Shown one piece after another: positions 1-64,000 of a DNA stretch of 64,000 bases (position 1 is its first letter; every line of letters begins with the position of its first letter). The DNA comes from an uncultured Nitrospira sp. (lineage in GTDB: Bacteria; Nitrospirota; Nitrospiria; Nitrospirales; Nitrospiraceae), in NCBI GenBank assembly GCA_902500995.1, contig CABVSR010000003.1, positions 124,001-188,000 of the forward strand. The letters run 5' to 3'. A model generated the notes under the pieces. It was not told where the DNA came from and did no database searches. It worked only from the letters and a program-made list of their open reading frames with translations. The translations under genes were made by a program, and so were the position numbers.

Positions 1-279
1 GATGGCGTGATCCGGGACCTGCGATTGAATGAAGACGGTGGCCCGCTGCGGGTCGATGCCGGCCGCGAGCCAGTCGATCAGCATTTCCCGCACGTATTCG
101 CGAATGCGGCTGGTGTCCGCGTAGTTGGACGACAGGGCATGCCAGTCGGCCACAAAGAAAAAGCAGTCGTATTGCTCCTGCAATGCCTTCCAATTTTCCA
201 GTGCCCCCAACCAGTTGCCGAGATGGAGCAACCCGCTCGCCTGCATCCCGCTGAGTACTCGCTTACGAGCCGTTGTCAT
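1..279 (-). CDS. trpS: Tryptophanyl-tRNA synthetase, N-terminal part (cut by window edge)
   Basis: Class I aminoacyl-tRNA synthetase that charges tRNA-Trp in the cytoplasm. Only the first 93 codons are in the window; the rest lies beyond position 1. The N-terminus begins MTTARKRVLSGMQASG, followed by HLGN, the form of the class I HIGH nucleotide-binding signature usual in TrpS, and then a FFFVADWHAL segment typical of the family. The ATG has a GGAG Shine-Dalgarno about 10 bases upstream. It lies 54 bases downstream of the LpoA-like gene on the same strand with no visible terminator between them, so co-transcription is likely. Confidence 0.93.
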   Translation of the reverse strand, partial: MTTARKRVLSGMQASGLLHLGNWLGALENWKALQEQYDCFFFVADWHALSSNYADTSRIREYVREMLIDWLAAGIDPQRATVFIQSQVPDHAI

Positions 280-333
280 GCCGTATCACTCCCATATCCT
301 GGACCGATGTGTTGTTGCCCCCTGGCGGTAAGA

Positions 334-2331
334 CTACTCCAGAGGGACGAACTTGCCTTGTTTCACTTGAATGAGAAAGATGTGGCGATTGAGGGTGCCG
401 TCGGGGCTAAATCCGCTGGGGCCGCTCAGAGTCGGCAGGTCATGCTGCATCATTAAGTAGTCGCGAACCGCTTCTCCGCTGGTGGCGCCTCGCCGGATCG
501 CTTCCACGGCCAGTCGTGCGGCGTCATAGCCTTGGGCCGCGAAGAGCGAAGGCGTCGCTTGGAACCGTTTGCGATACCGTTCCACGAATTCCTGCACCGC
601 CGGGCTGGCGCTGTCGGCAAAAAACCCGTCGGCAAAGACGCTGCCTTCGACGCTGCGGTCGGCCACGCGTGCGAAATCGGGTTGGTTCCATCCATTGGCG
701 CCCAGTAGCGGAACGGCGATGTCGAAAAAGGCCAGTTGCGCGGCCAGCAGGCCCACGTCCAGCGAACGACCGGGGATGAACACGGCATCGAACCCCGGAG
801 AGTAGAGCAGGCGCTTGCCTTTCTTGCCCGCCCCCTGTCTGATCCCGGTTTTCGCCGGATCGTTCTCGACTTGAACCTCAACGCCGTACTTCTTCAAGTC
901 TTCGGCTTTGAGCTTGCCGATGACGGCGCGGAAGTCGGCATCACCCTCCTTGTAGGGTTCGCTGGCAATCAGTTCTCCATCTTGCTGCCGGATTTCTTGC
1001 GCAAACAGGCGTGCCAGCTCACGGCCGTAAGGCGTGTCAGGGTAGAGTATGGCGAACCGTTTGAACTGTTGCTCCTTGACCGCATAGTCCGCCACGCGTT
1101 TCGCCTGATGCCCGTAGGTCAGCGCCGTGCTGAAGACATAGTTCCCGAAGCGCCGTAAGTTCGGGACGGTCGCGCTCGGGGTGATCAGCGGGATATGCGC
1201 GCGTTCGGCCAGCTCGGCCATCACCGGCAGGTTTTTCGACAGCAACGGCCCGATCACGGCAAGGGGGCGGTCGTCCGACAAGACCGAGGAGAGTTCATCC
1301 AGGAATGCCGCGCGGTCGGATTCCGTGTCTTTGACGATAAGGCCGATCGACGGGCTCTCGCCCCCGTCCTTCGATCGCTCGAGCGCGAGCTGGATTCCAT
1401 TCAGCACTTCCGTCCCGAAGGGCGCGAGTTTGCCGGACATCGGGAAAATGGCGGCAATGGAGTAGGGGTGCGATTTGAATTTGGTTCGCACCGTGGTCTG
1501 AAGATCGGCGGCTTTCGCGGCGTAAGGATGGTTGGGGAATCGGGTGAGGAAGAGGCGCAGGTCTCGCTCGACTAAATGATCTTCTCCCGCGGAGGTATGC
1601 AGCTCAATGAGCTTGATGGACGCCACGTCTCCGGGAAATGTTCGCGGGTACGCGTCGCGTACGCGCATAAGCGCCGGCGCGTCGAGTTTGTCGTTCACCA
1701 GATCCCGGATCTGCGTCTCGGTTTCGCGCGCCTGGTCGCCGGCATCCAGCGGCAACTCATCGAGCCAGGCTTGAATGGCTCGCAGAAAATCTTTCTTCTG
1801 GGCCTGAAACTCTCCGGTCAGCCGCAGGGCGTCGCGTTTGATGGCAGGATCGGCCGACAGGCTGCGCACTTCGGACAGTAGGGGAAGCGCGAGATCCAGA
1901 TTGCCGGCCCTGGCGTGGGATCTAGCCAGGAGCAGTTTCGCCCGATCCACGAGGTCTGAGTTGGGAAATTCCCCGAGGAGCTGATTGACGTAACGGATGG
2001 TTTCCGCGTGCTCCTTCATGCCGTACATGGCGGCGGCCATCAAGAGATAGGCGTCGTCCAGGAGATCAGGCGCAGGGCCGCTTTCCAGGAAGCGGCGCAG
2101 CATGACGGCTGCGGCTTCCGGTTGTTCGGCGTCGATCAGCCGTTTGGCTTGATCCAAGGCGGATTGCCCGGTCGTCGCTGGTGGTTTTGCCTGGCTTGAA
2201 CGAGGGGGTGCCGGCGTTTTGGGCGCAGGGGCTGCTTCGCCGAGCGTGGTGACGCCTGCGAGGAGCGCCACCGCGAGGGCGACGCTGCACGCGGGGAGAT
2301 GCGGGGCGCGGGATACTGGTCGAGGACCCAT
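334..2331 (-). CDS. LpoA-like / periplasmic-binding-fold protein with N-terminal TPR region
   Basis: Predicted exported protein of 665 residues. A Sec-type signal peptide (hydrophobic stretch near residues 14-30, then Ala-Ala) precedes a Pro-rich linker, a helical TPR-like region (about 55-280) and a type I periplasmic binding fold (about 310-650). The fold opens with AAIFPMSGKLAPFGTEVLNG and contains an IGPLLS loop, as in Peripla_BP_6 and LpoA proteins. LpoA activates penicillin-binding protein 1A in enterobacteria; solute binding for an ABC importer is the alternative, but no permease lies nearby. I chose the ATG at 2331 because AGGAG sits just upstream and a consensus promoter lies at 2374-2402. 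The reading frame stays open upstream, but that part is arginine-rich and overlaps the divergent recombinase gene. Confidence 0.75.
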   Translation of the reverse strand: MGPRPVSRAPHLPACSVALAVALLAGVTTLGEAAPAPKTPAPPRSSQAKPPATTGQSALDQAKRLIDAEQPEAAAVMLRRFLESGPAPDLLDDAYLLMAAAMYGMKEHAETIRYVNQLLGEFPNSDLVDRAKLLLARSHARAGNLDLALPLLSEVRSLSADPAIKRDALRLTGEFQAQKKDFLRAIQAWLDELPLDAGDQARETETQIRDLVNDKLDAPALMRVRDAYPRTFPGDVASIKLIELHTSAGEDHLVERDLRLFLTRFPNHPYAAKAADLQTTVRTKFKSHPYSIAAIFPMSGKLAPFGTEVLNGIQLALERSKDGGESPSIGLIVKDTESDRAAFLDELSSVLSDDRPLAVIGPLLSKNLPVMAELAERAHIPLITPSATVPNLRRFGNYVFSTALTYGHQAKRVADYAVKEQQFKRFAILYPDTPYGRELARLFAQEIRQQDGELIASEPYKEGDADFRAVIGKLKAEDLKKYGVEVQVENDPAKTGIRQGAGKKGKRLLYSPGFDAVFIPGRSLDVGLLAAQLAFFDIAVPLLGANGWNQPDFARVADRSVEGSVFADGFFADSASPAVQEFVERYRKRFQATPSLFAAQGYDAARLAVEAIRRGATSGEAVRDYLMMQHDLPTLSGPSGFSPDGTLNRHIFLIQVKQGKFVPLE

Positions 2332-2373
2332 TGACTCCTGTGCATGGCGAACGCTCTCGCCGCGATGGTGGCT

Positions 2374-2402
2374 ACTATAGGAAACAGGTGCGGGGGTGTC
2401 AA
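2374..2402 (-). promoter_or_regulatory. Sigma70-type promoter for the LpoA-like gene and trpS
   Basis: Read on the minus strand there is TTGACA (2402-2397), a 17-base spacer and TATAGT (2379-2374). The -35 box is perfect and the -10 box matches five of six bases. It lies about 45 bases upstream of the start codon at 2331. Confidence 0.75.
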
Positions 2403-2422
2403 GGCAAGTCGCGCTCATTGCG

Positions 2423-2451
2423 TTGTGTTCGGAACAGGGCTTGGCTATAGT
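2423..2451 (+). promoter_or_regulatory. Probable sigma70-type promoter for the Xer recombinase gene
   Basis: TTGTGT (2423-2428), a 17-base spacer and TATAGT (2446-2451) on the plus strand. Transcription would start near 2458, about 60 bases before the chosen ATG. The promoter diverges from the one at 2374-2402, with only 20 bases between their -35 boxes. Confidence 0.45.
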
Positions 2452-2517
2452 CGATCTGCATGATTCATCCGCCACCATCGAGGGCCCCTTTTGAAGCGCC
2501 ATGATGTCGTAGGCCGG

Positions 2518-3444
2518 ATGGAACCGGAGGCGGAGCCGCTGCCGCTGGAACCGCTCGTCGCGCGGTATGGGGATGACTTGCGGATCGCACGCGGTCTTTC
2601 GCAGCATACGCTGTCGGCCTACCGGCGGGACGTGAAGGTGTTCCAGCAGTACCTTCGCGATCAACAGCTCCACGATCCGTCGCAGGTGTCCCCGCCGCTG
2701 CTCGCGGCCTTTCTGGAACGGTTGCATCGTGAAGGCCTCGCGCCTTCGTCACGCGCGCGGGCGTTGGCGGCGGTGCGCAGTTTCTTCCGCTTTCTCAAAC
2801 AGGAAGGCGTCGTCAGCGCGAATCCGGCGGTGAGCCTCCGTAGCGCATCGCGTGCGCGGAGCTTGCCGAAAACACTGAGCCTGGAAGACGTGACCACACT
2901 TCTGGATCTGCCGGTTCGGGCGGGGCCGGAAGATCATCGCGACCGCGCGATGGTCGAAATGTTATACGCCGCGGGGCTGCGTGTGTCGGAGTTGATCGCG
3001 TTGCGCATGGATCAGTGCAATCTCGATGTGGGCTATATCGGCATTACCGGAAAGGGTGATAAGCAACGAGTGGTGCCGATCGGACGGCCGGCAGTGGAAG
3101 CGGTTCAGGCGTATCTGTCGGGTGCGCGGCCGATGCTGTTGAAGCATCGATCGTCACGTTTCGTGTTCGTGACTCGCCGCGGCACGCCCTTGACCAGGCA
3201 GGCATTCTGGAAACTGCTGCGTGCGCGGGCGCAGCGGGCGGGCATTGCGCGTCTTCCTTCACCGCACATGCTGCGCCATTCGTTTGCCACCCATCTGTTG
3301 CAGCGGGGCGCCGACTTGCGTTCCGTGCAGGCCATGTTGGGACATGCCGACATCGCGACGACGCAAATTTATACGCATGTGGACGCGGCGCAGTTGAAAA
3401 AAATCCACACGGCGTGTTTTCCGCGCAACAAATCCCGCCGCTGA
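2518..3444 (+). CDS. xerC: Tyrosine site-specific recombinase, XerC/XerD type
   Basis: Cytoplasmic recombinase of 308 residues that with a partner resolves chromosome dimers at dif sites. The N-terminal SAM-like core-binding domain (about 15-105) contains RGLSQHTLSAYRRD, and the catalytic domain follows. The expected catalytic residues are present: Arg155 (GLRVSEL), Lys179 (GKGDKQR), His250 and Arg253 (HMLRH), His276 (GHADI) and nucleophile Tyr285 (IYTHV). The length is normal for chromosomal Xer proteins and there is no adjacent integrated element, so a housekeeping role is more likely than an integrase role. XerC and XerD cannot be told apart here. A TTG at 2491 in the same frame is an alternative start; neither start has a strong ribosome-binding site. 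Confidence 0.88.
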   Translation: MEPEAEPLPLEPLVARYGDDLRIARGLSQHTLSAYRRDVKVFQQYLRDQQLHDPSQVSPPLLAAFLERLHREGLAPSSRARALAAVRSFFRFLKQEGVVSANPAVSLRSASRARSLPKTLSLEDVTTLLDLPVRAGPEDHRDRAMVEMLYAAGLRVSELIALRMDQCNLDVGYIGITGKGDKQRVVPIGRPAVEAVQAYLSGARPMLLKHRSSRFVFVTRRGTPLTRQAFWKLLRARAQRAGIARLPSPHMLRHSFATHLLQRGADLRSVQAMLGHADIATTQIYTHVDAAQLKKIHTACFPRNKSRR

Positions 3445-3519
3445 GCCGGAGCTGCTATCGATCAAGGGTCTTTACTTGCGCAGGACGAAAATCCTGCAAG
3501 AACAATGCATGGTTCTTGG

Positions 3520-3548
3520 TTGACACTGCCTGATGGAGTTGATAGCAT
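3520..3548 (+). promoter_or_regulatory. Sigma70-type promoter of the tRNA-Val/tRNA-Asp unit
   Basis: TTGACA at 3520-3525, a 17-base spacer and TAGCAT at 3543-3548. The predicted transcription start is near 3555, about 25 bases before mature tRNA-Val. A small GCAGGA/TCCTGC hairpin without a T-run lies just upstream at 3480-3497. Confidence 0.7.
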
Positions 3549-3578
3549 CCCAAAAATCTGCCGGGAGCAAGAAAAAAC

Positions 3579-3654
3579 GGGCGGATAGCTCAATTGGGAG
3601 AGCGCTGCCCTTACAAGGCAGAGGTCACAGGTTCGATCCCTGTTCCGCCTACCA
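3579..3654 (+). tRNA. tRNA-Val (anticodon TAC)
   Basis: A 76-base cloverleaf. The acceptor stem GGGCGGA pairs with TCCGCCT (one G-U pair), the anticodon loop is CTTACAA with anticodon TAC, and the T-arm is ACAGG-TTCGATC-CCTGT. Discriminator A is followed by an encoded CCA end. Confidence 0.95.
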
Positions 3655-3788
3655 ATTAAGAAATACAGGGAATTGCGCGTAAGGCATTGCCTTATCCATT
3701 AGTAGTGATGTACAAGAGTACACTCTACCGTATTTAGACTGTTTGATTCTGAAGATCTGAATTCTTCTTCCGCCATCTTGGGTTGCGT

Positions 3789-3866
3789 GGGGCCGTCGTT
3801 CAGCCTGGTTAGGACGCCAGATTGTCAATCTGGAAGTCGCGGGTTCAAATCCCGTCGGCCCCGCCA
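3789..3866 (+). tRNA. tRNA-Asp (anticodon GTC)
   Basis: A 78-base cloverleaf. The acceptor stem GGGGCCG pairs with CGGCCCC, the anticodon stem CCAGA/TCTGG carries loop TTGTCAA with anticodon GTC, and the T-loop is TTCAAAT. Discriminator G is followed by an encoded CCA. It ends 72 bases before tolQ with no terminator visible, so read-through into the tol genes is possible. Confidence 0.95.
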
Positions 3867-3938
3867 TTCCCCCAGCTTTTGGTACAATCCATGCTACCGT
3901 TTTCATGCGACGCCATGTGAAGGGAAAGGTCTAGGCTC

Positions 3939-4661
3939 ATGTTCCAGTCAGGCGTGATGGGGTTGGTGGGCTCGCTGGGAGCGGTGTCGAAAATCGTGCT
4001 CCTGCTCCTCTTTATCGCCTCGATTCTTTCCTGGGGCGTGATTTTGTATAAGTGGCGGACGTTCAAGGCGGCTGATCGTGAGGACCAGCGGTTTTTCAAT
4101 GCGTTTACCAAGATCCGCGATCTGGATGAATTGTATCGGCAGTCCAAGCGCGCGGAGGGCAGCCCCAGCGCGCGGGTGTTTCAAGGCATTATGGATCGGG
4201 TGGTGACGGCCTCGGGAGATGGTGTCGTGAGCCCATCCCATGCAGCCGCCGGATTAAAAGAATCCGCCCCGCCTTTCGATCACCAATATATGGATAAAAC
4301 CGTTTCGTACCTGGTGCAGAATCAGGTGTCTCACTTGGAGTCGTACCTCCCAGTGCTGGCGACCACGGGCAATATCACGCCGTTCATCGGTCTGCTCGGC
4401 ACGGTCTTGGGGATCATCGACTCGTTCCGCGAGATCGGTATGCAGGGGACGGCAAGCATCGCAGCTGTGGCACCCGGTGTCTCCGAGGCCTTGGTGGCGA
4501 CGGCGGCCGGCTTGTTCACGGCCATTCCCGCCGTGATCTTTTACAATTATTACCTGACACGTATCCGGAAAACGGTCTTTCGGATCGAGTCCTTTACCGT
4601 CGAAGCCATGCGTTCGTTGCAGACCCGCTTGAAGCAGACCCAGGCCGGAGTTCAGGGATGA
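3939..4661 (+). CDS. tolQ: TolQ proton-channel subunit (MotA/TolQ/ExbB family)
   Basis: Inner-membrane protein of 240 residues. With TolR it forms the proton-driven motor that energises the Tol-Pal system during outer-membrane constriction. Three membrane segments are visible (about residues 8-33, 140-163 and 180-205), with the family's long cytoplasmic loop between the first and second. The third-segment region carries the conserved GVSEALVATAAGLFTAIPAV sequence. It overlaps the next gene by ATGA. It could be named ExbB from sequence alone, but tolB and pal downstream decide for TolQ. Confidence 0.93.
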   Translation: MFQSGVMGLVGSLGAVSKIVLLLLFIASILSWGVILYKWRTFKAADREDQRFFNAFTKIRDLDELYRQSKRAEGSPSARVFQGIMDRVVTASGDGVVSPSHAAAGLKESAPPFDHQYMDKTVSYLVQNQVSHLESYLPVLATTGNITPFIGLLGTVLGIIDSFREIGMQGTASIAAVAPGVSEALVATAAGLFTAIPAVIFYNYYLTRIRKTVFRIESFTVEAMRSLQTRLKQTQAGVQG

Positions 4662-5110
4662 CGTCGGAAACCCGCCACCGGCGGTTCATGGCAGAGATCA
4701 ATGTGATCCCGCTGGTGGACGTGGTGCTGGTGTTGCTCGTCATTTTCATGGTGACGGCGCCGATGCTGTACCGCGGGATGGACATCAATCTTCCCAAATC
4801 CGCCAGCAATACGATTAAGCCTGAAGCCAGAGCGGTTTTGTCCATTGAGCGCGATCAACGATTGTATTTGGATAAGGATCCGGTCAGCGTGGTGCAGCTG
4901 GAGCGAAAACTCCGGGCTCTCAAAGATCAAAGCCCCGATGTGTCGCTGTATCTGCGCGCGGATCGGGATGTGCCGTACGGAATCGTGGTGCAAGTCATGG
5001 ATAGTGTCAAGAAAGCCGGCATTGAGAAGCTTGGTATGGTGACGGAGCCCACAGGTGCCGAGCGGGTCAGCGAGTCGGTTTCGACTCCCTCGCAGCCACG
5101 CAAGAAGTAG
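4658..5110 (+). CDS. tolR: TolR (ExbD/TolR family)
   Basis: Single-pass inner-membrane protein of 150 residues with a short cytoplasmic N-terminus, one membrane helix (about 14-36) and a periplasmic domain. The helix carries the essential proton-path aspartate, Asp21, in INVIPLVDVVLVLLVIF. The periplasmic part has the ExbD-like VSLYLRAD and VVQVMDSVKKAGIEKLGMVT segments. It is translationally coupled to tolQ by a 4-base overlap. Confidence 0.93.
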   Translation: MTSETRHRRFMAEINVIPLVDVVLVLLVIFMVTAPMLYRGMDINLPKSASNTIKPEARAVLSIERDQRLYLDKDPVSVVQLERKLRALKDQSPDVSLYLRADRDVPYGIVVQVMDSVKKAGIEKLGMVTEPTGAERVSESVSTPSQPRKK

Positions 5111-5151
5111 CGGCGCCGCGACTCGCGCGCCATACGGTCGTATCGCAAGTC

Positions 5152-6390
5152 ATGACGTTCCAAGCCCTGCCAAGACATACCGCGCTGTCACTAATGGGAG
5201 ATATGGGTGAGGCCGGAGGTGACCGTCTGCGCAAGACGGTGATCGTATCCCTGCTTCTGCACCTGTGCGTGCTTTCCGTCATCATGGGTGCCAAGTTCTT
5301 CAAGAAGACAGAACGCCCGTTATCGGCCGTGGAAGTCTCCTTGGTGACCCTGCCGCCGATGGAGGCCAAGCCTGAGCCCCAGGTGGAGAAGGTCGAAAAG
5401 ACGGTCAAGCCCGCGCCTAAACCCGTGCAGTCGGCGCCGATTCCCGTGCCTCCCAAGCCTGTGCAGGCTCCGACGCCGACTCCGCCTCCGGTGCAATCGG
5501 CCCCGGTCGCCAAGCCGGCGCCGCCGGCACCGGCCCCTGCGCCGGCTCCGCTTCCCGTTCCCAAGTTAGAGGCCCCCGTCTTGACGGCGCCCCAACCGAT
5601 TCCGCAAGCGGCAAAGTCACCGTCTTCTGCCCCCGTCACCAATCGGGCCGATGTACTTCGTGACGTGATGAAGGATGTGGAATTGCCGCTCAACGCGCCC
5701 AAGTACGGTGATCTTGCGCCGATGAAGCCGGCGGAAGTCAGGAAATCGGCGCAGCCGAAGTTGGGCGCGCCGGAGCGATCAGACCTCGATGCCATGCTGA
5801 AAAAGCTCAACGTGCCCGACATGGCGGCGCCCAAGGCTGAAGTGCCGCCGGAGCCTCCCAAGCCGAACGTGGTGCCCGCGAAACGCAGCTCGCTGTCTGA
5901 GGAAATGACCAGCGATCTCGACCGCGAGCTCCAGGATTTAAAAAAGCTTCAGGCGCCTCCGCCGGTCAAAACGTCTGAGCCGGTGCGAGAGGTAAAGCCG
6001 ATGTTCCACGAACCCCAACCTCCCGCCACGGCTCCGCCGGTTGCGGCGAGCATTCCGCGGACCAAACCCACCCCCATGTTGCGTGTTCCCGGCATGTCGG
6101 GATCGAACCCGTACCTGGCGCGGGTTCAGGCGCGGATCAGTGGTTTTTGGACTGCGCCGCCGGTGGATATCACGGGCAAGGCATTGACGGTGACCGTGCG
6201 ATTTCGTTTAGAGCGGGATGGTCGTGTCGGCTCGATCGTCGTCGAACAGTCGTCGGGCAACGACTACTACGACATGGCGGCCCAGCGCGCCGTGCAAAGC
6301 GCGATTCCGTTGCCGCCCTTTCCGCCTGACTTAACGGAGTCCTACTTCGATGCGCACTTCACTTTTGCCGTAGGCGAGGCTGCAGGATGA
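5152..6390 (+). CDS. tolA: TolA-like energy transducer with TonB/TolA C-terminal domain
   Basis: Inner-membrane-anchored protein of about 412 residues linking TolQR to the outer membrane. One membrane helix (about 28-46) is followed by a long Pro/Ala/Lys-rich periplasmic region (about 60-290) and a C-terminal TonB/TolA fold (about 320-405) containing LTVTVRFRLERDGRVGSIVV and YYDMAAQRAVQSA. The Pro-rich linker resembles TonB more than the Ala-rich helix of enterobacterial TolA, while gene order supports TolA. The ATG at 5203 has a better GGGAG site than the one at 5152; the membrane helix is kept with either. The gene overlaps tolB by ATGA. Confidence 0.82.
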   Translation: MTFQALPRHTALSLMGDMGEAGGDRLRKTVIVSLLLHLCVLSVIMGAKFFKKTERPLSAVEVSLVTLPPMEAKPEPQVEKVEKTVKPAPKPVQSAPIPVPPKPVQAPTPTPPPVQSAPVAKPAPPAPAPAPAPLPVPKLEAPVLTAPQPIPQAAKSPSSAPVTNRADVLRDVMKDVELPLNAPKYGDLAPMKPAEVRKSAQPKLGAPERSDLDAMLKKLNVPDMAAPKAEVPPEPPKPNVVPAKRSSLSEEMTSDLDRELQDLKKLQAPPPVKTSEPVREVKPMFHEPQPPATAPPVAASIPRTKPTPMLRVPGMSGSNPYLARVQARISGFWTAPPVDITGKALTVTVRFRLERDGRVGSIVVEQSSGNDYYDMAAQRAVQSAIPLPPFPPDLTESYFDAHFTFAVGEAAG

Positions 6391-7718
6391 ATCGTGTGAT
6401 CATCGGTCTTATGCTCTCCCTCTGTGTCGTGGTCGGGGCCGGACTGTTCGGCATCCTGGACTCCCGCGCGACCGATGTGTTCCTCGAAGCCACCAGGCCG
6501 GATTTCCAAAAAATCCCGATCGGCGTCTTCGGCTTTCAGAACGGCGGCGGGCCTGAATGGCTCGGCGGACGGTTGGAAGAAGTGTTGAAGGCCGATCTGC
6601 AGAGATCCCTCGTGTTTTCGCTCGTGGATCTGCCGGGAATCGGCGTCAAAACCCGCGAGGTTACGGCCACGGACAAGGCGGTGTTCAAACAGGCGGCTGA
6701 AAATGGGGTGTCCGTCCTGGTCTGGGGAAAGTCCGGGCAGAAAAACGGCAATAAGGACAGCGAGCTGTTGATGGACGGCTTCGTCTACGACAGCGGCAGC
6801 GATGAAGTGGTCGGCGGCAAGCGTTACGTCGGCTCCACGTCGGTGGTCCGGTTGATGGCGCATCGATTCGCCGATGAGTTGGTCTTCCGGTACACGGGAG
6901 AGCCGGGCATCGCTAGAACCAAGATCGTCTACGTCGCAGAGCATGGGAACGCCCGCGAATTGTTTGTGATGGACTACGATGGGTATGAACCGAAACAGAT
7001 CACGGCCGATGGTTTTCTGAATTTGATGCCCAGATGGTCGCCTGATCGCCGGTTTATCGTGTTCACCGCGTACCGGAGCCGCAATACCCAGGATATCGAT
7101 ATTCTGGAGCTGGCGACCGGCAAACGCTGGACGCTCGTGACCATGGCAGGGTTGAATATCACCCCGGCCCTCTCTCCCGATGGAAACTTCCTGGCATTTG
7201 CCAGCAGTCAGGACGGGAATTCCGAGATTTATAAGCTGGACACGCGAACCAAGACGCCGCAGCGGCTGACGGTCAATCAAGGCGGAGATCTGTCTCCCAG
7301 TTGGTCTCCGACCGGGCGGGAAATTGCGTTTACCTCCGATCGCGGCGGCGCTCCCCAGGTGTTTGTGATGAGTGCCGACGGGTCTAACGTGCGCCGCCTG
7401 ACCTACGAAGGGGATTACAATGCCGCTCCGGCCTGGTCGCCGCGCGGAAACTGGATCGCCTATGTGTGCCGGACAGCCCAGCGGTTGTACAAACTCTGCA
7501 TCGTGTCGCCTGACGGTCAAAAACGGGTGCAGGTGACGACCGGACCCGGCATCGATGACTCGCCGTCCTGGTCGCCTGACGGCAGGCACCTGACGTTCAG
7601 TTCGACCGTTGACGGCAAGAGCCATATTTACATGGTGGATACGGACGGAAAAAATCTGGAACGCATCACGTTCGGCGGCACCCACAATAGTTCGCCGTCC
7701 TGGTCTCCGGCACTGTAG
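6387..7718 (+). CDS. tolB: TolB, periplasmic beta-propeller protein
   Basis: Periplasmic partner of Pal and TolA, 443 residues. A signal peptide (about 1-28) is followed by the TolB N-terminal domain (about 40-170) and a six-bladed propeller built from WD40-like PD40 repeats. Repeats of the form PSWSPDGRHLTFSS, PRWSPDRRFIVFTA and PAWSPRGNWIAYV are easily seen. The length matches the family norm of about 430. It lies between tolA and pal as in proteobacterial tol-pal clusters. Confidence 0.95.
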   Translation: MNRVIIGLMLSLCVVVGAGLFGILDSRATDVFLEATRPDFQKIPIGVFGFQNGGGPEWLGGRLEEVLKADLQRSLVFSLVDLPGIGVKTREVTATDKAVFKQAAENGVSVLVWGKSGQKNGNKDSELLMDGFVYDSGSDEVVGGKRYVGSTSVVRLMAHRFADELVFRYTGEPGIARTKIVYVAEHGNARELFVMDYDGYEPKQITADGFLNLMPRWSPDRRFIVFTAYRSRNTQDIDILELATGKRWTLVTMAGLNITPALSPDGNFLAFASSQDGNSEIYKLDTRTKTPQRLTVNQGGDLSPSWSPTGREIAFTSDRGGAPQVFVMSADGSNVRRLTYEGDYNAAPAWSPRGNWIAYVCRTAQRLYKLCIVSPDGQKRVQVTTGPGIDDSPSWSPDGRHLTFSSTVDGKSHIYMVDTDGKNLERITFGGTHNSSPSWSPAL

Positions 7719-7785
7719 CGTTGCGCATTCGATTGACAGGATTTACAGGCAGATAAACCATTCACCAGTCATGAGGAGTAACGAT

Positions 7786-8538
7786 ATGAGGATACGGGTA
7801 GCGACAATGGGCCTGACCATGGTAGTCGGGATGTTGTTGGTCGTTCAGGGCGGCTGTTCCAAAAAATCGATTCAATCAGGCGGCGATGCGCAGTCCTCCG
7901 ACCGCGGGATGGCGAAGTCCGGCGGGCCGGCTCCGAGCGCGATGGGCTCGACTGGGTCAAGTGCTGCTCTGGATGCGCCCAGCGCCACATTCCCCGACCT
8001 GTCTCTCTCAAGCAAGCCGGAAGATCCGGAGACCGGCGGCCTGCGCGGCTTTGATTCTGTGTCGGGCGGCAAGGCCCCGTCCGAAGAGCGGCTCGGAGGC
8101 GGCGGGACGATGCTGGCCAAGGTCGAGCCGTCGGAGAGCACGGCGCGGCAGATCGAAGAAATTCGCCGGGAGCAGGCGAAGGAGCAAGCGGCCTCCGCGG
8201 AAGCCGGTTTGCGAGATGTGTTTTTCGGGTACGATAGCTGGACGATTACCGAGGACGGTCGGCAGTCGTTGTCGCAGGATGCCCAGTGGATCAAGGCCAA
8301 TGCCGGGGCGCTGGTCAAGATCGAAGGTCATTGTGACGAACGCGGCACGCTGGCCTACAACCTGGTCCTGGGCGAAAAACGAGCGAAGGCCGTGCGGAAT
8401 TATCTCGTCGAGCTCGGCGTCGGGGCCAACCGGTTGTCGGTGGTGTCCTATGGTAAAGAACGGCCGTTCTGCAATGAGCGCAATGAAAGCTGCTATCAGC
8501 AGAATCGTCGCGGGCATGTGGTAGTCCGGTCGAAATAA
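7786..8538 (+). CDS. pal: Pal, peptidoglycan-associated lipoprotein
   Basis: Outer-membrane lipoprotein of 250 residues that tethers the outer membrane to peptidoglycan. The signal peptide ends at VVQGGC with lipidated Cys24. A low-complexity Ser/Gly linker follows, then an OmpA-like domain (about 145-250) with the Pal signature GHCDERGT and the segment NLVLGEKRAKAV. I chose the ATG at 7786 because GAGG lies eight bases upstream and it gives a proper lipoprotein signal; an in-frame start at 7609 would overlap tolB. The lipobox is not ideal at -3 (Gln). Confidence 0.93.
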   Translation: MRIRVATMGLTMVVGMLLVVQGGCSKKSIQSGGDAQSSDRGMAKSGGPAPSAMGSTGSSAALDAPSATFPDLSLSSKPEDPETGGLRGFDSVSGGKAPSEERLGGGGTMLAKVEPSESTARQIEEIRREQAKEQAASAEAGLRDVFFGYDSWTITEDGRQSLSQDAQWIKANAGALVKIEGHCDERGTLAYNLVLGEKRAKAVRNYLVELGVGANRLSVVSYGKERPFCNERNESCYQQNRRGHVVVRSK

Positions 8539-8602
8539 CTGTTCCAATCATGGATGATGTGACATGATTCTCCGGAACAGACGCCGGTCAAGGAGACCTG
8601 TC

Positions 8603-10282
8603 ATGGACAGTGCAAAGCCGTTTCGGACACAGATGAGCGACCAACCGTCGAACGCGGACCGGATGACCATCGCCGACCCTCGGCGACTCGGCGCCGGGGC
8701 CATCGTCGTGACCTGTTTCGCCTTGTTGTCGGGATGTGTGGCGCAGCAGGCGGATCTTAAACAGACGGAACGAGAGCTCCAGCGCCGCATCAAGCAACAG
8801 ACGGAAGAGCAGGCCCAGAACAGGGCCCGCCAAAATCAGGAAATCGTGTCCTTGCGCGAGCAGGATATTCCCTCTCTGCGAGGCGATGTCGAGAAGGCCC
8901 TTCACCGCGCGCAGAGTCTGGATGCGCGGCAGGATGATCTGCTGGCCAAGCTGGCCAATCAGGAAACGAAATTCGAGCGGCGGATCGGCGAGGCCGAGAA
9001 GCGTTCGGCCGAGGAAGGCAAGCGCCTGGGCTGGGTCGAAAAGCAGCTGGTCGATCAGGACGCCATGCTCAAGGGAGAGCGGGACCGCAGCCGCGCGGAA
9101 CTCAGCGCGGTAACGGCTCGAGTGGAGCAATTGAACGGTCACATCGATGCCATTCAGAAGAACGTGCTCGAGGCCATGCAGAAAAGCACGACGGGGCTCG
9201 CGCAAAAGGTCGATACGCGTCTGGAGGAACAGCAGAGGTTGCTGCACGGATTGGAAACCCGGTCACAGAACGTGGCCCAACTCGATGCGCAAAACAAAGC
9301 CCTGGGAGATCAGGTCACCAGATTTAATCAGGCGCTGGTAGACTTCAAGCAGGCTCTGGGCAGCCTGGGTGAGCGCGTCGTGCAGCAAGACCAGACGGTG
9401 AAGCACCTCGCCGCGACCCTTGAGCAGGAGTCGGCCGCGTCGAGTAAGCGGACGGATGCGCTGGCCGGGAAAATCGATGCCGACAATAAGGTCACCGCGG
9501 AGCATTTTAATGAGGTCAACCGGAGTGTCGCCTCCGTGGCCAAGGCGCTGGAAAATGCCGGCGGGAAATTCGTGTCCCGCGAAGACGACCACGAACGGCG
9601 CCTGGATGATACGACGCGCGAACTGACGCACGTCCAAGCGCAAATCCAAACACTGGACAAAAATCTCGAAAACCAGCATGCGTTCCTGAAGCAGGTCGAA
9701 CAGCATTTGGTCGCCCTGCGCGCCAGCGCCGCGCAGCGCACCGAACCGCCTCCTGCCGTCGCCGAAGCGACTCCGCTTCCGCAGGCGGCCCCCGCGCCGG
9801 TTCCGTCTCCGTCCCCGTCTTCGACCCCGGCACAGGACTTCTCGCCGTCATCGGCGGCGGCCATCACGCCCCGTGCAGAAAGCCGCGCAGCGGCCTTGAT
9901 GGCGGACCGGGAATCGTATGAACGGACATTGACCCGTTTCAAAGATGGGGATTTGGATGGGGCGCGCCAGGGATTTGCCGAGTTCCTCGTGCAGCATCCG
10001 CATTCGGATCTCGCGCCGAATGCTCGCTTCTGGTTGGGTGAGTCCTACTACGGCAAAAAGGATTATTCGCGCGCCATCGATGCCTATGATCAAGTGCAGT
10101 TGAATCATCCTGCCAGCGAAAAGGTGCCGGCCGCCCTCCTGAAAAAAGGGTATGCGTACCTGGCGCTGAAGGATCGGAAGAAAGCCGCGTCCGCTCTAAA
10201 ACAGGTGATCGACCTCTATCCGAGGTCTCCGGAAGCCAATAAGGCCATGGACAAATTGAATCAACTAAAGGAGTCGCACTAA
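8603..10282 (+). CDS. Long CpoB/YbgF-like lipoprotein with extended coiled coil and C-terminal TPRs
   Basis: Predicted lipoprotein of 559 residues. AAGGAG precedes the ATG, a hydrophobic segment ends in LLSGC with Cys45, then comes a very long heptad-rich coiled coil (about 50-390), a Pro/Ser-rich hinge (about 400-440) and a C-terminal TPR domain (about 455-555) with FWLGESYYGKKDYSRAIDAY. CpoB coordinates peptidoglycan synthesis with Tol-driven constriction. Enterobacterial CpoB is about 260 residues with a short trimeric coiled coil, so this protein is about twice as long. The neighbouring gene encodes a second protein with the same TPR domain. Confidence 0.8.
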   Translation: MDSAKPFRTQMSDQPSNADRMTIADPRRLGAGAIVVTCFALLSGCVAQQADLKQTERELQRRIKQQTEEQAQNRARQNQEIVSLREQDIPSLRGDVEKALHRAQSLDARQDDLLAKLANQETKFERRIGEAEKRSAEEGKRLGWVEKQLVDQDAMLKGERDRSRAELSAVTARVEQLNGHIDAIQKNVLEAMQKSTTGLAQKVDTRLEEQQRLLHGLETRSQNVAQLDAQNKALGDQVTRFNQALVDFKQALGSLGERVVQQDQTVKHLAATLEQESAASSKRTDALAGKIDADNKVTAEHFNEVNRSVASVAKALENAGGKFVSREDDHERRLDDTTRELTHVQAQIQTLDKNLENQHAFLKQVEQHLVALRASAAQRTEPPPAVAEATPLPQAAPAPVPSPSPSSTPAQDFSPSSAAAITPRAESRAAALMADRESYERTLTRFKDGDLDGARQGFAEFLVQHPHSDLAPNARFWLGESYYGKKDYSRAIDAYDQVQLNHPASEKVPAALLKKGYAYLALKDRKKAASALKQVIDLYPRSPEANKAMDKLNQLKESH

Positions 10283-10284
10283 CG

Positions 10285-11064
10285 ATGAAGCTCCGATTCG
10301 TGGGGGCATTGCAGATGGGTGCCATCTTGGCCTGCGGGCTGGTGGTGGCGGGATGTGCCAAACATGCCGATTTCCTGGAGATCCGGGATCAGATGTCCAT
10401 CATCGCCCGAACGCAGGATCAGGAACAGAAACGGTTCGAGGCGATGCAGCGCAGGCTGGAATCGCTTGAGCGGGTGCGCGAGCCGGAAGGCGGAAAATTG
10501 CGGTTGGACGATGCCTTGGCCCGTCTTCAGAAACTGGAGGGGCGGTTGGCCAAGGTCGAGGAAGCGCAGCTGGCGCAAGCGGCCTCCATCCGGTCGGATG
10601 CGGCGTTGGCGGAAGCCAGCCGTCAGGCGCGCGTGTCAAAACCATCGGGGCCCATTGAACCGCTCCCGATCATGCCGGGCGTGCCGTCCATCACTCCGAC
10701 CTCGGCGTTCAACCTGGCGTATAACGACTACCTCAACGGGAAGTTCGATTTGGCGGTGAGCGGATTTCAACATTTCATCAAAGATTTTCCGTCGACCTCA
10801 TTGACGCCCAATGCCCATTATTGGCTGGGAGAATCCTATTACGGTCAGAAGGATTACATCCGTGCCATGCAGTCGTTCGAGCATGTGGTCAATGAGTACG
10901 CGGGCAATGAGAAGGTGCCGGCCGCACTCTTCAAGCTCGGCCTCTCGGCGGCTGAAACCGGAGATACCGCAAAATCTCGCAAGTATCTGAAACGGGTCAT
11001 TGAGGAGTATTCCACATCGGATGAAGCCAAGCTCGCGAAGACGAAGATGGCCGAAATTCGATGA
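10285..11064 (+). CDS. cpoB: CpoB/YbgF-like Tol-Pal lipoprotein
   Basis: Lipoprotein of 259 residues starting two bases after the previous stop. The signal peptide ends at VVAGC with Cys24. A short coiled coil (about 30-105) is followed by a TPR domain (about 135-258) containing HYWLGESYYGQKDYIRAM and KVPAALFKLGLS, the standard YbgF C-terminus. Length and architecture match classical CpoB, so this is the more likely orthologue and the longer upstream gene the derived paralogue. It is the last gene of the tol-pal run; a 72-base gap with no clear terminator leads to mutL. Confidence 0.87.
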   Translation: MKLRFVGALQMGAILACGLVVAGCAKHADFLEIRDQMSIIARTQDQEQKRFEAMQRRLESLERVREPEGGKLRLDDALARLQKLEGRLAKVEEAQLAQAASIRSDAALAEASRQARVSKPSGPIEPLPIMPGVPSITPTSAFNLAYNDYLNGKFDLAVSGFQHFIKDFPSTSLTPNAHYWLGESYYGQKDYIRAMQSFEHVVNEYAGNEKVPAALFKLGLSAAETGDTAKSRKYLKRVIEEYSTSDEAKLAKTKMAEIR

Positions 11065-11136
11065 CCCTGCGGTGTCTGCCCGGTCTCCTCTCCGCTGAGT
11101 CTACTTCCGCTCAAATCGCAGGGGGCGCCTCCTCCC

Positions 11137-12933
11137 ATGGACATAGCCAGTAGCGTGGGAAAGATTCAGGTTCTCACCAGCGATGTCATCGGCCGTATCG
11201 CAGCCGGCGAGGTGGTAGAGCGCCCGGCTGCGGTCGTCAAAGAACTCCTCGAAAACAGCCTCGACGCCGGCAGCAGCACGATCACCGTCGAGATCAAAGA
11301 CGGTGGCCTCGGGCTGATCCGGGTCAGTGACGACGGCGAAGGTATGTCGCGTGGCGATGCGTCGCTGGCCTTCGAGCGGCATGCGACGAGCAAGCTGCAA
11401 TCGGATCAGCAGCTCGGTGCCGTTCGCACAATGGGGTTTCGAGGGGAAGCCCTCCCGAGTATTGCTGCGGTGTCAAAGGTCCGTTTGACGACCGTGGCCC
11501 GCCACGATGTCGTGGGCACGCAGCTCTGGCTCGCTGGAGGAACCATCAGTCGCGTCGAAGATGCGGCGGCGATCCCCGGGACCTCGATTGAAGTGTCCGA
11601 GCTCTTCTTCAATACTCCGGCCCGCCGAAAATTTCTCAAATCGACCACCACCGAGTTCTCGCATATCAGCCATGTCGTCCAGCAGGCCGGGTTAGCCTGG
11701 CCGCACGTACATATGCGCCTGGTGCACAACGGATACGAAGTGTTTGCTCTGCCTGCCGTGTCCTCGCCGCGCGATCGCGTGCTGCAGGTGTATCGAGCCG
11801 CGTTCGGCGAGCGAGCCTTGGCGGTCGATGTCGAACGGGATGGCCTGACCCTGAAAGGGTTCATCGTCGATCCGGTCAGGGCCCGCGCCGGTCGCACACC
11901 GCAGGAATTGTTCGTGAATCGTCGCCCCATTAAAAACAGCACGGTGCAACATGCCGTCGTCGATGGCTACAGTTCGTTCCTGGCCAAGGGCCATGCGCCG
12001 CTGTTCGTGTTGTTCCTGGATGTCGATCCGCGCCGGGTGGATGTGAATGTGCACCCGACCAAACGTGAGGTCCGTTTCGCGGATACCGAGCAGATCCACC
12101 AATTGGTCCGGTCCGCCGTGCGCCAGACGCTTGGGCGGGCACAGGTGGAAGCGTCGATGGCGGGAGTTGTCCATGCTCAGATGACGGGCGTAGTCCCGCA
12201 GACCCCATCTTTCCCTGCACGCGAGCAGGTTCATGCGATCGGCGCCCCCTATGAGCCGAACGCCGGACAGCAGGCATCCGCGCCGCCACCCGATTCGCTG
12301 GCGAAGCAAACCTCCTTTGTCGGAGAAGGCGCCGCCGCGTATGCCGTGAATGCATCCCCGGATATTCTTGCTCTCGGACAAATGAACCGCACCTATCTCA
12401 TCGCACAAGTAGGGAATGAACTGCAGGTCGTCGATCAACATACGGCGCATGAGCGGGTGCTGTTCGAACGATTGTGGCGAGCCTGGCAAGGTGGGACGAT
12501 GGCGTCTCAGCCGCTGCTGTTGCCGGAACCCCTCGAATTGCCGGTGCAACAAGCCCTGCTGTTGCAGCGACATCTGCCGGAGTTGGAACGGCTGGGACTG
12601 CTGATCGAGCCGTTCGGGCCCGCGTCTTTTTTGATCCGCAGTCTGCCGGTCATGTTGGGGCATCCCGATTTGGCGGCATTGGTGCAGGACCTGCTCGACG
12701 ATCTCGAACAGTGGGATTCCATTTCTTCGCTCGAATCGAAGGTAAAGCCCATTCTGGCGTCGCTGGCCTGCCATGGGGCGGTGCGGGCCGGCCGGGCGAT
12801 GGCCTTACCTGAGATCACGCAGCTTGTGCAGGATTGGGTGGCTGAAGGGCTGATCATGACCTGCCCGCATGGACGGCGCGTGGCGTTCCGCCTGTCGAGT
12901 GACGAACTGGGGCGTTTGTTCGATCGCCCCTAG
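11137..12933 (+). CDS. mutL: DNA mismatch repair protein MutL
   Basis: Cytoplasmic mismatch-repair matchmaker of 598 residues. The N-terminal GHKL ATPase has ENSLDAGSS, DDGEGM and GFRGEALPSI. A linker (about 335-400) leads to the C-terminal dimerisation and nuclease domain. DQHTAHERVLFE at residues 433-444 matches the endonuclease pattern DQHA(X)2E(X)4E with Ala replaced by Thr. LACHGAVRAG and CPHGRR, the other metal-site motifs of endonuclease-type MutL, are also present. This points to a nicking MutL as in organisms that lack MutH; that is inference from motifs. Confidence 0.95.
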   Translation: MDIASSVGKIQVLTSDVIGRIAAGEVVERPAAVVKELLENSLDAGSSTITVEIKDGGLGLIRVSDDGEGMSRGDASLAFERHATSKLQSDQQLGAVRTMGFRGEALPSIAAVSKVRLTTVARHDVVGTQLWLAGGTISRVEDAAAIPGTSIEVSELFFNTPARRKFLKSTTTEFSHISHVVQQAGLAWPHVHMRLVHNGYEVFALPAVSSPRDRVLQVYRAAFGERALAVDVERDGLTLKGFIVDPVRARAGRTPQELFVNRRPIKNSTVQHAVVDGYSSFLAKGHAPLFVLFLDVDPRRVDVNVHPTKREVRFADTEQIHQLVRSAVRQTLGRAQVEASMAGVVHAQMTGVVPQTPSFPAREQVHAIGAPYEPNAGQQASAPPPDSLAKQTSFVGEGAAAYAVNASPDILALGQMNRTYLIAQVGNELQVVDQHTAHERVLFERLWRAWQGGTMASQPLLLPEPLELPVQQALLLQRHLPELERLGLLIEPFGPASFLIRSLPVMLGHPDLAALVQDLLDDLEQWDSISSLESKVKPILASLACHGAVRAGRAMALPEITQLVQDWVAEGLIMTCPHGRRVAFRLSSDELGRLFDRP

Positions 12934-12952
12934 GAGGAGGACGCAGAGACCT

Positions 12953-13981
12953 ATGATCCGGCTCACGGAATCCGTCCTGGCGTGGCGGCCGCTGGTGGTG
13001 CTGGTCGGTCCGACCGCCGTGGGAAAAAGTGCCATCGGCCTGCTTCTGGCCCGCGCCCTTGATACCGATCTGTTGACGGCGGATTCGCGTCAGGTCTATC
13101 GCGGGATGGATATTGCGACCGATAAGCCGACGGTGGCACAGCGGGAGGGTGTGCCGCATCGTCTGCTTGATCTGGTCGATCCGGATGCATCGTTTAATGC
13201 CGGGCAGTATCGCGATCTGGCCTTGCAGGAAATCGAACGGCTCTACGGCGAACGGCGGCTGCCGTTGATCGTCGGCGGTACTGGTCTCTACGTGCGGACG
13301 CTGATCCATGGACTCTGCGATGCGCCACGGGCAAATCACGCGTTTCGTGCCTCCTTGCTGGAAAAGGCTCAGGGACAGGGGCCATTCTTCTTGCATGCGG
13401 AGCTGGCGCAGGTGGATCCTGAATTAGCGGCGCGGCTGCATCCCCACGATGAAGTGAAAATCGTCCGCGCTCTCGAAGTGTTTCACCTATCGGGACGGCG
13501 GCTTTCGGAGGTTCAACAGGAACATCGCTTTGCCGAACAGCCGTTCTCGGTGCTGATGATCGGATTGAACCGCGATCGCGCGCAGCTCTACCGGCGGATC
13601 GATCAGCGAGTGGAGGCAATGTTTTCGCGAGGAGTCGTCGAGGAAACCGCGCAGTTGCTCGCCAAGGGTTATACGCGTGAAACAGCAGCCATGAAGGGGT
13701 TGGGATACCAGCAGATCGCGGGGTATCTGGCCGGCGAGTATGACCGCGCCGAAGCGCTCCGTTTGCTGAAGCGCGATACCAGGCATTTTGCCAAACGCCA
13801 GCTGACCTGGTTTCGGAAGGAGCCGGGGCTCGAGTGGTGGTTGCTCAGTGAACAGGAACCGCCGGAGGACGTGGCCGGGCGTCTGCTGGAGACCGTTCAC
13901 TCATTTATCCGGAGTGTGGATCAGCGGCGTCAGCCGAATGTGGCTGTGCCGCTCGCCAGAGAAATGGAATCGACATCATGA
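12953..13981 (+). CDS. miaA: tRNA dimethylallyltransferase MiaA
   Basis: Transfers dimethylallyl to the N6 of A37 in tRNAs that read UNN codons, 342 residues. The P-loop VGPTAVGKSA lies at residues 18-27. It is followed by DSRQVYRGMDIATDKP and IVGGTGLYVRTL, all hallmark MiaA segments, and the C-terminal RRxxRHFAKRQxTWFR-type region is present. AGGAGG is well placed before the ATG at 12953. It starts 20 bases after mutL and overlaps mtnP by ATGA. The mutL-miaA pairing is common in bacteria. Confidence 0.95.
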   Translation: MIRLTESVLAWRPLVVLVGPTAVGKSAIGLLLARALDTDLLTADSRQVYRGMDIATDKPTVAQREGVPHRLLDLVDPDASFNAGQYRDLALQEIERLYGERRLPLIVGGTGLYVRTLIHGLCDAPRANHAFRASLLEKAQGQGPFFLHAELAQVDPELAARLHPHDEVKIVRALEVFHLSGRRLSEVQQEHRFAEQPFSVLMIGLNRDRAQLYRRIDQRVEAMFSRGVVEETAQLLAKGYTRETAAMKGLGYQQIAGYLAGEYDRAEALRLLKRDTRHFAKRQLTWFRKEPGLEWWLLSEQEPPEDVAGRLLETVHSFIRSVDQRRQPNVAVPLAREMESTS

Positions 13982-14877
13982 CGAAATCGAAGAAGACCGT
14001 TCAGCCTGCGGTCGGTATCATCGGCGGGAGCGGGCTGTACCATATTGAAGGGCTTGAGCAAGTTCGCGAGGTGCGCCTCCGCACGCCGTTTGGCGCGCCA
14101 TCGGACGCAGTCGTTGTCGGGGTACTGGGGGGCATGGGCGTCGCGTTCCTGTCGCGCCATGGACGCGGGCACCGGATCAATCCGAGTAGTATCAACTATC
14201 GCGCGAATCTGTATGCGCTCAAATCGCTCGGGGTGAGGCAAGTCATTTCAATCAGTGCCGTCGGGAGCATGAAAGAAGCGATTCAACCTGGCCACGTGGT
14301 GTTGCCCGACCAATTTATCGATCTCACGAAACGGCGGATCTCCACCTTCTTCGACGAGGGCATCGTGGCGCATGTCGGATTCGCCGAGCCGGTATGCTCG
14401 TCCTTGGCCGATGTGTTGGAGGAGGCGGGGCGATCCCTGGGCGCGACGCTCCATCGCGGTGGCACCTATGTGTGTATGGAAGGGCCTCAGTTCTCGACCA
14501 AGGCGGAATCCCGCCTGTATCGGCAGTGGGGAGTAGATGTGATCGGGATGACCAACATGCCGGAAGCGAAACTCGCCCGCGAAGCCGAACTCTGTTATGC
14601 CACGATGGCGTTGGCAACCGACTACGATTGTTGGCACGAAACGGAAGAGGCGGTCACCGTGGGAGCAATCCTGGCCACCCTGCACCGGAATGTCGCTTTG
14701 GCGAAGGACCTGTTGAAGGCGGCGGTGCCCAAGCTGGCTCCCGACCGGGCCTGTAGCTGCCGGCAGGCGTTGGCCACGGCGCTTGTGACCGCTCCCGACC
14801 AGATGTCTGCTTCGGCAAAACGACGGTTGAACCTCTTGATCGCTCCCTATGTGCGGACGCGGAAAGGAAAACGGTGA
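13978..14877 (+). CDS. mtnP: S-methyl-5'-thioadenosine phosphorylase
   Basis: Phosphorolysis of methylthioadenosine to adenine and methylthioribose-1-phosphate, 299 residues, cytoplasmic. The phosphate-binding GGSGLYHIEG lies near residue 12. RHGRGH, NYRANLYALKSLGV, YVCMEGPQFSTKAES and IGMTNMPEAKLAREAELCYA are MtnP/PNP family 2 signatures. It is translationally coupled to miaA by a 4-base overlap. No further methionine-salvage gene is in the window, so its main role here may be to clear MTA made by polyamine or acyl-homoserine-lactone synthesis. Confidence 0.93.
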   Translation: MTKSKKTVQPAVGIIGGSGLYHIEGLEQVREVRLRTPFGAPSDAVVVGVLGGMGVAFLSRHGRGHRINPSSINYRANLYALKSLGVRQVISISAVGSMKEAIQPGHVVLPDQFIDLTKRRISTFFDEGIVAHVGFAEPVCSSLADVLEEAGRSLGATLHRGGTYVCMEGPQFSTKAESRLYRQWGVDVIGMTNMPEAKLAREAELCYATMALATDYDCWHETEEAVTVGAILATLHRNVALAKDLLKAAVPKLAPDRACSCRQALATALVTAPDQMSASAKRRLNLLIAPYVRTRKGKR

Positions 14878-14880
14878 GGC

Positions 14881-15798
14881 ATGGGTAAATTGCTCGTAGT
14901 GGGTTCGGTGGCGCTGGATACCGTGAAGACTCCTTTCGGTGAGGTCGCCGAAGTGCTGGGGGGGTCTGCGACGTACTTTTCGACGGCGGCCAGCTATTTC
15001 ACCTCGGTGGACTTGATCGCGGTCGTCGGCGACGATTTTCCCGAGCAGCATGTCGCGTTTCTCAAGAGCCGCAAGATCGATTTAACGGGGTTGGAGCGGC
15101 GGCCTGGAGCGACGTTCCGGTGGAAGGGCGCCTATTCCCATCAATTAAACGAAGCGCAGACGCTCGATACCAGACTGAACGTCTTTGAAACCTTCCGTCC
15201 GAAGATTCCCGCCCAGTACAGTTCGCCTGATGTGCTGTTTCTGGGAAATATCGATCCGAATTTGCAGCTGGATGTATTGCAGCAGGTGAAGCGGCCGGCG
15301 CTGGTTGCTTGCGACACGATGAATTTCTGGATCAACGGCAAACGCGACGCCCTCTGGAATGTGTTGCAGCACATCGACATTCTCATAATCAACGACGGGG
15401 AAGCGCGGGCCTTGGGTGAGGATACCAATCTCGTCAAGGTCGCCAAAAAGATTCTTGCGCGTGGCCCGAAACACCTGATCGTCAAACGCGGCGAGTACGG
15501 GGTGTTGATGTTCAACGACAAGCAGGTGTTCGGCGCGCCGGCCTTCCCGCTGGACGATGTGCGCGATCCGACCGGCGCCGGCGATACCTTTGCCGGAGGG
15601 TTTCTTGGATATCTGGCGGCTACGGGAAACCGTTCGTCCGATGCCATGCGGCAAGCCATTATCTTCGGCAGCGTGATGGCCTCATTTACCGTAGAAGCCT
15701 TTAGCCTTGACCGATTGCGGATCCTAGATTACAAAGAGATTGAAGCGCGGTTCAAAGAGTTCAAGCGACTCACGCATTTTGAGGATATCGGCGCATGA
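14881..15798 (+). CDS. PfkB-family sugar/nucleoside kinase
   Basis: Predicted cytoplasmic kinase of 305 residues. The N-terminal GSVALDTVKTPFG and LGGSATYFSTAASYF segments and the C-terminal DPTGAGDTFAGGF (residues 229-241, catalytic base Asp235) define the ribokinase/PfkB family. It begins four bases after mtnP and overlaps the next gene. The substrate is not identifiable from sequence. Adenosine or a ribose derivative released by the MtnP pathway is a plausible guess from gene order only. Confidence 0.85.
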   Translation: MGKLLVVGSVALDTVKTPFGEVAEVLGGSATYFSTAASYFTSVDLIAVVGDDFPEQHVAFLKSRKIDLTGLERRPGATFRWKGAYSHQLNEAQTLDTRLNVFETFRPKIPAQYSSPDVLFLGNIDPNLQLDVLQQVKRPALVACDTMNFWINGKRDALWNVLQHIDILIINDGEARALGEDTNLVKVAKKILARGPKHLIVKRGEYGVLMFNDKQVFGAPAFPLDDVRDPTGAGDTFAGGFLGYLAATGNRSSDAMRQAIIFGSVMASFTVEAFSLDRLRILDYKEIEARFKEFKRLTHFEDIGA

Positions 15799-16490
15799 TG
15801 GGAGATGGTCGACATCACATCTTCGAGCACCGGGCCGGCGGCGTGCTGTGTTCTTTCTGCATCCTCCTTTCCCTGACAGTTCTCGCGGGCGGATGCGCCA
15901 ACGAGGAAAACCTGCGCAAGTCGAAAGGGTTTTATCAGGAAGGTGTGGCCAGGCTGAGTTCCGATCAGCAGCAGGCGTACGTGTCGTTTCAAAAGGCCGT
16001 GAAGCTGAACCCTGATAATAAGGAAGCGCATTACGGACTCGGGCATATCTACGCCTCGCAAGGCCGGCTCAAGCTGGCCGAGGAATCTTTCCGCGAGGCG
16101 ATTCGCATCGACGCCGATTATGCCGAGGCCAATACGTACCTCGGTCAGGTTCTGGCCAGCCAGGATCGGTGGAAGGATGCCATTGCCGCCTACCGGCAGG
16201 CGCTCAGCAATCCGCTCTACCCCACCCCTGACCTGGCGCGGTTTCAGTTGGGGAAGGCCTTGATGCACGAAGGTGATCTGCAGGGGGCGATGGAAGTCTT
16301 GGAAGATGCGACCACCGTGACACCGCCGAATGTGCCGCCCGCCATGCTGCAGCTGGAACTGGCGCGCGTCTATCATAAGCTCGGGTTTGATGTGCGGGCG
16401 CGCGAGGCGCTGTCGAAGGTGTCGACGTTGGATAAAGGTGGAGAGCAGGCGGCGGCGGCGCAGGAACTCCTCGGTAAGCTCAAACCATAG
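15795..16490 (+). CDS. TPR-repeat lipoprotein
   Basis: Predicted lipoprotein of 231 residues. A hydrophobic segment ends at LAGGC with Cys34. At least four TPR units follow, for example AHYGLGHIYASQGRLKLAEE and ANTYLGQVLASQDRWKDAI. It overlaps the kinase gene by ATGA and is followed after 9 bases by the RodZ-like gene. The repeats suggest a scaffold role in the envelope; partners are unknown. It resembles PilF/PilW-type and NlpI-type TPR lipoproteins only in general architecture. Confidence 0.72.
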   Translation: MMGDGRHHIFEHRAGGVLCSFCILLSLTVLAGGCANEENLRKSKGFYQEGVARLSSDQQQAYVSFQKAVKLNPDNKEAHYGLGHIYASQGRLKLAEESFREAIRIDADYAEANTYLGQVLASQDRWKDAIAAYRQALSNPLYPTPDLARFQLGKALMHEGDLQGAMEVLEDATTVTPPNVPPAMLQLELARVYHKLGFDVRAREALSKVSTLDKGGEQAAAAQELLGKLKP

Positions 16491-16499
16491 GCGGATATC

Positions 16500-17450
16500 A
16501 TGGAATCAGTGGGTGAATTTTTTCGGCAGGTGCGAGAGACCAAGGGGCTGACGGTGGATGAGGTCGCCTCGAAGACCCGCATCCGCACGGACTTTGTCAA
16601 AGCACTGGAAGAAGGAAATTTCGCCAAACTGCCCGACCAGGTCTTCGCGCGTGGGTTCGTCCGGTCGTATGCGCGGTCACTGGGACTGGATGAAGAAGAT
16701 GCCATTCATCGATTCGTACAGTCCGCCGGAGCCTTTTACGAAAAGCAGGGTGAACGGGAACGATTACGTCAACGGCAGGTAGAAGAGGAACGCCGTCGCC
16801 GGGCCAATCGCAAAGCCGTAGGGGTGGCGATTGCGGTCGCCATTGCGACGTTGGTATTTTTATTGAGTCGCGAACAGACGTCAACGCTGGTGCGCCGTTC
16901 AGGGCCGGATGCGCCGACCATCAGCAAGAAGAGCGCCCCGTTTGCCAAGGAAACGAAAGAGCCGGCGTCACGCCCGGCCGCCGAGCTACCGCCTCCCATC
17001 GCGTCTAACGTGAAACCGGTTGAGCCGGCCGCAGTCCCGGTCAAACCCTCGCAAGAGAAAATACCGCCGGTTTCGCAGGCTCCGGCGCCGGTTGCAGTGG
17101 CCAAAGCGCCGGTGCCCGTACCAACAGATACTGTTCCTCAACCAGCCGCCTCCATGGGATCGGACGGTCCACTCGCAGGATTGTCGGTGGACGGACCGGT
17201 GGGGTCGGAGGGACCGCTGGTTCTCGATCTCGCCGCCACTGAACTGAGCTGGGTCGTCGTACAAGTCGATTCCGGCAGTCATCAGGAAGCCTTGCTCCGT
17301 CCCGGCGAAAAGGCTCAGTGGAAAGCTCAGGATCAGTTTACGGTGACGCTCGGCAACGCCGGTGGAGTTCGCGCCGAATTAAACGGGAAGCCGCAAAAAC
17401 CGTTTGGTCCCAGCGGCAAAGTCGTCCGGGACGTCGTGATCAAACGTTGA
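16500..17450 (+). CDS. RodZ-like protein (N-terminal HTH, membrane helix, DUF4115-type C-terminus)
   Basis: Bitopic inner-membrane protein of 316 residues. The cytoplasmic N-terminus (about 8-75) is an XRE/HTH_25 domain with LTVDEVASKTRIRTDFVKAL and QVFARGFVRSYARSLGLDE, as in RodZ. A basic stretch precedes one membrane helix (about 107-123). A Pro/Ala-rich periplasmic linker leads to a C-terminal beta domain (about 235-316) with ELSWVVVQVDSG, as in DUF4115 proteins. RodZ links MreB to the cell-wall machinery; no mre genes are nearby. It closes the mutL-to-rodZ run. Confidence 0.82.
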   Translation: MESVGEFFRQVRETKGLTVDEVASKTRIRTDFVKALEEGNFAKLPDQVFARGFVRSYARSLGLDEEDAIHRFVQSAGAFYEKQGERERLRQRQVEEERRRRANRKAVGVAIAVAIATLVFLLSREQTSTLVRRSGPDAPTISKKSAPFAKETKEPASRPAAELPPPIASNVKPVEPAAVPVKPSQEKIPPVSQAPAPVAVAKAPVPVPTDTVPQPAASMGSDGPLAGLSVDGPVGSEGPLVLDLAATELSWVVVQVDSGSHQEALLRPGEKAQWKAQDQFTVTLGNAGGVRAELNGKPQKPFGPSGKVVRDVVIKR

Positions 17451-17773
17451 TTGCATTGCCTGCGCCGGCTGATCTCTCTCCAGTAGTCTGCATACGCCTC
17501 CTCCCTCTCGTCTCCTCCCCATCTTCCTGTTCCACTCGGCCTCAGCGGTGAGGCCCATCTATCGCTGACCTTTCTCCAAGCGCTGATGAGGCGAGGAGGA
17601 GACAACTGAGGCCCAAAGATGTCACGCCTGGAAGCCACTACGTACCGGCCTGCGGCGCAAGGTTCAGAATGCGCCGAATTCCGGGAGATTTCTCTCTTCT
17701 GCCGCTGGCACGGCCCTTGATTCTTCCTCAACTCAGCATGGAGGGAAACAGGCAGGATGGGCGGGCCATTCGC
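17451..17773. other. Gene-free stretch upstream of cytochrome c gene
   Basis: No convincing coding region was seen. It is unusually pyrimidine-rich from about 17470 to 17540. It holds a small GGCCTCA/TGAGGCC hairpin (17538-17555) without a T-run, which may be a weak terminator after the RodZ-like gene. The promoter for the next gene begins at 17774. Confidence 0.5.
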
Positions 17774-17803
17774 TTGACAAGACAGAAAACGCGTTGCTAT
17801 AGT
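17774..17803 (+). promoter_or_regulatory. Sigma70-type promoter of the cytochrome c gene
   Basis: A perfect TTGACA (17774-17779), an 18-base spacer and TATAGT (17798-17803). The predicted transcript starts near 17810, about 95 bases before the ATG at 17904, and would end at the terminator at 18388-18424. This makes a compact single-gene unit. Confidence 0.75.
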
Positions 17804-17903
17804 TCGCCTGCTTTATCGGCCTTGTCATTGGTTTCTGTCCATGCTGCATCGGACCGGCGAGTCATTGTTCACGCGGTGGGTTCAACACAAAGGAGGAGTT
17901 CTG

Positions 17904-18356
17904 ATGGGGTATCTTTCTAAGTTCGTTGGAGTGTGTGCGGCCGTCACCTTGTTGTCCGTGACGGTGGTGGGCGCAGAAGAAAAGGATCCGCTGAAGCCCC
18001 GTGTTGCGCCGGATCAGATAGCGGACGCGAAGGCGATGAAGAACCCGGTGGCCTCGACTCCGGAAAGCATTGCCAAGGGTAAGGCACTGTATGAAGGCAA
18101 GGGCACTTGCTTCAACTGCCATGGCAAGGAAGGCAAGGGCGATGGTCCTGCCGGCGCGATCCTGAATCCGAGCCCGCGTAACTTCACCAACTGCAAGTTC
18201 CATAAGAAGCGGAAAGACGGCGAGCTGTTCTGGGTTATCAAGAACGGCAGCCCGGGCACCGGCATGGTCTCGCTGGTCCCTGCGGCAATCACCGAAGAAG
18301 AAGCATGGACGATCATCAATTATGAGCGCAGCTTCTGCAAAGGTGGCGACGAATAG
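17904..18356 (+). CDS. Class I cytochrome c, monoheme, periplasmic
   Basis: Exported cytochrome of 150 residues. A signal peptide (about 1-23, ending VVGA) is followed by one heme motif C69-F-N-C72-H73, with GKGDGPAGA after it as in soluble class I cytochromes c. Met121 in GTGMVSL is the likely sixth iron ligand, and the C-terminal helix carries EEEAWTIINYERSF. AGGAGG precedes the ATG at 17904 at ideal distance. It has its own strong promoter and terminator, consistent with high expression as an electron carrier. Which complex it serves cannot be read from the window. Confidence 0.92.
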   Translation: MGYLSKFVGVCAAVTLLSVTVVGAEEKDPLKPRVAPDQIADAKAMKNPVASTPESIAKGKALYEGKGTCFNCHGKEGKGDGPAGAILNPSPRNFTNCKFHKKRKDGELFWVIKNGSPGTGMVSLVPAAITEEEAWTIINYERSFCKGGDE

Positions 18357-18387
18357 TTACGATTCCAGGCCGAGAGGCTGAATCGGA

Positions 18388-18424
18388 GGGGCGGCGAGGG
18401 TATCCTCGCCGCCCCTTTTCTTTT
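18388..18424 (+). terminator. Rho-independent terminator of the cytochrome c gene
   Basis: A perfect 12-bp stem GGGGCGGCGAGG/CCTCGCCGCCCC with loop GTAT is followed by TTTTCTTTT. It lies 31 bases after the stop codon. Confidence 0.93.
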
Positions 18425-18564
18425 GTGCAGTGGGCTTGATCGCGGAGGTCGATCACCGGGTTTGAACGGAACGATGCGATCACAGGAGGGAATCTCTCTC
18501 AGCGCCCGCCGCGCCCTCATGCCGTGATCGAGGAAAGAGGCCCCGGCTGTTGGTTCACGGTCGG

Positions 18565-20418
18565 TCAGGGGGTAGGCATCACCGTTGGTTTCGTAAGCAC
18601 GGTGTCGAGGCCTTTTTCCGGCGCGCGTGACGCCGGCAGGAGCTGGGGTTGTTGGTCCTGTTTAAAGGTGCTCCGCGCCGCGGCAGGCACTTTGCGAGCG
18701 ACATAGGCCGTGACCTCGCCGATCGTGACCTCGCCGTTTCGATTCATATCTGCCTCACCACGCAGGCCTCGCAGAAAGTAATACGTAAATAATCCATGGT
18801 GCCACGTGTCGGATTCCAGGCTCCTGCCGAATCCTGTGGCTGAAATCATGTGAACCACCGGCCCGGTCGTCGTTGCCCATTTGGGCGGCGCGATTTTTGT
18901 GCGGCCTTCCACCCCGTTCTTGAGCATGTTTCCGTCAAACAGAAACAAGACTTGTTTGGCTTTCAACCGTCCCAAGGCGGTTTCCAGGTCCTTCAGCGGA
19001 TAGAGGCGCGCGGGCGATCCCAGTGAGCCGTCATAAGGAATCAAAAACGTCTCTCCGGATGAAGTGACGAGAGCTTGGCCGGCGAAGTAGATCGTGACGA
19101 CCGAATCCTTGGTGACTTTTGACGGGAGCCAATCAAGCAGGGCCTCTTCGATATCCGGGCGCAGCGCGCTCCAGTCTCTCAAGAGGCGGACGTTGTTCCG
19201 CGGCAATCCTCCCAGGGACTGAAAGTAGGCCGCCACCATTTCTGCGTCAAGGGTCGCATACTTCCGCGCGCTGATCTCCGGTTCGCGATAGCTGCTGAGC
19301 CCGATCGCGAGAAGATAGTCTCCAGGGCGCTGAAATCCGGTTCCGGCAAGAGGAAGGTGATCGACGTCGTCCTGGTCGGCGGCGGAAGCCTGAACAGATG
19401 CGACGAGTGTCTGGGCCGGGGCAATCTGTTGGCCGGTCCCATGGAGTATCGCCACGTGGAATTCGGCCTGCTGTGCGGGCGGTGATTGGGGCATGGTGGC
19501 AATAAACTCGAGTGATTTTGAACCGCCTGGCGGAAGGGTTCCCGTGGCCAGTGTGGTGGCGGGGAATTGAGTGATCAGCGCCGCCGGGCCGGTCAGCTGT
19601 ACCGACAGATCCGGGGTCGCTTGGGGGCCGGGATTGACCACATCGACTCGCACACGAATGCGTTCGCCGCTTTCGAGCATCAGGTTGCCGTTTTCATCCA
19701 GCAATGTGGCCTTGAAAGACACAGGATGAATCGGTGCCGCCGCCGGTGCAGTCGGAAGTGCAGACGCCGCCGGGGTGGTCGCCGACGGCGCGGCGGTCGC
19801 TCCAGCTGCCGGGACGGGCGCCGCGGGGGCGAGAAGCACCCTGGCCTCCTGCATGAGTTGGGTGGCCAGCATGGTGGACGTGTCTTGCAGCAAAGGATCG
19901 ACGACGTAATCGCAGCGCCGCTGAGTGAGTTCCAGTTGCACCCGTTCTTTTCGCGTCGCTTGGAGCGGTCGCTCGCCGAGCGAGGCGCCGGAGGCATCGA
20001 AAAATTCCGCCAGCGCATCCAAACTGAGCTCTGCGGGGGCGCGATCGTAGAGCGCATCAGTCTGCAGTTTGAAACGCGGTTCCAACATGCGCACGCGTAT
20101 GGTCACGTCGGGTGTCTGCCCGGCTGCTCGACTACCCGGAATCACGACGGAACGAAATGTTTGATGCGCGGCCTGGATCAACGTGTCTTCCACCGTGGAA
20201 CCGATGGGCAAGGAGTGGATATGGCTGCAGCTATCGATGTACTCCGTCTTGGCTTTGGAGAGCGAGGGGTCGATCTCCATTTGAACGGTGAGAGGCACCG
20301 GTGGGCCGAGGTCCGGTAGGGCTTGGCGGGAAAAACGGGATTTAATCGCTTCGCAGCCGGCGAAGGCCGGCAAGAGGAGCAAAACAATTCCAAGCATGAC
20401 TGCGCGGTTCGTGTTCAA
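18565..20418 (-). CDS. Caspase-fold (peptidase C14-like) lipoprotein lacking catalytic His and Cys
   Basis: Predicted lipoprotein of 617 residues. I chose a TTG start at 20418 because GAGGAGG lies about eight bases upstream and it yields a short signal peptide ending FAGC with Cys22. A unique N-terminal part (about 25-230) precedes a CARDB-like beta domain (about 245-350; VNPGPQATPDLSVQLTG) and a caspase-like domain (about 365-600). At the usual GHG position the sequence is YFAGQAL with Gln448. At the usual D-A-C position it is FDGNM (Asp495, Gly496, Asn497). A Ca-binding-like DMNRNGEVTIGE loop near the C-terminus is typical of bacterial caspase-like proteins. It is probably a non-catalytic scaffold. 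Confidence 0.75.
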   Translation of the reverse strand: MNTNRAVMLGIVLLLLPAFAGCEAIKSRFSRQALPDLGPPVPLTVQMEIDPSLSKAKTEYIDSCSHIHSLPIGSTVEDTLIQAAHQTFRSVVIPGSRAAGQTPDVTIRVRMLEPRFKLQTDALYDRAPAELSLDALAEFFDASGASLGERPLQATRKERVQLELTQRRCDYVVDPLLQDTSTMLATQLMQEARVLLAPAAPVPAAGATAAPSATTPAASALPTAPAAAPIHPVSFKATLLDENGNLMLESGERIRVRVDVVNPGPQATPDLSVQLTGPAALITQFPATTLATGTLPPGGSKSLEFIATMPQSPPAQQAEFHVAILHGTGQQIAPAQTLVASVQASAADQDDVDHLPLAGTGFQRPGDYLLAIGLSSYREPEISARKYATLDAEMVAAYFQSLGGLPRNNVRLLRDWSALRPDIEEALLDWLPSKVTKDSVVTIYFAGQALVTSSGETFLIPYDGSLGSPARLYPLKDLETALGRLKAKQVLFLFDGNMLKNGVEGRTKIAPPKWATTTGPVVHMISATGFGRSLESDTWHHGLFTYYFLRGLRGEADMNRNGEVTIGEVTAYVARKVPAAARSTFKQDQQPQLLPASRAPEKGLDTVLTKPTVMPTP

Positions 20419-20576
20419 CCCCGGGCCTCCTCTGCGGCAGATTTCGAAGGGGAGACGGTACAGGAATGAAGGGGGCATTGCAACCAACTCCCATGCCGGC
20501 TTGCGACCCTCTCCGGCCTCGTTTATCCTACCGCCGCGCATCCCGCCGGGGCGCATCGAAAGGAAATGGAATTCCC

Positions 20577-22310
20577 GTGGTGGTGCTGGGTTTGTCCAAT
20601 ATGCGAGATGCGGCGGCCGCGCTTGTCGTGGATGGCCGCATCGTGGCCGCGGCAGAAGAAGAACGATTCGTCCGCCAGAAGCATGTGACCGCGTTGCCGG
20701 TCCAGGCGATTCATTATTGCCTGGGCGAAGCCGGCCTGTCTCTGTGCGACGTCGAGGCTATTGCCGTGCCCTGGAAGTACTGGCAAGTCGGGCGGCGTCT
20801 CGGACTTGCGCTGACGGCTATGATGCGCTCGACGCACTTGTTCCGGGTGAAGGGCAGACGGTCGCTTGAGCGCGCGAGTCAGGAGTGGAAGGAACTGTTC
20901 AGGCTCCGGCATGAACTCACCACGCGAGTTGAGCCCGGCGCCTGCCGCCCGGTGTTTCTCGATCATCATCTGTGCCATGCGGCCAGTTCATTTCTCGTTT
21001 CATCCTTTGATCGGGCTGCAATACTGGTCGTCGACGGGGCGTCCGAGGCGGATACGACCTTGCTGGCCGAGGGCGAGGGTACCCGGATTACCGTGCTGGA
21101 TCGTATTCCGCTCCCCCATTCACTCGGCCAGTTTTATGCCGCGATGACCGCGTTCTTGGGATTTCGCCCGGATCAGGATGAATATATTGTCATGGGCCTC
21201 GCCTCTTCCGGCGAGCCGACGTTCGCTCCCGCGCTCCGTCGGGAAATCGTGCGTACGATTCCTGATGGCCGGTTTGAATTGAATACCCGCCTGCTGGATT
21301 TTCACCTGGCCAGGGCTGGTTATTTTGTGGAGGAGTTCGTCCAACTGTTCGGCCCGCCGCGGCGGGCCTCCGACGAGATTACGCAGCGACACCGCGATCT
21401 CGCAGCCAGCGCTCAATTAGTTCTGGAAGATAGCCTGTTGCATCTGGGGCGCCGCCTCCGTTCGCTCACGCGGGCAAGCTCACTCTGCCTGGCGGGCGGA
21501 GTGGCCTACAACTGTGTCGCCAACAGTCGTCTGCGGGCCGAACTCGGGTTTGATCATGTATATGTGCCGCCGGCGGCAGGGGATTCCGGCGCGGCGCTTG
21601 GAGCGGCCTTGTGGTGGACGGTGAGGCGCGGGCCGGAGACCAGGAGACCCCTGTTGCCCGATGCGTACCTCGGTCCGCAGTACGATGAATCCGCCTGCCG
21701 TGCCGCCTTGTCGAAGGCGGGTCTCGTTGCCGAACATGTGCCGGATGACCGGCTATGTGAACGGGTCGCCTCGGAATTGGCCCATGGCCGATTGGTGTTC
21801 TGGTATCAGGGCCGGATGGAGTGGGGGCCCCGCGCTCTGGGCAACCGCAGCTTGCTCGCGGACCCTCGGCGGGAAGACATGCGCGAATTGATCAACAGCA
21901 AGGTGAAACATCGAGAGGCCTTTCGGCCGTTCGCGCCCTCCGTGCCGGCCGAGCGCGCGGAGGAGTTTTTCCAAGTGCCGGCGCCTTCTCCCTTCATGCA
22001 ATTTACGGTGCAGGTGAACGCATCTGCGAAAGGGCTCCTCCCCGCGGTGACGCATGTCGACGGCACCGCTCGCGTGCAAACGGTGACGCGCGAGGCCAAT
22101 CCTCGATTCTACGATCTCCTGACGAGTTTTGGCCGACTGACCGGCGTCCCGGTGCTGCTCAATACGTCCTTCAACGTGCAGGAGCCGATTGTCTGCAGCC
22201 CCGAGGAGGCGGTGCGCTGTTTTCTGCGCACGCGCGTGGACTGGCTGGTTCTCGGCAATCTTCTGGTGGGACGGCCGGCACCGGCGCAGCCGCGGCATCA
22301 TGAGGGTTGA
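20577..22310 (+). CDS. NodU/CmcH-family carbamoyltransferase
   Basis: Predicted cytoplasmic O-carbamoyltransferase of 577 residues that uses carbamoyl phosphate and ATP to modify a sugar or small molecule. The N-terminal domain opens with VVVLGLSNMRDAAAALV and has AAAEEERFVRQKH and LDHHLCHAASSF. The C-terminal YrdC-like/Carbam_trans_C domain has GRMEWGPRALGNRSLLADPR and VLLNTSFNVQEPIV. Three successive GTG codons (20577, 20580, 20583) are possible starts behind an AAGGA-like site. A longer frame from 20466 would overlap the divergent gene's start region. It overlaps the next gene by 11 bases and is likely co-transcribed with it. Confidence 0.88.
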   Translation: MVVLGLSNMRDAAAALVVDGRIVAAAEEERFVRQKHVTALPVQAIHYCLGEAGLSLCDVEAIAVPWKYWQVGRRLGLALTAMMRSTHLFRVKGRRSLERASQEWKELFRLRHELTTRVEPGACRPVFLDHHLCHAASSFLVSSFDRAAILVVDGASEADTTLLAEGEGTRITVLDRIPLPHSLGQFYAAMTAFLGFRPDQDEYIVMGLASSGEPTFAPALRREIVRTIPDGRFELNTRLLDFHLARAGYFVEEFVQLFGPPRRASDEITQRHRDLAASAQLVLEDSLLHLGRRLRSLTRASSLCLAGGVAYNCVANSRLRAELGFDHVYVPPAAGDSGAALGAALWWTVRRGPETRRPLLPDAYLGPQYDESACRAALSKAGLVAEHVPDDRLCERVASELAHGRLVFWYQGRMEWGPRALGNRSLLADPRREDMRELINSKVKHREAFRPFAPSVPAERAEEFFQVPAPSPFMQFTVQVNASAKGLLPAVTHVDGTARVQTVTREANPRFYDLLTSFGRLTGVPVLLNTSFNVQEPIVCSPEEAVRCFLRTRVDWLVLGNLLVGRPAPAQPRHHEG

Positions 22311-23841
22311 AGCGGCTTCTTCCCCATCGTCCTGCGCTCGCCCTGCCGCTACAGTCTTGCTGGACCTCTTGCTGGTCGCCTTTGTCCTGAATCTGACGCT
22401 TCAGCCGCTCGTCGAACCGGATCTCGGCTGGCATCTGCGGGCCGGATTGGATCTGCTCGCGCAAGGCTGGCGCGTGCCGGATACCGATCCCTATTCCCAT
22501 ACGATGCCGGACTGGCATTGGGTGGAGCATGCCTGGTTGACGGACGGACTGCTGGCATCCATCTACCAGGCGGCGGGGCCGTTCGGTGGTGTGGGAGTGA
22601 TCGGCTTTTTTGGGGCAGTCACGGCGCTGGCTTGGTGGATTGCGGCAGGGCTCGCGCCCGTCCACAGCACTTACAGGCTCGTTGCGATCGTCGCAAGCCT
22701 CTGGGTGGCCTTACCGTTTCTCGGTGCCCGCACGCAGTTGATCAGTCTTCTCGGCGTCGCGGTTGTGCTCACGATCTGGAATCGCATGCAGCAGGGGCAA
22801 CGGCAATGGCTGTGGGCGCTGCCTCCCCTGTTTCTCCTCTGGGCCAATCTCCACGGCGGATTCACGGCCGGTCTTTTCGTCCTCACCCTGTTGCTGTCGC
22901 TGTCCTGTCTCATGAAGCTCTGCGCCGAATGGCAGATCTGTCAGGAACGGCGCGATGAAGCGGTGCTGAGTTGGGCTGATCTCCGGCGCTGTGCCATTGC
23001 CATCCTCGTCTCTATCGCCATCACCCTTCTGAATCCCTACGGCTGGCGTCTCTATGGGGAAATTTACGAATCATTGACCGATCGTTTCATGATCGACACC
23101 TTACGAGAGTGGCAGCCGGTGTCGTTTCAGGGCTGGGCCGGCCGGGCCTATGGGCTCTATCTGCTCGGGCTCACGGGGATGATGGCCGGGTGGTATCGGC
23201 GAGCGGAGCCGGTTCGGTGGGTACTACTACTGGTGATGTTGGGATTGTCCTTGCTGCATTGGCGAAACGTGACCCTGTTTTTGATCGTCAGTCTCCCGCT
23301 GGCAGCGGAATTGTGCGCGGCGGCGGGAGAATCCTTTCTGCGCCTGGCGCCGGTCCTGAAAACCCATGCGACCGGCAGTCGGCTCGCGCTGGCCATGATG
23401 GCGGCCATGGCCCTCTATGCCCTCGGGACCGAGCACCTCGAACATGTCTGGCAATCGGGCCTGACGCCCGAAGCCTATTTTGAACGGACAGAGTATCCGA
23501 TCGAAGCCGTGCGGTGGATCCACACCCACCGCGATGAAACGGGGGCGCGGCTGTATAATGATTATGGCCACGGTGGATTTCTGCTGTGGCAGCTTCCCGG
23601 AGAGCGAATTTTCATCGACGGGCGGATGCCGGCCTGGCGGATCAAAGACCGGTGGATCTTTCATGATTACGTGGCGCTCAATCGGCAGGACTCGCCGGAG
23701 CTGACTCTATTAGATCGCTATGGCGTGGACTGGGCGATGATCCCGCGCGGGAGCGCGTTGGCGGCAACCCTTGAGACCCATCCGGCATGGAGGACGATCT
23801 ATGCCGATGCCAAGGTGGTCATTCTCCGCCGGCACTCGTAA
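22300..23841 (+). CDS. Polytopic membrane protein, GT-C glycosyltransferase-like
   Basis: Inner-membrane protein of 513 residues with about ten predicted membrane segments. The first periplasmic loop contains EPDLGWHLRAGLDLL and DTDPYSHTMPDWHWVEHAWL. An acidic DxGW pair plus aromatic WxxxxWL motifs in loop 1 are characteristic of a widespread GT-C-like family of unknown substrate. A C-terminal soluble domain (about 420-513) has RLYNDYGHGGFLLWQL and IFIDGRMPAW. The ATG at 22300 lies within the end of the carbamoyltransferase gene, so the two are probably translationally coupled and may act on the same glycan. The donor and acceptor are unknown. Confidence 0.65.
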   Translation: MRVEAASSPSSCARPAATVLLDLLLVAFVLNLTLQPLVEPDLGWHLRAGLDLLAQGWRVPDTDPYSHTMPDWHWVEHAWLTDGLLASIYQAAGPFGGVGVIGFFGAVTALAWWIAAGLAPVHSTYRLVAIVASLWVALPFLGARTQLISLLGVAVVLTIWNRMQQGQRQWLWALPPLFLLWANLHGGFTAGLFVLTLLLSLSCLMKLCAEWQICQERRDEAVLSWADLRRCAIAILVSIAITLLNPYGWRLYGEIYESLTDRFMIDTLREWQPVSFQGWAGRAYGLYLLGLTGMMAGWYRRAEPVRWVLLLVMLGLSLLHWRNVTLFLIVSLPLAAELCAAAGESFLRLAPVLKTHATGSRLALAMMAAMALYALGTEHLEHVWQSGLTPEAYFERTEYPIEAVRWIHTHRDETGARLYNDYGHGGFLLWQLPGERIFIDGRMPAWRIKDRWIFHDYVALNRQDSPELTLLDRYGVDWAMIPRGSALAATLETHPAWRTIYADAKVVILRRHS

Positions 23842-23863
23842 ATGCGAAAAGGCGTCGCTTAGC

Positions 23864-23984
23864 AGGATGCGGAAAACGTCCGCCAGCGGCGTTCTCGCAT
23901 CGTTCAGAAGCTCACCGTACAGCACGAGTACGATTCGCTTCTTCGCTCGCTGCGGCCTTGCTGGACGGCCTTTTTGCGCATCCT
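23864..23984. repeat. MITE/REP-like hairpin element, copy 1
   Basis: A 121-bp element with imperfect terminal inverted repeats of about 24 bp (left AGGATGCGGAAAACG, right end GCGCATCCT). CTTAG flanks both sides (23858-23862 and 23983-23987). It fills the gap between two convergent genes, and its right end overlaps the stop codon of the GT2 gene. A related copy in opposite orientation lies at 55718-55849. Confidence 0.7.
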
Positions 23985-24799
23985 TAGAAATGCGTCGGTT
24001 CGACCGTGGCCAGGGCCGGTTCGACGCTGCTTGCGGCCGGCCGGCTGCGAGGCCGGTACAGGCCTTGAGCCTCCCGCCTCCGGATGGCCAGAAGTTCTCG
24101 GATCATGAGGGATCCGTCGCGCCAGGGACGGACTTTCGATCCCGGCTGATCGGTCCAATTGATGGGGACTTCCGCGATGCGGTAGCGCCGTTGGTGGGCG
24201 ATGTGCAGCAATTCCAAATCGAACGCGTATCCGTCGACACAGGACACGGCAAACAAGTCTTGGGCGACCGGTTGCCGGAATAATTTGAACCCGCATTGCG
24301 TATCGGCAATGTGTTGAATGCCCAGCCGTCGCACCAGGTTGTTGAAGAGGTTTCCCAAGAGGCTCCGGTGCCAGCGGGCGTGGACCCTGAAAGCCGGATT
24401 GTGTGAAGCCAGGGCCCGTGATCCGATCGCCAGGTCAGCCCCGGCGATGAGAGCCGCTTCCAGCCGTTCCAGCTCTTCGATCGGCGTAGCTCCATCCGCA
24501 TCTGCAAACAACTGGATGGTTCCACGCGCGGCCTGCATGCCGCGTCGAACCGCGGCCCCCTTGCCCATGTTGCGCGTGAGTTGAACCAGCCGCAGATGCG
24601 AGCACGTCTTCGCCGCCATCCTGACGGCGTGAGCGGTCTGGTCGTGACTGCCGTCGTCGACCACCAGAATTTCGTACGGGTAACCGCGCCCGTTCAGATG
24701 GGCAATCACGCGAGGCAAAAACAGCGGGAGCCGGCGCGCCTCATTGTAGGCAGGGATGATGACAGACAGGTACGGCGTCTGAGTCGGGCACAGAGTCAC
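23984..24799 (-). CDS. Family 2 glycosyltransferase, dolichyl/polyprenyl-phosphate sugar synthase type
   Basis: GT-A fold transferase of about 271 residues. It opens with YLSVIIPAYNEARRLP and continues with ILVVDDGSHDQTA, FADADGATP (the metal-binding DXD region) and DTQCGFKLFR. The latter is typical of enzymes that load glucose or mannose onto a polyprenyl phosphate carrier. I chose GTG at 24799, just ahead of the conserved domain. ATG codons at 24892 and 24904 would add about 31-35 residues that look non-conserved and lack a ribosome-binding site. It converges on the GT-C-like gene, so the pair may form a lipid-linked sugar donor and its user. Confidence 0.8.
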   Translation of the reverse strand: MTLCPTQTPYLSVIIPAYNEARRLPLFLPRVIAHLNGRGYPYEILVVDDGSHDQTAHAVRMAAKTCSHLRLVQLTRNMGKGAAVRRGMQAARGTIQLFADADGATPIEELERLEAALIAGADLAIGSRALASHNPAFRVHARWHRSLLGNLFNNLVRRLGIQHIADTQCGFKLFRQPVAQDLFAVSCVDGYAFDLELLHIAHQRRYRIAEVPINWTDQPGSKVRPWRDGSLMIRELLAIRRREAQGLYRPRSRPAASSVEPALATVEPTHF

Positions 24800-24983
24800 G
24801 TTGAGGCAGTCCCTGTGAAGTGCGACGCAACCGCTTCGTCCCGGGACGAAGGGTGCACCACGGTAGCTGAGCCCTGATGGAAATGCAAGCATCGGCCGGC
24901 GCATCTTGACAGGGGGCGAGCGCGGGAGTGATCGTATCGGAGACACATCGATCTCGCGGGTGCCCATCCGGCGGAGGACTGTC

Positions 24984-25757
24984 ATGAGGCGCAACAGGAT
25001 CTGGTCTGCCTCGCTCGCCGGCCTGCTGATGTTGTCGAGCTGTGTGGCGGCCAGCCCTCCGAGCCGTCTGACGAACTATGTCGGGCCGGCGGTGACGGAT
25101 GAGTTGGCTGCTCCGAGGCTTCCGCTGTCCCGTCCTCTACGCGCGGCGTTGGTGGTGGTGGCGGATCGGTCGGCCCCGGATTCGAGCCCGGCTCTCCCGG
25201 ACGAAGCTCTGGCACGTGTGGGGGAGCTCCTCGCAGGAGAGATCAGCCGCGGGTTTCCTCTCGTCATTGAGCAGGTGATACAGCTGGATGGAATGGCCCC
25301 CGGGAGAACGCCACCAGCGTGGACGGACCTCGCCAGGCAACAGGCCGCGCAGCATGTGGTCGTGGCGGTTTTATCCAGTACCGAGCAGGAATACCCGGTG
25401 TCTCTCTTTCTTGGCTGGACAACCCATCGGCAGCCTGGATTCCGGCGCGACAATTGGTCACTCGCCGAGGCGGCCTTGATCGACGGGGCAACCGGGAGGA
25501 CGGTCCTGCGAGCGGAGGGACGGGCCATGGCCTCGCTGGAAAGCCCGACGGCGCCGGGGATTTCACAATGGTATCCAGTGATTTACCTGCCCCGGCAGGA
25601 TCCGGAGCGGCGCGTTCGGCCGCCCAGCTACGACGAGGCGCCTTTGACGCTTCGTGTGGTCTCGATGGAGCAGGCGGCGAAGCGATTGGCCGGAAATCTG
25701 CAGCGCGCCTGGGTGGAACAGCGGGATCTGGAGCTGGCGTCGGCGCCGAGGTTCTGA
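24984..25757 (+). CDS. Hypothetical lipoprotein
   Basis: Predicted lipoprotein of 257 residues with no family I recognise. The ATG at 24984 has GGAGG upstream. The signal peptide MRRNRIWSASLAGLLMLSSC gives lipidated Cys20. The rest is an alpha/beta-type sequence with a LRAALVVVADR strand, a helix LARVGELLAGEISRGF and a conserved-looking WYPVIYLPRQDPERR. The pattern recalls proteins that sum up small periplasmic stress or sensor lipoproteins, but no function can be assigned. It is divergent from the GT2 gene. Confidence 0.65.
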   Translation: MRRNRIWSASLAGLLMLSSCVAASPPSRLTNYVGPAVTDELAAPRLPLSRPLRAALVVVADRSAPDSSPALPDEALARVGELLAGEISRGFPLVIEQVIQLDGMAPGRTPPAWTDLARQQAAQHVVVAVLSSTEQEYPVSLFLGWTTHRQPGFRRDNWSLAEAALIDGATGRTVLRAEGRAMASLESPTAPGISQWYPVIYLPRQDPERRVRPPSYDEAPLTLRVVSMEQAAKRLAGNLQRAWVEQRDLELASAPRF

Positions 25758-25837
25758 AGCATCATCATCCGATTCTCTGGTCGCGGCATCGCCGGACGAG
25801 CTGATGTGGAATTCGACCTGGGTCCCGCTTTTCCTCT

Positions 25838-25867
25838 TTGAAGGCGATTCTGTGATTAGTGTAGAAT
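25838..25867 (+). promoter_or_regulatory. Probable sigma70-type promoter of the htrA-like gene
   Basis: TTGAAG (25838-25843), an 18-base spacer and TAGAAT (25862-25867), about 60 bases before the ATG at 25929. The -35 box is only a partial match, so an alternative stress sigma factor is possible. Confidence 0.45.
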
Positions 25868-25928
25868 AAAACGTTCAACGTTGGCGCGGAGGATGGTCCC
25901 TCAATCTCAGGTTTGCAGAGGAGTACAC

Positions 25929-27467
25929 ATGGCGTATCGACACGAGCGCAGGAAAGTGCTGTCCGTACTCGCAGTGACTACCATGGTTGCTGCCACATTC
26001 TTGTCCGGTGGCTTACCGACCCGGGGCGATCAGGCCGAGGCGGCTAGTGTTCCGCCGGCGTTCGCTCAAGGGTTTTCTGAAATCGTGAAGGCTGTCACGC
26101 CTGCAGTCGTGAACATCGCGGTGACGGGTGGAGGAGAAGGGCGCCGGGAAGGGCGCCGTCAACTTCCTCCTGGTGGCCCCTTCGGCGGTCCGCCTCCCGG
26201 CCCCGGTGGGCCCGGTGATGAGCCCCCCGGCATGGAACCACCCGGTGGTCCCGGAGGTCCTCCCGGCGGCGGGCCCCATCGCCCCGAGCAAAGCGCAGGG
26301 TCCGGCGTGATCCTCGATTCGAATGGGTATATCGTCACCAATAATCACGTGGTTGAAGGCGCCACCCAAATTACGGTCACCCTGTCTGATCGCCGCGAAT
26401 TCCCCGCCAAGATCATCGGCACCGATCCCAAGACGGATTTGGCCATCATCAAGATCGAAGCGAAAGATCTCAGCTCCATGAAGTGGGCGGATTATGACGA
26501 ACTGCAGGTCGGCGATGTGGTGCTTGCCGTGGGCAGTCCGTTCGGGCTCAGTTCGACCGTCACCCTCGGCATCATCAGCGCCTTGGGCCGCGGGAACGTG
26601 GGCATCGCCGACTATGAAGATTTTATTCAAACCGATGCGGCCATCAACCCGGGGAATTCAGGCGGGGCGTTGGTCAATATGCAAGGCAAGTTGATCGGCA
26701 TTAACACCGCGATTTTCTCCCGCACGGGCGGATCGGAAGGGATCGGATTTGCCATCCCCAGCAGCATTGCGACGGATATCGTCGAGAGTTTGACGAAGAC
26801 CGGCAAGGTGGTGCGTGGATGGATGGGGGTGGCGATTCAGGAGATTACCCCGGCATTGGCAAAATCCTTCAAGCTCCCGGAACAGCGCAAGGGCGTGTTG
26901 ATCAGCGACGTCAATGAGAACGGGCCGTCTCATACGGCGGGCATGCGGCGCGGTGATGTGGTCATTTCCTTCAACGGCAAGGAAGTGCAAAGTGTGAGTC
27001 AACTGCGCAACCTGGTCGCGCGTATGGGGGTCGGTAAGGATGCCGACATCAAGATCCTGCGTGAAGGCAAAGAGCAGGTGCTGAAGGTGAAAGTGGCTGA
27101 ACGCCCGTCGGACGAAGTGCTGGCGAAACGTGAGCCTGCTCCTTCTGCTGCGCCGTCCGAGACGGTGAAGCCGCCCGACAATGTCTTGGCGGCACTGCGC
27201 GTCCAGTTGCTGGATGCCGCGATGCAGAGCCAGTTGAACATTCCGGCCAAAACCACGGGGGTCGTGGTCAGCTCCGTCGAGGCAGGAAGCGCCGCGGAGG
27301 CGGCGGGATTGCAGCGCGGGGACGTCATTCAGGAAGTGAACCACGAAGTGGTCAAGAGCCTCGACGATTACCAAAAGGCGTCAGCCAAGGTGAAAAAAGA
27401 CGAAATGGTCGTGCTCCTGCTGAGCCGGCAGGGCAACAATCTTTTCGTAGCCGTCAATCCGAAGTAA
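25929..27467 (+). CDS. degP: Periplasmic serine protease of the DegP/HtrA family
   Basis: Envelope quality-control protease and chaperone of 512 residues. A signal peptide (about 1-38) is followed by a trypsin-like domain with catalytic His140 (TNNHVVEG), Asp170 (KTDLAII) and Ser244 (NPGNSGGA), then two PDZ domains (about 285-385 and 425-510). Between the signal region and the catalytic core, at residues about 74-122, sits a Pro/Gly-rich insertion made of GGP/PPG repeats in place of the usual Gln-rich LA loop. AGAGGAG precedes the ATG. A separate unit is likely, with tatC 88 bases downstream. Confidence 0.94.
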   Translation: MAYRHERRKVLSVLAVTTMVAATFLSGGLPTRGDQAEAASVPPAFAQGFSEIVKAVTPAVVNIAVTGGGEGRREGRRQLPPGGPFGGPPPGPGGPGDEPPGMEPPGGPGGPPGGGPHRPEQSAGSGVILDSNGYIVTNNHVVEGATQITVTLSDRREFPAKIIGTDPKTDLAIIKIEAKDLSSMKWADYDELQVGDVVLAVGSPFGLSSTVTLGIISALGRGNVGIADYEDFIQTDAAINPGNSGGALVNMQGKLIGINTAIFSRTGGSEGIGFAIPSSIATDIVESLTKTGKVVRGWMGVAIQEITPALAKSFKLPEQRKGVLISDVNENGPSHTAGMRRGDVVISFNGKEVQSVSQLRNLVARMGVGKDADIKILREGKEQVLKVKVAERPSDEVLAKREPAPSAAPSETVKPPDNVLAALRVQLLDAAMQSQLNIPAKTTGVVVSSVEAGSAAEAAGLQRGDVIQEVNHEVVKSLDDYQKASAKVKKDEMVVLLLSRQGNNLFVAVNPK

Positions 27468-27555
27468 GGCCTTGATGAAGGAACGATCCGTCGGGTGTGC
27501 GGGACTGTGTCCTGCTCGCCCGGCGGAGCGCCTCGCATCAAGTTTGTGAACAGGC

Positions 27556-28503
27556 ATGGCTGACGGGTTCAAGTTTCAAGAGTGGCTGCAAGACACGGTC
27601 TTTAAGCCGCTTGAAGATAAAAAAATGCCGGTCATGGAGCACTTGGTTGAGCTCCAGGTCCGGCTGACCCGTGCGGTCATCATCACGGCGATCATATTTG
27701 TCGGCACCTTCTTCTATGCCGATACCCTGGTGAAGTGGATCAGGGTTCCTTTGCAGAATATGTTCGTGCCCGGGTCGCTCTCCTGGGTTCCCACGGATCT
27801 TCCTACCGTCCCCTTCGTATTTCTCGCGCCGGCTGAAGCCTTGTGGCAGAACGTCAAGGTAGCAGGGCTGTTTGCGCTGGTGCTCGGCACCCCCTATATC
27901 CTCATCGAGTTCTGGCATTTCGTGGTGCCGGGGTTGCACGCGCAGGAACGGAGGTTTGTCGGGCCGTTTGTGATTTTGAGCACCCTGGCGTTTTATCTCG
28001 GCTTGTTGTTTTCATTCTTTTTCGTGCTGCCGTTCGCGTTGAACTTTTTGATTTCGTACGGCGTCAATGCCGGATTTATTCCGCAACTCTCGATTGCGCA
28101 ATACGTCGGCTTCGCCCTGTGGTTTCTGCTGGTCTTCGGTCTCATTTTTGAAGTGCCGCTGGTGATTACGTTGCTCGCCAAGCTCGGGTGGGTGGATGCA
28201 CCGCTGCTGAAACGGTATCGCAAGTGGGCCTTCCTGACGGCGTTTATTTTCGCCGCGATTCTCACCCCGACGCCGGATCCTTTCAACCAGTGCCTCATGG
28301 CCTTGCCCATGTACATTTTTTATGAAGTCGGCATCGTGAGCGCGGGCATTTTCAACAAGAAGAAGGCTGACGCTCAGGAAGAGACATTGGTGCCGGCGGT
28401 GGTCGCGGCGGGACCGACCCTCTCGAAAACGGGGCCGTCCCTGGCGTCAGGCGGTGGAGATGACGACTATGTCGGTGTGCCGACCGGCGGTGGGCGACGG
28501 TGA
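27556..28503 (+). CDS. tatC: Twin-arginine translocase subunit TatC
   Basis: Inner-membrane receptor for folded, twin-arginine-tagged proteins, 315 residues with six membrane helices. The N-terminal MPVMEHLVELQVRLTRAVI matches the conserved HLxELRxR segment with Gln in place of the first Arg. The EFWHFVVPGLHAQERR loop and LTPTPDPFNQ before the last helices are TatC hallmarks. A C-terminal soluble tail of about 45 residues, rich in Gly and Ser, is longer than in E. coli. No tatA or tatB lies in the window. Molybdoenzyme genes downstream (moeA, mobB) suit Tat export of cofactor-loaded enzymes. Confidence 0.93.
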   Translation: MADGFKFQEWLQDTVFKPLEDKKMPVMEHLVELQVRLTRAVIITAIIFVGTFFYADTLVKWIRVPLQNMFVPGSLSWVPTDLPTVPFVFLAPAEALWQNVKVAGLFALVLGTPYILIEFWHFVVPGLHAQERRFVGPFVILSTLAFYLGLLFSFFFVLPFALNFLISYGVNAGFIPQLSIAQYVGFALWFLLVFGLIFEVPLVITLLAKLGWVDAPLLKRYRKWAFLTAFIFAAILTPTPDPFNQCLMALPMYIFYEVGIVSAGIFNKKKADAQEETLVPAVVAAGPTLSKTGPSLASGGGDDDYVGVPTGGGRR

Positions 28504-28583
28504 GCGGGAGAGAACTTCAGCAAGGCGGCGAAAGGATGCTTTCGTCTTGGGCAGCATGATCTACGTTGTACGAGGAGTCTAGG

Positions 28584-29540
28584 ATGCCACGCGAGTTACA
28601 CGTCATTTCACAACCCGGTTCCAACAGCAGCGGCGATGCCTGCACCTACATGTGGGCCTGCGCCATTTGCGACGAAAACGAAACCTGTCAAAAGGACAAG
28701 GAAGGCCACAGCCGGTGGCTGGTCGCAAAACGCATGGAACGGATCGAATATAAAGTGCTCGTCATGAGCAACAAGGGCGGAGTGGGAAAGAGCACCTGTA
28801 CCACGAACCTCGCCGTCAGCCTCGCGTTGAAGGGCTGGCATGTCGGCATTTGCGACATGGATATCCACGGCCCCAATATTCCGAAGATGGTCGGGGCGGA
28901 GGGACAAAAGCTGAAGATCAGCACATCGGGCGGGATCATCCCGTTTCAGGCCTACAATATGAAAATCGCCTCGATGTCGTTCCTGTTGCAGAATTCCGAT
29001 GATCCCATCATCTGGCGCGACGCGTATAAGTATGAATTCATCAACCAGTTGCTGGGAGGAGTGGAGTGGCAGGATCTGAATTTCCTGTTGATCGATCTCC
29101 CTCCGGGGACCGGCAATGAGTCCGTGACCACCATCGACCTTCTGGGCGGTGTCAGCGGGGCGGTCATCATTACGACGCCGCAAGAGGTGGCCCTGCTCGA
29201 TTCCCGTAAGTCCGTCACGTTCTGCAAGGACAGCGAAGTGCCGATCATCGGCATCGTGGAAAATATGAGCGGGTTGGAATGTCCCCACTGCCACAAAGAA
29301 GTGAATGTCTTCCGCAAGGGCGGGGGAGAGGCCTCGGCGGCTGACATGGGTGTTCCGTTCCTGGGACGTATTCCGCTCGATCCCGAAGTGGTCACGCAAA
29401 GTGATGCGGGCGAACCGTTCGCCCTGTTCAACTCCGATGCGGCCACCGCTCAGGCCTATCATGATATTGCCAACCAGGTGGAAGCCTTTTGCAAGAAAAG
29501 CGGGTCGCTGATAAAGCCGGCGCCGCGGCAGCCACATTGA
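28584..29540 (+). CDS. mrp: Mrp/NBP35-type P-loop ATPase, Fe-S cluster carrier
   Basis: Cytoplasmic Fe-S cluster scaffold or carrier ATPase of 318 residues. The deviant Walker A motif K64-GGVGKST71 and DMDIHGPNIPKMVG are diagnostic of Mrp/ApbC. An N-terminal extension carries Cys20, Cys26, Cys29 and Cys35, spaced as in eukaryotic NBP35, which binds a stable [4Fe-4S] cluster. A C-terminal ECPHCHK supplies the CxxC of the bridging cluster. I chose the ATG at 28584 with GAGGAG upstream over an in-frame TTG at 28566. It precedes moeA by 14 bases, suggesting a role in maturing Mo/Fe-S enzymes. Confidence 0.9.
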   Translation: MPRELHVISQPGSNSSGDACTYMWACAICDENETCQKDKEGHSRWLVAKRMERIEYKVLVMSNKGGVGKSTCTTNLAVSLALKGWHVGICDMDIHGPNIPKMVGAEGQKLKISTSGGIIPFQAYNMKIASMSFLLQNSDDPIIWRDAYKYEFINQLLGGVEWQDLNFLLIDLPPGTGNESVTTIDLLGGVSGAVIITTPQEVALLDSRKSVTFCKDSEVPIIGIVENMSGLECPHCHKEVNVFRKGGGEASAADMGVPFLGRIPLDPEVVTQSDAGEPFALFNSDAATAQAYHDIANQVEAFCKKSGSLIKPAPRQPH

Positions 29541-29554
29541 TGGGACGGTGACGT

Positions 29555-30853
29555 GTGAAATCTGCCGATGCGACAGTCGGATTGACGCCGCTGCATGAAG
29601 CCCAGCGCATTGTGCTGGATTCGGCTACTCCATTGGGACTGGAGAAGGTCTCGATCATGGACGCCTTGGGCCGCGTGCTGGGGGAAGACATCGTCGCGGA
29701 ACGATCGAACCCGCCGTGGGACAATTCCGCGATGGATGGGTTTGCGGTGCGAGCTGAAGATATTGCCCAGGAACATGCGATCTCCAAGCCCGTCACGTTA
29801 ACGGTCATTGAAGATGTGCCGGCGGGGAAGATGCCCACCAAGTCGGTGGAAAAGGGACAGGCCATTCGCATCATGACGGGAGCGCCGATCCCCGCCGGGG
29901 CCGATACCGTCATCAAGGTCGAAGATACCGAGCATACGCCCGATTCCGTGCGTGTTTTCAAGGCCGAACCTCGCGGTTCGAATATCCGCCCGCAGGGGGA
30001 GGATGTGCAAAAAGGCGATTGCATCATTCCCAAGGGTACGCAGATCCGGTCCGGCGAGGCGGGTATGCTGGCGATTTTGGCGAAGTCTTTTGTGCTGGTC
30101 TACCAGCGCCCGCGCGTCGCCATTTTGTCCACCGGCGATGAACTTGCGGACTTGGATGAACGTTTCAGCGAAGAAAAAATTATCAACTCGAATAGTTACG
30201 GCATTGCGGCGGCGGTGCAAGAAGCCGGCGGCGTGCCGATCTTGCTCGGCATTGCCCGGGATACCCCAACCGCGTTGAAAGAAAAAATTTCTCACGGGTT
30301 GAACGCCGATATTCTCGTGCTGTCCGGCGGGGTGTCGATGGGCGATTACGACTTCACGAAAGCGGTGTTTCGCGACCTGGGCGCCGAGATGAATTTCTGG
30401 AAATTGGCCATCCGGCCAGGCCAGCCGCTCGCCTTCGGCAAGATTCAGGGCAAACTGGCCTTCGGGCTGCCGGGAAATCCTGTGTCCTCGATGGTCACCT
30501 TTGAACAATTGGTGCGCCCGGCCATGCTGAAATTGTCCGGCTTGCGGAGTTATGGCCGCCCGCTGCTTGAGGCGATCTTTCAGGAGAAATTCTCCAAGCG
30601 GACCGACCGCCGCCACTTCCTGCGCGGGGTGCTCTGGCGCGAGGACGGAGTGTTCAAAGTCAGGACGACCGGCGACCAGGGTTCCGGCATCCTGACCTCC
30701 CTGGTCAAAGCCAACTGCTTGATCGATATTCCGGTCGAGGTGGAACGTCTGTCTCCCGGTGATCCGGTGACCGTGCAACTGCTGAGCGGATCGGTGTGGC
30801 TGGATCAGGCCGCTCCGGCTGCATCGGCAGGCCACCGCCCCTCCTGCTGCTGA
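29555..30853 (+). CDS. moeA: Molybdopterin molybdenumtransferase MoeA
   Basis: Inserts molybdate into adenylated molybdopterin, 432 residues, cytoplasmic. PWDNSAMDGFAVRAEDI, RIMTGAPIPAGADTVI, STGDEL, LSGGVSMGDYDF and GLPGNPVSSMVTFE are classical MoeA motifs in order. The start is a GTG. It lies between the NBP35-type ATPase and mobB and forms a molybdenum-cofactor operon. In a nitrite oxidiser the main client would be nitrite oxidoreductase; that is inference. Confidence 0.95.
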   Translation: MKSADATVGLTPLHEAQRIVLDSATPLGLEKVSIMDALGRVLGEDIVAERSNPPWDNSAMDGFAVRAEDIAQEHAISKPVTLTVIEDVPAGKMPTKSVEKGQAIRIMTGAPIPAGADTVIKVEDTEHTPDSVRVFKAEPRGSNIRPQGEDVQKGDCIIPKGTQIRSGEAGMLAILAKSFVLVYQRPRVAILSTGDELADLDERFSEEKIINSNSYGIAAAVQEAGGVPILLGIARDTPTALKEKISHGLNADILVLSGGVSMGDYDFTKAVFRDLGAEMNFWKLAIRPGQPLAFGKIQGKLAFGLPGNPVSSMVTFEQLVRPAMLKLSGLRSYGRPLLEAIFQEKFSKRTDRRHFLRGVLWREDGVFKVRTTGDQGSGILTSLVKANCLIDIPVEVERLSPGDPVTVQLLSGSVWLDQAAPAASAGHRPSCC

Positions 30854-30874
30854 AGCCGCGAAAGGAACGTTGTC

Positions 30875-31384
30875 ATGTCCGTGCCCATCCTGTCATTTGT
30901 CGGCCGATCCAACAGCGGCAAGACCACGTTGATTGAGCGCGTGATCCCGGAGTTGGTGCGGGCGGGGTATAAGGTGGCGACGGTCAAACATGCCGGCCAT
31001 GGATTCGATTTGGATACCGAGGGGAAAGACAGTTGGCGGCACAAGCAAGCCGGAGCGAGCAGCGTGGTGATCATTTCGAAGAGCAGTCTGGCGATGTTCG
31101 CCGACGTGTCGGATCATATGAATGTCGAGGATGTGCGCGAGCGATATCTCGATTCCTCCTATGATCTGATCCTGGCCGAGGGGTGGCGGAGTGAAGGGTA
31201 TCCGAAGATCGTCGTCGTGCGCGACCAGATCGGCGAGGTACCGGTCTCACAAGACGGCCTGCTGGCGGTGGTGTCCAACAAACCGGTGGAAACCTCGGTG
31301 CCGCTGCTGGATCCCGATGATGTGGCGGCGGTGGCGGCCTTGATCATCCGTCATTTCCCCAAGCCGCAACGGGATGATGCGTAG
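30875..31384 (+). CDS. mobB: Molybdopterin-guanine dinucleotide biosynthesis adapter MobB
   Basis: GTP-binding accessory protein of 169 residues that helps MobA make the bis-MGD cofactor. The P-loop GRSNSGKTTLIE lies at about residues 8-19. TVKHAGHGFDLDTEGKDSWRH carries the conserved HxxHxxDxxxxGKDS pattern of MobB. It starts 21 bases after moeA and overlaps the following cytochrome gene by 11 bases. No mobA is in the window. Confidence 0.92.
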   Translation: MSVPILSFVGRSNSGKTTLIERVIPELVRAGYKVATVKHAGHGFDLDTEGKDSWRHKQAGASSVVIISKSSLAMFADVSDHMNVEDVRERYLDSSYDLILAEGWRSEGYPKIVVVRDQIGEVPVSQDGLLAVVSNKPVETSVPLLDPDDVAAVAALIIRHFPKPQRDDA

Positions 31385-32081
31385 ACCTCGCGCCATTGTG
31401 TTCGGGGCGATCCTGGCCGGCGCAGTGGCTTTCGGGGGAGTTGCGGTTCCGCTGACCAACCATCCGAAATTCTGTGCCAGCTGCCATACGATCCGACCGG
31501 CCTATGAAAGCTGGCTGCAATCCTCCCACAAAGAGGTGGAATGTGTGGCCTGTCATGTCAGGCCTGGTGTGGTCGGCTGGTTGCACGATAAGGCATGGCA
31601 CGGGACGAGGGATGTGGCGATTTATCTGTTCGGCAAACCGACCGAGCCCCACAATCTGCGGGCGGAGGTCGATTCCGCCGTGTGTCTCGGGTGCCACCGG
31701 AACATCCTGCGCGTGTCGGAAGTCGCCCCTCGTGATCTGCCGGCGCCCGTCAAGGACGTGGGCCTCATCATGAGCCACCGGAAACACATGACGGCGTTTG
31801 AGCACCGTGCGCAAGGCGAGGGCTGCACCACATGCCACGCCGCAGTGGTGCATGAACAGCCGATCAAAGGGTATCCGATCGTGATTCCCCGCGGGCATGT
31901 CTCGGCCGATAGTCGCCCGTGGAACTCGACCCATCCGGAAGGCTCGGTCTTGCACAAGCGGGCGCAGGCGGATTGCTTTCGATGCCACGATAACAAGACC
32001 GAATATGAAGGACGAGTGCTAAGCCGCAAGTGCGAAACGTGCCATCTGCCTGAAAAACTCTCGGAATTCCTGTCGTTCTAG
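31374..32081 (+). CDS. Membrane-anchored six-heme cytochrome c, NapC/NirT-like
   Basis: Predicted periplasm-facing multiheme cytochrome of 235 residues with one N-terminal membrane anchor (about 7-27). Six CXXCH motifs are visible: CASCH (34-38), CVACH (57-61), CLGCH, CTTCH, CFRCH and CETCH. NapC/NirT proteins normally have four hemes and pass quinol electrons to periplasmic reductases; six in this length is closer to the NrfH/NapC-like DmsE or small-tetraheme variants. It overlaps mobB, which links electron transfer to molybdoenzyme assembly. A second ATG at 31377 is an equally possible start. Confidence 0.87.
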   Translation: MMRRPRAIVFGAILAGAVAFGGVAVPLTNHPKFCASCHTIRPAYESWLQSSHKEVECVACHVRPGVVGWLHDKAWHGTRDVAIYLFGKPTEPHNLRAEVDSAVCLGCHRNILRVSEVAPRDLPAPVKDVGLIMSHRKHMTAFEHRAQGEGCTTCHAAVVHEQPIKGYPIVIPRGHVSADSRPWNSTHPEGSVLHKRAQADCFRCHDNKTEYEGRVLSRKCETCHLPEKLSEFLSF

Positions 32082-32101
32082 TCCACGGAACCATCCGCCC
32101 C

Positions 32102-32830
32102 ATGTCAACGCCGGTCGTCCAAGTACGTAATTTGAGCAAACAATTCGGCGGATTTACCGCCGTAGACGGCATTTCCTTCGATATCGGGCGGGGTGAAATC
32201 CTCGGCTTGTTGGGCCCCAATGGCGCCGGGAAAACCACCACGTTTCAGATGATGTTGGGTCTGGTGACGCCCACCTCCGGCTCGATCCGGATGTTCGGTC
32301 TCGACTTGCAGTCGAATCGGGAAGCGATCCTCCAGCAGGTCAACTTTTCCTCCACGTATATCTCGCTGCCGTTTTCCCTGACGGTGGAGGAAAATCTGCG
32401 AGTCGTCGCCCGATTGTACGGCATGGCGGATATCGCGGCCCGGGTCGATGATATGGTAAAGAAATTGGAGATGGACGCATGGCGGCACAAGCTGACGCGC
32501 AAGCTCTCCTCAGGGCAAATGACCCGTTTGACGCTGGCCAAGGCGCTGCTGACGGAACCCAAGGTCCTGTTCCTGGATGAACCGACGGCGAGTCTGGATC
32601 CTGACATCGCTCATAAGATCCGCGCCATCCTGTTGGAAGAACGGCAGGCGACCGGGCTCAGCATTCTATATACCTCGCACAATATGCGGGAAATGGAAGA
32701 AATGTCGGATCGCATTATTTTCCTGCAACGGGGAAAGATTGTCGCGGAAGGCACGGCCAAGGACATCGCGGACCGATTCGGTCAGGCAGACCTGGAGGAC
32801 GTGTTCTTGAAACTCGCGCGCGAGCAGTAG
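32102..32830 (+). CDS. ABC transporter ATP-binding protein (ABC-2 exporter type)
   Basis: Cytoplasmic ATPase of 242 residues. Walker A GPNGAGKTT near residue 39, signature LSSGQMTRLTLAKALL, Walker B VLFLDEPTASLD and switch His in YTSHNM are intact. The family pairs with ABC-2 permeases such as those for drugs, Na+, or the NosFY copper-site system. The matching permease lies two genes downstream at 33355, with a small membrane protein between them. It begins 20 bases after the six-heme cytochrome, so the whole moeA-to-oxygenase stretch may be one transcript. Confidence 0.9.
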   Translation: MSTPVVQVRNLSKQFGGFTAVDGISFDIGRGEILGLLGPNGAGKTTTFQMMLGLVTPTSGSIRMFGLDLQSNREAILQQVNFSSTYISLPFSLTVEENLRVVARLYGMADIAARVDDMVKKLEMDAWRHKLTRKLSSGQMTRLTLAKALLTEPKVLFLDEPTASLDPDIAHKIRAILLEERQATGLSILYTSHNMREMEEMSDRIIFLQRGKIVAEGTAKDIADRFGQADLEDVFLKLAREQ

Positions 32831-32844
32831 CGGCCCGGGATGTA

Positions 32845-33348
32845 GTGACGGGCAAGGGAGTAGGCGTCGTCATGGTTGATGCAGGATTGTCATTGGGCGT
32901 GGGCCTCCTGGGCGGCGGCCTCACTCTGATGCTGGCATGGGGATTGTTGTGGCTCGTCGTCGGCGCGATCGGATTGGCGCGGCAGACGAGCGGGTGGCCG
33001 ATTTTCATAAGCAGTGTCAGTAGCACCGCGCTGGCGGGAGGAGGCCTGGCGCTGCTGTATTGGGCCGTCGATGCGGCGCGGCTCACCAGTCCGGCGTTTC
33101 ATGCCGGGTTGGGGGCAATCCCGCTGGCGCTCCTTGCGGCCGCAGCCTGCCGTTTGCAAGACGGCCGGCGCATCGGTCCGGCCTTCGTGGAGGGGAGCCG
33201 CTTGATGTTGCATCAGCTGCTCGGCTCGCATCAGGAAGCGGGCGGGTGCGGACATTGCCACGAACAGCCGGTTGAGGAGCATCCTTGTCACAACAAACCC
33301 TGTTTCGAACCGTCCTGTCACGAGAAGCCTTGCGAAGGGAAGCTCTAG
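32845..33348 (+). CDS. Small membrane protein with Cys/His-rich, CXXCH-containing tail
   Basis: Unknown protein of 167 residues with three hydrophobic segments (about 12-42, 50-72 and 84-104) and a polar tail. The last 40 residues (128-167) hold six Cys and six His, including CGHCH at 135-139, which matches a c-type heme motif, and two copies of a (P/S)CHxKPC unit. It sits between the ATPase and permease of an ABC exporter, 14 and 6 bases from its neighbours. A metal- or heme-handling accessory is likely. GTG at 32845 or ATG at 32872 could be the start; the latter has GGGAG further upstream. Confidence 0.7.
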   Translation: MTGKGVGVVMVDAGLSLGVGLLGGGLTLMLAWGLLWLVVGAIGLARQTSGWPIFISSVSSTALAGGGLALLYWAVDAARLTSPAFHAGLGAIPLALLAAAACRLQDGRRIGPAFVEGSRLMLHQLLGSHQEAGGCGHCHEQPVEEHPCHNKPCFEPSCHEKPCEGKL

Positions 33349-33354
33349 CAGACG

Positions 33355-34146
33355 ATGGCCTACCACCGTATTGCGGCTTTGGTCATCCGCCATGTGTATC
33401 TCTACCGCCGCAGCCTGCCGCGGGTGATGGAGATCATCTATTGGCCGTTTTTGGATCTGGTGGTGTGGGGTTTTATCACGGTCTATCTCGCGACGTTTCA
33501 AGGGCAGATGCCGGCGGTCGTCACGTTTTTGCTCGGCGCGCTGATCCTCTGGGACGTGTTGTTTCGATCGCAGCAGGGGATTACCATTTCGTTTCTCGAA
33601 GAAATATGGGCGCGCAACCTGATGAATCTGTTCGCCAGTCCCCTCACGCCGAGCGAATTTCTCGCGGCGACCATGGTCATGAGCCTGTTCAAGGTGACCG
33701 CCGTGTCGATCGTCATGTCCCTCTGCGCCTGGGTCTTCTATGGGTACAATGTGTTTATCATCGGTCTGTGGCTCATGCCGTTCATCGTCAATCTTGTCTT
33801 GGCCGGGTGGATCATCGGCGTGTTCACCACGTCGCTGATCATGCGGTTCGGGCAGGAGGCGGAGGTGCTCGCCTGGAGCATGGTGTTTTTGTTCCAGCCG
33901 ATCTCCTGCGTGTTCTATCCCATGAACGTCCTTCCGGCCTGGTTGAGGGGAGTGGCCTCCATCAATCCGGCCGCGCATGTGTTCGAGGGAATGCGCGGAT
34001 TGCTCGCGACGCAGGCCGCTCCCTTAAGCCATCTCGGCATGGCGAGCGGATTGAATCTGCTGTATCTCGGGGCGGTGGTGCTCTGGTTTCACCATACATT
34101 CAATGTTTGTAAGGAGCGGGGCTCATTGGTGCGAGTGGGCGAGTAG
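33355..34146 (+). CDS. ABC-2 type transporter permease
   Basis: Inner-membrane permease of 263 residues with six predicted helices, the partner of the ATPase at 32102. The N-terminus YHRIAALVIRHVYLYRRSLP is an amphipathic entry typical of ABC-2 permeases, and the C-terminal part has LSWSMVFLFQPISCVFYP-like sequence seen in polysaccharide and drug exporters. The substrate is not identifiable. The gene begins 6 bases after the Cys/His-tailed protein. Confidence 0.85.
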   Translation: MAYHRIAALVIRHVYLYRRSLPRVMEIIYWPFLDLVVWGFITVYLATFQGQMPAVVTFLLGALILWDVLFRSQQGITISFLEEIWARNLMNLFASPLTPSEFLAATMVMSLFKVTAVSIVMSLCAWVFYGYNVFIIGLWLMPFIVNLVLAGWIIGVFTTSLIMRFGQEAEVLAWSMVFLFQPISCVFYPMNVLPAWLRGVASINPAAHVFEGMRGLLATQAAPLSHLGMASGLNLLYLGAVVLWFHHTFNVCKERGSLVRVGE

Positions 34147-34186
34147 GTGATCCGGCTCTGCCTGTTCGGTTAGCAGGAGTAGATCC

Positions 34187-34861
34187 ATGAAGATTGTGTC
34201 GGGACAAGCCGGTCATGCGGAGACCCCTGCCGGGTTGGAGAGTTTTTCGTTTCACCACACGCCGGTTCTGGTCATCGAGAATTTCTGGTCGGCCGAAGAG
34301 CGAGGCTTGTTTCGGGAGGCGATGGAGCGCGCCAATTGGAATCAGCTCCAAGACATGTCCTACGTCCGCCAGGATTTTCCCAATTCCGGCAACTGGGCGA
34401 AAGCCGAAATTGCCCAGCCACAGGGGCGTCTGCTGCTGAGCCGGTTAGAGTTGCCCTGCATCCAGCACTATATCGAATCGTTTCCCAATATTGTCCGCCG
34501 GCATATGGGGTTCAGCTACTACTCCTATGGTGCCGGTGATTGTTTGTTGACCCATGATGATACGGATCAGGGCCATCCGACCGGCGGGAAGCCGGCGCCT
34601 CGCCGACGCATCGCGCTCGTCAGCTATTTTCACGAACGATGGGACTGTGACTGGGGCGGGGAACTGATGATTTATGCGTCGAGGGGTGAGGGACAAGACG
34701 GGAAACCGGACCTGGCCATCACCCATTGTATCGCCCCGAAACCGGGCTCATTGGTGATGTTCACGGTGCCCCGGTTTCACCGGGTGTGCCGGGTGGATGA
34801 AACGGCCGGGGAGCATCGACGCCTGTCCATCGCCGGGTGGTTCATGACCCAACATGCCTAG
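34187..34861 (+). CDS. 2-oxoglutarate/Fe(II)-dependent oxygenase, prolyl-4-hydroxylase-like
   Basis: Predicted oxygenase of 224 residues with a double-stranded beta-helix core. Iron ligands are His123 and Asp125 in THDDTD and His198 in PRFHRV, with Arg in HRRLSIAGWF to bind 2-oxoglutarate. SYFHERWDCDWGGELMIY is the conserved strand before the distal His, as in 2OG-FeII_Oxy_3 proteins. Protein prolyl or small-molecule hydroxylation are both possible. It lies 40 bases after the ABC permease on the same strand with its own AGGAG site, and converges on the Wzt-like gene. Confidence 0.85.
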   Translation: MKIVSGQAGHAETPAGLESFSFHHTPVLVIENFWSAEERGLFREAMERANWNQLQDMSYVRQDFPNSGNWAKAEIAQPQGRLLLSRLELPCIQHYIESFPNIVRRHMGFSYYSYGAGDCLLTHDDTDQGHPTGGKPAPRRRIALVSYFHERWDCDWGGELMIYASRGEGQDGKPDLAITHCIAPKPGSLVMFTVPRFHRVCRVDETAGEHRRLSIAGWFMTQHA

Positions 34862-34891
34862 CAGGATGTGAACAGGCCTGCCGCGTTCGCC

Positions 34892-36175
34892 TTACACCGG
34901 TGTGAATCGCGTGCGCCACTGCAGCAGCGGCCTGACCACACCGGGCCACCGTCCATGAAAGTCGCCTCGCGCCGAGTCACCGTCCCCGCTGTCGTCCACC
35001 CGAAATCCAAGTGCTCGCGGCGCGTGCGCATGGAGACGAAATGGACTCTCGGTCATCAACACGGCGCTCACGGTCATCGTCCCCTCGGCCAAAAAATTCC
35101 CCGGAATCCTGGCGGTAGAGACGTAGCGACCGGCCGGGCGAGGATTCCTCTGCCATGCCGGGTCCCGGTCATGCGCGATGAACACAATGACATCTTCCTC
35201 GTTGTAGAGCTCAACGACCGGGACAAGAACGTGTCCCGGCTTGATGACATCAAATTCCACTTCGAAATCAATCGGCCTCCTGATATCGAAGCGACCCATG
35301 GCGACCCCTGATTCCGTTTGCGCTCGTACCGCACGGAGGCGAACGACCTCATTGCCGGGAGCGCTGGCCTGGTCCGGCCACTCGGCACAGGGCTGGATAT
35401 GCCCGGCATGCAGATAGTGATTGACCACGTCATGCGCCGGCCCCGCCTCCACCACCTGGCCCTTGTTCAGCAGAATCGCCCGTGAACACATGCGCGTGAT
35501 CGCCGGCATGTCGTGGGAGACCAGGATCACCGTCCGCCCATGTTGCCCCACATCCTCCATCTTGCCCATGCACTTCTTCTGAAAGCGCACGTCACCCACC
35601 GCCAGCACCTCGTCGACGATCAGAATGTCCGGATCCATGTGGGCCAGCACAGAAAAGCCTAACCGGACATACATGCCGCTTGAGTAATGTTTGACCGGCG
35701 TGTCGATAAATGGCTCCACTTCGGCGAAGGCGACGATCTCATCGAACTTGCGGGCGATCTCCTCCCGCTTCATGCCGAGAATCGCGCCGCTCATAAAGAC
35801 GTTGTCGCGGCCGGTCAGTTCGGGGTGGAAGCCGGTGCCGACTTCCAGTAACCCGCAAAACCGCCCATTGATGACGGCCCGCCCTTTCGTCGGCTCGGTG
35901 ACCCGCGACAGGATCTTCAGCAGCGTGCTCTTGCCGGACCCATTGGTGCCGATGACCCCGAAGACTTCGCCTTTTTTGATCTCGAATGAGACATCGCGCA
36001 AGGCCCACAAGCTGTCATCGGCCGGCGGCGGGCCGGTGCGGCGGCTGACCAATTGGCGCATCCGGCGTGCCAGGGCGCCGGCCAGGGAGCCGTCCTGCGC
36101 CTGGGACGTTCCCAGCCGGTACTGTTTGGACAAATGTTCGACTCGTACCGCCAGATTATTCATCTCGTTCCGCAT
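34892..36175 (-). CDS. Wzt-like ABC ATPase with C-terminal carbohydrate-binding-type domain
   Basis: Cytoplasmic ATPase of 427 residues. It has the Wzt form: a long N-terminal insertion, Walker A GTNGSGKST at residues 76-84, GRFCGLLEVGTGFHPELTGR, signature HYSSGMYVRLGFS and Walker B ILIVDEVLAVGD. A C-terminal beta domain (about 265-400; Wzt_C type) has FDIRRPIDFEVEF and VPVVELYNEEDVIVF. Such domains select the capped end of an O-antigen or teichoic-acid chain. The expected Wzm permease is absent next door, so the partner is elsewhere. It is the last gene of the acetyltransferase-FkbH-MaoC/SDR-ACP cluster. Confidence 0.87.
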   Translation of the reverse strand: MRNEMNNLAVRVEHLSKQYRLGTSQAQDGSLAGALARRMRQLVSRRTGPPPADDSLWALRDVSFEIKKGEVFGVIGTNGSGKSTLLKILSRVTEPTKGRAVINGRFCGLLEVGTGFHPELTGRDNVFMSGAILGMKREEIARKFDEIVAFAEVEPFIDTPVKHYSSGMYVRLGFSVLAHMDPDILIVDEVLAVGDVRFQKKCMGKMEDVGQHGRTVILVSHDMPAITRMCSRAILLNKGQVVEAGPAHDVVNHYLHAGHIQPCAEWPDQASAPGNEVVRLRAVRAQTESGVAMGRFDIRRPIDFEVEFDVIKPGHVLVPVVELYNEEDVIVFIAHDRDPAWQRNPRPAGRYVSTARIPGNFLAEGTMTVSAVLMTESPFRLHAHAPRALGFRVDDSGDGDSARGDFHGRWPGVVRPLLQWRTRFTPV

Positions 36176-36224
36176 CCCGGCCTGCGATCGGGAGTTGTTT
36201 TAGGATCGGCGCTATGACTGTTCA

Positions 36225-36491
36225 TCAGGGGTGCATCTTCCTCATCGGCGCTGCATCGCTGTTCGTTCTGTCGGCCAGAAACTGCTTCAGCTCGCCGATA
36301 TTTTTCATGTCCGCCAGTTCGTTTCCCTTGAATCGGATGCCGAATGCCTGTTCGATGCCGAACATCAGATTGATATGCGCCACGGAGTCCCAGCCTTCGA
36401 TATCGGCTGCGATCATCTGATCGCGCAGGACGAGGTCGTCATTGTCAAATACCTGGCGAAATACTTCTTCTAATCGATCGTGTAACTCCAT
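36225..36491 (-). CDS. Acyl carrier protein
   Basis: Small carrier of 88 residues with the phosphopantetheine site Ser36 in GWDSVAHINL. This form (GWDS, His-Ile-Asn after it) is common in stand-alone carriers next to FkbH proteins rather than in fatty-acid AcpP, which has DSL. I chose the ATG at 36491 because GAGG lies six bases upstream. It lies between the MaoC-SDR fusion and the ABC ATPase genes and probably carries the glyceryl group made by the FkbH-like enzyme. Confidence 0.88.
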   Translation of the reverse strand: MELHDRLEEVFRQVFDNDDLVLRDQMIAADIEGWDSVAHINLMFGIEQAFGIRFKGNELADMKNIGELKQFLADRTNSDAAPMRKMHP

Positions 36492-36580
36492 CAACGTCCT
36501 CACAGCATACGGTTAGGTTGGCTCTCGTGATCGCCCGTGGCGGAGGCGCAAACGCGTGGATTGCCTCTCAGGGCCGGTGA

Positions 36581-38077
36581 CTATATTTCCAGGATCTGTA
36601 AGGCCTGCAATTGGCCGGTGCCATAGATGGTTCTCACGATCGAGGCTGCGACCTGTTCGACGTCCATGGCTCCCTGTCTTCCCACGGTGGTGTTCGTCTG
36701 GTCCGTCAGGAGTTTGGGTGGCCTGACCAGGAGATGCCGAACCTTGGGGTGGTGGGCGGCAGACCAGGTCACCAGACCTTCGATGGCGGATTTCGCCGTG
36801 ACATAGTGCGGAAATTCCACCGGAAGCTCTCGCACAAATGATGACGACAGCACGATGTTCCACCCGGCCTGCCCGGCCAAGGTGCCGAGAAAGGTCGCCA
36901 TCGGAGCGGAAACGAGCGCGAGACTTCCCCCGAGAAAATCCTGGAACTGCGCGATCTTCTCCGGTTCGAACGCGAGGGGGCGGATCGGCGGAGACGCGTT
37001 ACAGACCAGCAGGTCGAGTCCGCCATGTTGCTTCAGAATCGTCTCCCGCAGAGACAGGCACCAGGGAACATCCGCTGCGTCTCCCTGCACCAATTCAATC
37101 AGCGCCGATCGATCACCCAAGCTCGCGCGAGTCAGGTCCGCTTCCGGCGTGCTGTGTTGATAGTTCAGCAACACCGAACAGCCTTGTGAAGCGAAGGCCA
37201 GCGCGATGGCGGCGCCAAGCCCGCGGCTTCCGCCGATGACCAGCGCGAGCTTTCCCTTCAGTTGCTCTGATTCCGGCAACAGGCCGGCAAGGCGTCGCAG
37301 GGATGGACGGGGGGAATCCTGCCGCACGAACGCCCACATCTGAGCCGTGGCATAGGGTAACGAGCCCGCGGAGAGCGTGCCGGCAGAGCGGAGAAGATCA
37401 AATCGCTCATCGAGATCTTCCACGGCCACCTCGTAGGAAAACGGTGCTTCCTCCTGCGCGGCGGCATCATGAAAATCGAGCGTCAATCGCCAGAAGACAG
37501 CCCGTTTTCCGGGGAGGTGCATGCCCACGACGAAACTGGCCCACATCGTCGCCGCGATCTGGTGCGAGGTGGCGCCTTTCCCGGAGAGTCGCCAGCGTTC
37601 GACCACCTGCGCAAACTCCTCGGTCTGCGGCGCATAGGTGCCTGTCACGCTGGTTCCCGGAAAGAGGGTCGCTGATGTTCGGTCGGCCGGCTCCGCAGCA
37701 CAATCTACGCGGGGATAGACGGATGACTCTCGGTGGCCCTGTCCCGGCCTGAAGGTGAACGTCGCCGTCATCATCAGGCGGGTCGTATCATAGAGTTTGA
37801 CGCGGGCCTTGTCTGTCGACGATTCGATGATGTCGAGTCGGTAGGCCACATCCAGGCTGAGCGGATTACGAAATTCGGCGGAGAGCTGCTGAAGACGGTG
37901 GTCAGGGCGTGCTGAAAGATGTCCCAGTCCGGCCAAGAGGCCCAGGGCACCAAACACCACCGGTTCGGCGTAGGGAGTCGTGCGCGCATAGGCTTCGGAA
38001 ATATGCAACGGGTTCCGGTCCCGACTGGCCGCGCTGAAGCAAGCCAGATCCTGTTTCGTGAAGCGGACGGTGGTCAT
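36581..38077 (-). CDS. MaoC-like dehydratase / short-chain dehydrogenase fusion
   Basis: Bifunctional-looking protein of 498 residues. The N-terminal hot-dog domain (about 1-120) has the hydratase pattern D20-R-N-P-L-H25. A second hot-dog-like half may fill residues 130-265. The C-terminal SDR domain (about 272-498) has the nucleotide-binding GGSRGLG, NAS in LLVCNASPP and the catalytic pair Tyr425/Lys429 in YVTAKSA. The pairing of a dehydratase with a ketoreductase would allow reduction and dehydration of an ACP-bound acyl group. It ends 90 bases before the carrier gene and starts 34 bases after fkbH. Substrate unknown. Confidence 0.82.
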   Translation of the reverse strand: MTTVRFTKQDLACFSAASRDRNPLHISEAYARTTPYAEPVVFGALGLLAGLGHLSARPDHRLQQLSAEFRNPLSLDVAYRLDIIESSTDKARVKLYDTTRLMMTATFTFRPGQGHRESSVYPRVDCAAEPADRTSATLFPGTSVTGTYAPQTEEFAQVVERWRLSGKGATSHQIAATMWASFVVGMHLPGKRAVFWRLTLDFHDAAAQEEAPFSYEVAVEDLDERFDLLRSAGTLSAGSLPYATAQMWAFVRQDSPRPSLRRLAGLLPESEQLKGKLALVIGGSRGLGAAIALAFASQGCSVLLNYQHSTPEADLTRASLGDRSALIELVQGDAADVPWCLSLRETILKQHGGLDLLVCNASPPIRPLAFEPEKIAQFQDFLGGSLALVSAPMATFLGTLAGQAGWNIVLSSSFVRELPVEFPHYVTAKSAIEGLVTWSAAHHPKVRHLLVRPPKLLTDQTNTTVGRQGAMDVEQVAASIVRTIYGTGQLQALQILEI

Positions 38078-38110
38078 GTCGGCAGGAACAACCGGGGCGA
38101 AGCCTGGACG

Positions 38111-40117
38111 TCAGGGTGGGCCATCGAGGGTCTCCCATGAATCGACGTTCCTGACGAACGTATTGGTAATCGGGCCTCTTGCCCGCAGATCGTACCGCCA
38201 CACCTGATGCCCATCGGCATGGTCGGCTGGTTCGAACCCATACTTCGCATAGGCATCCGCGGCCATGGCGTTCTTCTGCGTCGGAATGTACGTTCCCTGA
38301 AGAATGGTGCACCCGGCCTGAGCTGCTTGCCGGCAAAGGTGCTCCAGCATTGTCGCCTCGACGGTCCGGCCGATCACCCGGCAACTCATGAGCCAGGTGT
38401 CGATATCCAGGACATCGCCCTCGCACCGCGCGATCATGACGCTGACCAGACCATGATCCGCGTAGCGGTCGCGCAGCCGCAACGCGAGATGCACGTAGTC
38501 CGGGCTTTTGATGAATGCCGTCAGTTGCGGCATGCCATGGCGCCTGGTGGTCAGATTGAATTGGTTGGTCTTGCCGATCAGCTGCGCGATTCGTGGCAGC
38601 TGGGCATCGTCGAACGGCGTCACGATCGCCTGCATGTGAAGGCTGCGATAAAAATCCTCAAGGGATCCGGCTGCCGCTTCGAGTTCTTTAATCTGCGCCC
38701 TGGCACGATACTGGTCCGCTCGCTCGCTGTCCTCTGCCGTAAAGGAGGCGGTCTCGAGCCCGAGATATTGCGACAGGGCTCTGGTGTAATAGGCGGGATC
38801 TTCCGGCAGCGGAAGCACGTCGACTTCGGGGAGGAATTTTTTGACGATGTCCCGCTCGACCGGGTTGTCGTCGACGAACACCAGACTGTCCAGGCCAATT
38901 TGCAGGGTGTCGGCGATCTTGCGGATGTTGTCCGGCTTGGATTCCCAATTGGCGACAAAAAGAGCAATATCCTGGAGCTTGAGCCGCATCTCCGGATGCT
39001 GTTCGAAGGGTTGGATGGCATCGGCATAGTTATTCTTCGAACACACCGCCAGGATGACGCCTTTGCGTTTCAACTTGAGAAGATAGTCCTGGAAGGCAGC
39101 GAAGGCTTCGCCCTCCGGTCCTTGTCCGAGCTTGATCCCTGCGAGGCCCTCCTCTGCGATCACCCCGCCCCATAAGGTGTTATCGAGATCGAGGACGAGG
39201 CATTTACGGCTCAGGCCAAGATCCGCGGCGATGACCGATGCCGTGTGTCTCGCGAGCAAGGGAAGCGCGTCCAGCGCCACGGCTTGTTTGGAGAGGTTCC
39301 AATATCGGGGGTCGCACCACTGCCGTTTGCCGACGAGCGCCGACAGACGTTCGCAATCCACCAAGGACACCGCATGCCCCGCCGCCTCTCCCAAACGCAG
39401 GTTGACGGCCTGCGTCATCATGTATCGAGAGCCGGGGAGTCTGGACGCCAGGTGGCCCGCGGGTACTTCGCAAGGCAGAGCAAAATTAAACTGCAGGACG
39501 CGGGCGCGCGAACGTTCCGCGACCATCTTCCACAACGCCGTCCAGCGGTCGACTTCATTGCGCACATCCGTCTCGGGCGTTGCGCTGTGATCAGGGAGGC
39601 GGAGATCTCCTTCGTGAACGGCAAGGATGACGATATCCGGCCCGAAGGCATACAGCCGGCTTCCCGGATCGATGATGTCCTGCTGGTATTGCCCGTAGTG
39701 GCTCTCGTAGAGATCGATCTGGATGCCGAGCCGCGCCGCCGCAAGCCGCAACAAGGGACAGAATTGAGTGGTGGTGAAACTGCTCACCAGCGCGATTTTT
39801 GCCGAGCGCAACCGCGGCCAGGTGCCCTCTTCCGCATGGCGTTGAAACAGCGCGCATCCGGCGAGCCAGGTCGTGAAATCATCGCCGGCGTCCACGATGG
39901 CAAGGGCCCATCTGCAAACCTCCGTGTGATGGTTGAGTTGGTCGTAGCAACGCGCAAGTTTGAGGCAGAGTGCGGGAGGCAGTGGAAATGTCAGGGCTTC
40001 CAGATAGGCATGAATCGCTTCTTCGATTCGACCCTGTTTGCGGAAGGCGTCACCGCGCGTCTCAGCCCTGTCCGACGAAGGCGTCTGTTCCGGCGAGACT
40101 GTGCCGCTGGGAATCAT
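38111..40117 (-). CDS. FkbH-like HAD-superfamily enzyme (glyceryl-ACP synthase type)
   Basis: Protein of 668 residues. A short TPR-like N-terminus (about 20-70) and an SGNH-like region (about 80-290) precede the HAD subfamily IIIC domain with Asp310 and Asp312 in LDLDNTLWGG, AVCSKNN and FVDDNPVERD. A GNAT-like acyltransferase domain (about 510-640) has LIGKTNQFNLTTRRH. Characterised FkbH proteins dephosphorylate 1,3-bisphosphoglycerate and load glyceryl onto an acyl carrier protein. The adjacent ACP fits this. The ATG at 40117 has AGGAAGG directly upstream; the frame continues to 40408 but that part is arginine-rich and unconvincing. Confidence 0.88.
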   Translation of the reverse strand: MIPSGTVSPEQTPSSDRAETRGDAFRKQGRIEEAIHAYLEALTFPLPPALCLKLARCYDQLNHHTEVCRWALAIVDAGDDFTTWLAGCALFQRHAEEGTWPRLRSAKIALVSSFTTTQFCPLLRLAAARLGIQIDLYESHYGQYQQDIIDPGSRLYAFGPDIVILAVHEGDLRLPDHSATPETDVRNEVDRWTALWKMVAERSRARVLQFNFALPCEVPAGHLASRLPGSRYMMTQAVNLRLGEAAGHAVSLVDCERLSALVGKRQWCDPRYWNLSKQAVALDALPLLARHTASVIAADLGLSRKCLVLDLDNTLWGGVIAEEGLAGIKLGQGPEGEAFAAFQDYLLKLKRKGVILAVCSKNNYADAIQPFEQHPEMRLKLQDIALFVANWESKPDNIRKIADTLQIGLDSLVFVDDNPVERDIVKKFLPEVDVLPLPEDPAYYTRALSQYLGLETASFTAEDSERADQYRARAQIKELEAAAGSLEDFYRSLHMQAIVTPFDDAQLPRIAQLIGKTNQFNLTTRRHGMPQLTAFIKSPDYVHLALRLRDRYADHGLVSVMIARCEGDVLDIDTWLMSCRVIGRTVEATMLEHLCRQAAQAGCTILQGTYIPTQKNAMAADAYAKYGFEPADHADGHQVWRYDLRARGPITNTFVRNVDSWETLDGPP

Positions 40118-40128
40118 CCTTCCTGCTC

Positions 40129-40770
40129 TCACTGGCTTTGAGTCAGGCCCATGATGGGGCGCGGCTCGTCGGAAGTTTCCGGCAGGCGAATCACGCGCGG
40201 AGCTTCGGTAAAGACTCTCGCTCCGGCAGGAACATGCGACATCACCACCGTATTCGGGCCAATGAACGCGCCATCGCCGATTGTCACGGCGGCAAAGATC
40301 ACGGCACCGGGCCCTACCTCCACGCGATTTCCCAGCCGGGGCCCCTTGTGCAGAGTCTTCTCTCCGCCATAGCCTGCGCCGATGGTGGCATTGTGGCGGA
40401 TCTGGCAATCATCACCGACGATGGTTTTCCAATGGAACACCATACCGTGTTGGTGCACCAGCCACAGTCTTCGCCCCACGATCACGGTCAGAGGAATCTC
40501 AATGCCGTAATGGTTACGTATGTAGCGAAACATGAAGTGGTAGAGCCCGAGCAGGATCGTCTTCACTGCACCTGATCGCTTGTTGGAGACCCAGGTGCCG
40601 AAACGGTGCACGGCAATGGCTCGAAAACCGGGCATCGTCCAGTCGCGGCTGTTGGTGGCCCAATCCTCATGGATCTGGCTGGTCAAATCCTGCACGCTTC
40701 GACACAGTCGACGGAATGTTCCCAGCATAGGCATCTCGGTCGGGTGAAGAAGTTTCGCCAGTACGTTCAT
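40129..40770 (-). CDS. Serine O-acetyltransferase-like hexapeptide transferase
   Basis: Left-handed beta-helix acetyltransferase of 213 residues. The N-terminal helices (IHEDWATNSRDWT, PGFRAIAVHRFGTW) match the CysE family. The hexapeptide part has GMVFHWKTIVGDDCQIRHNATIGAG and IGPNTVVMSHVPAGA. CysE paralogues of this kind often sit in polysaccharide loci and acetylate sugars, so acetylation of a glycan is as likely as cysteine synthesis. ATG at 40770 is chosen; ATG at 40824 with a GAGG site would add 18 residues. It heads the minus-strand cluster, 11 bases before the fkbH-like gene. Confidence 0.82.
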   Translation of the reverse strand: MNVLAKLLHPTEMPMLGTFRRLCRSVQDLTSQIHEDWATNSRDWTMPGFRAIAVHRFGTWVSNKRSGAVKTILLGLYHFMFRYIRNHYGIEIPLTVIVGRRLWLVHQHGMVFHWKTIVGDDCQIRHNATIGAGYGGEKTLHKGPRLGNRVEVGPGAVIFAAVTIGDGAFIGPNTVVMSHVPAGARVFTEAPRVIRLPETSDEPRPIMGLTQSQ

Positions 40771-40969
40771 CGTGCCCCATTGCGGCGCATGGTCCGCATC
40801 CTTTCCGTCCTTCTGCAACGGCATTCCGCCTCGGATAACGGAGAGCGTGTCATCGTCCGTCACGCTCTGCTGAGCGTGAGACCGAACATGTCGAGTGATG
40901 CTGTGGTCCACGCGTGGCGGGCAACCCGAATCTCTGGCCGTCATGTCTGATGTAGCCGATCTTATCATA

Positions 40970-40988
40970 TGTCCAGCATTACTGGACA
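40970..40988. promoter_or_regulatory. 19-bp palindromic operator candidate
   Basis: TGTCCAGCATTACTGGACA: perfect 7-bp arms around a 5-base centre, about 200 bases upstream of the acetyltransferase start. Its shape suits a dimeric regulator. No regulator gene for it is in the window. Confidence 0.5.
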
Positions 40989-41158
40989 AGCCAAAACGGC
41001 GCCGGATGAGAAATTTGTCCGTGGTTCGAGCAGTGATCTGCGCGTAGAACTCGCGAGGACAGACAGTCACACGTAATCGAGAAGTAGCCGAGGAGTGATG
41101 AGCTCTTCGTAGCCTCGACGTGGCTACCAACACTAGGCAAAACAGCTTTCTGAATCGA

Positions 41159-41174
41159 CTAGGTATATCCCTAG
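41159..41174. promoter_or_regulatory. CTAGG-N6-CCTAG palindrome
   Basis: A perfect 5-bp inverted repeat around TATATC. A further CTAGG half-site occurs about 25 bases upstream (in AACACTAGGC). This spacing fits a response-regulator dimer, but the factor is unknown. Confidence 0.4.
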
Positions 41175-41294
41175 GGCTAGAGATGCTCAAGCTTGTCCCC
41201 GCCAGACCCATTGAAGCTTGTGGAAGGGGCCGGCAGGAATCCATCACCATTGGATCAGCATTCATCGATCCAGGCTGAAAGGCCATTTCATGGC

Positions 41295-41323
41295 TTGTAT
41301 GGCAGTGGGGCGCGTGGTACTAT
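41295..41323 (+). promoter_or_regulatory. Possible promoter of the RNA-binding protein gene
   Basis: TTGTAT (41295-41300), a 17-base spacer and TACTAT (41318-41323). The match is moderate. If real, the leader would be about 180 bases long, as in cold-shock-type RNA-binding genes. Confidence 0.3.
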
Positions 41324-41511
41324 TCGCCGTCTCGCACTGGGGCCTGGTGAGGGATGCGTTGAAATGGTTCAGGCCTGACTCGATGTTGCCTTGCCCGGGA
41401 ATCTAATCGAAAGCCAGACCCAAGTCGCCCCGTTACGTCGCGTCTTCGGCCCGTCCTTTCCCTTTCTTTCCTTCGTTCAAGACAATGTCACTACCCAAGA
41501 GGAGGACCCAC

Positions 41512-41838
41512 ATGGGTTCTAAAATTTATGTTGGCGGGTTGCCCTATTCGGCAACCGAACAGCAGTTAAGCGATTTGTTCGCGGTGCACGGGGCGGTTGA
41601 ATCGGCCCGTATCATCACGGACAAGTTTACCGGCCAATCGAGAGGTTTCGGATTCGTCGAAATGGCCTCTTCAGACGAGGCGCAGAAGGCGATTTCGGCT
41701 CTCAATGGGACGGACATGGGTGGCCGGACATTGACGGTCAATGAAGCGCGTCCGCAGGAGCCCCGTTCAGGCGGTCCTGGCCGGAGCGGCGGAGGCGGGG
41801 GATTCAACGATCGTGGTGGCAAGCGCGATCGCTGGTAA
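41512..41838 (+). CDS. RRM-type RNA-binding protein with Gly-rich tail
   Basis: Small cytoplasmic protein of 108 residues with one RNA recognition motif. RNP2 is IYVGGL (5-10) and RNP1 is RGFGFVEM (44-51), with all aromatic contact residues present. A short Gly/Arg/Ser-rich tail (about 85-108) follows. Such proteins (Rbp family) are common in cyanobacteria and Nitrospira and are often cold- or stress-induced. AGAGGAGG lies at ideal distance before the ATG, and a strong terminator lies 23 bases after the stop. Confidence 0.93.
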   Translation: MGSKIYVGGLPYSATEQQLSDLFAVHGAVESARIITDKFTGQSRGFGFVEMASSDEAQKAISALNGTDMGGRTLTVNEARPQEPRSGGPGRSGGGGGFNDRGGKRDRW

Positions 41839-41861
41839 CACCTGACTTTGTATCAGCTCGT

Positions 41862-41897
41862 AGGGCAGTCACCTTGAGGTGGCTGCCCTATTTTTTT
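41862..41897 (+). terminator. Rho-independent terminator of the RNA-binding protein gene
   Basis: Stem AGGGCAGTCACCT/AGGTGGCTGCCCT with one G-T pair and a minimal loop is followed by ATTTTTTT. Confidence 0.92.
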
Positions 41898-42019
41898 GTG
41901 TGGCTGCCGGCGCGATCTCGCTTCGCTTCGAGACCACGATGGCGTTGTTTTTCGATGACCGCTGTAATAGCGTCGGCGAGAATCGCCCGCAGGCAGGCGC
42001 GTGGTTGGAAAGTGATCGG

Positions 42020-42739
42020 TTATTCCAGAAGCGTGAGCGTGAGATCGTCAAAATAGGTGACCGCGTCCGCCTTCGTCCACAATCCGATCCGGCCTCTGGT
42101 GTACGTATTGTCGCAGACCTTGAACAGGACGGCATCGTCGAACATGGCTTTGATCTCGCAGCCCCGTTGTACGACGCGAAGTTTGTGCCACCCCGTTGCC
42201 GGAAGCGGGCGGTCGATCTGTTTCACGATCTGCTGGACCCCGTTCACAACACGGTAGAGGCGGATCTTCTGCTCCACCAAACTCGCCCGCAACAGGTAAT
42301 GATTCCGATCGTCCTTCGCCCGCCACATTAACCCCCCGCCGAAGTCAGCTTTTCCGGCGACGGCGAGATAGGACACCTCGAGATCGATGTTGGCACTGTC
42401 GGTTCCCTCCAGGAGGAGGAGTTTGTACGTCTGATCCGTACCTTTAGGCTGGACTTGAGCCAGCACCTGGGAGGCACTCTTTGCTCGGTCCGTGATGAGG
42501 ATTTTCCATTCGCCGGCCGGTCGCCCGTCAAACAGCGTTCCCACGACGTATGAGCTGGGGAGCATTCCGGGAGCGGAACTGTCGAAATTCCATTGCCGCT
42601 GACGGCGGGAATCGCTCTCTGCTTCTTCGGCTCCTGGTCCCTGGTCCGGCCAGGATGCCCCGCCGCAGATCGTCATCATGAGACAACCTGCAACCAGCGC
42701 AAGACGAATAACGGCGGATAGCATAGTGAGACGGTGCAT
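42020..42739 (-). CDS. Exported protein with concanavalin-like (DUF1080/LamG-type) fold
   Basis: Predicted exported protein of 239 residues. A signal peptide (about 5-28) is followed by a beta-sandwich domain (about 45-239). FGGGLMWRAKDDRNHYLLRA, GWHKLRVVQRGCEIKAMFD and GRIGLWTKADAVTYFDDL are the usual strands of the 3-keto-disaccharide hydrolase/LamG-like family. Many members bind or cleave glycans; no catalytic residues can be assigned. It is the last gene after the exporter operon. A GC-rich 130-base gap separates it from the TPR gene, so co-transcription is uncertain. Confidence 0.7.
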   Translation of the reverse strand: MHRLTMLSAVIRLALVAGCLMMTICGGASWPDQGPGAEEAESDSRRQRQWNFDSSAPGMLPSSYVVGTLFDGRPAGEWKILITDRAKSASQVLAQVQPKGTDQTYKLLLLEGTDSANIDLEVSYLAVAGKADFGGGLMWRAKDDRNHYLLRASLVEQKIRLYRVVNGVQQIVKQIDRPLPATGWHKLRVVQRGCEIKAMFDDAVLFKVCDNTYTRGRIGLWTKADAVTYFDDLTLTLLE

Positions 42740-42870
42740 CAATGTCCGTGTTTCAGAAAATCGTTGAGGACTGTACCTTAAAGAGGGCGCCGTCGGCGAG
42801 AGGTGTCGAAGAAATCCTACCGGCCGCCTGGAGTACATCGTCCGGCAGGGTCCGGCCAGGCGCGCCGCTG

Positions 42871-43767
42871 CTAGGGCATTTCCAGCTCGCGCAGTTTGGC
42901 CTCGGCCTGTTCAAGCCAGCGCCGGTTGGCGGGAGTATCGAGTTCGAGGCGAAGGTATTGCCGTAGTTCCTGCGCGGCCTCCATGCGTTGCCCAATGCCG
43001 GCCAGCGCATGCCCCAGGTTGAAGCGGATTTTGGCATCGTTGGGCCGCAGGTGCAGCGCCGTGCGAAACTCACTGATCGCGGCTTCCGGTTGCCGCTTTT
43101 CCATCAGCCCTAGCCCGAGATTGAAGTGCGCGTTCACATCGTTTGGTTGCAGACTGGCAGCGGTGCGATATTCTGCGATCGCCCCGTCGAGATCACCCAG
43201 GGCCTTCAGCGTCACCCCCAGGTTGTTGTGGGCATTCACATCGCTCGGGTTGCGCCGTAACACGGTCCTGAATTCCGCGATGGCCCCGGCCAAATCCCCC
43301 GTTTCCTTGAGCGCCACCCCCAGATCGTTGTGCGTTTTCGGATCATCCGGCTTTAGTCGCAAGGCCTCTTTGAATTCAACCATGGCTGCGTCATGCCGGC
43401 CGGTATCCAGCAGGGTATTGGCCAGGTTCAAGTGTGCGGCAAAGTAGTTCGGTTGCAGTCGAAGCGCATGTTTGAATTCATCGATGGCCTGTCCGAGATC
43501 CCCTTTGAAGACGAAGGCGACGCCCAGGTCGTTGTGCCGCATAGCCTCCGCATCGGTATCGACCGGCTGTTGGATCTTCTCGGTGGTGGAAAGAATTTGC
43601 TCCTCCTCCAGAACAGGGGAGCCGGGTAGCGCGGATTGCGCCGCGGGGCTGTCCTGCGAAGCGGAAAAGGCCGGCGGAGCAAAAGGAAGGGCAAGGCCCA
43701 CGATGAGCCATAAACATGCAGGGTATCTGTGGCGTAGCAGTATCTGACTGCGAGCACCGTCTCGCAT
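42871..43767 (-). CDS. Exported TPR-repeat protein
   Basis: Predicted periplasmic protein of 298 residues. A signal peptide (about 15-40) is followed by six or so canonical TPR units in register (about 75-285), each like NDLGVALKETGDLAGAIAEF or FNLGLGLMEKRQPEAAISEF. The repeats are strikingly regular, which suggests recent internal duplication. I chose the ATG at 43767 with GGAGG upstream. It lies about 190 bases after the outer-membrane factor gene on the same strand, so it may be part of the exporter transcript. Confidence 0.8.
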   Translation of the reverse strand: MRDGARSQILLRHRYPACLWLIVGLALPFAPPAFSASQDSPAAQSALPGSPVLEEEQILSTTEKIQQPVDTDAEAMRHNDLGVAFVFKGDLGQAIDEFKHALRLQPNYFAAHLNLANTLLDTGRHDAAMVEFKEALRLKPDDPKTHNDLGVALKETGDLAGAIAEFRTVLRRNPSDVNAHNNLGVTLKALGDLDGAIAEYRTAASLQPNDVNAHFNLGLGLMEKRQPEAAISEFRTALHLRPNDAKIRFNLGHALAGIGQRMEAAQELRQYLRLELDTPANRRWLEQAEAKLRELEMP

Positions 43768-43959
43768 GGGAGGCTTCCTCCGAGAGGTCACAGGGGTACA
43801 AACGTGAAATGGCGGGCCGGCGCCTGGCCCGCCTGCTGATCGAGGCTGCGGCATCGCACATCGTCAGATAGCCCGATCCTGCCTGAAAATTCAAGCTGAA
43901 AGTCCACCATGCAGCGGTGGCCGTCCGATCGATGTCGAGAGAAAGGGAAGCGGAGAGCC

Positions 43960-45477
43960 TCACGGTGCCTGCGGTCTCGACGCGGGAGCGGTGGTGTGGC
44001 CGGAAGGCTGCTGCCATCCGCCGCCGAGCGCTTTGTAGAGGCTCACCATATCGGTCAGCCGCGCCCGTTCCGTTTGCGCCAATTGTGTCTCTGCCGCCAG
44101 CATCGTCCGCTGGGCGTCCAGGACATCCAGGTAGTTCACCAACCCCTTGCGGTAGCGGACTTCCGCTAATCCGACAGCAGCGGTGGCGGCGATGGCTTGT
44201 TCACGCTGGCGCGTCAGTTGTTCGGCGCGAGATTGGATCGACACCAGGAGGTCGGCCACTTCACGAAAGGCGAGCAGGATGGTCTGCTGGTAATTTTCCA
44301 GCAATTGTTGATAGCGCGATTCCGCCGCATCCAGCCTGGCGACATTGGTGCCGCCGAGAAAGATGGGCAAGGTCACCGACGGGCCGATGCTGAAGTTCGC
44401 GCTGTTGCCCGTGAACCAGTTAGCGAACTCGACGCTTTGCAGCCCGCCCTGGCCGGTGATGGAAAAGGTGGGGAAAAAATAGGCTCGCGCTTGGCCGATA
44501 CGAGCATTGGCGGCCATGAGAGTAGCCTCGGCCTGCAGAATATCGGGCCGCCGTTCCAGCAACTGAGAGGGGAGACCGATGGGAATGTCCGGTTGAATGA
44601 TCACTTTCCGTAACGAGACCGGCGCCAAGACCAGGCTGCCCGGCGCCGAGCCGGTCAACACCTCCAGGCGATGCAATTCAACCGTGCGGAGGCGCGTCAA
44701 CTCAGGAATTTGTCCCGCGCTCTCAGCGACCAGGACTTCCGTCCGCTTGACATCCAGGTCTGAGGCCAACCCCACCGACGCACGTTTGGTGATGATGTCC
44801 AATGAATCCCGGCGCAGGGCCAGCGCGTGCCGCGCGATGTCGATCTGTTCGTCCAACTCGCGAATCCGGAAATACGCCTGGCCGACATCTCCGATCAGGG
44901 TCAGGGCGATCGCGCGCGCATCCTGTTCGATCGCCTGCGCATCGGCAGAGGCGGCTTCCATGCCGCGGCGGATCCGGCCCCACACATCGAGTTCCCAGCG
45001 CAGGTCGGCCGCTGCGTTCCAGAGGTCGAAGCTGCTGCCGGGAGTGGCAAAGACTTGCGGGCCCGGTTGCTGGGCCGTCGCCAGTCCTAGTCCAGCCAGG
45101 GTGTTTTTGGAGATGGAAATATTGGTGTAACTCGACTGCACATTCACTTGGGGATAGCGTCCCGCGCCGGCCGTCGTGACCGCCGCCCGTCCTTCGATCA
45201 CGCGAGAGACCGCCCGGCGCACATCATGATTCTGTGCGAGCGCGCGCTCCACGAATTGTGTCAGTTCCTCGTTCCGGAACGCGCGCCACCAGTCGGCTTC
45301 CGGCTCGTTGCCGGAGGCGCCGGCGGACAGCGGACCGGGGGCGGCATGTGTCCAGTCCGGAGGCGTTTCAATCGGCGGGCGTGTATAGGCCGGGCCCTGC
45401 AGGCAACCGGACAAGCCCAGCGCCAGCGTCACCAGGACCGCGGAGGCAGCGTTGGCTCGGAAGGCGAGGCGTTTCAT
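43960..45477 (-). CDS. Outer-membrane efflux lipoprotein, NodT/OprM family
   Basis: TolC-like outer-membrane channel of 505 residues. The signal peptide ends LSGC with lipidated Cys25, followed by GPAYTRPPIETPPDW, the usual N-terminus of NodT-type factors. Two OEP repeats with ERRPDILQAEATLMAANARIG and KGLVNYLDVLDAQRTML are diagnostic. It overlaps the adaptor gene by ATGA, so channel, adaptor and ABC transporter form one tripartite exporter. RND-linked OprM is the usual partner type; here the inner-membrane pump is ABC-type. Confidence 0.92.
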   Translation of the reverse strand: MKRLAFRANAASAVLVTLALGLSGCLQGPAYTRPPIETPPDWTHAAPGPLSAGASGNEPEADWWRAFRNEELTQFVERALAQNHDVRRAVSRVIEGRAAVTTAGAGRYPQVNVQSSYTNISISKNTLAGLGLATAQQPGPQVFATPGSSFDLWNAAADLRWELDVWGRIRRGMEAASADAQAIEQDARAIALTLIGDVGQAYFRIRELDEQIDIARHALALRRDSLDIITKRASVGLASDLDVKRTEVLVAESAGQIPELTRLRTVELHRLEVLTGSAPGSLVLAPVSLRKVIIQPDIPIGLPSQLLERRPDILQAEATLMAANARIGQARAYFFPTFSITGQGGLQSVEFANWFTGNSANFSIGPSVTLPIFLGGTNVARLDAAESRYQQLLENYQQTILLAFREVADLLVSIQSRAEQLTRQREQAIAATAAVGLAEVRYRKGLVNYLDVLDAQRTMLAAETQLAQTERARLTDMVSLYKALGGGWQQPSGHTTAPASRPQAP

Positions 45478-46466
45478 TTCGGTGGCACCTCATCAGCGCG
45501 TTCGCCGACCTGTGCCGGCGCCTGATCAGAAGGTTGTGCCCGTTCAATGAACACATCGACCTGTTGGCCCGCATACACGGGGAAGGCCGGGCGGTCGAAC
45601 CGGTAGATGAGTTGAAGCACGCGCGTATCGACCCGTTCGTTGTTGTCGCCGGTCAGCGACTTCTTGGGGACGATGTAGGGCTCAATGCGAACGAAGGTCA
45701 GCGGAATGGCCTGTGCCGTGTGGCCTTTCAAGTAGGCCACGGCGGGTCGCTGCGGAGCTACAAGCGGCGCGTTGACCTCGTCTACTTCCGCGCGTACCTG
45801 CAATTGTTGCAGATCTCCCAGGAGCATCAGCGGCTCGGTGGCGCCGATTGTCAGCGCGAACTCCCCCGCGCGGATATTCACCTGGAGGATCGTGCCGGCG
45901 CGCGGCGCGCGAACGGTCAGGCGATCGAGGAGCAGCCGCGTTTCGTCGCGTTGCGCGATGACCTGTTTCAGCGCAGCCTCAAAACGGCCCATGGCCCGTT
46001 TCGCCATTTCCGCCGCATACCAGGTGCGTTTGACATCGTCGTCGCTGACGGCCCGGCTGTCCCGAACGGATTTCAACCGCTTGAATTGCGTCTCGAGATC
46101 GCCGATGCGATATTTTTGCTCTTCCATCTGCGCTTCTGCCGGTGGAATGGCTGCCTCCCGCGCCACGAGCTGGGCGCGAAGGTCTCGATCGTCCAGCTGT
46201 AGAAGGGGATCGCCCTCTCGTACCCGGTCGCCGACCGCAACGAAGACCTTGGTCACCAGCCCCGCAGCGGGCGGGCCAATACGCACATTCTCATGCGCCG
46301 CTTCGATAATGCCGCTGGCTGCGACGGTCGTGGCATAGGGTGAGCGCGGCGGTTCCACGATCGGTGTCGGCATGGGGGCGGTTTTGCCTGCCGTCAGGAC
46401 TGACCAGGCGGCAAATGCCGCGCACACGAGCGCGAGCCAGATACTGACACGATTGAGAATCATCAT
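45474..46466 (-). CDS. Periplasmic adaptor (HlyD/DevB-type membrane fusion protein)
   Basis: Membrane-anchored adaptor of 330 residues. One N-terminal helix (about 6-26), a lipoyl half (VAASGIIEAAHENVRIGPP), an alpha-hairpin (about 105-180), the second lipoyl half (VRAPRAGTILQVNIRAGE) and a beta-barrel are visible in order. The second lipoyl half and VDEVNAPLV suit the MacA/DevB group that pairs with ABC transporters. Overlaps with its neighbours on both sides indicate translational coupling. Confidence 0.88.
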   Translation of the reverse strand: MMILNRVSIWLALVCAAFAAWSVLTAGKTAPMPTPIVEPPRSPYATTVAASGIIEAAHENVRIGPPAAGLVTKVFVAVGDRVREGDPLLQLDDRDLRAQLVAREAAIPPAEAQMEEQKYRIGDLETQFKRLKSVRDSRAVSDDDVKRTWYAAEMAKRAMGRFEAALKQVIAQRDETRLLLDRLTVRAPRAGTILQVNIRAGEFALTIGATEPLMLLGDLQQLQVRAEVDEVNAPLVAPQRPAVAYLKGHTAQAIPLTFVRIEPYIVPKKSLTGDNNERVDTRVLQLIYRFDRPAFPVYAGQQVDVFIERAQPSDQAPAQVGERADEVPPK

Positions 46467-47215
46467 GCGGTCGCCTCTGCGTGAATGGGATGGACGCCCA
46501 CAATGCGGCCGTCCGTGAGTTCCGCCATCCGGTCCCCGAAGTGAAAGACCCGGCTGTCGTGGGTGACGACGATGACGCAGCGGCCCGGCACTCGCCCGAC
46601 ATCGCGAATCAACTCCATGATTTTCTGGCCGTTCGGCCCGTCAAGGGCGGCGGTCGGTTCGTCGCACACCAACAGCTGCGGATCGTTGACCAATGCGCGG
46701 GCGACGGCGACGCGTTGCTGCTGTCCGCCGGACAAATTGCGCGGCAGAAATTCGGTACGATCGCCGAGCCCCACGCGTTCCAGCATCATGCGCCCGCGCG
46801 CGATGGCCTCCTGCCGGCCGGTGCCTTGAATCAAGAGCGGGATGGCGACATTTTCCGCTGCCGTCAGCGCGGGCAGGAGATTGAATTGTTGAAAGACAAA
46901 TCCCATCCGGTGGCCACGGAAGCTGGTTCGCGTGCCCGGTGCCATCTTGGTGAGCGACGCGCCCAGTACGTCAAGGTCGCCGGAATCGATATCGAGAATG
47001 CCGGCAATGGCCGACAGCAAGGTGGTCTTGCCCCCGCCGGATTCTCCGACCAGGAGCAATAATTCGCCGAAGTACACATCGAGGTCGATGCCCTTGAGCA
47101 CCGTCACGCTGGTCTCCCCCGTTCCGAAGGATTTCACCAGGCCTCGCACCTGTACTGCCACGGAAGGATGAACCGTATCCGGCGTCGCCGCGCCCTTGTC
47201 TAGAGGAGTATCCAT
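46463..47215 (-). CDS. ABC transporter ATP-binding protein, MacB/LolD/DevA type
   Basis: Cytoplasmic ATPase of 250 residues. Walker A GESGGGKTT, signature LSGGQQQRVAVARAL, Walker B LLVCDEPTAALD and His switch VTHDSRV are intact. GLVKSFGTGETSVTVLKGID and GFVFQQFNLLPALTAAENV are typical of the LolD/MacB group, which drives mechanotransmission exporters rather than substrate channels. It starts 5 bases after the permease. Confidence 0.92.
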   Translation of the reverse strand: MDTPLDKGAATPDTVHPSVAVQVRGLVKSFGTGETSVTVLKGIDLDVYFGELLLLVGESGGGKTTLLSAIAGILDIDSGDLDVLGASLTKMAPGTRTSFRGHRMGFVFQQFNLLPALTAAENVAIPLLIQGTGRQEAIARGRMMLERVGLGDRTEFLPRNLSGGQQQRVAVARALVNDPQLLVCDEPTAALDGPNGQKIMELIRDVGRVPGRCVIVVTHDSRVFHFGDRMAELTDGRIVGVHPIHAEATA

Positions 47216-47220
47216 TCACA

Positions 47221-48351
47221 TCACCGGAAGACGATTGCTGGTTCGAGTCGCGCGAGTTTGGTAATGCTGATCACGGCCGAGAGGGTGCAGATGCCCAACA
47301 GCGCCACCAGCACCAGGACCAACAACTGCCATGTTTCAACGAAGGGCAAGCCTCCCCCGGAAGCGGAAAGAAATCCAAACGCCGTCGCCAGCCCGATGCC
47401 GACGCCATACCCGGTCAAGCCCACGGTGAAGGCTTGCAGCAGGATCATTCGCGCGAGGGTGAACGTGGAGGCGCCCATGGCTTTCAGGGCGCCGAACTGT
47501 TTCAGGTTTTCGACTGTAAACAGGTAGAACGTCTGCCCGGCGATGGCCATGCCGACCACGAAACCCAGCGCGATCGTCGTGCCGAAGTTAATGCCGATTC
47601 CGGTATTTTTCAGCACCCAGCTGATCGTCTTCCACCCGAAGTCTTCAGCGCTGAATGCGCCGAGTCCCGTGTGTTCGTGGATGCGGGCGGTGACCTCTGC
47701 GACGGAATCTCCCTCCTTGGCTTTGGCGAGTACGTACGACAGGGTCCGGCGCTCACGCGGCACATAACGGATGGCGCGGTCGTAGGTGGTATACACCACC
47801 GGAATGTTCGTGAAACTTTTTTGTGTCTTGGCAATCGCTACCACCCGGGCCAACTTGTCATTCAACTCAAAGAGCGTGCCGATTCCGATGACCGAGGGGC
47901 CGCCCATCCGTTCCACGGCCCATTGATCGAGCACGACGGCATCCGGTTCAAGAATGTCTTCAAACCGCCCTTCGAGGAGTTCCGCGGGACGGCCGATGAG
48001 TGTGGGGGCGTCCAATCCGGTCAGGGTGATCTGGTGGTAATCCCCGTTGGAGAGGCGAGCCCGTAAGACGCCTTTGTAAAGGGGAACGGCCCACTCCACG
48101 CCGGGGACGCTCCGCACGCGGTCCACCGCGGTATCGGCAATCGGTTTGACTTCGTCGACCTGCCCGATTCCGGGGTCGGTGACCCAGATCGGCACATTGA
48201 TGTTGCTGATACTGGATTGCGACCACATCATGAGGCCCCAGAAAATCGATCCTTGCTGCACGATCAGCATGACCGCAAAGGTCAGCCCGCAGAGCAGCAT
48301 GAGGTATTTCGCCCGATCGCCGAACAGCATTCGGAGCGCCACGTAATTCAT
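47221..48351 (-). CDS. FtsX/MacB-fold ABC permease, DevC-like
   Basis: Inner-membrane permease of 376 residues with four membrane helices: one near residues 17-40 and three in the C-terminal half (about 250-365). A large periplasmic domain lies between. MNYVALRMLFGDRAKYLMLL resembles the N-terminus of DevC, the permease of the cyanobacterial glycolipid exporter DevBCA. Together with the downstream ATPase, adaptor and outer-membrane factor it gives a complete DevBCA/MacAB-TolC-like system. It overlaps the upstream small gene by ATGA. Confidence 0.88.
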   Translation of the reverse strand: MNYVALRMLFGDRAKYLMLLCGLTFAVMLIVQQGSIFWGLMMWSQSSISNINVPIWVTDPGIGQVDEVKPIADTAVDRVRSVPGVEWAVPLYKGVLRARLSNGDYHQITLTGLDAPTLIGRPAELLEGRFEDILEPDAVVLDQWAVERMGGPSVIGIGTLFELNDKLARVVAIAKTQKSFTNIPVVYTTYDRAIRYVPRERRTLSYVLAKAKEGDSVAEVTARIHEHTGLGAFSAEDFGWKTISWVLKNTGIGINFGTTIALGFVVGMAIAGQTFYLFTVENLKQFGALKAMGASTFTLARMILLQAFTVGLTGYGVGIGLATAFGFLSASGGGLPFVETWQLLVLVLVALLGICTLSAVISITKLARLEPAIVFR

Positions 48352-48773
48352 TCGCCCCCCTCGCCCGCCTTGTGATTCGGGGCAAAGGCCATCACGAGAG
48401 GCGTCTGAGGAAGCCGGATTTGATCATGGCGGTGAAAGAACAAGGTGCAGATTCTGGCGATCGGGCAACCTTGGTGCAGAGCAACCGTCCAAAACCGCCG
48501 CACATGTTGGCCATCGGGCTGCTGCACTTCGTCCAGTAGGCGCAAGGGGCCGGGAAACGGAGTGGAGAAGGTAATGCCCATGGGCGCGAACCGCTCGGCA
48601 AGTCCTTCGGTCAGAAAGTCCAGGATGTCGCCGCACCAGGAGAAGCGGCGGCCGTCGCTGCTGGCCTCCCCTGAGGGAGTCAACTGGCGTTGCCGCTCCG
48701 CGACATGGGCCTCGATTTCACGGGTGACTGATTCGGGCGTGGGCCGTATGGCGGTGGAACTCATATCAGACAT
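48348..48773 (-). CDS. Hypothetical protein, first gene of the exporter operon
   Basis: Protein of 141 residues (138 if the second ATG at 48764 is used), no family recognised. It has no signal peptide or membrane segment. A helical N-terminus (ESVTREIEAHVAERQRQL) is followed by SWCGDILDFLTEGLAERF and a beta-rich C-terminal half with GCPIARICTLFFHRHDQIRL. Neither ATG has a Shine-Dalgarno. A near-consensus sigma54 promoter ends 4 bases before the first ATG, so the message may be leaderless or start at 48764. It is coupled to the permease gene by ATGA, which suggests a cytoplasmic regulator or substrate-handling role. Confidence 0.7.
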   Translation of the reverse strand: MSDMSSTAIRPTPESVTREIEAHVAERQRQLTPSGEASSDGRRFSWCGDILDFLTEGLAERFAPMGITFSTPFPGPLRLLDEVQQPDGQHVRRFWTVALHQGCPIARICTLFFHRHDQIRLPQTPLVMAFAPNHKAGEGGE

Positions 48774-48776
48774 GAG

Positions 48777-48793
48777 AGCAGGGTCGGTGCCAG
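48777..48793 (-). promoter_or_regulatory. Sigma54 (-24/-12) promoter of the exporter operon
   Basis: On the minus strand the sequence is CTGGCACCGACCCTGCT. It matches the sigma54 consensus YTGGCACGRNNNTTGCW at all defined positions but two, with GG and GC correctly spaced by 10 bases. The transcription start is predicted near 48766, next to the ATG at 48764. A sigma54 activator gene and its likely binding palindrome lie just upstream. Confidence 0.72.
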
Positions 48794-48921
48794 CGCGATT
48801 GCTCCGGCCTTGTCACGGCGTATCATGTCGAAATGTCGATGAAATTGAGGAAGTCCAGGATCTACATGAGGACTTTATCTCTAATGGTATCTGCCGAGAT
48901 GTTGGCAGGGCGTGATGAGGT

Positions 48922-48937
48922 TGCCCATATACGGGCA
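48922..48937. promoter_or_regulatory. Palindrome TGCCC-N6-GGGCA, upstream activator site candidate (copy 1)
   Basis: TGCCCATATACGGGCA lies immediately after the activator gene's stop codon and about 135 bases upstream of the sigma54 promoter, a typical enhancer distance. It differs at one base from the copy at 50975-50990. Confidence 0.65.
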
Positions 48938-48938
48938 T

Positions 48939-50999
48939 TTACAGGGCATGTTTCGGGGGCCGACTGATCTCGAGTTTTTTCATGCGGTGTTGCAGAGTCG
49001 ACCGTTTCATGCCTAACTTTTCGGCGGCTCCCTGTTTTCCTGCCACGATCCAGTTGGCGCGCACCAAGACATCCAAGATGTGCGCCCGCTCTGCCTCCGC
49101 CAAGGTGCGAGGCGTACTGGTCCGTTCATGGCTGAGACCGAGTCCATCGAGTTCATCGATGGTAAGGGCGGATCCCCTGCTGACAATGACCGCGCGTTCC
49201 ATGAGATGTTCCAGTTCGCGGACATTCCCTGGCCAATCGTAGGCGGAGAGCGCCTTCAGAGCGGCGCTGTGAATGCGTGTAACCGGCTTCCGGTGGCGAA
49301 GACCATATTTGTGGGCAAAGTGGCGGGCAAGCAGCGGGATATCGTCGCGGCGCTCCCTCAAGGGCGGCAGGCGCAGCGGGAATACATTCAGGCGATAGAA
49401 CAGGTCGGCACGAAACGCGCCGCGTTTGATGGCTTGTTCCAGATCGACATTCGTCGCCGCCAGCACCCGCACGTCCACGCGGATGGTGTGGCCCCCACCG
49501 AGCCGGTTGAACTCCTGCGCTTCCAACACGCGCAGCAGTTTCATCTGGACATCGATGGGCAATTCACCGACTTCATCGAGAAAGATCGTGCCGCCGTGGG
49601 CGAGTTCGAACCGGCCCAGCTTGCGGGCCGTCGCGCTGGTGAAGGCGCCCTTTTCGTGGCCGAACAATTCGGATTCGATCAGCGTCGGCGGGAGTGCCGC
49701 ACAGTTGACGGTGATGAGCGCCTTCTGCCGGCGGGGCGACAACCGATGGATGGCCTGGGCCACCAATTCTTTGCCGGTTCCGGTTTCTCCGGTGATCAGC
49801 ACGGTGGAATCCGTCGGCGCAACCATTTCGATCGCCTTGAGTGATTTCTGAAGCGCGGGGCTGTCACCAACCAGGCTTTTCAGATCCAGCGAGGCGCCCA
49901 TCTCTTCGCGCAGGTACACGTTTTCCTGCTCCAGTTGATCCTTGAGTTGCCGGATCTGGTCATAGGCCGAGAGATTGGCGATGGCATGGGACAGGTGGAA
50001 ACCGATTTGTTCGGTCAGCGCCAGGTCGCGCTCGGAAAAGGCGTTGCGCCTGGTGCTGCCGAGAGCGAGGAAACCATAGGGTGCTCCATGGACGATGAGG
50101 GGGCACAACATGGCGGACAGCACTCCGAGTGATTCGAAATAACGGTGTTCGGCAAAGCGGTCCTGATTGTGACCGGTGAGCAGCAGCGGTTTGCCTGTCG
50201 CGAGAATTTCGGCTGCGGCCAGCTGCTCGAATGGAAATTGCCGCAAGACCTCCTCGTCGATATCGACCCCCTCGCAGGCAACGATATCGAACCACCGGTT
50301 GTGCGGTTCGCCGACAAACCGCACGAGGCCGATGACGTCATGGTGGATGACTTTGCGCAGGATCGGTTGAATCGAATGGATCAGGTTGTCGAGCGTGATC
50401 GTGCCCAGAACGACCTGATTGTTGATGGCCACCAGTGTGTCCCGTTCTTCAGCCGCGAGCACGGCCGCCAGGACCGGGGCGATATGCCGGCTCAACATAT
50501 CCAGAGAGAGTCGGTCATCCTCAGAGAAGGCTCCCGGTTTTCCCGGCGCGACAGCGGCGATGATTGCCAGCGTCTTGGCGGTAGCGCCTGCCGCGGATTC
50601 GGACCGCAGGCTGATCGGCGAGACGAGCACAGATGTGGCCTTGCCGATGCCTGGCGCGATTGCCCGGGCTTCGGACCAGAGGGAGCGGCTGACATCCTCT
50701 GTCACAATCGCGTGCCCGGCAAGGACCGCGGCTTCCTTTATGGTGCCGGCAGCGGGTAATTGCGCGATGGGGTACGCGGGAGAAGCCGGGTTGCGCAAGC
50801 TTTCCGAGACGGGCGAAAACGCAGCCGTCGTTTCACTGTAGAGATAGAGGCCGATCATCTCACAGCGCAACAGGCGGGTGAGTTCACCCTGCAGTCGTTC
50901 ATCGAACTGGCGGAGGGTTTTGGCTTGGAGCAACGTGCTCAGAATCGGAAACCAGTCACCTCTGGCTGGGAGTGTGCCCATATGCGGGCACTCTAACAT
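48939..50999 (-). CDS. Sigma54-dependent transcriptional activator, FhlA-like (GAF-GAF-AAA+-Fis)
   Basis: Enhancer-binding protein of about 686 residues. Two GAF-type sensor domains (about 15-165 and 185-340) are followed by a linker helix, the AAA+ domain (about 370-600) with ITGETGTGKELVAQAIH, FLDEVGELP and R-fingers, and a Fis-type HTH (about 640-686; LGMKRSTLQHRMKKLEI). The sigma54-contacting loop reads GAFTSA (451-456) in place of the usual GAFTGA. ATG codons at 50999 and 50981 are possible starts; a longer frame to 51161 looks spurious. It probably activates the exporter operon downstream. The signal sensed by the GAF domains is unknown. Confidence 0.9.
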   Translation of the reverse strand: MLECPHMGTLPARGDWFPILSTLLQAKTLRQFDERLQGELTRLLRCEMIGLYLYSETTAAFSPVSESLRNPASPAYPIAQLPAAGTIKEAAVLAGHAIVTEDVSRSLWSEARAIAPGIGKATSVLVSPISLRSESAAGATAKTLAIIAAVAPGKPGAFSEDDRLSLDMLSRHIAPVLAAVLAAEERDTLVAINNQVVLGTITLDNLIHSIQPILRKVIHHDVIGLVRFVGEPHNRWFDIVACEGVDIDEEVLRQFPFEQLAAAEILATGKPLLLTGHNQDRFAEHRYFESLGVLSAMLCPLIVHGAPYGFLALGSTRRNAFSERDLALTEQIGFHLSHAIANLSAYDQIRQLKDQLEQENVYLREEMGASLDLKSLVGDSPALQKSLKAIEMVAPTDSTVLITGETGTGKELVAQAIHRLSPRRQKALITVNCAALPPTLIESELFGHEKGAFTSATARKLGRFELAHGGTIFLDEVGELPIDVQMKLLRVLEAQEFNRLGGGHTIRVDVRVLAATNVDLEQAIKRGAFRADLFYRLNVFPLRLPPLRERRDDIPLLARHFAHKYGLRHRKPVTRIHSAALKALSAYDWPGNVRELEHLMERAVIVSRGSALTIDELDGLGLSHERTSTPRTLAEAERAHILDVLVRANWIVAGKQGAAEKLGMKRSTLQHRMKKLEISRPPKHAL
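50975..50990. promoter_or_regulatory. Palindrome TGCCC-N6-GGGCA (copy 2)
   Basis: TGCCCATATGCGGGCA overlaps codons 4-9 of the activator gene and includes its second ATG at 50981. The near identity with copy 1 at the other end of the gene suggests that the activator binds both, giving autoregulation here. Confidence 0.6.
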
Positions 51000-51040
51000 G
51001 TCTCGCTGTCGATGGGAAAGCAGCGCAGGGGCATGCGTCG

Positions 51041-52495
51041 TCACTGCGCGCTTCTGGATTTGAGAGCCTCGAGGCGTGGTTTGTCGAGTGTGACGTACAG
51101 AGACTTTTCCTGCGTCACGGTCACGGCGCCTGGTGCTTGGCCTTTCGCTTTCTTGACCCACTTGCGGCGGGTATAGATCACATCGCCCTTCCCGCTTTTT
51201 TTCAAGTCGCTGTAGAGGAGCGCCAATGTGGCCGCGTCCCGTATGGTTTCGGGAGGCGGGTCCGTCCCCTTATCCAATCGCACCACGACATGTGAGCCGG
51301 GCGTGCCGCGCGCATGGAGCCACAAGTCTTCGCTTTTCGCGAGCCCGAAGGTGAGGTCATCGTTCTCGCGAGCATTCCGGCCGACCAGGATAAGATGGCC
51401 GTCCGATGAGACAAAGCGCCGGAATGGTCCTCGAGATTGCTCCTTGGCCTCGCGCGTTCGTCGTCCGGCCGGCGTCGCTGGTCCCCTGCGCCGTCCATCC
51501 GCAGGAGGTGCCTGCCAGGTACCCTGTTGGATCTTGTCCAGTTCCTCCTGGGTCTGCTGAATCTCTGTTTCGACCCTGGCCAGGCGCGGCGAGATCTCCT
51601 TCTGCGCCGACACGAATTTACGATACTTGGCAAAGTAGGCATCCATGTTGGCCTGCGGCCCTTTCGTGGGATCGAGCGGTATCGTGAGTTCAGGCAGTTG
51701 TTCATCGTAATAGTCCACGACCGCCACGGAACTCTGCCCCTTCTTGAGTAAGCCGAGATTCGCCTTCAATAATTCGCCATACCTTGCGTACAGTTCGTAC
51801 CGCGCGGCCTGTTCGAGGTCGTGCCGGAGCGCGGCGGCGCGGCGCAGGAGCTTCTTGAGCAGTTTGCGCAAGCCCGATTCGCGGGCCCGGACCTGAGCCT
51901 GGTGTGACAATTCTGCTTCGCGCTCCCGATAGCAGGCTTCGAGTCCGGCTGAAAGGGGGAAGGGATGATGTGCGGCCGGCTGGTGGGTTTCCGGCTCGGG
52001 AACGCGCACGTCATGCGACGAGGCTCGAACGGGTGCAGCCGGCGGGGGCTGATACAGCAGGCCCAGCCGGTCTTTATTCCGGCGGACTGTGGCGATCGCC
52101 CGGCCTTCCGCATCGAGAAACAGGAGATCCGCATTGCGGCTGAACAGTTCTGCGATCAGCGAGACCGGCCCGTCCCGGCTGGTCAGATCAAGGCGCACGA
52201 TCCGGTCGCCGGGCATGTGGCGAATGGCATCGATGCGCGCCCCCTGGATTCGAGCGCGGAGGAGTTGGCAGAAAGAGGGCGGAGACGGCGGATTGGGCAG
52301 CTGCTGATCCACGAGATGTAGACGCGCCGTTTCGTCCCGGAGGGAGCAGAGGAGTCGGCGCGTATGCCCGGGCACGCGAATCTCGAAGATGAGCTGGTCG
52401 GGGAGCGGTTGAGAAATCTTTTGAATCCAGCCATCGGCGAGGGCTGCCGCCAATTCGTGGACAACGGAACCAATTTCTGTCGCCGTTAGAGCCAT
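51041..52495 (-). CDS. rqcH: NFACT-family protein RqcH (ribosome quality control, Ala-tailing)
   Basis: Cytoplasmic protein of 484 residues that binds stalled 50S subunits and recruits tRNA-Ala to add C-terminal alanine tails. NFACT-N holds PGDRIVRL with Asp97 and Arg98, the pair needed for tRNA recruitment in characterised RqcH. A coiled-coil middle (about 185-300) follows, with IPLDPTKGPQANMDAYFAKY. NFACT-R at the C-terminus has LWLHARGTPGSHVVVRL. It is about 80 residues shorter than Bacillus RqcH. It may also have been called FbpA-like fibronectin-binding, but that name reflects an older annotation. Its stop is 41 bases before the activator gene. Confidence 0.9.
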   Translation of the reverse strand: MALTATEIGSVVHELAAALADGWIQKISQPLPDQLIFEIRVPGHTRRLLCSLRDETARLHLVDQQLPNPPSPPSFCQLLRARIQGARIDAIRHMPGDRIVRLDLTSRDGPVSLIAELFSRNADLLFLDAEGRAIATVRRNKDRLGLLYQPPPAAPVRASSHDVRVPEPETHQPAAHHPFPLSAGLEACYREREAELSHQAQVRARESGLRKLLKKLLRRAAALRHDLEQAARYELYARYGELLKANLGLLKKGQSSVAVVDYYDEQLPELTIPLDPTKGPQANMDAYFAKYRKFVSAQKEISPRLARVETEIQQTQEELDKIQQGTWQAPPADGRRRGPATPAGRRTREAKEQSRGPFRRFVSSDGHLILVGRNARENDDLTFGLAKSEDLWLHARGTPGSHVVVRLDKGTDPPPETIRDAATLALLYSDLKKSGKGDVIYTRRKWVKKAKGQAPGAVTVTQEKSLYVTLDKPRLEALKSRSAQ

Positions 52496-52823
52496 TTTTG
52501 GCCCGCCATGCCCATCCTCGAATCCTCTGATTGCCCCATATTAGTCCACAGTCCGCAAACAGCGGGGAACGGACTCGTTTGTGTAGCGGATTTTACCCAT
52601 TTTTGTCCCATGAGACCAATTCGGTCACAAACGCCCTGATTTGGCCCGAGTGGATCGATGTGGCGCAATCGTCCACACAGGCCAATCGATCAGAGGCGCG
52701 ATAGTGCCCGGTGGCATCCACATTGCTTATTCTGACATCCGTTGGTGGGTGAGTTGTACGAGTGGGCAACAGAGGGCTCCGTGCCGACGGGGCTCTCACC
52801 GGCTGTCCGAAGGGAGGCGACTC
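52496..52823. other. Gene-free region between divergent rqcH and zinc-ribbon genes
   Basis: No gene seen. On the minus strand short related stretches recur (ATGGG-ACAAAAATGG near 52600 and ATGGCGGGCCAAAAATGG ending at the rqcH start). They may be weak operator repeats or chance. No consensus promoter was found in either direction. Confidence 0.4.
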
Positions 52824-53051
52824 ATGACATGCACGCGCTGTGAAGGCCTGATGGTGGTGGATGATTTGGTGGACCTTCAAGAAAGTTATCATCCCATGCG
52901 ATTACGTGGTCACCGGTGCCTCAGTTGCGGGAATGTGGTGGATACCCTGATCCAACGCCACCGGATGGTGCAGCATTCCCATCTCCAACCGGTCCGTGCC
53001 TCCGTTCCGGAAAAGCCGTTCCTCTTCGAGTTGATCAAACGCACGGCGTAA
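52824..53051 (+). CDS. Small zinc-ribbon protein
   Basis: Protein of 75 residues with two CxxC knuckles, Cys3/Cys6 and Cys32/Cys35 (TCTRCEG and RCLSCG), a typical four-Cys zinc ribbon. The loop between is acidic and hydrophobic (VVDDLVDLQE). AGGGAGG sits at ideal distance from the ATG at 52824. A large perfect palindrome follows the stop. A regulatory or nucleic-acid-binding role is plausible; nothing more can be said. Confidence 0.8.
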   Translation: MTCTRCEGLMVVDDLVDLQESYHPMRLRGHRCLSCGNVVDTLIQRHRMVQHSHLQPVRASVPEKPFLFELIKRTA

Positions 53052-53068
53052 TTCGCGCCCACGCCGCT

Positions 53069-53098
53069 CCCCGCGAAACCGGCGCCGGTTTCGCGGGG
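53069..53098. terminator. Perfect 30-bp palindrome after the zinc-ribbon gene
   Basis: Fifteen-base arms (CCCCGCGAAACCGGC and its exact complement) with no loop bases, 17 bases after the stop codon. There is no T-run, so it is not a classical terminator. It could stop transcripts from either side or protect the 3' end. Confidence 0.5.
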
Positions 53099-53298
53099 AT
53101 GTTCCTCTGCTCCGACGTGGCGCTGGCCATTCTCCGCAGAACCTGCGCTTCCTGTCTCCGCTGCTCGTTCCGCGATCACACCATCCGTCTACGATGTGGA
53201 CCCATTTCGGCGGCCGTTTCTCATGGCCTGCTTGTCAGCCTTCAAGCAGTCGCGTACAGTGCGCGCGCACATCTCTTCACTCAGAAAGGCTGGGAGCG

Positions 53299-54846
53299 AT
53301 GACGGTTCTCGATGCGCGGATCCTTGAGCGGTTGATGGAGGAATTCCAGCAATCCATGCGTGGCCTGTTGAGGGACGTGTGCCGTGATTTCACCCGGAAC
53401 TATGCGGATGCGGCCCGTGCCTTCGAGTTACCGATCGACTGGTTCCTGTCACTAGGGCAGTCCTTCACGCAAGCCGAATTGAGCAATTGGAAAGTGGTGG
53501 GGTGGATCGAGTCCCTGAACGATTTGCTGTATTTCGTCGATCTCCTGGCTCAAGTGCGGCAGGAGCGGTCTCGGCAGGATATTGCCGAACAGTTGCGCGC
53601 CGAGTTTCGAGAAAAGTTTTACGAGCACGGCTACGCTGATGACATCTTTCCTTCGGGCAAACCGGAACCGAGATTGCTCCTCGGACGGCTCACGGCGTTG
53701 TGCCGGCGACTGGCTCGGGAAATCATCCAGGAGTCCGTCTGTCTTGCGCCGCGGCTGGCCTGCGCGTGGGTGGCGCAACGACGACGTGAGGCTTGGCTCG
53801 TACCTTGTCATCTGACGGCTGATGTTGAACGGGTGGAATTGCCCTGGGGCTGCGCAATCGGACCGACCGGAGTGTTTTATGAGGCGAGCGGCAGGGTGCG
53901 CACCGCGCTGCGAGGCGCGGAGGGCCAAGGGATCTTCAAGGTGACGGCTTCGGGGATCATGCTTGTAGTCGGCGATCGCACCTACCCCCTGGTTGATTGG
54001 GGCAAGCAGGAGAATTGGCATTGGCGGCGTCTGGATCCGGTGCTGCTTCGAACAAGTCGATATGGGGCTCTGACCCTCGGGCCGACACTCGTTTACGGAA
54101 AGGATAAGACGCCGGTCGGCGTGCGGCCGACGACGGCGGAGGTGGCCCTGCGCATGCGGCGGGCGTTATCGGCCATTGCCACCGCCTGGCCGGCAGGGGA
54201 CCGGTTGCTGGCGCTGCTGACTTCGCGCATCGTGCCGTTGAAAGCCACCGGGGTGGTGAGCTTCAGTTATAGGCACCGGCCGGGGCTATCCGCCATCAAT
54301 TGTTTTGACCGCGATCAACTGGACCTGATCGACGATTTGATCCACGAAAATAGTCATCACCACCTCAATCTGCTTTTGCGCAAGGAGGTGATGTATCGGC
54401 ACGATCATAATCAAGAGGTGTTCTATTCGCCCTGGAGGCGCACGCTGCGGCCGTTGCGCGGAATTCTGCATGCGACATTCACGTTCACCATGGGCGCCAT
54501 GCTGTTCGAGCGGCTCGTGGAAATTGGAAGCGGCAAGGCAGGGACGAGCAGCTGGAAGAAGGCCGGTCTCAACCGGCGGGATCTGGTCCGCGCCCGTTAC
54601 CGTTGCCTCGAAGAAATTGAATCGGTCCGATATTCGCTGAAGGATCTGGAGTATGCAGGCCGCCGTCTGAAGTGGCTGACAAGCGGAGGCAAGGAGCTGG
54701 TCAAGCAATTACACGCAGCCCTCGCCCGTCTGGAGCGGAGGACGCAGGGATATGAACAGGAAGTCAGCCGGTCGCCATTCGGTCCCGCCTTACTCCGGCA
54801 CCGGGCCGAACTGGCCCAGGCGCGCGAGACCTTGAGCCTGATGTGA
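53299..54846 (+). CDS. HExxH-type putative peptide beta-hydroxylase
   Basis: Protein of 515 residues that I assign to the HEXXH peptide-modification family (the group annotated as aKG-HExxH-type peptide beta-hydroxylases). The signature is LIHENSHHHLNLLL with His349-Glu350 and His353, followed by FYSPWRRTLRPLRGILHATFTF, where His391 is a possible third metal ligand. The N-terminal half (1-330) is family-variable. Characterised members hydroxylate Asp/Asn-type residues in ribosomal peptides using 2-oxoglutarate. No radical SAM gene, peptide exporter or obvious precursor is nearby. An ordinary zinc metallopeptidase is the alternative, but the SPWR-RPL-LH block argues against it. Confidence 0.75.
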   Translation: MTVLDARILERLMEEFQQSMRGLLRDVCRDFTRNYADAARAFELPIDWFLSLGQSFTQAELSNWKVVGWIESLNDLLYFVDLLAQVRQERSRQDIAEQLRAEFREKFYEHGYADDIFPSGKPEPRLLLGRLTALCRRLAREIIQESVCLAPRLACAWVAQRRREAWLVPCHLTADVERVELPWGCAIGPTGVFYEASGRVRTALRGAEGQGIFKVTASGIMLVVGDRTYPLVDWGKQENWHWRRLDPVLLRTSRYGALTLGPTLVYGKDKTPVGVRPTTAEVALRMRRALSAIATAWPAGDRLLALLTSRIVPLKATGVVSFSYRHRPGLSAINCFDRDQLDLIDDLIHENSHHHLNLLLRKEVMYRHDHNQEVFYSPWRRTLRPLRGILHATFTFTMGAMLFERLVEIGSGKAGTSSWKKAGLNRRDLVRARYRCLEEIESVRYSLKDLEYAGRRLKWLTSGGKELVKQLHAALARLERRTQGYEQEVSRSPFGPALLRHRAELAQARETLSLM

Positions 54847-54983
54847 GTCTTGCGGGCCCCGCTTCAGTTGAAGCAAAGGTCCCGCTACCCAGGCAGAAGC
54901 TCGATCGGCTTCTGCTCCCTCCTCAGCCTTAAACCAATGGTCTGTCGCACCGGTCGTCACCCGGCCGGTTGTATGTTTCCAGT

Positions 54984-55514
54984 CTATGTGGCGGGCCTGA
55001 CACGAACCAGATACGAGCCGATTTCCGGGTCGCCCGTTTGAGGACTGGCAGTCGGCCCCTCGCTTTCCGCATGCGAGCCGGTCGTATTCGACAGGCTGAG
55101 GGATAACCGGAGGGTTCCGAGAATCCTGGTTGGGACGTCCGGGGGCGGAGCCGGAGGTTTCATGATGCCGCGGCTAGTGATGACGTTGGTCTCTCGATGA
55201 AACACTTTTCCGTCCATGAGGTTTTGCAGCGTCTGAATCGCCTGATGATTCCTGGCATCATTGGGTGACGGGGTGAGGGCTGGTTCCGTCAAGCCTTTGG
55301 TGATGCCGGCATGCCCGCACAATTCGCCGATTTGCCCGCCGTCGGCATACTTGAAGCCGTGCGCCGTCGTGAACTGACCGAATCCGGCCATGATCTCCCG
55401 ATACGATCGTCCGGCAGTTGCCGTGAGGTTCAGCCACTGTAAGTTGGTGTCGGTATCCAAGGTGAGAAGCCGATCCTCGCTGCCCGCAACGAGATCCTGT
55501 TGAATCAGTGCCAT
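54984..55514 (-). CDS. Exported-protein-type DLVAG/LTLDTDT domain protein without signal or sorting tail
   Basis: Protein of 176 residues. DRLLTLDTDTNLQWLNLTAT, AGFGQFTTAHGFKYADGGQIGELCGHAGI are characteristic of a domain that normally occurs in secreted PEP-CTERM proteins (residues 8-65 here). Neither a signal peptide nor a C-terminal sorting motif is present, and the C-terminal half is Pro/Ser-rich. GGAGGG precedes the ATG. It may be a cytoplasmic or truncated derivative. Tandem palindromes at 55662-55697 lie upstream. It converges on the HExxH gene. Confidence 0.68.
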   Translation of the reverse strand: MALIQQDLVAGSEDRLLTLDTDTNLQWLNLTATAGRSYREIMAGFGQFTTAHGFKYADGGQIGELCGHAGITKGLTEPALTPSPNDARNHQAIQTLQNLMDGKVFHRETNVITSRGIMKPPAPPPDVPTRILGTLRLSLSLSNTTGSHAESEGPTASPQTGDPEIGSYLVRVRPAT

Positions 55515-55661
55515 GAGGGCCCTCCATGGTTGGCGGTAGGAGATAGTTCAGCTCGACCACGTTGATACTAGCACAAGGGGATGGAGTGAACGGCACCTGG
55601 GTAGGTGAGCGTGCTGCCTCGAAATAAAGCGTGACACATCATCGGGAAGGTCGCATGATCT

Positions 55662-55697
55662 GTATCTGAGAAGATACGGACGTATCCCCCAAGATAC
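55662..55697. promoter_or_regulatory. Tandem GTATC-N6-GATAC palindromes
   Basis: Two copies of GTATC-N6-GATAC at 55662-55677 and 55682-55697. Centres are 20 bases apart, two helical turns, so two dimers would bind on the same face. They lie 150-180 bases upstream of the minus-strand gene starting at 55514. Confidence 0.5.
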
Positions 55698-55717
55698 GAG
55701 CCACGGCACGACGCTTT

Positions 55718-55849
55718 CTAGAGGCTGCTCAAAAAGGTTATCCAGCAAGGCCGCAAGGAGTGGGGAGACTGAGGCGTACCCGAGAGGGTACGTCGCAGGG
55801 AGCCGCACGACTGAGAACGCGGCTGGGGACCTTTTTCAGCAGCCTCTAG
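55718..55849. repeat. MITE/REP-like hairpin element, copy 2
   Basis: A 132-bp element with 21-base terminal inverted repeats that match at 20 positions (left CTAGAGGCTGCTCAAAAAGG). It is related, in opposite orientation, to the copy at 23864-23984: both share CAAAAAGG, TCCAGCAAGGCCGCA and GAGAACGC blocks. Its right end supplies the stop codon region of the gene at 55846. Confidence 0.75.
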
Positions 55850-56967
55850 GGTTCGACGGTGACGTCGACGTAGGCTGGCACACTATCTGCGCCCTTCTTG
55901 TCGGTCACGCGTAACTTGAAACGAAAGGTGCGGGTTTCCGAGACATAAGGAGCCGTAAACGACGGCTCTGCCATGTTGACGTCCAGCATGGCCACTTTGC
56001 TCCCCCGCACCTGGCCCCAGGCATAAAACAGCGCCTCCCCTTCAGGATCGCGACTCTGCAGTCCGCTCAAGCGCACCTTCGTGCCGGCTTTCACCGTTTT
56101 GGCCGCGCCGGCATGGGCCACCGGCGGTTCATTCGGCTCGGGATTGACCTCCACCCGCACATCCAGCGTGGCTTGCTTGCCGCGGTTTGTCACCGTGAGT
56201 GAGGTCTTGCCGATCCCGACGATCTGGAGCAACCCCTCCGGCAAGACTTTGAGGATCTGATCGTTTCCGGACGTATACACGGTCCCCGCACTGGGTGAGG
56301 ACAGGGGGCGACTGATGCCGTCTGCGAATTCGCCCACCACCGGGAGTTCAAAGATCTTGCCGAGCGAATCCACGTGGCCGTAGGCGGAGGATTGTCCCGT
56401 CCGGCCCAGTTGCAGCGGTTTTTCCGTTTCGAAGTCGATGGCAAGAAGTTCAGCCGCCGGCTGAACCGTGACGAAGACTTCATCGAACACGGTTTTGCGC
56501 CCGAGACGGCCTTGAGAAATGTCGGCAATAGCCAGCAGCCGCATGCGTCCGACGGCATCGGGAGGCACCGGCAAGGGGCCACCGTAGGGCGGCACGCGGT
56601 CCACGGTCGAGGTCAGCGCAGGCAGCGCGACGACCGGGGCTCCGGTGATGCTGTCCTTCTGCCAGTATTTGTCTGTCGACATGCTGCCCTGAGAGCCCTT
56701 CCCCGCGCGATCATCACCCTGCTCCACCAAAGATTCGGTCTGTTCGGGATACCAGTAGTAACGCACTTCGACGAGACCGGCTTCCCGGCTTGCCTCGACC
56801 TCGGCGGTGGTTGGCCGGCCGGATGTCAGCGTCGCACCGTTCGCGGGGGCGACGATGGTGAATGCCAGCCCCGGATCGGAAAGCGCGCCCAGCAGGCAAG
56901 CGCCCGCGAGTAAGTGGACACCGGCCTTCCAGCTCCTCCGGTGTGTCGTCAAGACTCTCTGTGCCAT
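55846..56967 (-). CDS. Exported protein with PKD/Ig-like C-terminal domain
   Basis: Predicted secreted protein of 373 residues. A signal peptide (about 12-36, ending LAFT) is followed by a domain with TIVAPANGATLTSGRPTTAEV (about 37-170), a middle Ig-like/BIG2-type part (about 195-275; LLQIVGIGKTSLTVTNRGKQ) and a PKD/REJ-like domain (about 285-373; GTKVRLSGLQSRDPEGEALFYAWGQ). Such domains mediate adhesion or surface display. The stop codon lies within the inverted repeat of the hairpin element, so the element's insertion may have set the C-terminus. It follows the APC transporter by 4 bases. Confidence 0.75.
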   Translation of the reverse strand: MAQRVLTTHRRSWKAGVHLLAGACLLGALSDPGLAFTIVAPANGATLTSGRPTTAEVEASREAGLVEVRYYWYPEQTESLVEQGDDRAGKGSQGSMSTDKYWQKDSITGAPVVALPALTSTVDRVPPYGGPLPVPPDAVGRMRLLAIADISQGRLGRKTVFDEVFVTVQPAAELLAIDFETEKPLQLGRTGQSSAYGHVDSLGKIFELPVVGEFADGISRPLSSPSAGTVYTSGNDQILKVLPEGLLQIVGIGKTSLTVTNRGKQATLDVRVEVNPEPNEPPVAHAGAAKTVKAGTKVRLSGLQSRDPEGEALFYAWGQVRGSKVAMLDVNMAEPSFTAPYVSETRTFRFKLRVTDKKGADSVPAYVDVTVEP

Positions 56968-56971
56968 GCTC

Positions 56972-58786
56972 TCACCTCGTGAGGTGGTAGGGGACGTCGG
57001 TCAAGATGACGCGTTCCTTGAACAGGAGCGCGCCTTTCAGCATGAAGGCCCGTTGGTTGTGCAGGATATTCTGCCACCACCGCGCCGGAAGAATTTCCGG
57101 AATCACCACGGTCACCCAGCATTCCTGATCCTTCTGTAACACCTGTTCGATGTAGTCCAGCAGAGAACTCAGAACGGAACGGTAGGGAGAAGGCAGCACG
57201 GTTAGAGGAACCCCGCAACCCCACTGAGCCCATTGGATTTCCACCCGGGCGGTTTCTTCGGGATCGACATCGACGAGAACAGCCCGAATATCTCCGGACC
57301 GACTGCGCGCGTAGTCCACCGCGCGGATGACGGCGCGATTGACGCCGCCGATCGGCAGCACCACGATATTCCGCCGCGGCAGGGGCGGGCGGTGTCCCCG
57401 GGAGAGGGCAACCTGCTCCGAGACGGCTTTGTAGTGTGATCGAATCGCGCGGAAAAACATGATCAACAGAGGGATCAGCACAATGACGATCCAGGCGCCA
57501 TGGGCGAACTTGGTACTGGCGATGATCAGTGTGGCGATGGCGGTCGTGACGGCGCCGATGCCGTTGACCAGCAATTTCTTTTCCCAGTGCGGGCCTTTTT
57601 TGACGAGCCAGCGTTTCACCATGCCTGCTTGCGAAATCGTAAACGAGAGGAACACGCCGACGGCGTACAGCGGGATGAGCGCGTGGGTATCGCCGTTGAA
57701 CAGAACAATCAGCAGGCAGGAAAACACCCCGAGGATAATGACACCGTTGGAGAAGACCAGGCGATCTCCCATCATGGACATTTGATGGGGCATATAGCTG
57801 TCGCGAGCCAGAATCGAGGCCAACCGGGGGAAGCCGTTGAAGCTGCTGTTGGCGGCCAGGATCAAAATGGTCATGGTCGAGGCCTGGACGAGGAAGTACA
57901 GCAGGCCGGTTCCGAAAGTGGCGCGTGCAATTTGAGAGACGACCGTCTCGTCGCTTTTCGGGACGATGCCGAAATAATAGGCCATGGCGCTGATGCCGAT
58001 GAACAGACTGCCCAGGATCACGGCCATGCCGATCATGGTGAAGGCGGCGTTTTGGGGTTCAGGCTTCTTAAAGGCGGAGACACCGTTTGAAATGACTTCC
58101 ACACCTGTCAGCGCTGTACAACCGGAAGAAAAGGCCCGGAGGAGCAGGAACAGCGTCAAGGGTTCCGTGGCAGCAAGACTCGGCAGCGGTTCGACGCGTG
58201 TGGCATGGCCAAGCAAAATTTGAATGGCGCCCACGCCGAGCATGGCCATCAGAGTGCCAATAAACAGATAGGTGGGGACGGCAAAAAACTGTCCCGATTC
58301 GCGGACTCCGCGCAGGTTGACGACGGTGACAAGGAGGATGGCGGCGATCCCCAGGGCTTCCCTGTGGGCCAGAAGCTCCGGGACGGCAGAGGTCAGCGCG
58401 GCGATCCCGGCCGCGACGCTGACCGCGACCGTCAAGACGTAGTCGATCATCAATGCCGCCGCCGCCACCAGGCCGGGCCATTCCCCGAGATTGGACCTGC
58501 CGACGATATAGGCGCCGCCGCCTTCCGGATATTCAAAAATGATCTGGCGATAGGACATGGTCAGGATGACCAGCAGACCGATGATCGAGAGGCTGACCGG
58601 GATGGAATACCCCACCATGGCCGCGCCGGCCAGGGTGAGGACGAGCAAGATCTCCTCCGTGGCGTAGGCCACTGAAGACAAGGCATCGGAGGAAAAGACG
58701 GCTAGGGCGAGTCGCTTAGAAAGGCGTTCGTGAGCGGCTTCCTTCGTCTTGAGTGGCAGGCCAACAAGCCACCGTTTCAAGATCAT
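56972..58786 (-). CDS. APC-superfamily transporter, KimA/YdaO-like
   Basis: Inner-membrane transporter of 604 residues with about twelve helices and a C-terminal soluble domain (about 455-604). SSDALSSVAYATEEILLVL and YPEGGGAYIVGRSNLGEW are signatures of the KimA-like branch of APC permeases, which take up potassium or amino acids. The soluble tail with IVVLPIGGVNRAVIRAVDYAR resembles a USP-like regulatory domain that in KimA is bound by cyclic di-AMP. Substrate is not decided. It is the first gene of a two-gene unit, divergent from the multicopper oxidase. Confidence 0.86.
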   Translation of the reverse strand: MILKRWLVGLPLKTKEAAHERLSKRLALAVFSSDALSSVAYATEEILLVLTLAGAAMVGYSIPVSLSIIGLLVILTMSYRQIIFEYPEGGGAYIVGRSNLGEWPGLVAAAALMIDYVLTVAVSVAAGIAALTSAVPELLAHREALGIAAILLVTVVNLRGVRESGQFFAVPTYLFIGTLMAMLGVGAIQILLGHATRVEPLPSLAATEPLTLFLLLRAFSSGCTALTGVEVISNGVSAFKKPEPQNAAFTMIGMAVILGSLFIGISAMAYYFGIVPKSDETVVSQIARATFGTGLLYFLVQASTMTILILAANSSFNGFPRLASILARDSYMPHQMSMMGDRLVFSNGVIILGVFSCLLIVLFNGDTHALIPLYAVGVFLSFTISQAGMVKRWLVKKGPHWEKKLLVNGIGAVTTAIATLIIASTKFAHGAWIVIVLIPLLIMFFRAIRSHYKAVSEQVALSRGHRPPLPRRNIVVLPIGGVNRAVIRAVDYARSRSGDIRAVLVDVDPEETARVEIQWAQWGCGVPLTVLPSPYRSVLSSLLDYIEQVLQKDQECWVTVVIPEILPARWWQNILHNQRAFMLKGALLFKERVILTDVPYHLTR

Positions 58787-59118
58787 GGGTCATTATGCCT
58801 CAACTGGCGGAAGAGAGACAATGGAGTCCGGTGACGGGCAACGGGGACGCCGGTGGATTTCGATTCAGCATGCGCGGTGTCTGCGGTGCGCGATGACGTA
58901 GGGGCGGATTCGCGGTGCTCACGGCGCGAGGGGGTTGACAGAGACCCGGGACTTCAGTAATCTCCGGCCCTTGTTTCACAGGAGTGGCTTGCGCGCGTGA
59001 TGCCGCAGCAGTATGCCAAAGGCGTTGCACAAGTCTGAGGTTGTCATGTTCTAATTCGTAGGCGCTCATCACATTTAACACCTAGTTTCTCTCCAACTCT
59101 ATCCAAGGAGGCCGGTCC
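58787..59118. other. Divergent promoter region
   Basis: 332 bases between the APC transporter and the multicopper oxidase, no gene seen. It is GC-rich near the transporter and drops to an AT-rich patch (about 59040-59080) ahead of the oxidase, where a promoter is likely, but no consensus pair could be fixed. Confidence 0.4.
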
Positions 59119-62100
59119 ATGGATTGTCAGTGGTTCACTCGCGTCACATCGCGCGCCCTCAGCGTTATCGCTGGTGGCGCGCTTGTGTGCCTACCGCTAG
59201 CCGCGTCGGCTGAGAGTCAGCTGCACGCGGATCAGGCGGTGCCTCAACACACAGCAATGTCCCATCAACTCCCGTCGTGGGCGGAGAAGTTGAAGGGGCA
59301 GACGATCGTCGAAGATGCGATGGCTGGAAAGCCGGAGCGGTCCTTGATGGTTGAGCAGCAGCACCAGCGGGTCATGGAGCATTTGACCAATGATCCGCAG
59401 GCGCAGGCGGTCAATACGGGGATGTTCAACACCCAGACCATGATGCACCAATATGGGGCTGGCGGTCAGGACCTTCTCCTGATGTCTGACCCGCGAGTGG
59501 AGCCAGTGGCAATGACGAACGGGGGGAAGTGCCCCGCCACCGCGCCGGTACGGCAATACAATGTCTCGGCGATCAATGTCGAAATCACGCTCAACCAGTG
59601 GCTCGATTTTTATCCCGGCTACATGTACACGCTGGATGAAAATCTCGACAAGGTGCGGGCGGAAGAGACGAAGAATCGCGAAGCTCGTGACAAGGAGGGG
59701 TTTGACCCGGGTGCGGTGATTCCCGGTGTGCAAGCTCAGTGGATTCAGCCGTTGACGATTCGCGGCAATCAGGGCGATTGCGTCAAGATCAAGCTGACCA
59801 ACAAGTTGGAAGGCGGCGAAGACGTCAGCCTTCACATCCACGGTTCCAGCATGGTGGTAAGCGCTACCGGTGCCGCAGCCGCCACCACGAACTCCGACAG
59901 CATCGTTCAGAAGGACAAGAGCGGCGAGTTCGAGTGGTACATCCATCCGAGCACGCAGGAAGGCGTCCGGCAGTTCCACACCTTCGCCAATGATCGGGAA
60001 CTGACCGTGATGGGCCTCTTCGGGTCCTTCGTCGTCGAGCCGCGCGGATCCGAATACCTGGAGGCGCTGGGAAGCGGCGCTCCCACGCCCGCGGCGAGCG
60101 GCTGGCAAGTCATGATCAAGAATGGGACGGGGCCCGACTTCCGGGAATTCGTCCTGTATTACCATGAAGTCGGCGACGAGGCGTTCCGCCCCGTCAATAA
60201 GAAGGGCGACTTCCTGCCTCAACGCGATCCGCTGACCGACGCCTACCGCCCGGGTGGCCGCGCGATCAACTATCGCAGCGAGCCGTTCGGCATCAACAAC
60301 ATGCACGTGCAGCATGAATACTTCGGCTTCGAAGACGAGTCGATGGGGTATAGCTCGTACACCTTCGGCGACCCCTCGCCGACGATTCCTCGTTCCTATA
60401 TGGGTGATCCGGCGAAGTTCCGGCTGGTCCACGGCGGATCGGAAGTGTTCCACAGCCACCATCCGCATGGCGGCACGATCCGGTGGCCGCGCAGCCCGCG
60501 GGCCATCGACGACATGAATCTCTGGACGACCGCCGGAAACGGCCCGGTCAAGTACCCGGTGATCCGTGCCAAAACGGATCGCGTCGACGTCGAAGTCATC
60601 GGTCCGTCGGAAGCCCTGGACCTCGAGACGGAGTGCGGCTCCGGCTTGTGCCAGCAGCTCGCCGGCGATTTCCTCTTCCACTGTCACGTGGCGCACCATT
60701 ACGTGGCGGGTATGTGGGGATATTGGCGGGTGTACAACACCCTGCAGCAGGGCGACATGCGTAATGACGTCATGCCGGATTTGCTGGAGTTGCCGGATCG
60801 CCAAGGCCGCATCAAGGGGCCAATCACCTCGGATAAATTAGTCGGTCAGACGGTGGATTGGTTCGGCAAGTCCTTCAAGATTGTCGACAAGGGCAAGAGC
60901 GATTGGAAGTCCAACCCGGCCGTCGTCACCATCAAGGACTGGGTTGAGATGCAGCTCCCGACGATGGGCAAGCCCGGACACAAGAACGATGAAAAGGGCC
61001 AAACCGTTTCCTACGACGCCACGGTGCTGGATTGGGCCTGGGAAGGCACCCGAGCATTGAGCGAACCGGAAAGCACCATCGATAATCCGAAGTATCGGTC
61101 GTCCCATCCGGGCAAGCGGCATCCGATCACCTTCGAGCCGTTGACCGGAAAGGTGGCATGGCCTCACCTCACGCCGCATTTCGGGCGACGGGTCATGTTC
61201 TCTCCGAATCACGTGGGCGCGCCCTGGTTGGAGATGATCCGCCGTGACGCCAACGGTGAGGAGAGCGTCGATCAGGCGTTGCCGGGTGAGAACGGCAACT
61301 GGAGCTTGTGCCCGGAGAACGCCGGACGGAAGCACTACAATGTCCACTTCATCAAGCTGCCGATCACGATCGCCAAGAAGACGGGCAAAGAGCCGCCGGT
61401 GGTCGATCCGAACGGTTTGATCTATGTCTTGCATGAAGAGGAAGCCGACATCCGTAAGAACGACGATTTGAAGTATCCGCTGGTCGTTCGCGGCAACATC
61501 TACGATTGCGTGGATTGGACCTTGACCAGCGAGTGGGATGACGATGACTACACGAACTTCCAGTCATCGAAGATCAACACCCACTGGCACTTCCTGCAAT
61601 TCGACAACCAGGCGTCGGACGGCGTGATCACTGGCTTCTCATACGAACAGTCGGTGCGCCCGTTCACGATGCTGGAAAAGAAGAATGCCAAGGGGTTGCC
61701 GGTTCCCATGAACACGGTCGTGACCGCAGCCGCTAAAAAGGGCGCGAACACGATCACGGTGAAGAATGCGAAACAGTTCCATGTCGGGACGCTGCTTCTC
61801 GTGGGCGCCGACAATGTGAAGGGCAATGAAATCTCCCGCATCAAGGCCATCAGCGGCAATACCATCACGCTGGCCAAGGCGCTGAAGCACGATCATCCGG
61901 CCAATGACATCGTCACGGTTGAATTTGTGCGCCAGCGGTTCTGGGTTGATGCGGACGTGGGAACCGTGTTCTGGCACGACCACGCGTTCGGTGCGACCAC
62001 CTGGCCGCACGGCGGGTTCGGCACCTTTATCGCCGAGCCGGTCGGATCCACCTATCATGACCCGAAGACCGGGAAGTTGATTCGAAGCGGACCGATCGCG

Positions 62101-63984
62101 GACATTCACACGAATGAGCCGGTGGGACACGGCGTGAACAACAGTTTCCGTGAATTGATGGTGCAGGTGCACGATACCGTGCCGCACACCGTCAACGTCG
62201 TGACGGCGGGGAATCCTCCCGGGCAGCCGATTGAAGTGGCGCTCGAGGCGGGAAAAACCGTTTCCTTCATGATGCCCGAGAAGATCTATATGACGCCGAT
62301 GCCGTTCTTGAATGGTGGTACGCACACCACCGGCAGCGGACTGAACTTCCGGGCGGCGCCGATTGCGCAGCGATTGGCGACCAATCCTGATGCGTCACAG
62401 ATTTTCAGCAGCCAGGTGCACGGCGATCCGTACACGCCCACCTTGCGCGCCTATGTCGGTGACACGATGGTGTTCCGCCTGTTGCACACCCTTATGAACG
62501 AGTCCATGGTCTGGACCCTGTCCGGCCATTCGTTCTGGACCGAGCGGTATGCGGCGGATGCGAACCGGAAGAATTCGATCCATATCGGTATCGCAGAGCG
62601 GTACGACCTCGTCGTGCCGGAAGCGGGTGGGTCCCGGCATCAAGCCGGCGACTATATCCACTTCAACGGCCGGTCCTCGAAGTTTTCAGAGGGCGGCTGG
62701 GGCATTATCCGCGTCTTGGATAAGGAGCAGGCTGATTTGAAGAAGTTGCCCGCGGGCTTCTCGAATAAGGGGGAGATGCCGAAGCCTCTGCCGGTATGTC
62801 CCGCCGGTGCGCCTGTCAAGCAGTTCAACGTGGTGGCGATGGACTATGCCGGCATGAAGTTCAATGCCAAGGCACCGGAATCCATCGAAGTGGACTTTGA
62901 GCGGCGGATTCTCATGACCAATGCCGAGGCCAAGATTTACGCCTTGGAGGAGGACACCGCGAAAGTCGCCGCCGGTGCGCATCCGATGCCGTTGACGCTC
63001 CGTGTCAACAGCGGCGATTGCGTGAAAGTGCACTTGAAGAACAAGATGAAGGACAGCAAAGCTTCCTTCTCCGCGATCGGTCTGGCCTTTGATCCGAAGG
63101 ATTCCATGGGCGCGAACGTGGGGAATAATCCGGGAGACCAGACCGTGGCTCCGGGAGGCGAGCGTGACTACACGTACTACGCTGATCCGTTCAACGGTGA
63201 GACCACCTCGTTGGTGTGGGATTGGGGCAATGTGATGACCAATCCGCGCAACGGGTTGTTCGGTGCCGTCGTCGTCGGCCCCAAGGGTTCCAAGTACCGG
63301 GACCCGAAGACCGGCGCGGATCTGTCAAATAAGAATGCCTGGGCGGCCGATGTCATCATCGATCGCTCGATTCCGGGCAATGAAACGCGGGCGAATTATC
63401 GCGACGTGGCGTTGTTCTTCCAGGACGAAGACAACATCATCGGCACGAGCTTCATGCCCTATGTGCAGAACGTGGCGGGGTTGACCGGCGTCAATTACCG
63501 GTCGGAACCGTACAAGTTCCGTGAAGAGCAGGGTTGTTCGCTCGGCAAGGTGTTCCAACCTTGTAAGGCGGACAAGCCGGAAGATCCGGCCACCCCGCTG
63601 ATCGAGGCGCATGCCGGTGATCCAGTGCGCATCCACGTACTGGGTGTGAGCAACGAGCAAAACGGCATGTTCAGCGTGGAAAAGCACGAGTGGCCGATCG
63701 AGCCGTTCATGCGCGGCGCTGACTTGATCAGTGTCGTCGAATTCTCCGGCTCTGAGACGATCGATGCGTTCTTGCCCTCGGCGGGTGGAATGTATCGGAT
63801 GCCTGGCGACTACGTGTATAGCAACCAGCGGTTGCCGTACTCGCAGTCCGGACAGTGGGGCTATGTCCGGGTATTGCCGGCCGGCGATACCAGGTTGCTG
63901 CCATTGACCGGCGCCGGTGCCGGAACGAAGAGTGCCGAAGTGGAGCAGCCGGCTGCGCGCGTGATGCCTATCGCGTCGAAGTAA
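59119..63984 (+). CDS. Very large multicopper oxidase, MnxG-like
   Basis: Exported multicopper oxidase of 1621 residues. A signal peptide (about 1-31, ending ASAES) precedes at least six cupredoxin-like domains. Motifs in order: HIHG (239-242), HSHHPHGG (445-452), the type 1/type 3 motif HCHx3Hx4M with Cys522 and Met532, HWH (822-824) and HDH (953-955). Classical laccases have HxH, HxH, HxxHxH then HCH; here the last two come first, as in MnxG-type manganese oxidases, where NTHWHFLQFDNQASDG-like sequence also occurs. Thus metal oxidation is a fair guess; phenol or cuprous-ion oxidation are alternatives. Pre-final domains repeat PKGSKYRDPKTGADLSNK-like units. AAGGAGG precedes the ATG. Confidence 0.85.
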   Translation: MDCQWFTRVTSRALSVIAGGALVCLPLAASAESQLHADQAVPQHTAMSHQLPSWAEKLKGQTIVEDAMAGKPERSLMVEQQHQRVMEHLTNDPQAQAVNTGMFNTQTMMHQYGAGGQDLLLMSDPRVEPVAMTNGGKCPATAPVRQYNVSAINVEITLNQWLDFYPGYMYTLDENLDKVRAEETKNREARDKEGFDPGAVIPGVQAQWIQPLTIRGNQGDCVKIKLTNKLEGGEDVSLHIHGSSMVVSATGAAAATTNSDSIVQKDKSGEFEWYIHPSTQEGVRQFHTFANDRELTVMGLFGSFVVEPRGSEYLEALGSGAPTPAASGWQVMIKNGTGPDFREFVLYYHEVGDEAFRPVNKKGDFLPQRDPLTDAYRPGGRAINYRSEPFGINNMHVQHEYFGFEDESMGYSSYTFGDPSPTIPRSYMGDPAKFRLVHGGSEVFHSHHPHGGTIRWPRSPRAIDDMNLWTTAGNGPVKYPVIRAKTDRVDVEVIGPSEALDLETECGSGLCQQLAGDFLFHCHVAHHYVAGMWGYWRVYNTLQQGDMRNDVMPDLLELPDRQGRIKGPITSDKLVGQTVDWFGKSFKIVDKGKSDWKSNPAVVTIKDWVEMQLPTMGKPGHKNDEKGQTVSYDATVLDWAWEGTRALSEPESTIDNPKYRSSHPGKRHPITFEPLTGKVAWPHLTPHFGRRVMFSPNHVGAPWLEMIRRDANGEESVDQALPGENGNWSLCPENAGRKHYNVHFIKLPITIAKKTGKEPPVVDPNGLIYVLHEEEADIRKNDDLKYPLVVRGNIYDCVDWTLTSEWDDDDYTNFQSSKINTHWHFLQFDNQASDGVITGFSYEQSVRPFTMLEKKNAKGLPVPMNTVVTAAAKKGANTITVKNAKQFHVGTLLLVGADNVKGNEISRIKAISGNTITLAKALKHDHPANDIVTVEFVRQRFWVDADVGTVFWHDHAFGATTWPHGGFGTFIAEPVGSTYHDPKTGKLIRSGPIADIHTNEPVGHGVNNSFRELMVQVHDTVPHTVNVVTAGNPPGQPIEVALEAGKTVSFMMPEKIYMTPMPFLNGGTHTTGSGLNFRAAPIAQRLATNPDASQIFSSQVHGDPYTPTLRAYVGDTMVFRLLHTLMNESMVWTLSGHSFWTERYAADANRKNSIHIGIAERYDLVVPEAGGSRHQAGDYIHFNGRSSKFSEGGWGIIRVLDKEQADLKKLPAGFSNKGEMPKPLPVCPAGAPVKQFNVVAMDYAGMKFNAKAPESIEVDFERRILMTNAEAKIYALEEDTAKVAAGAHPMPLTLRVNSGDCVKVHLKNKMKDSKASFSAIGLAFDPKDSMGANVGNNPGDQTVAPGGERDYTYYADPFNGETTSLVWDWGNVMTNPRNGLFGAVVVGPKGSKYRDPKTGADLSNKNAWAADVIIDRSIPGNETRANYRDVALFFQDEDNIIGTSFMPYVQNVAGLTGVNYRSEPYKFREEQGCSLGKVFQPCKADKPEDPATPLIEAHAGDPVRIHVLGVSNEQNGMFSVEKHEWPIEPFMRGADLISVVEFSGSETIDAFLPSAGGMYRMPGDYVYSNQRLPYSQSGQWGYVRVLPAGDTRLLPLTGAGAGTKSAEVEQPAARVMPIASK

Positions 63985-64000
63985 GCCGGTCGCATCTCAC

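Follow-up and report, generated by a model that had tools for sequence, protein, structure and literature searches.

A long-form aKG-HExxH-type putative hydroxylase encoded by a core gene of the Nitrospiraceae

Genes and Features of the Locus

The window analyzed here is a stretch of 64,000 nucleotides from contig CABVSR010000003.1 of an uncultured Nitrospira sp. (GCA_902500995.1), whose genome comprises 3.97 Mb in 56 contigs. The gene under study (Table 1) was correctly delimited in the first-pass annotation, and its start at ATG 53299, giving 515 aa, is supported by several orthologues that carry an in-frame stop one codon before the equivalent ATG. It is part of a conserved gene order consisting of NFACT (-), zinc ribbon (+), enzyme (+), PKD protein (-), amino-acid permease (-), and multicopper oxidase (+), which extends throughout the genus and a large part of the Nitrospiraceae. 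The zinc-ribbon and PKD neighbors had been described before and are present, but the 176-aa ORF beyond the enzyme gene had been overlooked. A GC-rich hairpin downstream of the zinc-ribbon gene could separate the transcripts of that gene and the enzyme.

Table 1. Coordinates of the features discussed in the text (window positions unless another locus is named).
Feature	Position	Strand	Basis or remark
NFACT/RqcH-family protein, divergent gene	51041..52495	-	Pfam NFACT_N and NFACT-R; synteny
Zinc-ribbon protein, 75 aa, two CxxC	52824..53051	+	Neighbor; no obligate partner
GC-rich hairpin, 14-bp stem, strong	53068..53099		Between zinc-ribbon and enzyme genes; z -3.2
Enzyme CDS, long form	53299..54846	+	515 aa; TIGR04267 putative peptide/protein hydroxylase
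N-terminal helical part, aa 1-160	53299..53778	+	AF2 model; conservation
Middle beta-rich region, aa 161-278	53779..54132	+	Fastest evolving
Catalytic region, aa 279-412	54133..54534	+	Profile match; conservation
HENSH metal-binding motif, residues 349-353 (H349, E350, H353)	54343..54357	+	Aligns with ChlH HEHRH
SPWR family motif, S377-R380	54427..54438	+	Aligns with ChlH and SjiH
RPLRGILHA, R384-A392	54448..54474	+	Alignment
176-aa ORF, no Pfam match	54984..55514	-	Conservation limited to part of the genus; between enzyme and PKD genes
Exported-type PKD-domain protein	55846..56967	-	Conserved syntenic neighbor
MNIO-like gene	L196:8913-10550; own genome G000:C23:16915-18423	-	PF05114 match

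Two further features of the window were recorded in passing. The exported multicopper oxidase-like protein (1621 aa; 59119-63984, + strand) shares 93-97% identity among members of the genus and exceeds 80% in several other Nitrospiraceae genera, so that it outconserves its neighbors, and Pfam models cover only small parts of it. An element of about 125 bp at 55720-55846, between two genes, has inverted ends (GGCTGCTCAAAAAGG ... CCTTTTTCAGCAGCC) and is REP- or MITE-like in appearance; the pair of ends occurs once in the window.

Family Membership and Fold

The enzyme matches the NCBIfam model TIGR04267 (aKG-HExxH-type peptide beta-hydroxylase) over residues 287-412 with 72.4 bits (E=4.4e-20) against a curated cut-off of 40 bits, and the block formed by HENSH and SPWR/RPL/LH, from which the first-pass annotation had recognized a peptide-hydroxylase type, is thus not a product of chance. 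A Pfam search of the enzyme at E up to 1, in which the HMMER filters drop very weak matches, returned nothing, peptidases included. Amongst solved structures, the sequence finds PDB chain 8s5f (ChlH; E=6e-9) and, weakly, the SjiH entry 22nu. The AlphaFold2 model of the enzyme, built from 56 sequences, has a mean pLDDT of 90.6, and its top two Foldseek matches are SjiH (22ob) and the HExxH domain of ChlH (8s5f), both with E of about 1e-10 to 1e-9, followed by an M61 aminopeptidase at E=0.07. Superposition with VIA-align gives Z 24.2 against 8s5f (3.5 A, 294 residues) and Z 21.3 against 22ob (376 residues), compared with Z of about 6 for zincin aminopeptidases, a value inside the background of helical matches; the nearest structures are therefore not those of zinc metallopeptidases. 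By profile and fold, the protein belongs to the aKG-HExxH superfamily.

The conservation of individual residues bears out the same assignment. The glutamate and both histidines of the HExxH motif (H349, E350, H353) are invariant in 56/56 aligned orthologues, as are S377-P378-W379-R380, R384, and P385, and H391 is kept in 55 of the 56. The exception, an orthologue from a Baikal MAG (L157:10001-11533), carries ILQG rather than ILHA, and SjiH likewise has Q for this H. The idea that H391 is a required third metal ligand was dropped on account of the Q at this position in SjiH and in that orthologue.

Conservation differs strongly along the protein. Mean identity to distant orthologues reaches 74% in the catalytic region and falls to 34% in the beta-rich middle region, with the C-terminal part (54%) and the N-terminal helices (48%) in between. 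In G032 and G034, a portion of the middle region is deleted. A structure search with the middle region alone gave weak matches, the best being SjiH at Z 4.1, with PTB-like domains at Z under 4. The middle region is a candidate substrate-recognition module, and substrate recognition is presumably served by the non-catalytic parts of the enzyme.

Distribution and Inheritance

Within the phylum Nitrospirota, in which the restriction to Nitrospiraceae was assessed, the gene was found in 116 of 120 Nitrospiraceae genomes that are each at least 90% complete, and in 111 of the 114 of best quality; the source genome carries one copy. In an even sample of 296 genomes from the phylum, only three from other families (G052, G305, and G318) contain a protein above the TIGR04267 cut-off. 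In a genome scan with close patterns, the titles of the best 80 of 117 relatives name Nitrospira, Nitrospiraceae, or Nitrospirae/Nitrospirota, bar one "uncultured Nitrosospira"; no relative was confirmed on viral contigs. One genome (G006) yielded neither the enzyme nor NFACT, an absence that looks more like an assembly gap than a loss. Two Nitrospiraceae genomes contain a second, divergent TIGR04267 protein in addition to the core copy (G242:C96:41912-42412 and G316:C9:88483-88851, in open frames of 448 and 488 aa). As a discriminating partner, nitrite oxidoreductase was tried and set aside; a TIGR03479-based search gave no distinction between genomes that have the enzyme and genomes that lack it.

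The gene is under purifying selection (dN/dS of 0.13-0.14 against close orthologues). Across 48 genomes, the distances between enzyme proteins track those of its neighbors (r=0.90 for NFACT, 0.87 for the PKD protein, and 0.79 for the APC permease), a pattern that vertical descent would produce. A patchy distribution is normal for genes of biosynthetic clusters. The enzyme gene is instead a core, single-copy, vertically inherited gene and no accessory cluster gene, so that the framing of the first-pass annotation, in terms of enzymes that modify ribosomal peptides, is supported as to the enzyme class but too narrow for the way the gene behaves.

Neighboring Genes and the Search for a Local Precursor

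NFACT is the most constant neighbor of the enzyme, being present in 70 of the 80 fetched loci, with several of the others cut by contig ends. It is not obligatory, as none was found in G034, a 98% complete genome that has the enzyme, and in G032 the two genes are on different contigs. The zinc ribbon lies between NFACT and the enzyme in 44 of those 70 loci and is missing from 26, where the start codons on either side lie just 161-322 bp apart and there is therefore hardly space for it. At least five partial paralogues of the zinc ribbon occur in its own genome, and one genome (G231) retains NFACT and the zinc ribbon without the enzyme. The proposal that a small neighboring protein serves as substrate therefore fares poorly, and the zinc ribbon is unlikely to be an obligate substrate.

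When every ORF of at least 25 aa from six source loci was compared with 35 divergent loci, no small gene except the zinc ribbon recurred by the enzyme, the remaining recurrent frames being the known genes and their antisense reads; the comparison covers the locus, and a distant fast-evolving or very short precursor would escape it. No conserved peptide-maturing partner (e.g., radical SAM or MNIO enzymes) adjoins the enzyme, whose neighbors are the genes of the conserved order. The apparent lack of a precursor and partner enzymes at the locus, first noticed in this one stretch of DNA, is thus real and holds across the whole of the Nitrospiraceae. An upstream DNA motif (ACTGTAC/GTACAGT) was rejected as a candidate, since no more than 23 of 71 upstream regions contain it, and its orientation varies among them.

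The short TIGR04267 proteins of other Nitrospirota families serve as a positive control. In G052, a protein of 307 aa is encoded downstream of YhhB (cyclophane-forming radical SAM maturase; 495 bits, cut-off 445), a YhhA-type precursor of 60 aa (49.9 bits, cut-off 36), and YhhC (2OG oxygenase; 245 bits, cut-off 150). The short protein of G318 adjoins YhhC, and the gene order in G305 was read as similar. Since the same approach reveals a RiPP cluster in G052, the missing partners in Nitrospiraceae are a real absence. A search for FxsB-family maturases, run at E up to 1e-15, was likewise positive in G052 and found none in ten Nitrospiraceae genomes. The short proteins resemble the window enzyme in the family model, the HExxH motif, and PW(R/Q)...RP...LH, but differ from it in their length of about 290-310 aa, their occurrence in few genomes, and their yhh-type context. 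As an observation in its own right, the G052 locus (L057:7497-10324) is a full cyclophane RiPP cluster made up of yhhA, yhhB, yhhC, and the aKG-HExxH gene, and the core region of its YhhA terminates in YNRTYNRHNR.

The same family has a second RiPP-type iron enzyme with the distribution of a core gene. Of the 120 Nitrospiraceae genomes, 119 encode an MNIO-like protein about 500 aa long; its gene lies beside the housekeeping genes dus and maf and is unlinked to the enzyme locus. MNIO and aKG-HExxH enzymes can co-occur in RiPP clusters (PMC13060819, PMC12636437).

Possible Function

Taken together, these data indicate that the enzyme is probably a cytosolic Fe(II)/2-oxoglutarate hydroxylase, core in the Nitrospiraceae, that acts on a conserved protein or peptide encoded in trans; its family, fold, conserved residues, core status, and lack of partners at the locus are established by the data above, and its cytosolic location, cofactor use, reaction, and substrate are inferred. 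In the proposed mechanism, H349 and H353 of the HENSH motif would coordinate the iron, and the 2-oxoglutarate pocket would be completed by the PWR/RP block together with the helix after it; a ferryl intermediate would then hydroxylate one carbon of a residue in the substrate polypeptide, most likely a beta-carbon. The long form would thereby have abandoned the RiPP-cluster lifestyle of its relatives in favor of a cellular target. Because the gene is a near-universal, single-copy, vertically inherited member of its family, aKG-HExxH chemistry is probably directed at a core cellular target here; the substrate is likely encoded elsewhere than at the enzyme locus, and a conserved cellular protein or peptide appears more likely in this role than a secondary metabolite. 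A more specific version, that a RiPP-type enzyme was recruited at the root of the Nitrospiraceae as a housekeeping protein hydroxylase, maybe in one pathway with the MNIO-like enzyme, is conceivable and is put forward tentatively.

Alternatively, the enzyme could still tailor a RiPP whose precursor and partners lie elsewhere in the genome, yielding a secondary metabolite or a peptide cofactor that is conserved in the Nitrospiraceae. Characterized aKG-HExxH enzymes do use RiPP precursors (PMC12636437, PMC13060819), and the long MNIO-like protein, of the other RiPP enzyme type, is also universal and at an unlinked locus. This explanation is nevertheless judged unlikely, given that no FxsB/YhhB-type maturase was found in ten family genomes, that universal, clock-like inheritance is unusual in secondary metabolism, and that the MNIO-like gene itself adjoins housekeeping genes. 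A search for NHLP leaders found no match in the sampled genomes and none in the controls either. That the substrate is instead a local neighbor, either the zinc-ribbon protein or a product of the NFACT/RqcH pathway of the divergent gene, would fit the constancy of NFACT and the intervening position of the zinc ribbon in 44 of 70 loci, but is quite improbable in view of the 26 loci without the zinc ribbon, its paralogues, the genome that keeps both neighbors without the enzyme, and the enzyme-bearing genomes in which NFACT is undetected (G034) or on a different contig (G032). A zinc metallopeptidase of the zincin superfamily, suggested by the HExxH motif and a weak fold likeness (Z about 6) to aminopeptidases of the M1 and M61 families, is still harder to credit, because the fold matches the aKG-dependent ChlH domain and SjiH far better than zincins and because the conservation pattern, with invariant PWR and RP motifs, is that of an oxygenase; the TIGR04267 match points the same way, with no Pfam peptidase match at E up to 1.

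If the tentative version of a recruited housekeeping hydroxylase, perhaps sharing a pathway with the MNIO-like enzyme, is true, it would amount to an unrecognized core post-translational modification of nitrite-oxidizing bacteria. Bacteria of the Nitrospira family are nitrite oxidizers, and the Nitrospiraceae are the main nitrite-oxidizing lineage; going by record names, the family genomes presumably include complete-ammonia-oxidizer lineages as well. Together with the universal MNIO-like protein, the enzyme hints at housekeeping branches of two RiPP enzyme classes within a single bacterial family.

Comparison with Known Systems

A literature search that covered few subscription journals found no paper describing the Nitrospira gene. 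Enzymes of the aKG-HExxH type are dioxygenases dependent on Fe(II) and 2-oxoglutarate, with iron bound via the HExxH motif (PMC13060819), and their known reactions include hydroxylation of Asp and His by ChlH (PMC12636437), of Pro by PesO (PMC13060819), and of Gln, with oxidative cleavage of the backbone, by PflC/PosC (PMC12636437). Without its leader, PflC also shows hydrolytic activity (PMC12636437), so that hydrolysis by the window enzyme stays conceivable. The members described in the papers cited here belong to RiPP clusters and have RiPP precursors as substrates (PMC12636437, PMC13060819, PMC12707348), which favors a peptide over a protein as substrate.

ChlH (8s5f), a fused radical SAM/aKG-HExxH protein from Chlorogloeopsis, has the fold, the HExxH motif, and PWR...RP...G.LHA in common with the window enzyme. 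It differs in its fusion to a radical SAM maturase and its cyclophane RiPP substrate (PMC12636437), whereas the window enzyme is a stand-alone protein with an extra beta-rich middle region and no RiPP cluster. SjiH (22ob/22nu) shares the fold over 376 residues, HExxH, and the PWRK.LRP block, although identity is only 14% and Q replaces H391. PflC/PosC, BpmH/BipH, and PesO, likened by annotation, fall in the same named family (IPR026337/TIGR04267), but their genes, unlike that of the window enzyme, are clustered with precursors and tailoring enzymes (PMC12636437, PMC12707348, PMC13060819). The window enzyme is thus a member of the aKG-HExxH superfamily by profile and fold, and is unlike the RiPP-cluster members in its genomic behavior.
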